A DNA stretch of 5,290 nt, taken from positions 1 to 5,290 of the forward strand of contig JAUIJG010000369.1 of assembly GCA_030431355.1 (NCBI GenBank), written 5' to 3'. Within the stretch, counting starts at the first letter, position 1; every line of letters begins with the position of its first letter. The translations under genes were made by a program, and so were the position numbers. Under the pieces are notes generated by a model. The model ran no database searches. It saw only the letters and a program-made list of their open reading frames with translations, and was not told the origin of the DNA. Positions 1-5,290 of this stretch are shown here, piece by piece. Source of the stretch: a bacterium (GTDB lineage: Bacteria > Cyanobacteriota > Vampirovibrionia > Obscuribacterales > Obscuribacteraceae).

Positions 1-270
1 GGAGTTTCCTGTTGCCGAGCGGTTTCCGAACTTAACAACAGGAATTTCCAGCGCTGCCAGAACAAAAGCTGTTGCTGTGGAGGTATTGAACTTTGAGAGT
101 CCGCTTCCTCCGGTTCCGCTCACATCGATAACGCCTCGACCGAGATCGGCAAGTCTTTTTGAATTTGATTGATTCTCTCCCCGAAGCTCCTCCAGGGTTC
201 TTGAAAAGCTCTCTTTATCAATATCTTCCACACCAGCTAGAAGACTCTGTTTGCATTCAATTAGTGACAT
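1..270 (-). CDS. trpD: Anthranilate phosphoribosyltransferase TrpD, N-terminal part (3' end outside window)
   Basis: TrpD transfers 5-phosphoribose from PRPP to anthranilate, the second committed step of tryptophan synthesis, in the cytoplasm. The first 90 codons are visible; the gene continues past base 1. The PRPP-binding glycine loop reads DVSGTGGSG (residues 49-57), followed by [11 protein letters not shown] (60-70) and [13 protein letters not shown] (78-90). These align with the family pattern GTGGDG, FN-STA and KHGNR-SGxSG. The enzyme is atypical. The usual Asp after GTGG is Ser56, the usual His of KHGNR is Phe81, and only about 51 residues precede GTGG where many homologues have 70-80, so the N-terminal helical domain looks shortened. 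The ATG overlaps the end of trpG by 10 bp, with GAGGAA at 283-288, 12 nt upstream, as a rather distant Shine-Dalgarno. Family assignment rests on motifs plus position after trpE and trpG. A TrpD-like paralogue is possible but less likely in this operon. Confidence 0.88.
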
Positions 271-863
271 AGCTCTGAAAAATTCCTCATAATGTCCGCA
301 CCACAGGGGGTGCCTATGGACTCGGGGTGAAACTGTAAACCGAATAGTGGATAGGAGCTGTGCTCCATCGCCATGATTGTGTTGGAAACTTCATCTATGG
401 CTGTTACTCTCAGCTCCGGAGGGAGCTTCTCTTTACAGACAGCCAGGGAGTGGTAGCGCATCGCTTCAAAAGTTTCAGGAATGCCTGCCAGTAGAACTGA
501 GCTGCTGACACTCTTGAGCTTTTTGATCTGTCTTATCTTTCCATGGAGAATCTCTTCTGCTCTTTCAACTTTGCCTCCGAGAATGTGGGCTATGCCCTGG
601 TGTCCAAGGCATATTCCCAGGATTGGACAACCAAGCTCTTCTCTTCTTGCGATTACCTCGGAACAGACTCCGAAGTCGGTCTCTTTACCCGGATGTCCCG
701 GACCGGGTGAGATAATAATGCCTTTCGGATTGAGCGCTTTTATCTCTTCGAAGCTGATTCTGTCGTTTAAGACAGTGGCAACTTTCTCCTTGTAGACTTC
801 TTTGACTTGCTGGACGATGTTGTAGGTAAATGAATCATAGTTGTCGATTACTAGAATGGTCAT
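261..863 (-). CDS. trpG: Anthranilate synthase glutamine amidotransferase subunit TrpG
   Basis: TrpG is the class I glutamine amidotransferase that releases ammonia from glutamine and passes it to TrpE. The 200-residue product has the normal length. It shows the N-terminal [14 protein letters not shown], the oxyanion-loop region ISPGPGHP (51-58), the nucleophile elbow GICLGHQG with catalytic Cys85, HGK at 107-109, RYHSL at 136-140, and QFHPES with the triad residues His179 and Glu181. All catalytic residues are intact. TrpG and PabA are nearly indistinguishable by sequence, and one protein may serve both pathways, but placement between trpE and trpD favours the Trp role. Start choice: a GTG at 867-869 is in frame two codons upstream, but the strong Shine-Dalgarno AGGAG at 873-877 lies only 3 nt from GTG and 9 nt from the ATG at 861-863, so the ATG is preferred. 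The start lies inside trpE (29 bp overlap), which points to translational coupling and balanced subunit synthesis. Confidence 0.95.
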
Positions 864-2349
864 GGTCACTTGCTCCTGAAAATGCTGGTTCTTTCTCTTT
901 CTTCTCTGGCTTCAGGCTTCGCCAGGAACGGGAAGGATAAATCAGATCCAGAATTGAGGCTGCTTTATTCAGGGTCTCTTTGCGTTCATCTTTTGCAATC
1001 GAGTCGTATACGATACCTGCTCCGGCTTGTACATGGGCTCTTTTACCGACGATGGTCGCCGACCTTATGGCGATAGCCAGATCAACACCGCCATCAAGAT
1101 CAAAAATGCCTACGGCGCCGGAATAAATTCCTCTTTGCTCCTCCTCCATGGAAGATAGAATCTCCAGGGCCCGCTTCTTTGGCGCACCCGATACGGTGCC
1201 CCGGGGAAAACAAGACTTGACGGTTTCGAAGACTGTGGCGCTCTCTTCAAGACTGCCTTCGAGATCGGTGGAAAGATGCATGACCTGCGGATATTTGACC
1301 ACCGACATTAGGTTCTTTACCTTTATTGAACCGGAGCGACAGACCCTACCCAGGTCGTTTCTACCTAAGTCGACGAGCATCATATGCTCTGCTTTCTCTT
1401 TCGGGCAGCCTGTTAACTCGCTCTCCATTCTCGTCTCTTCCGCTTCGTCCGTGCCTCTTGGTCTGGTGCCGGCCAGGGCTCTGAAGCGGGCGACACCATC
1501 TTGTATTTTTATCTGGCTCTCGGGAGATGCTCCCGTGTACTGAAAGGAGCCATAGTCCAGGTAGTAGGTATAAGGACTGCCGGAGTTGCTTCTTACTCTT
1601 TCATACAAAGAGCGGGCAGTGAGGTCACCTAAGTTCACCGAAAACCGTCGTGAAAGAACGATTTGAAAGGCTTCGCCTTCGCGAACAAACTCTTTGGTTC
1701 TCTCAACCATTTTTTCGTATTCAAGATCGCTTATAGACATCTCAAAATTCTCAGGCTCACTTCCCTGGGATTTAGCGCAGGCGCTGGTAGAAACGCAATC
1801 TTTGAGATTTCCTATCATGGAGGCTATCTCAAGACATTCTCCCTCTCCACGGTCGGAAATTATTGAAGCTCTACCATTTAACTCATCCGCCACTATATAG
1901 AGTGAAGGAATTTCCATTATGCTGTCCGGCAGGTTGGCGAATTTTTGCTTCTGTCTAGGAATATTCAGGGATGATTCGGTCAGGGCAAAACCCAGGTAGC
2001 CTATAAAAGCTGGAAGCGTAGGAAGGCTCTCTCTATGAGAATCGAGGGGCACAATCGAAATTGAATTTTTATAGTGATCATAGACATCACCAAGAAAGTC
2101 GAAAGGGCACTCTATATCAAAGTCCTGGGACTTGTCGCTTGCAAATTCTTGAAGGGTTGCCTTGAGTCCATTGATAGTAATTCTGTGACTTGCTCTAAGA
2201 ACGTAGAGCGTTTTGGAGTCGGACTGAAATATCTTGTCCGCACCCGCAATATTTACCAGGTCTTGAACCGGGCATGAATTCAGGGGCAGGGCGAACAGTC
2301 TTATTGACTCTTTGAAGATATCTTTGATCTTTACTGTATGGTTCAACAT
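835..2349 (-). CDS. trpE: Anthranilate synthase component I TrpE
   Basis: TrpE aminates chorismate and eliminates pyruvate to give anthranilate, using ammonia from TrpG. The 504-residue protein has the N-terminal domain at about 1-190 (with FIGYLGFA at 115-122) and the chorismate-binding domain at about 205-470. Motifs seen: EGEAFQIVLSRRF (224-236), ALAGTRPRG (291-299), EHMMLVDLGRND (321-332), VMHLS with His358, PRGTVSGAPK (382-391), QAGAGIVYDS (441-450) and ETLNKA (458-463). Glu321 and Glu458 match the expected Mg2+ ligands. Ala293 before GT, where PabB enzymes usually carry Lys, supports anthranilate synthase over aminodeoxychorismate synthase. Oddities: the N-terminal region lacks a clear LLES-type tryptophan-binding motif (nearest is LYVLRAS, 48-54), and residues from about 471 form a polar low-complexity tail whose last codons overlap trpG. 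The ATG has a modest Shine-Dalgarno (AAGAG, 2356-2360, 6 nt away). Expression is probably governed by the attenuator upstream. Confidence 0.96.
   Translation of the reverse strand: MLNHTVKIKDIFKESIRLFALPLNSCPVQDLVNIAGADKIFQSDSKTLYVLRASHRITINGLKATLQEFASDKSQDFDIECPFDFLGDVYDHYKNSISIVPLDSHRESLPTLPAFIGYLGFALTESSLNIPRQKQKFANLPDSIMEIPSLYIVADELNGRASIISDRGEGECLEIASMIGNLKDCVSTSACAKSQGSEPENFEMSISDLEYEKMVERTKEFVREGEAFQIVLSRRFSVNLGDLTARSLYERVRSNSGSPYTYYLDYGSFQYTGASPESQIKIQDGVARFRALAGTRPRGTDEAEETRMESELTGCPKEKAEHMMLVDLGRNDLGRVCRSGSIKVKNLMSVVKYPQVMHLSTDLEGSLEESATVFETVKSCFPRGTVSGAPKKRALEILSSMEEEQRGIYSGAVGIFDLDGGVDLAIAIRSATIVGKRAHVQAGAGIVYDSIAKDERKETLNKAASILDLIYPSRSWRSLKPEKKEKEPAFSGASDHDHSSNRQL
873..877 (-). 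promoter_or_regulatory. Shine-Dalgarno site of trpG, inside trpE
   Basis: AGGAG on the minus strand, 9 nt before the trpG ATG (861-863) and only 3 nt before the alternative GTG (867-869). It decides the start in favour of ATG. It lies within the last codons of trpE, so ribosomes finishing trpE pass over it. Confidence 0.75.
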
Positions 2350-2354
2350 CTTTG

Positions 2355-2421
2355 ACTCTTAGCTTCAACTAATTGGGTGATACCGAATCTTGTACCTTTT
2401 ACCAACCGGAGCTCTAAGAGT
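2355..2421 (-). promoter_or_regulatory. Inverted repeat able to sequester the trpE ribosome-binding site
   Basis: Read on the minus strand, ACTCTTAG (2414-2421) is a perfect 8-base complement of CTAAGAGT (2355-2362), with a 51-nt loop between. The 3' arm contains the whole putative trpE Shine-Dalgarno AAGAG (2356-2360). The loop can form a smaller stem, TTGG (2402-2405) with CCAA (2373-2376). Folding would hide the ribosome-binding site of trpE in the read-through transcript. The repeat is seen directly; the regulatory role is inference. Confidence 0.4.
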
Positions 2422-2436
2422 TTTCATTTGAACACT

Positions 2437-2471
2437 AAAAAGCGGGCTGGCTTTTACTTTGCCTTGCCCGC
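2437..2471 (-). terminator. Rho-independent terminator of the trp attenuator (stem 3:4)
   Basis: On the minus strand, GCGGGC (2466-2471) pairs perfectly with GCCCGC (2442-2447). An inner GGC (2461-2463) pairs with GCC (2449-2451) across a small asymmetric internal loop, and the 3' arm runs directly into five T (2437-2441). This is a good intrinsic terminator signature, 87 nt before the trpE start and after the Trp-rich leader reading frame. A terminator between an operon's leader and its first structural gene is expected for attenuation: RNA polymerase stops here when charged tRNA-Trp is abundant. It would otherwise pointlessly cut off trpE. Confidence 0.8.
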
Positions 2472-2533
2472 ATATTGCTCAGGAAATCAGAATCCTATCT
2501 CAGTTCTCAGCAAAATATTTCGGTGGGCGCGGC
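2461..2533 (-). promoter_or_regulatory. Candidate antiterminator pairing (2:3) of the trp attenuator
   Basis: The segment GCCGCGCCC (2525-2533, minus strand) can pair with the 5' half of the terminator stem. GCC (2531-2533) pairs with GGC (2461-2463), and GCCC (2525-2528) pairs with GGGC (2466-2469), around a 2x2 internal loop. This uses terminator bases, so the two structures exclude each other. The intervening bases hold a small hairpin, TTGCT (2509-2513) with AGCAA (2475-2479) and nested AGGA with TCCT, which could bring the two arms together. Pairing was worked out by eye; stability was not computed. Confidence 0.55.
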
Positions 2534-2593
2534 TTCTTTCTTTTGCCATGGCCACCAGAGGTTATTTTGGAGCTGGATCTGTATTTCTTGCAT
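2507..2593 (-). CDS. trpL: trp operon leader peptide (Trp-Trp-Pro-Trp)
   Basis: A 28-codon reading frame on the minus strand starts with ATG (2591-2593) and stops with TGA (2507-2509). Trp codons occupy positions 13, 14 and 16, giving LWWPWQKK in the middle of the peptide, so three of four consecutive codons are UGG. It lies just upstream of a terminator and of trpE, and the Trp codons form the 5' arm of a hairpin that competes with an antiterminator. Known trp leader peptides have this design: ribosome stalling at UGG when tryptophan is scarce allows read-through into the operon. Unlike the E. coli case, segment 2 lies inside the reading frame, 12 nt before the stop codon. Weak point: no clear Shine-Dalgarno precedes the ATG, so initiation efficiency is uncertain. 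The peptide itself probably has no function after synthesis. Confidence 0.75.
   Translation of the reverse strand: MQEIQIQLQNNLWWPWQKKEAAPTEIFC
2522..2556 (-). promoter_or_regulatory. Hairpin over the leader Trp codons (1:2) of the trp attenuator
   Basis: On the minus strand, GGTGG (2552-2556) pairs with CCACC (2522-2526), and an inner GGC (2545-2547) pairs with GCC (2531-2533), leaving an A-rich loop. The 5' arm consists of the Trp codons of the leader peptide, and the 3' arm overlaps the antiterminator segment. This is the layout of the 1:2 pause hairpin in classical trp leaders. A ribosome stalled on the Trp codons would melt it and free segment 2. Confidence 0.5.
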
Positions 2594-2648
2594 GATTCTA
2601 TCGATGCTAACATGCTTTTGAAAAATTGCAATGGATCGAATCGTCTAG

Positions 2649-2667
2649 ATTACAGAATATTTGTAAT
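2649..2667. repeat. 19-bp palindrome ATTACA-N7-TGTAAT upstream of the trp leader
   Basis: ATTACA (2649-2654) and TGTAAT (2662-2667) form a perfect inverted repeat with a 7-base AT-rich centre. It lies just downstream of the stop of the 695-residue protein gene and 56 bases before the leader ATG. On the minus strand, TGTAAT (2649-2654) matches five of six bases of a sigma-70 -10 box, but no convincing -35 box was found. It could be an operator overlapping the trp promoter, or chance in AT-rich sequence. No T-run follows it, so it is not a terminator. Confidence 0.3.
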
Positions 2668-2680
2668 TTGAAACCATGTT

Positions 2681-4768
2681 CTAGTCGATATCCAGATCCA
2701 GACCATCGGATTTGGCTCGTTCTATTAGTGCTTCGATGCGGGGCATTACTTCTGCTCTATTTGGCTCGCCGCTTTCGGTTACTTTGCCTTCCATGAGAGC
2801 CATGTAGTCTGCCAGTTCACCTTTGGAGATACCCAGGGAGAGCTGGTCGATTATCTCTCTATCCGTTTCGGTAAGCTCCTGGTTGTCTTTGAATTTCTGT
2901 CTTTCCCAGTCGCGAATGTCGGCTTCTTGCTCTTTAATCTCCGGTTCAGACTCTCTTCCCCGGCCCATGCGGCTCTCATTCTCTCTGTCGAACTGGGCTT
3001 CGAAATAGTCCGCGCCCTGGGTCAGCTCGGTCAGGGTCTGCATATGTCCGGGCTTTCCTGTCGATGGATAATCGATCAAAACAAGGCGACCGTCCACCTG
3101 GGAGATTCCGAACTGTTTATTCGGATTCGTACCGGGCTCTTCGAAGGCCAGGTCTTTGCCTTCGAGACCGCGGAAGTAGTCGTCTAAGAGGTGGTTCTCG
3201 TAGCGAGTACGCACGTCCACCAGCTCTTGTAAAAATAGATATGCGGTAACACCGGAGCCGATGTCCACTTCGTGCACCTTAGAGAGGAGTCTTGCGTCAC
3301 CGGGACGTTTGCCCCATTCAGTCTCCCATCCACCTTCAGGAACAATCGCTTTTAAAACGGCTCCGTCAGGCAATTTCTTGGTGGGAAGAACTTCAATTAC
3401 AAACAGGGCATCGTTGCCATAAAAGACTTTGCTGGGGTCGGCCTTCAAACCTCTGAAGTCTTTTGAGTGAGCTATGTACTCAGCTATATCGGTGTGATTG
3501 GTTTGATAGACAACTTCAGAAGCGAGTTCGCTTTCTCGAGGAGCTTCTTTGCCTGCTCTTTCTGTCTCCAGAACCTGGCCTTCGGACTTTCTTCCTTCGG
3601 GTAGTTTTGCCGCTTTCACATCGGCAAGATCTATGACGTCTGCTTCCGGTTTAACTCTACTTTCTGGACCTCCGGCTCTTTCCCGGGGACCGGTGTTCTC
3701 GTTAGCGTGACTTCTGCCTTCGGGTAATGCTTCTGTGATAGTTGATTTGGCTTCCGGTCTGAATGACTCCATGTTCAATACCAGGGAGCCGGCCGGTCTG
3801 CCGGAGCCTGCCATGGCGAAAGCTGGTTGCAATCTTGCGTCCGGCATGAGCAGATCGGTTAGTGCCTGGTCTAGATTACGGACTCCACCCCGGGCTTTTG
3901 ATTCGATAAAGAGGCTTCCTTGCTCGAATTTCTGACCTGCTGTTGTTTTGAAATTTGATATCGTCCGCGATACGGGGTCCTTGCCTTCCACGTGATTTTT
4001 TGTCAGGGGAGACTGGTGCGCTGAAGATAGTGCAAAGCCCACAAAACTCATGGCGTAAGCACTCTCTACCGAATCGGAGAAGCTGGCCGGCTTACCTTCA
4101 AAAAGAAGGCTTGAGGTCTGGGCGCTCACGAGACCGGCAGGAACGCCTGAAAGTGTAGCTGCTCCCACCGGGCTCTCCAGAACTCTTGTCAGTCCGGTGT
4201 TGCCGATGAGACCACGGGCGTTTTCTCTGATTCCGATACCGGAAGCTGTCAGGGTTCCGAAGGTTGCCGCACCGGTTAAACCGTTTTTCAGGCGGTCACC
4301 CCAGAAGTTCTCACTGTTGGCGTCCACCGGATGCATGGCCGAATCATAAATGAATCCTGAGAGGGCACCTTCAGCCACCGCATAGCCCTTCCATCCCAGA
4401 CCGGAATTAGCAAGATTCTGAGGCTTGAGAATCTTCCTGGCTCCGCCCCGGGCCAACATGAAAGGAAGGATCATTCCCACTGCGCTTGCCACGTGGTGGG
4501 TATGCCAACGGCTTGAGTATGTATCTGTGACTTCGTCAGGAGCTCGTAGAAAGCTGGTGGATTCCGCCAGGTCCGTTCCTGCTGCCTTGTCTACCAATTG
4601 CGCCACGCCGGTCAAGGGTCCCTGGAGTGCACTGTATGCCGCTGAATGGAGCGCCTCTCCTGCTAAATCCATAACCCCGGGATTTTGGTCTGCGTTTCCG
4701 TCACCCGATTTTTTGGAGCTTTCAAGACGGACTACACCGTCTAATTCTAGTTCTAGGAGGGGATCCAT
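2681..4768 (-). CDS. Large protein of unknown function: Gly/Ala-rich hydrophobic N-terminal half, possible degenerate kinase-like C-terminal domain
   Basis: No named family is recognised in this 695-residue protein. Residues 1-30 are polar with no signal peptide. Residues 33-250 contain several Gly/Ala-rich hydrophobic stretches (about 92-107, 125-145, 163-180, 198-220, 235-250), broken by polar segments such as FWGDRLKNGL (155-164); they could be membrane-associated helices or packed amphipathic ones. Residues 335-420 are a charged, probably disordered linker with LPEGR and ERAG each occurring twice. Residues 420-575 look globular. AVLKAIVPEGG (470-480), YLFLQELVDV (510-519), NPNKQFGI (548-555) and GRLVLIDYP (560-568) follow in the order of beta-3 lysine, hinge, catalytic-loop Asn and metal-binding Asp of a kinase or phosphotransferase fold, but no HxD-type catalytic Asp is evident. 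Residues 595-645 are highly charged and may be helical. The ATG has only a weak GGA (4776-4778) upstream. Linkage to trp may be incidental; no terminator separates it from the trp leader. Confidence 0.85.
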   Translation of the reverse strand: MDPLLELELDGVVRLESSKKSGDGNADQNPGVMDLAGEALHSAAYSALQGPLTGVAQLVDKAAGTDLAESTSFLRAPDEVTDTYSSRWHTHHVASAVGMILPFMLARGGARKILKPQNLANSGLGWKGYAVAEGALSGFIYDSAMHPVDANSENFWGDRLKNGLTGAATFGTLTASGIGIRENARGLIGNTGLTRVLESPVGAATLSGVPAGLVSAQTSSLLFEGKPASFSDSVESAYAMSFVGFALSSAHQSPLTKNHVEGKDPVSRTISNFKTTAGQKFEQGSLFIESKARGGVRNLDQALTDLLMPDARLQPAFAMAGSGRPAGSLVLNMESFRPEAKSTITEALPEGRSHANENTGPRERAGGPESRVKPEADVIDLADVKAAKLPEGRKSEGQVLETERAGKEAPRESELASEVVYQTNHTDIAEYIAHSKDFRGLKADPSKVFYGNDALFVIEVLPTKKLPDGAVLKAIVPEGGWETEWGKRPGDARLLSKVHEVDIGSGVTAYLFLQELVDVRTRYENHLLDDYFRGLEGKDLAFEEPGTNPNKQFGISQVDGRLVLIDYPSTGKPGHMQTLTELTQGADYFEAQFDRENESRMGRGRESEPEIKEQEADIRDWERQKFKDNQELTETDREIIDQLSLGISKGELADYMALMEGKVTESGEPNRAEVMPRIEALIERAKSDGLDLDID

Positions 4769-4922
4769 AATTTATTCCAGAGAAACTAAGTCGCGATATT
4801 TCGGACTTATGAGCTTGAGCCGATGCTCTTATATTGCCAAACGGATGCCGACCAGTCATTGGGGGAATTACGCAGGCATTATTAAATCGACTCTTCTCCG
4901 GAAAGAAGCCAGGATGAAGAAC

Positions 4923-5290
4923 TTAGTCCAGGCTGAAAGATTCCCTGGAGAAGGGCTTTTCGGAGCCGGTGATCAAACCTTTCTCCACTCCTTTTATGGT
5001 GCCGTAGATGCTTCCTCCCACCAGACCATAGGGAACAGCCAGAAATGCTGCCATGGTTTTGGCGTACATATCGTTTTCGTCGGCGAAGGAGAAGTTCTGG
5101 CTTATGGAATCCTGCATGTCCAAGGTCATCTTCTTGACACTTTTGGTTATGCATACGGGCACGCCGATGGCCACTCCCATCACTGCTCCGCCCACGGCTT
5201 TCGGCAGAGCGACTGCTTTCTGGGTGGCGCTGGAGCCCCCGGATTGGGCCAGACAGGGTTCTATAAAAGGATTGAGAACCACTACCAGGG
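4923..5290 (-). CDS. Small exported or membrane protein of unknown function, 5' end outside window
   Basis: The reading frame is open to the window edge, and the visible part encodes about 121 residues ending in FSRESFSLD. A GTG at 5280-5282 is possible as a start. However, the codons before it continue a hydrophobic run, LVVVLNPFI, followed by EPCLAQSGG. This looks like the end of a signal peptide with possible cleavage after CLA, so the true start is probably beyond base 5290. Two Gly-rich hydrophobic segments follow: KAVGGAVMGVAIGVPVCIT, and after a polar stretch of about 30 residues, AAFLAVPYGLVGGSIYG. Both have small-residue GxxxG-like spacing suited to helix packing in a membrane. No catalytic motif is visible. 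It is 154 bp upstream of the 695-residue gene in the same direction and could share its transcript. The overlapping frame at 4882-5154 is arginine-rich and unlike a real protein. Confidence 0.65.
   Translation of the reverse strand, partial: LVVVLNPFIEPCLAQSGGSSATQKAVALPKAVGGAVMGVAIGVPVCITKSVKKMTLDMQDSISQNFSFADENDMYAKTMAAFLAVPYGLVGGSIYGTIKGVEKGLITGSEKPFSRESFSLD

Follow-up and report, generated by a model that had tools for sequence, protein, structure and literature searches.

Does the very short, Trp-rich reading frame in front of trpE at this locus encode the leader peptide of a trp attenuator, and does the surrounding RNA have the parts that such a device needs? The window (the whole stretch of 5,290 nt that was analysed) carries on its minus strand trpE, anthranilate synthase component I and the presumed target of regulation, at 835..2349 (Pfam PF00425 and PF04715; the top NCBIfam match, trpE_most, is under its cut-off). 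It is overlapped by trpG, the glutamine amidotransferase component (261..869; PF00117, and TIGR00566 above cut-off), and trpD follows as a gene start truncated by the contig end (1..270; PF00591, with TIGR01245 on the part present). The 695-aa gene 5' of the frame (2681-4768) has no Pfam or NCBIfam match; a 682-aa relative occupies the same place in another genome, G051 (L220, 2868-4916). Neither does a 119-aa ORF on the same strand, at 4923-5282, match any Pfam or NCBIfam family.

The frame was read directly from the minus strand at 2593-2507. It comprises 28 codons, with its ATG at 2593-2591 and a TGA stop at 2509-2507, and translates as the trpL-like peptide MQEIQIQLQNNLWWPWQKKEAAPTEIFC, an assignment based on a homologous frame in a sister locus and on conservation in the family. 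Codons 13-16 read UGG-UGG-CCA-UGG (2546..2557), with the first two Trp codons at 2557-2552 and the third, codon 16, at 2548-2546, exactly the arrangement that the original prediction had described. The frame is placed in an intergenic region of 331 nt, between the end of the 695-aa ORF (2681) and the trpE ATG at 2349. When this region was shuffled with dinucleotide content kept, a frame with an ATG and then three Trp in a stretch of four codons appeared in 1 of 20,000 shuffles, and any Trp-Trp in 370 of 20,000; the claim that such clustering would hardly arise by chance was thus borne out by the former count. The Trp-rich frame upstream of the window's trpE is confirmed as real.

Between the frame and trpE, the first trp gene, lies a GC-rich hairpin, GCGGGC-AA-GGC...GCC-A-GCCCGC, at 2471-2442 of the minus strand, which is a predicted intrinsic terminator. 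Its 5' arm (segment 3, 2461..2471) and its 3' arm (segment 4, 2442..2451) are followed by a run of five U (2437..2441), and trpE starts 87 nt past the U-run. The order of upstream gene, leader, terminator and trpE is therefore as had been claimed, with the ORF end at 2681, the hairpin at 2471-2442 and the trpE ATG at 2349. None of 20 shuffles of the window region yielded a hairpin plus U-run that equalled the real one, and over 35 loci 13 of 700 shuffles did. A generic promoter and terminator scan of the window gave results at chance level and did not list the leader hairpin, since its outer arms are 18 nt apart and the scan permits loops of 3-8 nt.

To place the window, its TrpE was compared with other proteins and genomes. 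In the protein search the best-scoring relative was P0002, with 51% identity over 86% of the length; the TrpE identities of the close metagenomic relatives P0002-P0005 and P0007-P0009 range from 46 to 51%. A scan of genome contigs with A1 kept 80 loci, mostly from other phyla, and only two cyanobacterial MAGs were used onward, L003 (Cyanobacteria bacterium REEB67) and L002 (Vampirovibrio sp.), which gave entry to the whole genomes G001 and G002. A TrpE match was present in 30 of the 53 genomes of G001's order; the 23 others have no match, and among these incomplete genomes and true losses are not told apart. The TrpE proteins of L085 and L088 are identical to proteins named Candidatus Obscuribacterales and the TrpE of L089 is identical to a protein bearing the name Candidatus Melainabacteria; since these named proteins are identical, the order is here called Obscuribacterales. 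In the TrpE tree, for which the tool issued a long-branch warning, the window is placed beside L084 with a support of 100/99, among the loci of the order. This position, together with the identities of L085, L088 and L089, upholds the earlier guess of a Melainabacteria-like lineage. L084, in genome G051, is the best match to the window (TrpE 50% identical) and has the same neighbours, namely a 682-aa protein without Pfam match, a leader, trpE, trpG and trpD, followed beyond trpD by proteins of the TrpC, TrpF, PALP (TrpB-like) and TrpA families. The second TrpE-like place of G002, L083, is absent from both the tree and the leader list.

The leader of L084 is MKLRQSQNQFWWSWFEETEPLSYWR, inside a frame that the ORF list opened at an upstream TTG, and a hairpin with a U-run that matches the window's lies 3' of it. 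Alignment of the two intergenic regions scored 92; no score above 67 arose in 1000 shuffles. Across the Obscuribacterales, a Trp-Trp leader frame and a terminator-like hairpin were found before trpE at 28 of 30 loci, a count made with looser limits on distance and start codon than the strict scan described below. Counted from the first Trp codon, the hairpin follows at 49-100 nt in the 28 relatives and at 86 nt in the window. One of the two exceptions is L107, where the sequence runs off the contig 85 nt upstream; the other is L090, where there is no leader before trpE and a divergent gene starts 41 nt from the trpE start. L090 is thus the one relative found that carries trpE and lacks a Trp-rich frame. 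The strict scan required a start codon and a position within 320 nt of trpE, and was applied to the Obscuribacterales-type group including the window and without L107. Trp-Trp was found at 25 of 30 loci, against 2 of 30 on the antisense strand and 53 of 3000 shuffles; for three Trp in four codons the counts were 20 of 30, 0 of 30 and 0 of 3000. ATG is the usual start, and GTG or TTG is the sole option at some loci. Hence the Trp codons and the frame, which had been expected to be conserved, are kept in relatives, L084 included, while the ATG, expected likewise, is not universal.

Outside the order, a Trp-rich leader was present at all seven of the nearest class loci (L081 and L113-L118, the dividing line being our own choice), before trpE or, where aroF leads, before aroF. 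Six of them, L081, L113-L116 and L118, have W-W-W or W-R-W leaders. In the seventh, L117/L219 of genome G099, a W-T-W-W leader stands before aroF, which opens an aroF-trpE pair and which we take to encode DAHP synthase; at L219 (1858-1965), the Trp leader thus precedes aroF and not directly trpE. The strict scan recovered 4 of these 7.

Beyond this group the strict scan found no Trp-Trp leader, neither at the 33 more distant class loci counted nor at 26 best-matching loci of the wider phylum. The class group consisted of 39 loci, of which L153 was too short and L119, L122, L142, L151 and L154 were not placed by the scan; the phylum group is not a random sample, being the best-matching loci minus L082, L158, L160 and L165, whose genomes were already included. 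With a wider criterion, two Trp within four codons, a re-scan by coordinates gave a match at 7 of the 39 class loci. Three of these seven, L132 (538-672), L138 (up to 512) and L142 (558-704), have in common one short Trp-bearing frame upstream of trpE and oriented with it. It contains GWL or FWL, plus QWAWCPV or EWAWCPV near an end such as QWAWCPVKVDNRIDRF, and may represent a small protein or a Trp leader of another kind. In the phylum loci L167, L169, L172 and L181, NAHWW- stretches with Trp-Trp occur far upstream of trpE; that of L181 was rejected as a leader since it is another frame of an upstream 138-aa gene.

How general the leader is was also addressed with sequence models. Model R1, built from 35 leaders and run over the 53 genomes of the order with part of the candidates scored, returned 28 sites at E 1e-9 or better, one per genome, all at trpE and all of them its own training loci. 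The next match was a second site in G039 (1.6e-8), followed by matches of 3.7e-5 and weaker. Over 289 class genomes, again with part of the candidates scored, R1 added G002, G084, G088, G096, G099, G102 and G113 at 2.0e-7 or better; matches at 2.4e-6 and weaker occur in others, e.g., G075, G151 and G216. Model R2 was built from 28 Obscuribacterales leaders with the window left out. Of 9 loci that bear a leader and had not been used to train it, it found 4 at E <1e-3 (L217, L219, L081 and L113), with L115 at 0.011, and missed L114, L116, L118 and the window; the best E in 65 control loci was 0.17. That a model trained on 28 relatives misses the window would suit a Trp-rich frame that arose by chance, untranslated and functionless. 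Against this stand its rarity in shuffles (1 of 20,000), the homologous leader of L084, whose intergenic alignment exceeds all 1000 shuffles, and the retention of the frame in 28 of 30 relatives, and we consider a chance origin very unlikely. The window leader is a diverged member of the family, recognised by its anatomy and through the sister locus L084, whereas the general model misses it.

The second site in G039 encodes the Trp leader MSLHYTQRASVWWRWSPALRLCCRVF (L217, 3270-3127, minus strand), which is followed by a hairpin and U-run and precedes a gene for a GNAT acetyltransferase, at a site apart from trpE. Homologues of this GNAT gene were located at 17 places in 16 of the 53 genomes, and a convincing Trp leader was seen only at the query place. 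A Trp-Trp stretch occurs at L225, L230 and L236, and W-x-W upstream at L228. As a single case, the G039 leader hints at a wider tryptophan regulon.

Attenuation further calls for alternative pairings, and these were examined by aligning 35 leaders. Roughly 20 nt past the first Trp codon lies a segment able to pair with the hairpin's 5' arm and loop. In the window this is segment 2 (2521..2533, minus strand), which keeps the same distance from the Trp codons as in the relatives and whose parts 2533-2531 and 2528-2525 can pair with segment 3 as an antiterminator. Over the 35 leaders, 67.5% of the cells of helix 2:3 are paired, compared with 24-45% when the segments are slid. Cells changed on both sides number 29, against 15.9 in shuffles, and none of 500 shuffles was as high; the covariation score is 0.249 against 0.200 (3 of 500 shuffles), all these shuffles ignoring the relatedness of the sequences. 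Double changes affect 8 of 10 pairs, which was matched in 56 of 500 shuffles, while the number of further pair types was matched in 319 of 500. From the window to L084, part of the helix changes from GCC:GGC to ACC:GGU. Helix 3:4, the terminator stem, is paired in 89.2% of its cells and has 27 doubly changed cells against 7.8 (0 of 500 shuffles).

Segment 2 paired with its own segment 3 better than shuffles (mean z of −1.99), reaching the 5% level in 19 of 35 loci, and ranked in the best tenth among the segments 2 of other loci in 11 of 35. For the window itself, 25% of shuffles and 35% of non-cognate segments 2 did as well as the actual 2:3 pairing at the conserved place, which is not significant alone. 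Segment 1, which carries the Trp codons (2545..2557, minus strand), may form a helix with segment 2. The window's 1:2 pairing was equalled by 4% of shuffles; over the 35 loci this pairing is weak (mean z of −0.41). The z-score of the leader fold was −2.55 and −2.64 for the window and only −0.90 for L084, no improvement on shuffles; fold energy taken alone is therefore no proof. An antiterminator (2:3) that excludes the terminator (3:4) is supported for the set of 35 leaders.

A candidate promoter was found at 2604..2631 of the minus strand as a consensus match, with −35 TTGCAA (2631-2626), a 16-nt gap and an extended −10 TG-T-TAGCAT (−10 at 2609-2604), its function being suggested by this likeness. 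The same kind of site, a TTG-type −35 with a gap of 15-18 nt and an extended −10, is present upstream of the leader at 20 of 35 loci, against 0.7% of shuffles. The distance from the end of the −10 to the start codon chosen by the script is 20-59 nt in 19 relatives, and to the ATG of the window it is 10 nt. The window's trp transcript would thus start within a few bases of the AUG, and the mRNA may be nearly leaderless.

The same features bear on a different mode of action, in which the ribosome stalls on the Trp codons of the leader and acts through trpE translation, RNA stability or Rho, while the hairpin merely ends the transcript of the upstream gene. The weakness, over all loci, of the 1:2 pairing that the classical scheme needs would fit this mode, and so would the status of the terminators at these loci, which are predicted from sequence only. 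However, a hairpin that merely ended the upstream transcript would leave unexplained its place after the leader, at the distances from the first Trp codon given above for the window and the 28 relatives, the compensatory changes in the helix that segment 2 can form with its 5' arm, and the promoter-like site between the upstream gene and the leader. This alternative was therefore judged improbable, and transcription attenuation is preferred.

Since T-box RNAs and TRAP control trp genes in other bacteria, a tryptophan-sensing device of either kind was also considered. At gathering score, Rfam gave no match, RF00513 and T-box included, in the window or in the relatives L084, L089, L099 and L108. 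A relaxed scan likewise gave no match near the leader, none of its four weak matches overlapping it, and the T-box reading was set aside. The TRAP family (PF02081) was found in none of the 53 genomes of the order, with a positive Bacillus subtilis control. TrpR (PF01371) was above cut-off in none of the 53 either, the E. coli and B. subtilis controls being positive; the one match below cut-off, in G047, has 25.4 against 27 bits. Both the TRAP and the TrpR readings were set aside, as neither protein is above cut-off in these 53 genomes, and we regard control by a T-box or by TRAP as exceedingly unlikely.

Taken together, these results make it very probable that the window's trp operon is controlled by ribosome-mediated transcription attenuation. 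The leader frame with its Trp codons and the hairpin are shown, as are their conservation and covariation in relatives, and the type of control that the original prediction had named gains support from the 28 of 30 loci of the order with a Trp-Trp frame and hairpin and from the L084 homologue. The transcription start, the translation of the leader, the stalling and the RNA switch are inferred, and the device would work as follows. Transcription would begin just upstream of the leader frame, with a ribosome trailing the polymerase. When charged tRNA-Trp is ample, the ribosome would clear codons 13-16 and reach the stop at 2509-2507, where it would hinder segment 2; segments 3 and 4 (2471-2461 with 2451-2442) could then form the terminator, and transcription would end before trpE. 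With charged tRNA-Trp in short supply, the ribosome would stall on UGG-UGG-CCA-UGG and cover segment 1 (2557-2545). This would leave 2533-2525 free to pair with 2469-2461, so that the terminator would be blocked and trpE-trpG-trpD transcribed.

In the enteric scheme, four RNA segments form an alternative antiterminator and terminator, the latter before trpE. The window resembles E. coli trpL in its short leader with clustered Trp codons, its four predicted segments and its predicted terminator before trpE. Unlike E. coli, it belongs to another lineage, its leader and hairpin sequences are unrelated as far as tested, and TrpR is not above cut-off in the 53 genomes of the order. The E. coli leader belongs to the Rfam family Trp_leader, RF00513 (PMC3766115). 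Unlike members of that family, the window and the four relatives do not match its covariance model, so they would function alike while standing outside it. Multiple UGG codons and alternative hairpins before a trp operon are also shared with Actinobacteria, a different phylum likened here by description; in Corynebacterium and Streptomyces, UGG is doubled or tripled in the leaders, the antiterminator and terminator hairpins are complementary, and one such attenuator is reported before trpS (PMC1262725).

The trpL mRNA of Sinorhizobium meliloti starts at or near the leader AUG, and the mRNA of the window may do the same. A further likeness is that the S. meliloti trpL product, peTrpL, is the Trp leader peptide of a transcription attenuator, for which a role in trans is also reported (PMC7298713). 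As for the lineage, a 2010 paper notes that leader-peptide systems were known only from Proteobacteria and Actinobacteria before Firmicutes were added (PMC2965389), and one from 2016 states that there were no reliable data on an attenuation mechanism in cyanobacteria (PMC4833913). No description of trp attenuation in Melainabacteria or Obscuribacterales was found in the open-licence literature, among the matches listed, and to that extent the suggestion that this control is undescribed there holds. The best reading is a known kind of device, classical trp attenuation, in a lineage for which the open-licence literature yielded no description of it.

A broader picture can be put forward only tentatively, as a possibility that we favour less than the attenuator itself. 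The Obscuribacterales and the neighbouring group would share a trp attenuator, possibly of independent origin, that serves as the main tryptophan sensor where TrpR and TRAP are missing. It would keep its place before the first gene of the operon even where that gene has become aroF, would have been taken over by a GNAT acetyltransferase gene in one genome or more, and would act, at the window's locus, on an almost leaderless mRNA.

Very short genes tend to escape gene callers, and the leader brings a set of them to attention. The mechanism is a textbook one, and the surprise is the lineage in which it is found. Retention of a trp attenuator in an order from the Melainabacteria side of the cyanobacterial phylum would widen the range of the mechanism, and it offers a candidate tryptophan sensor for bacteria that are known mostly from metagenomes.
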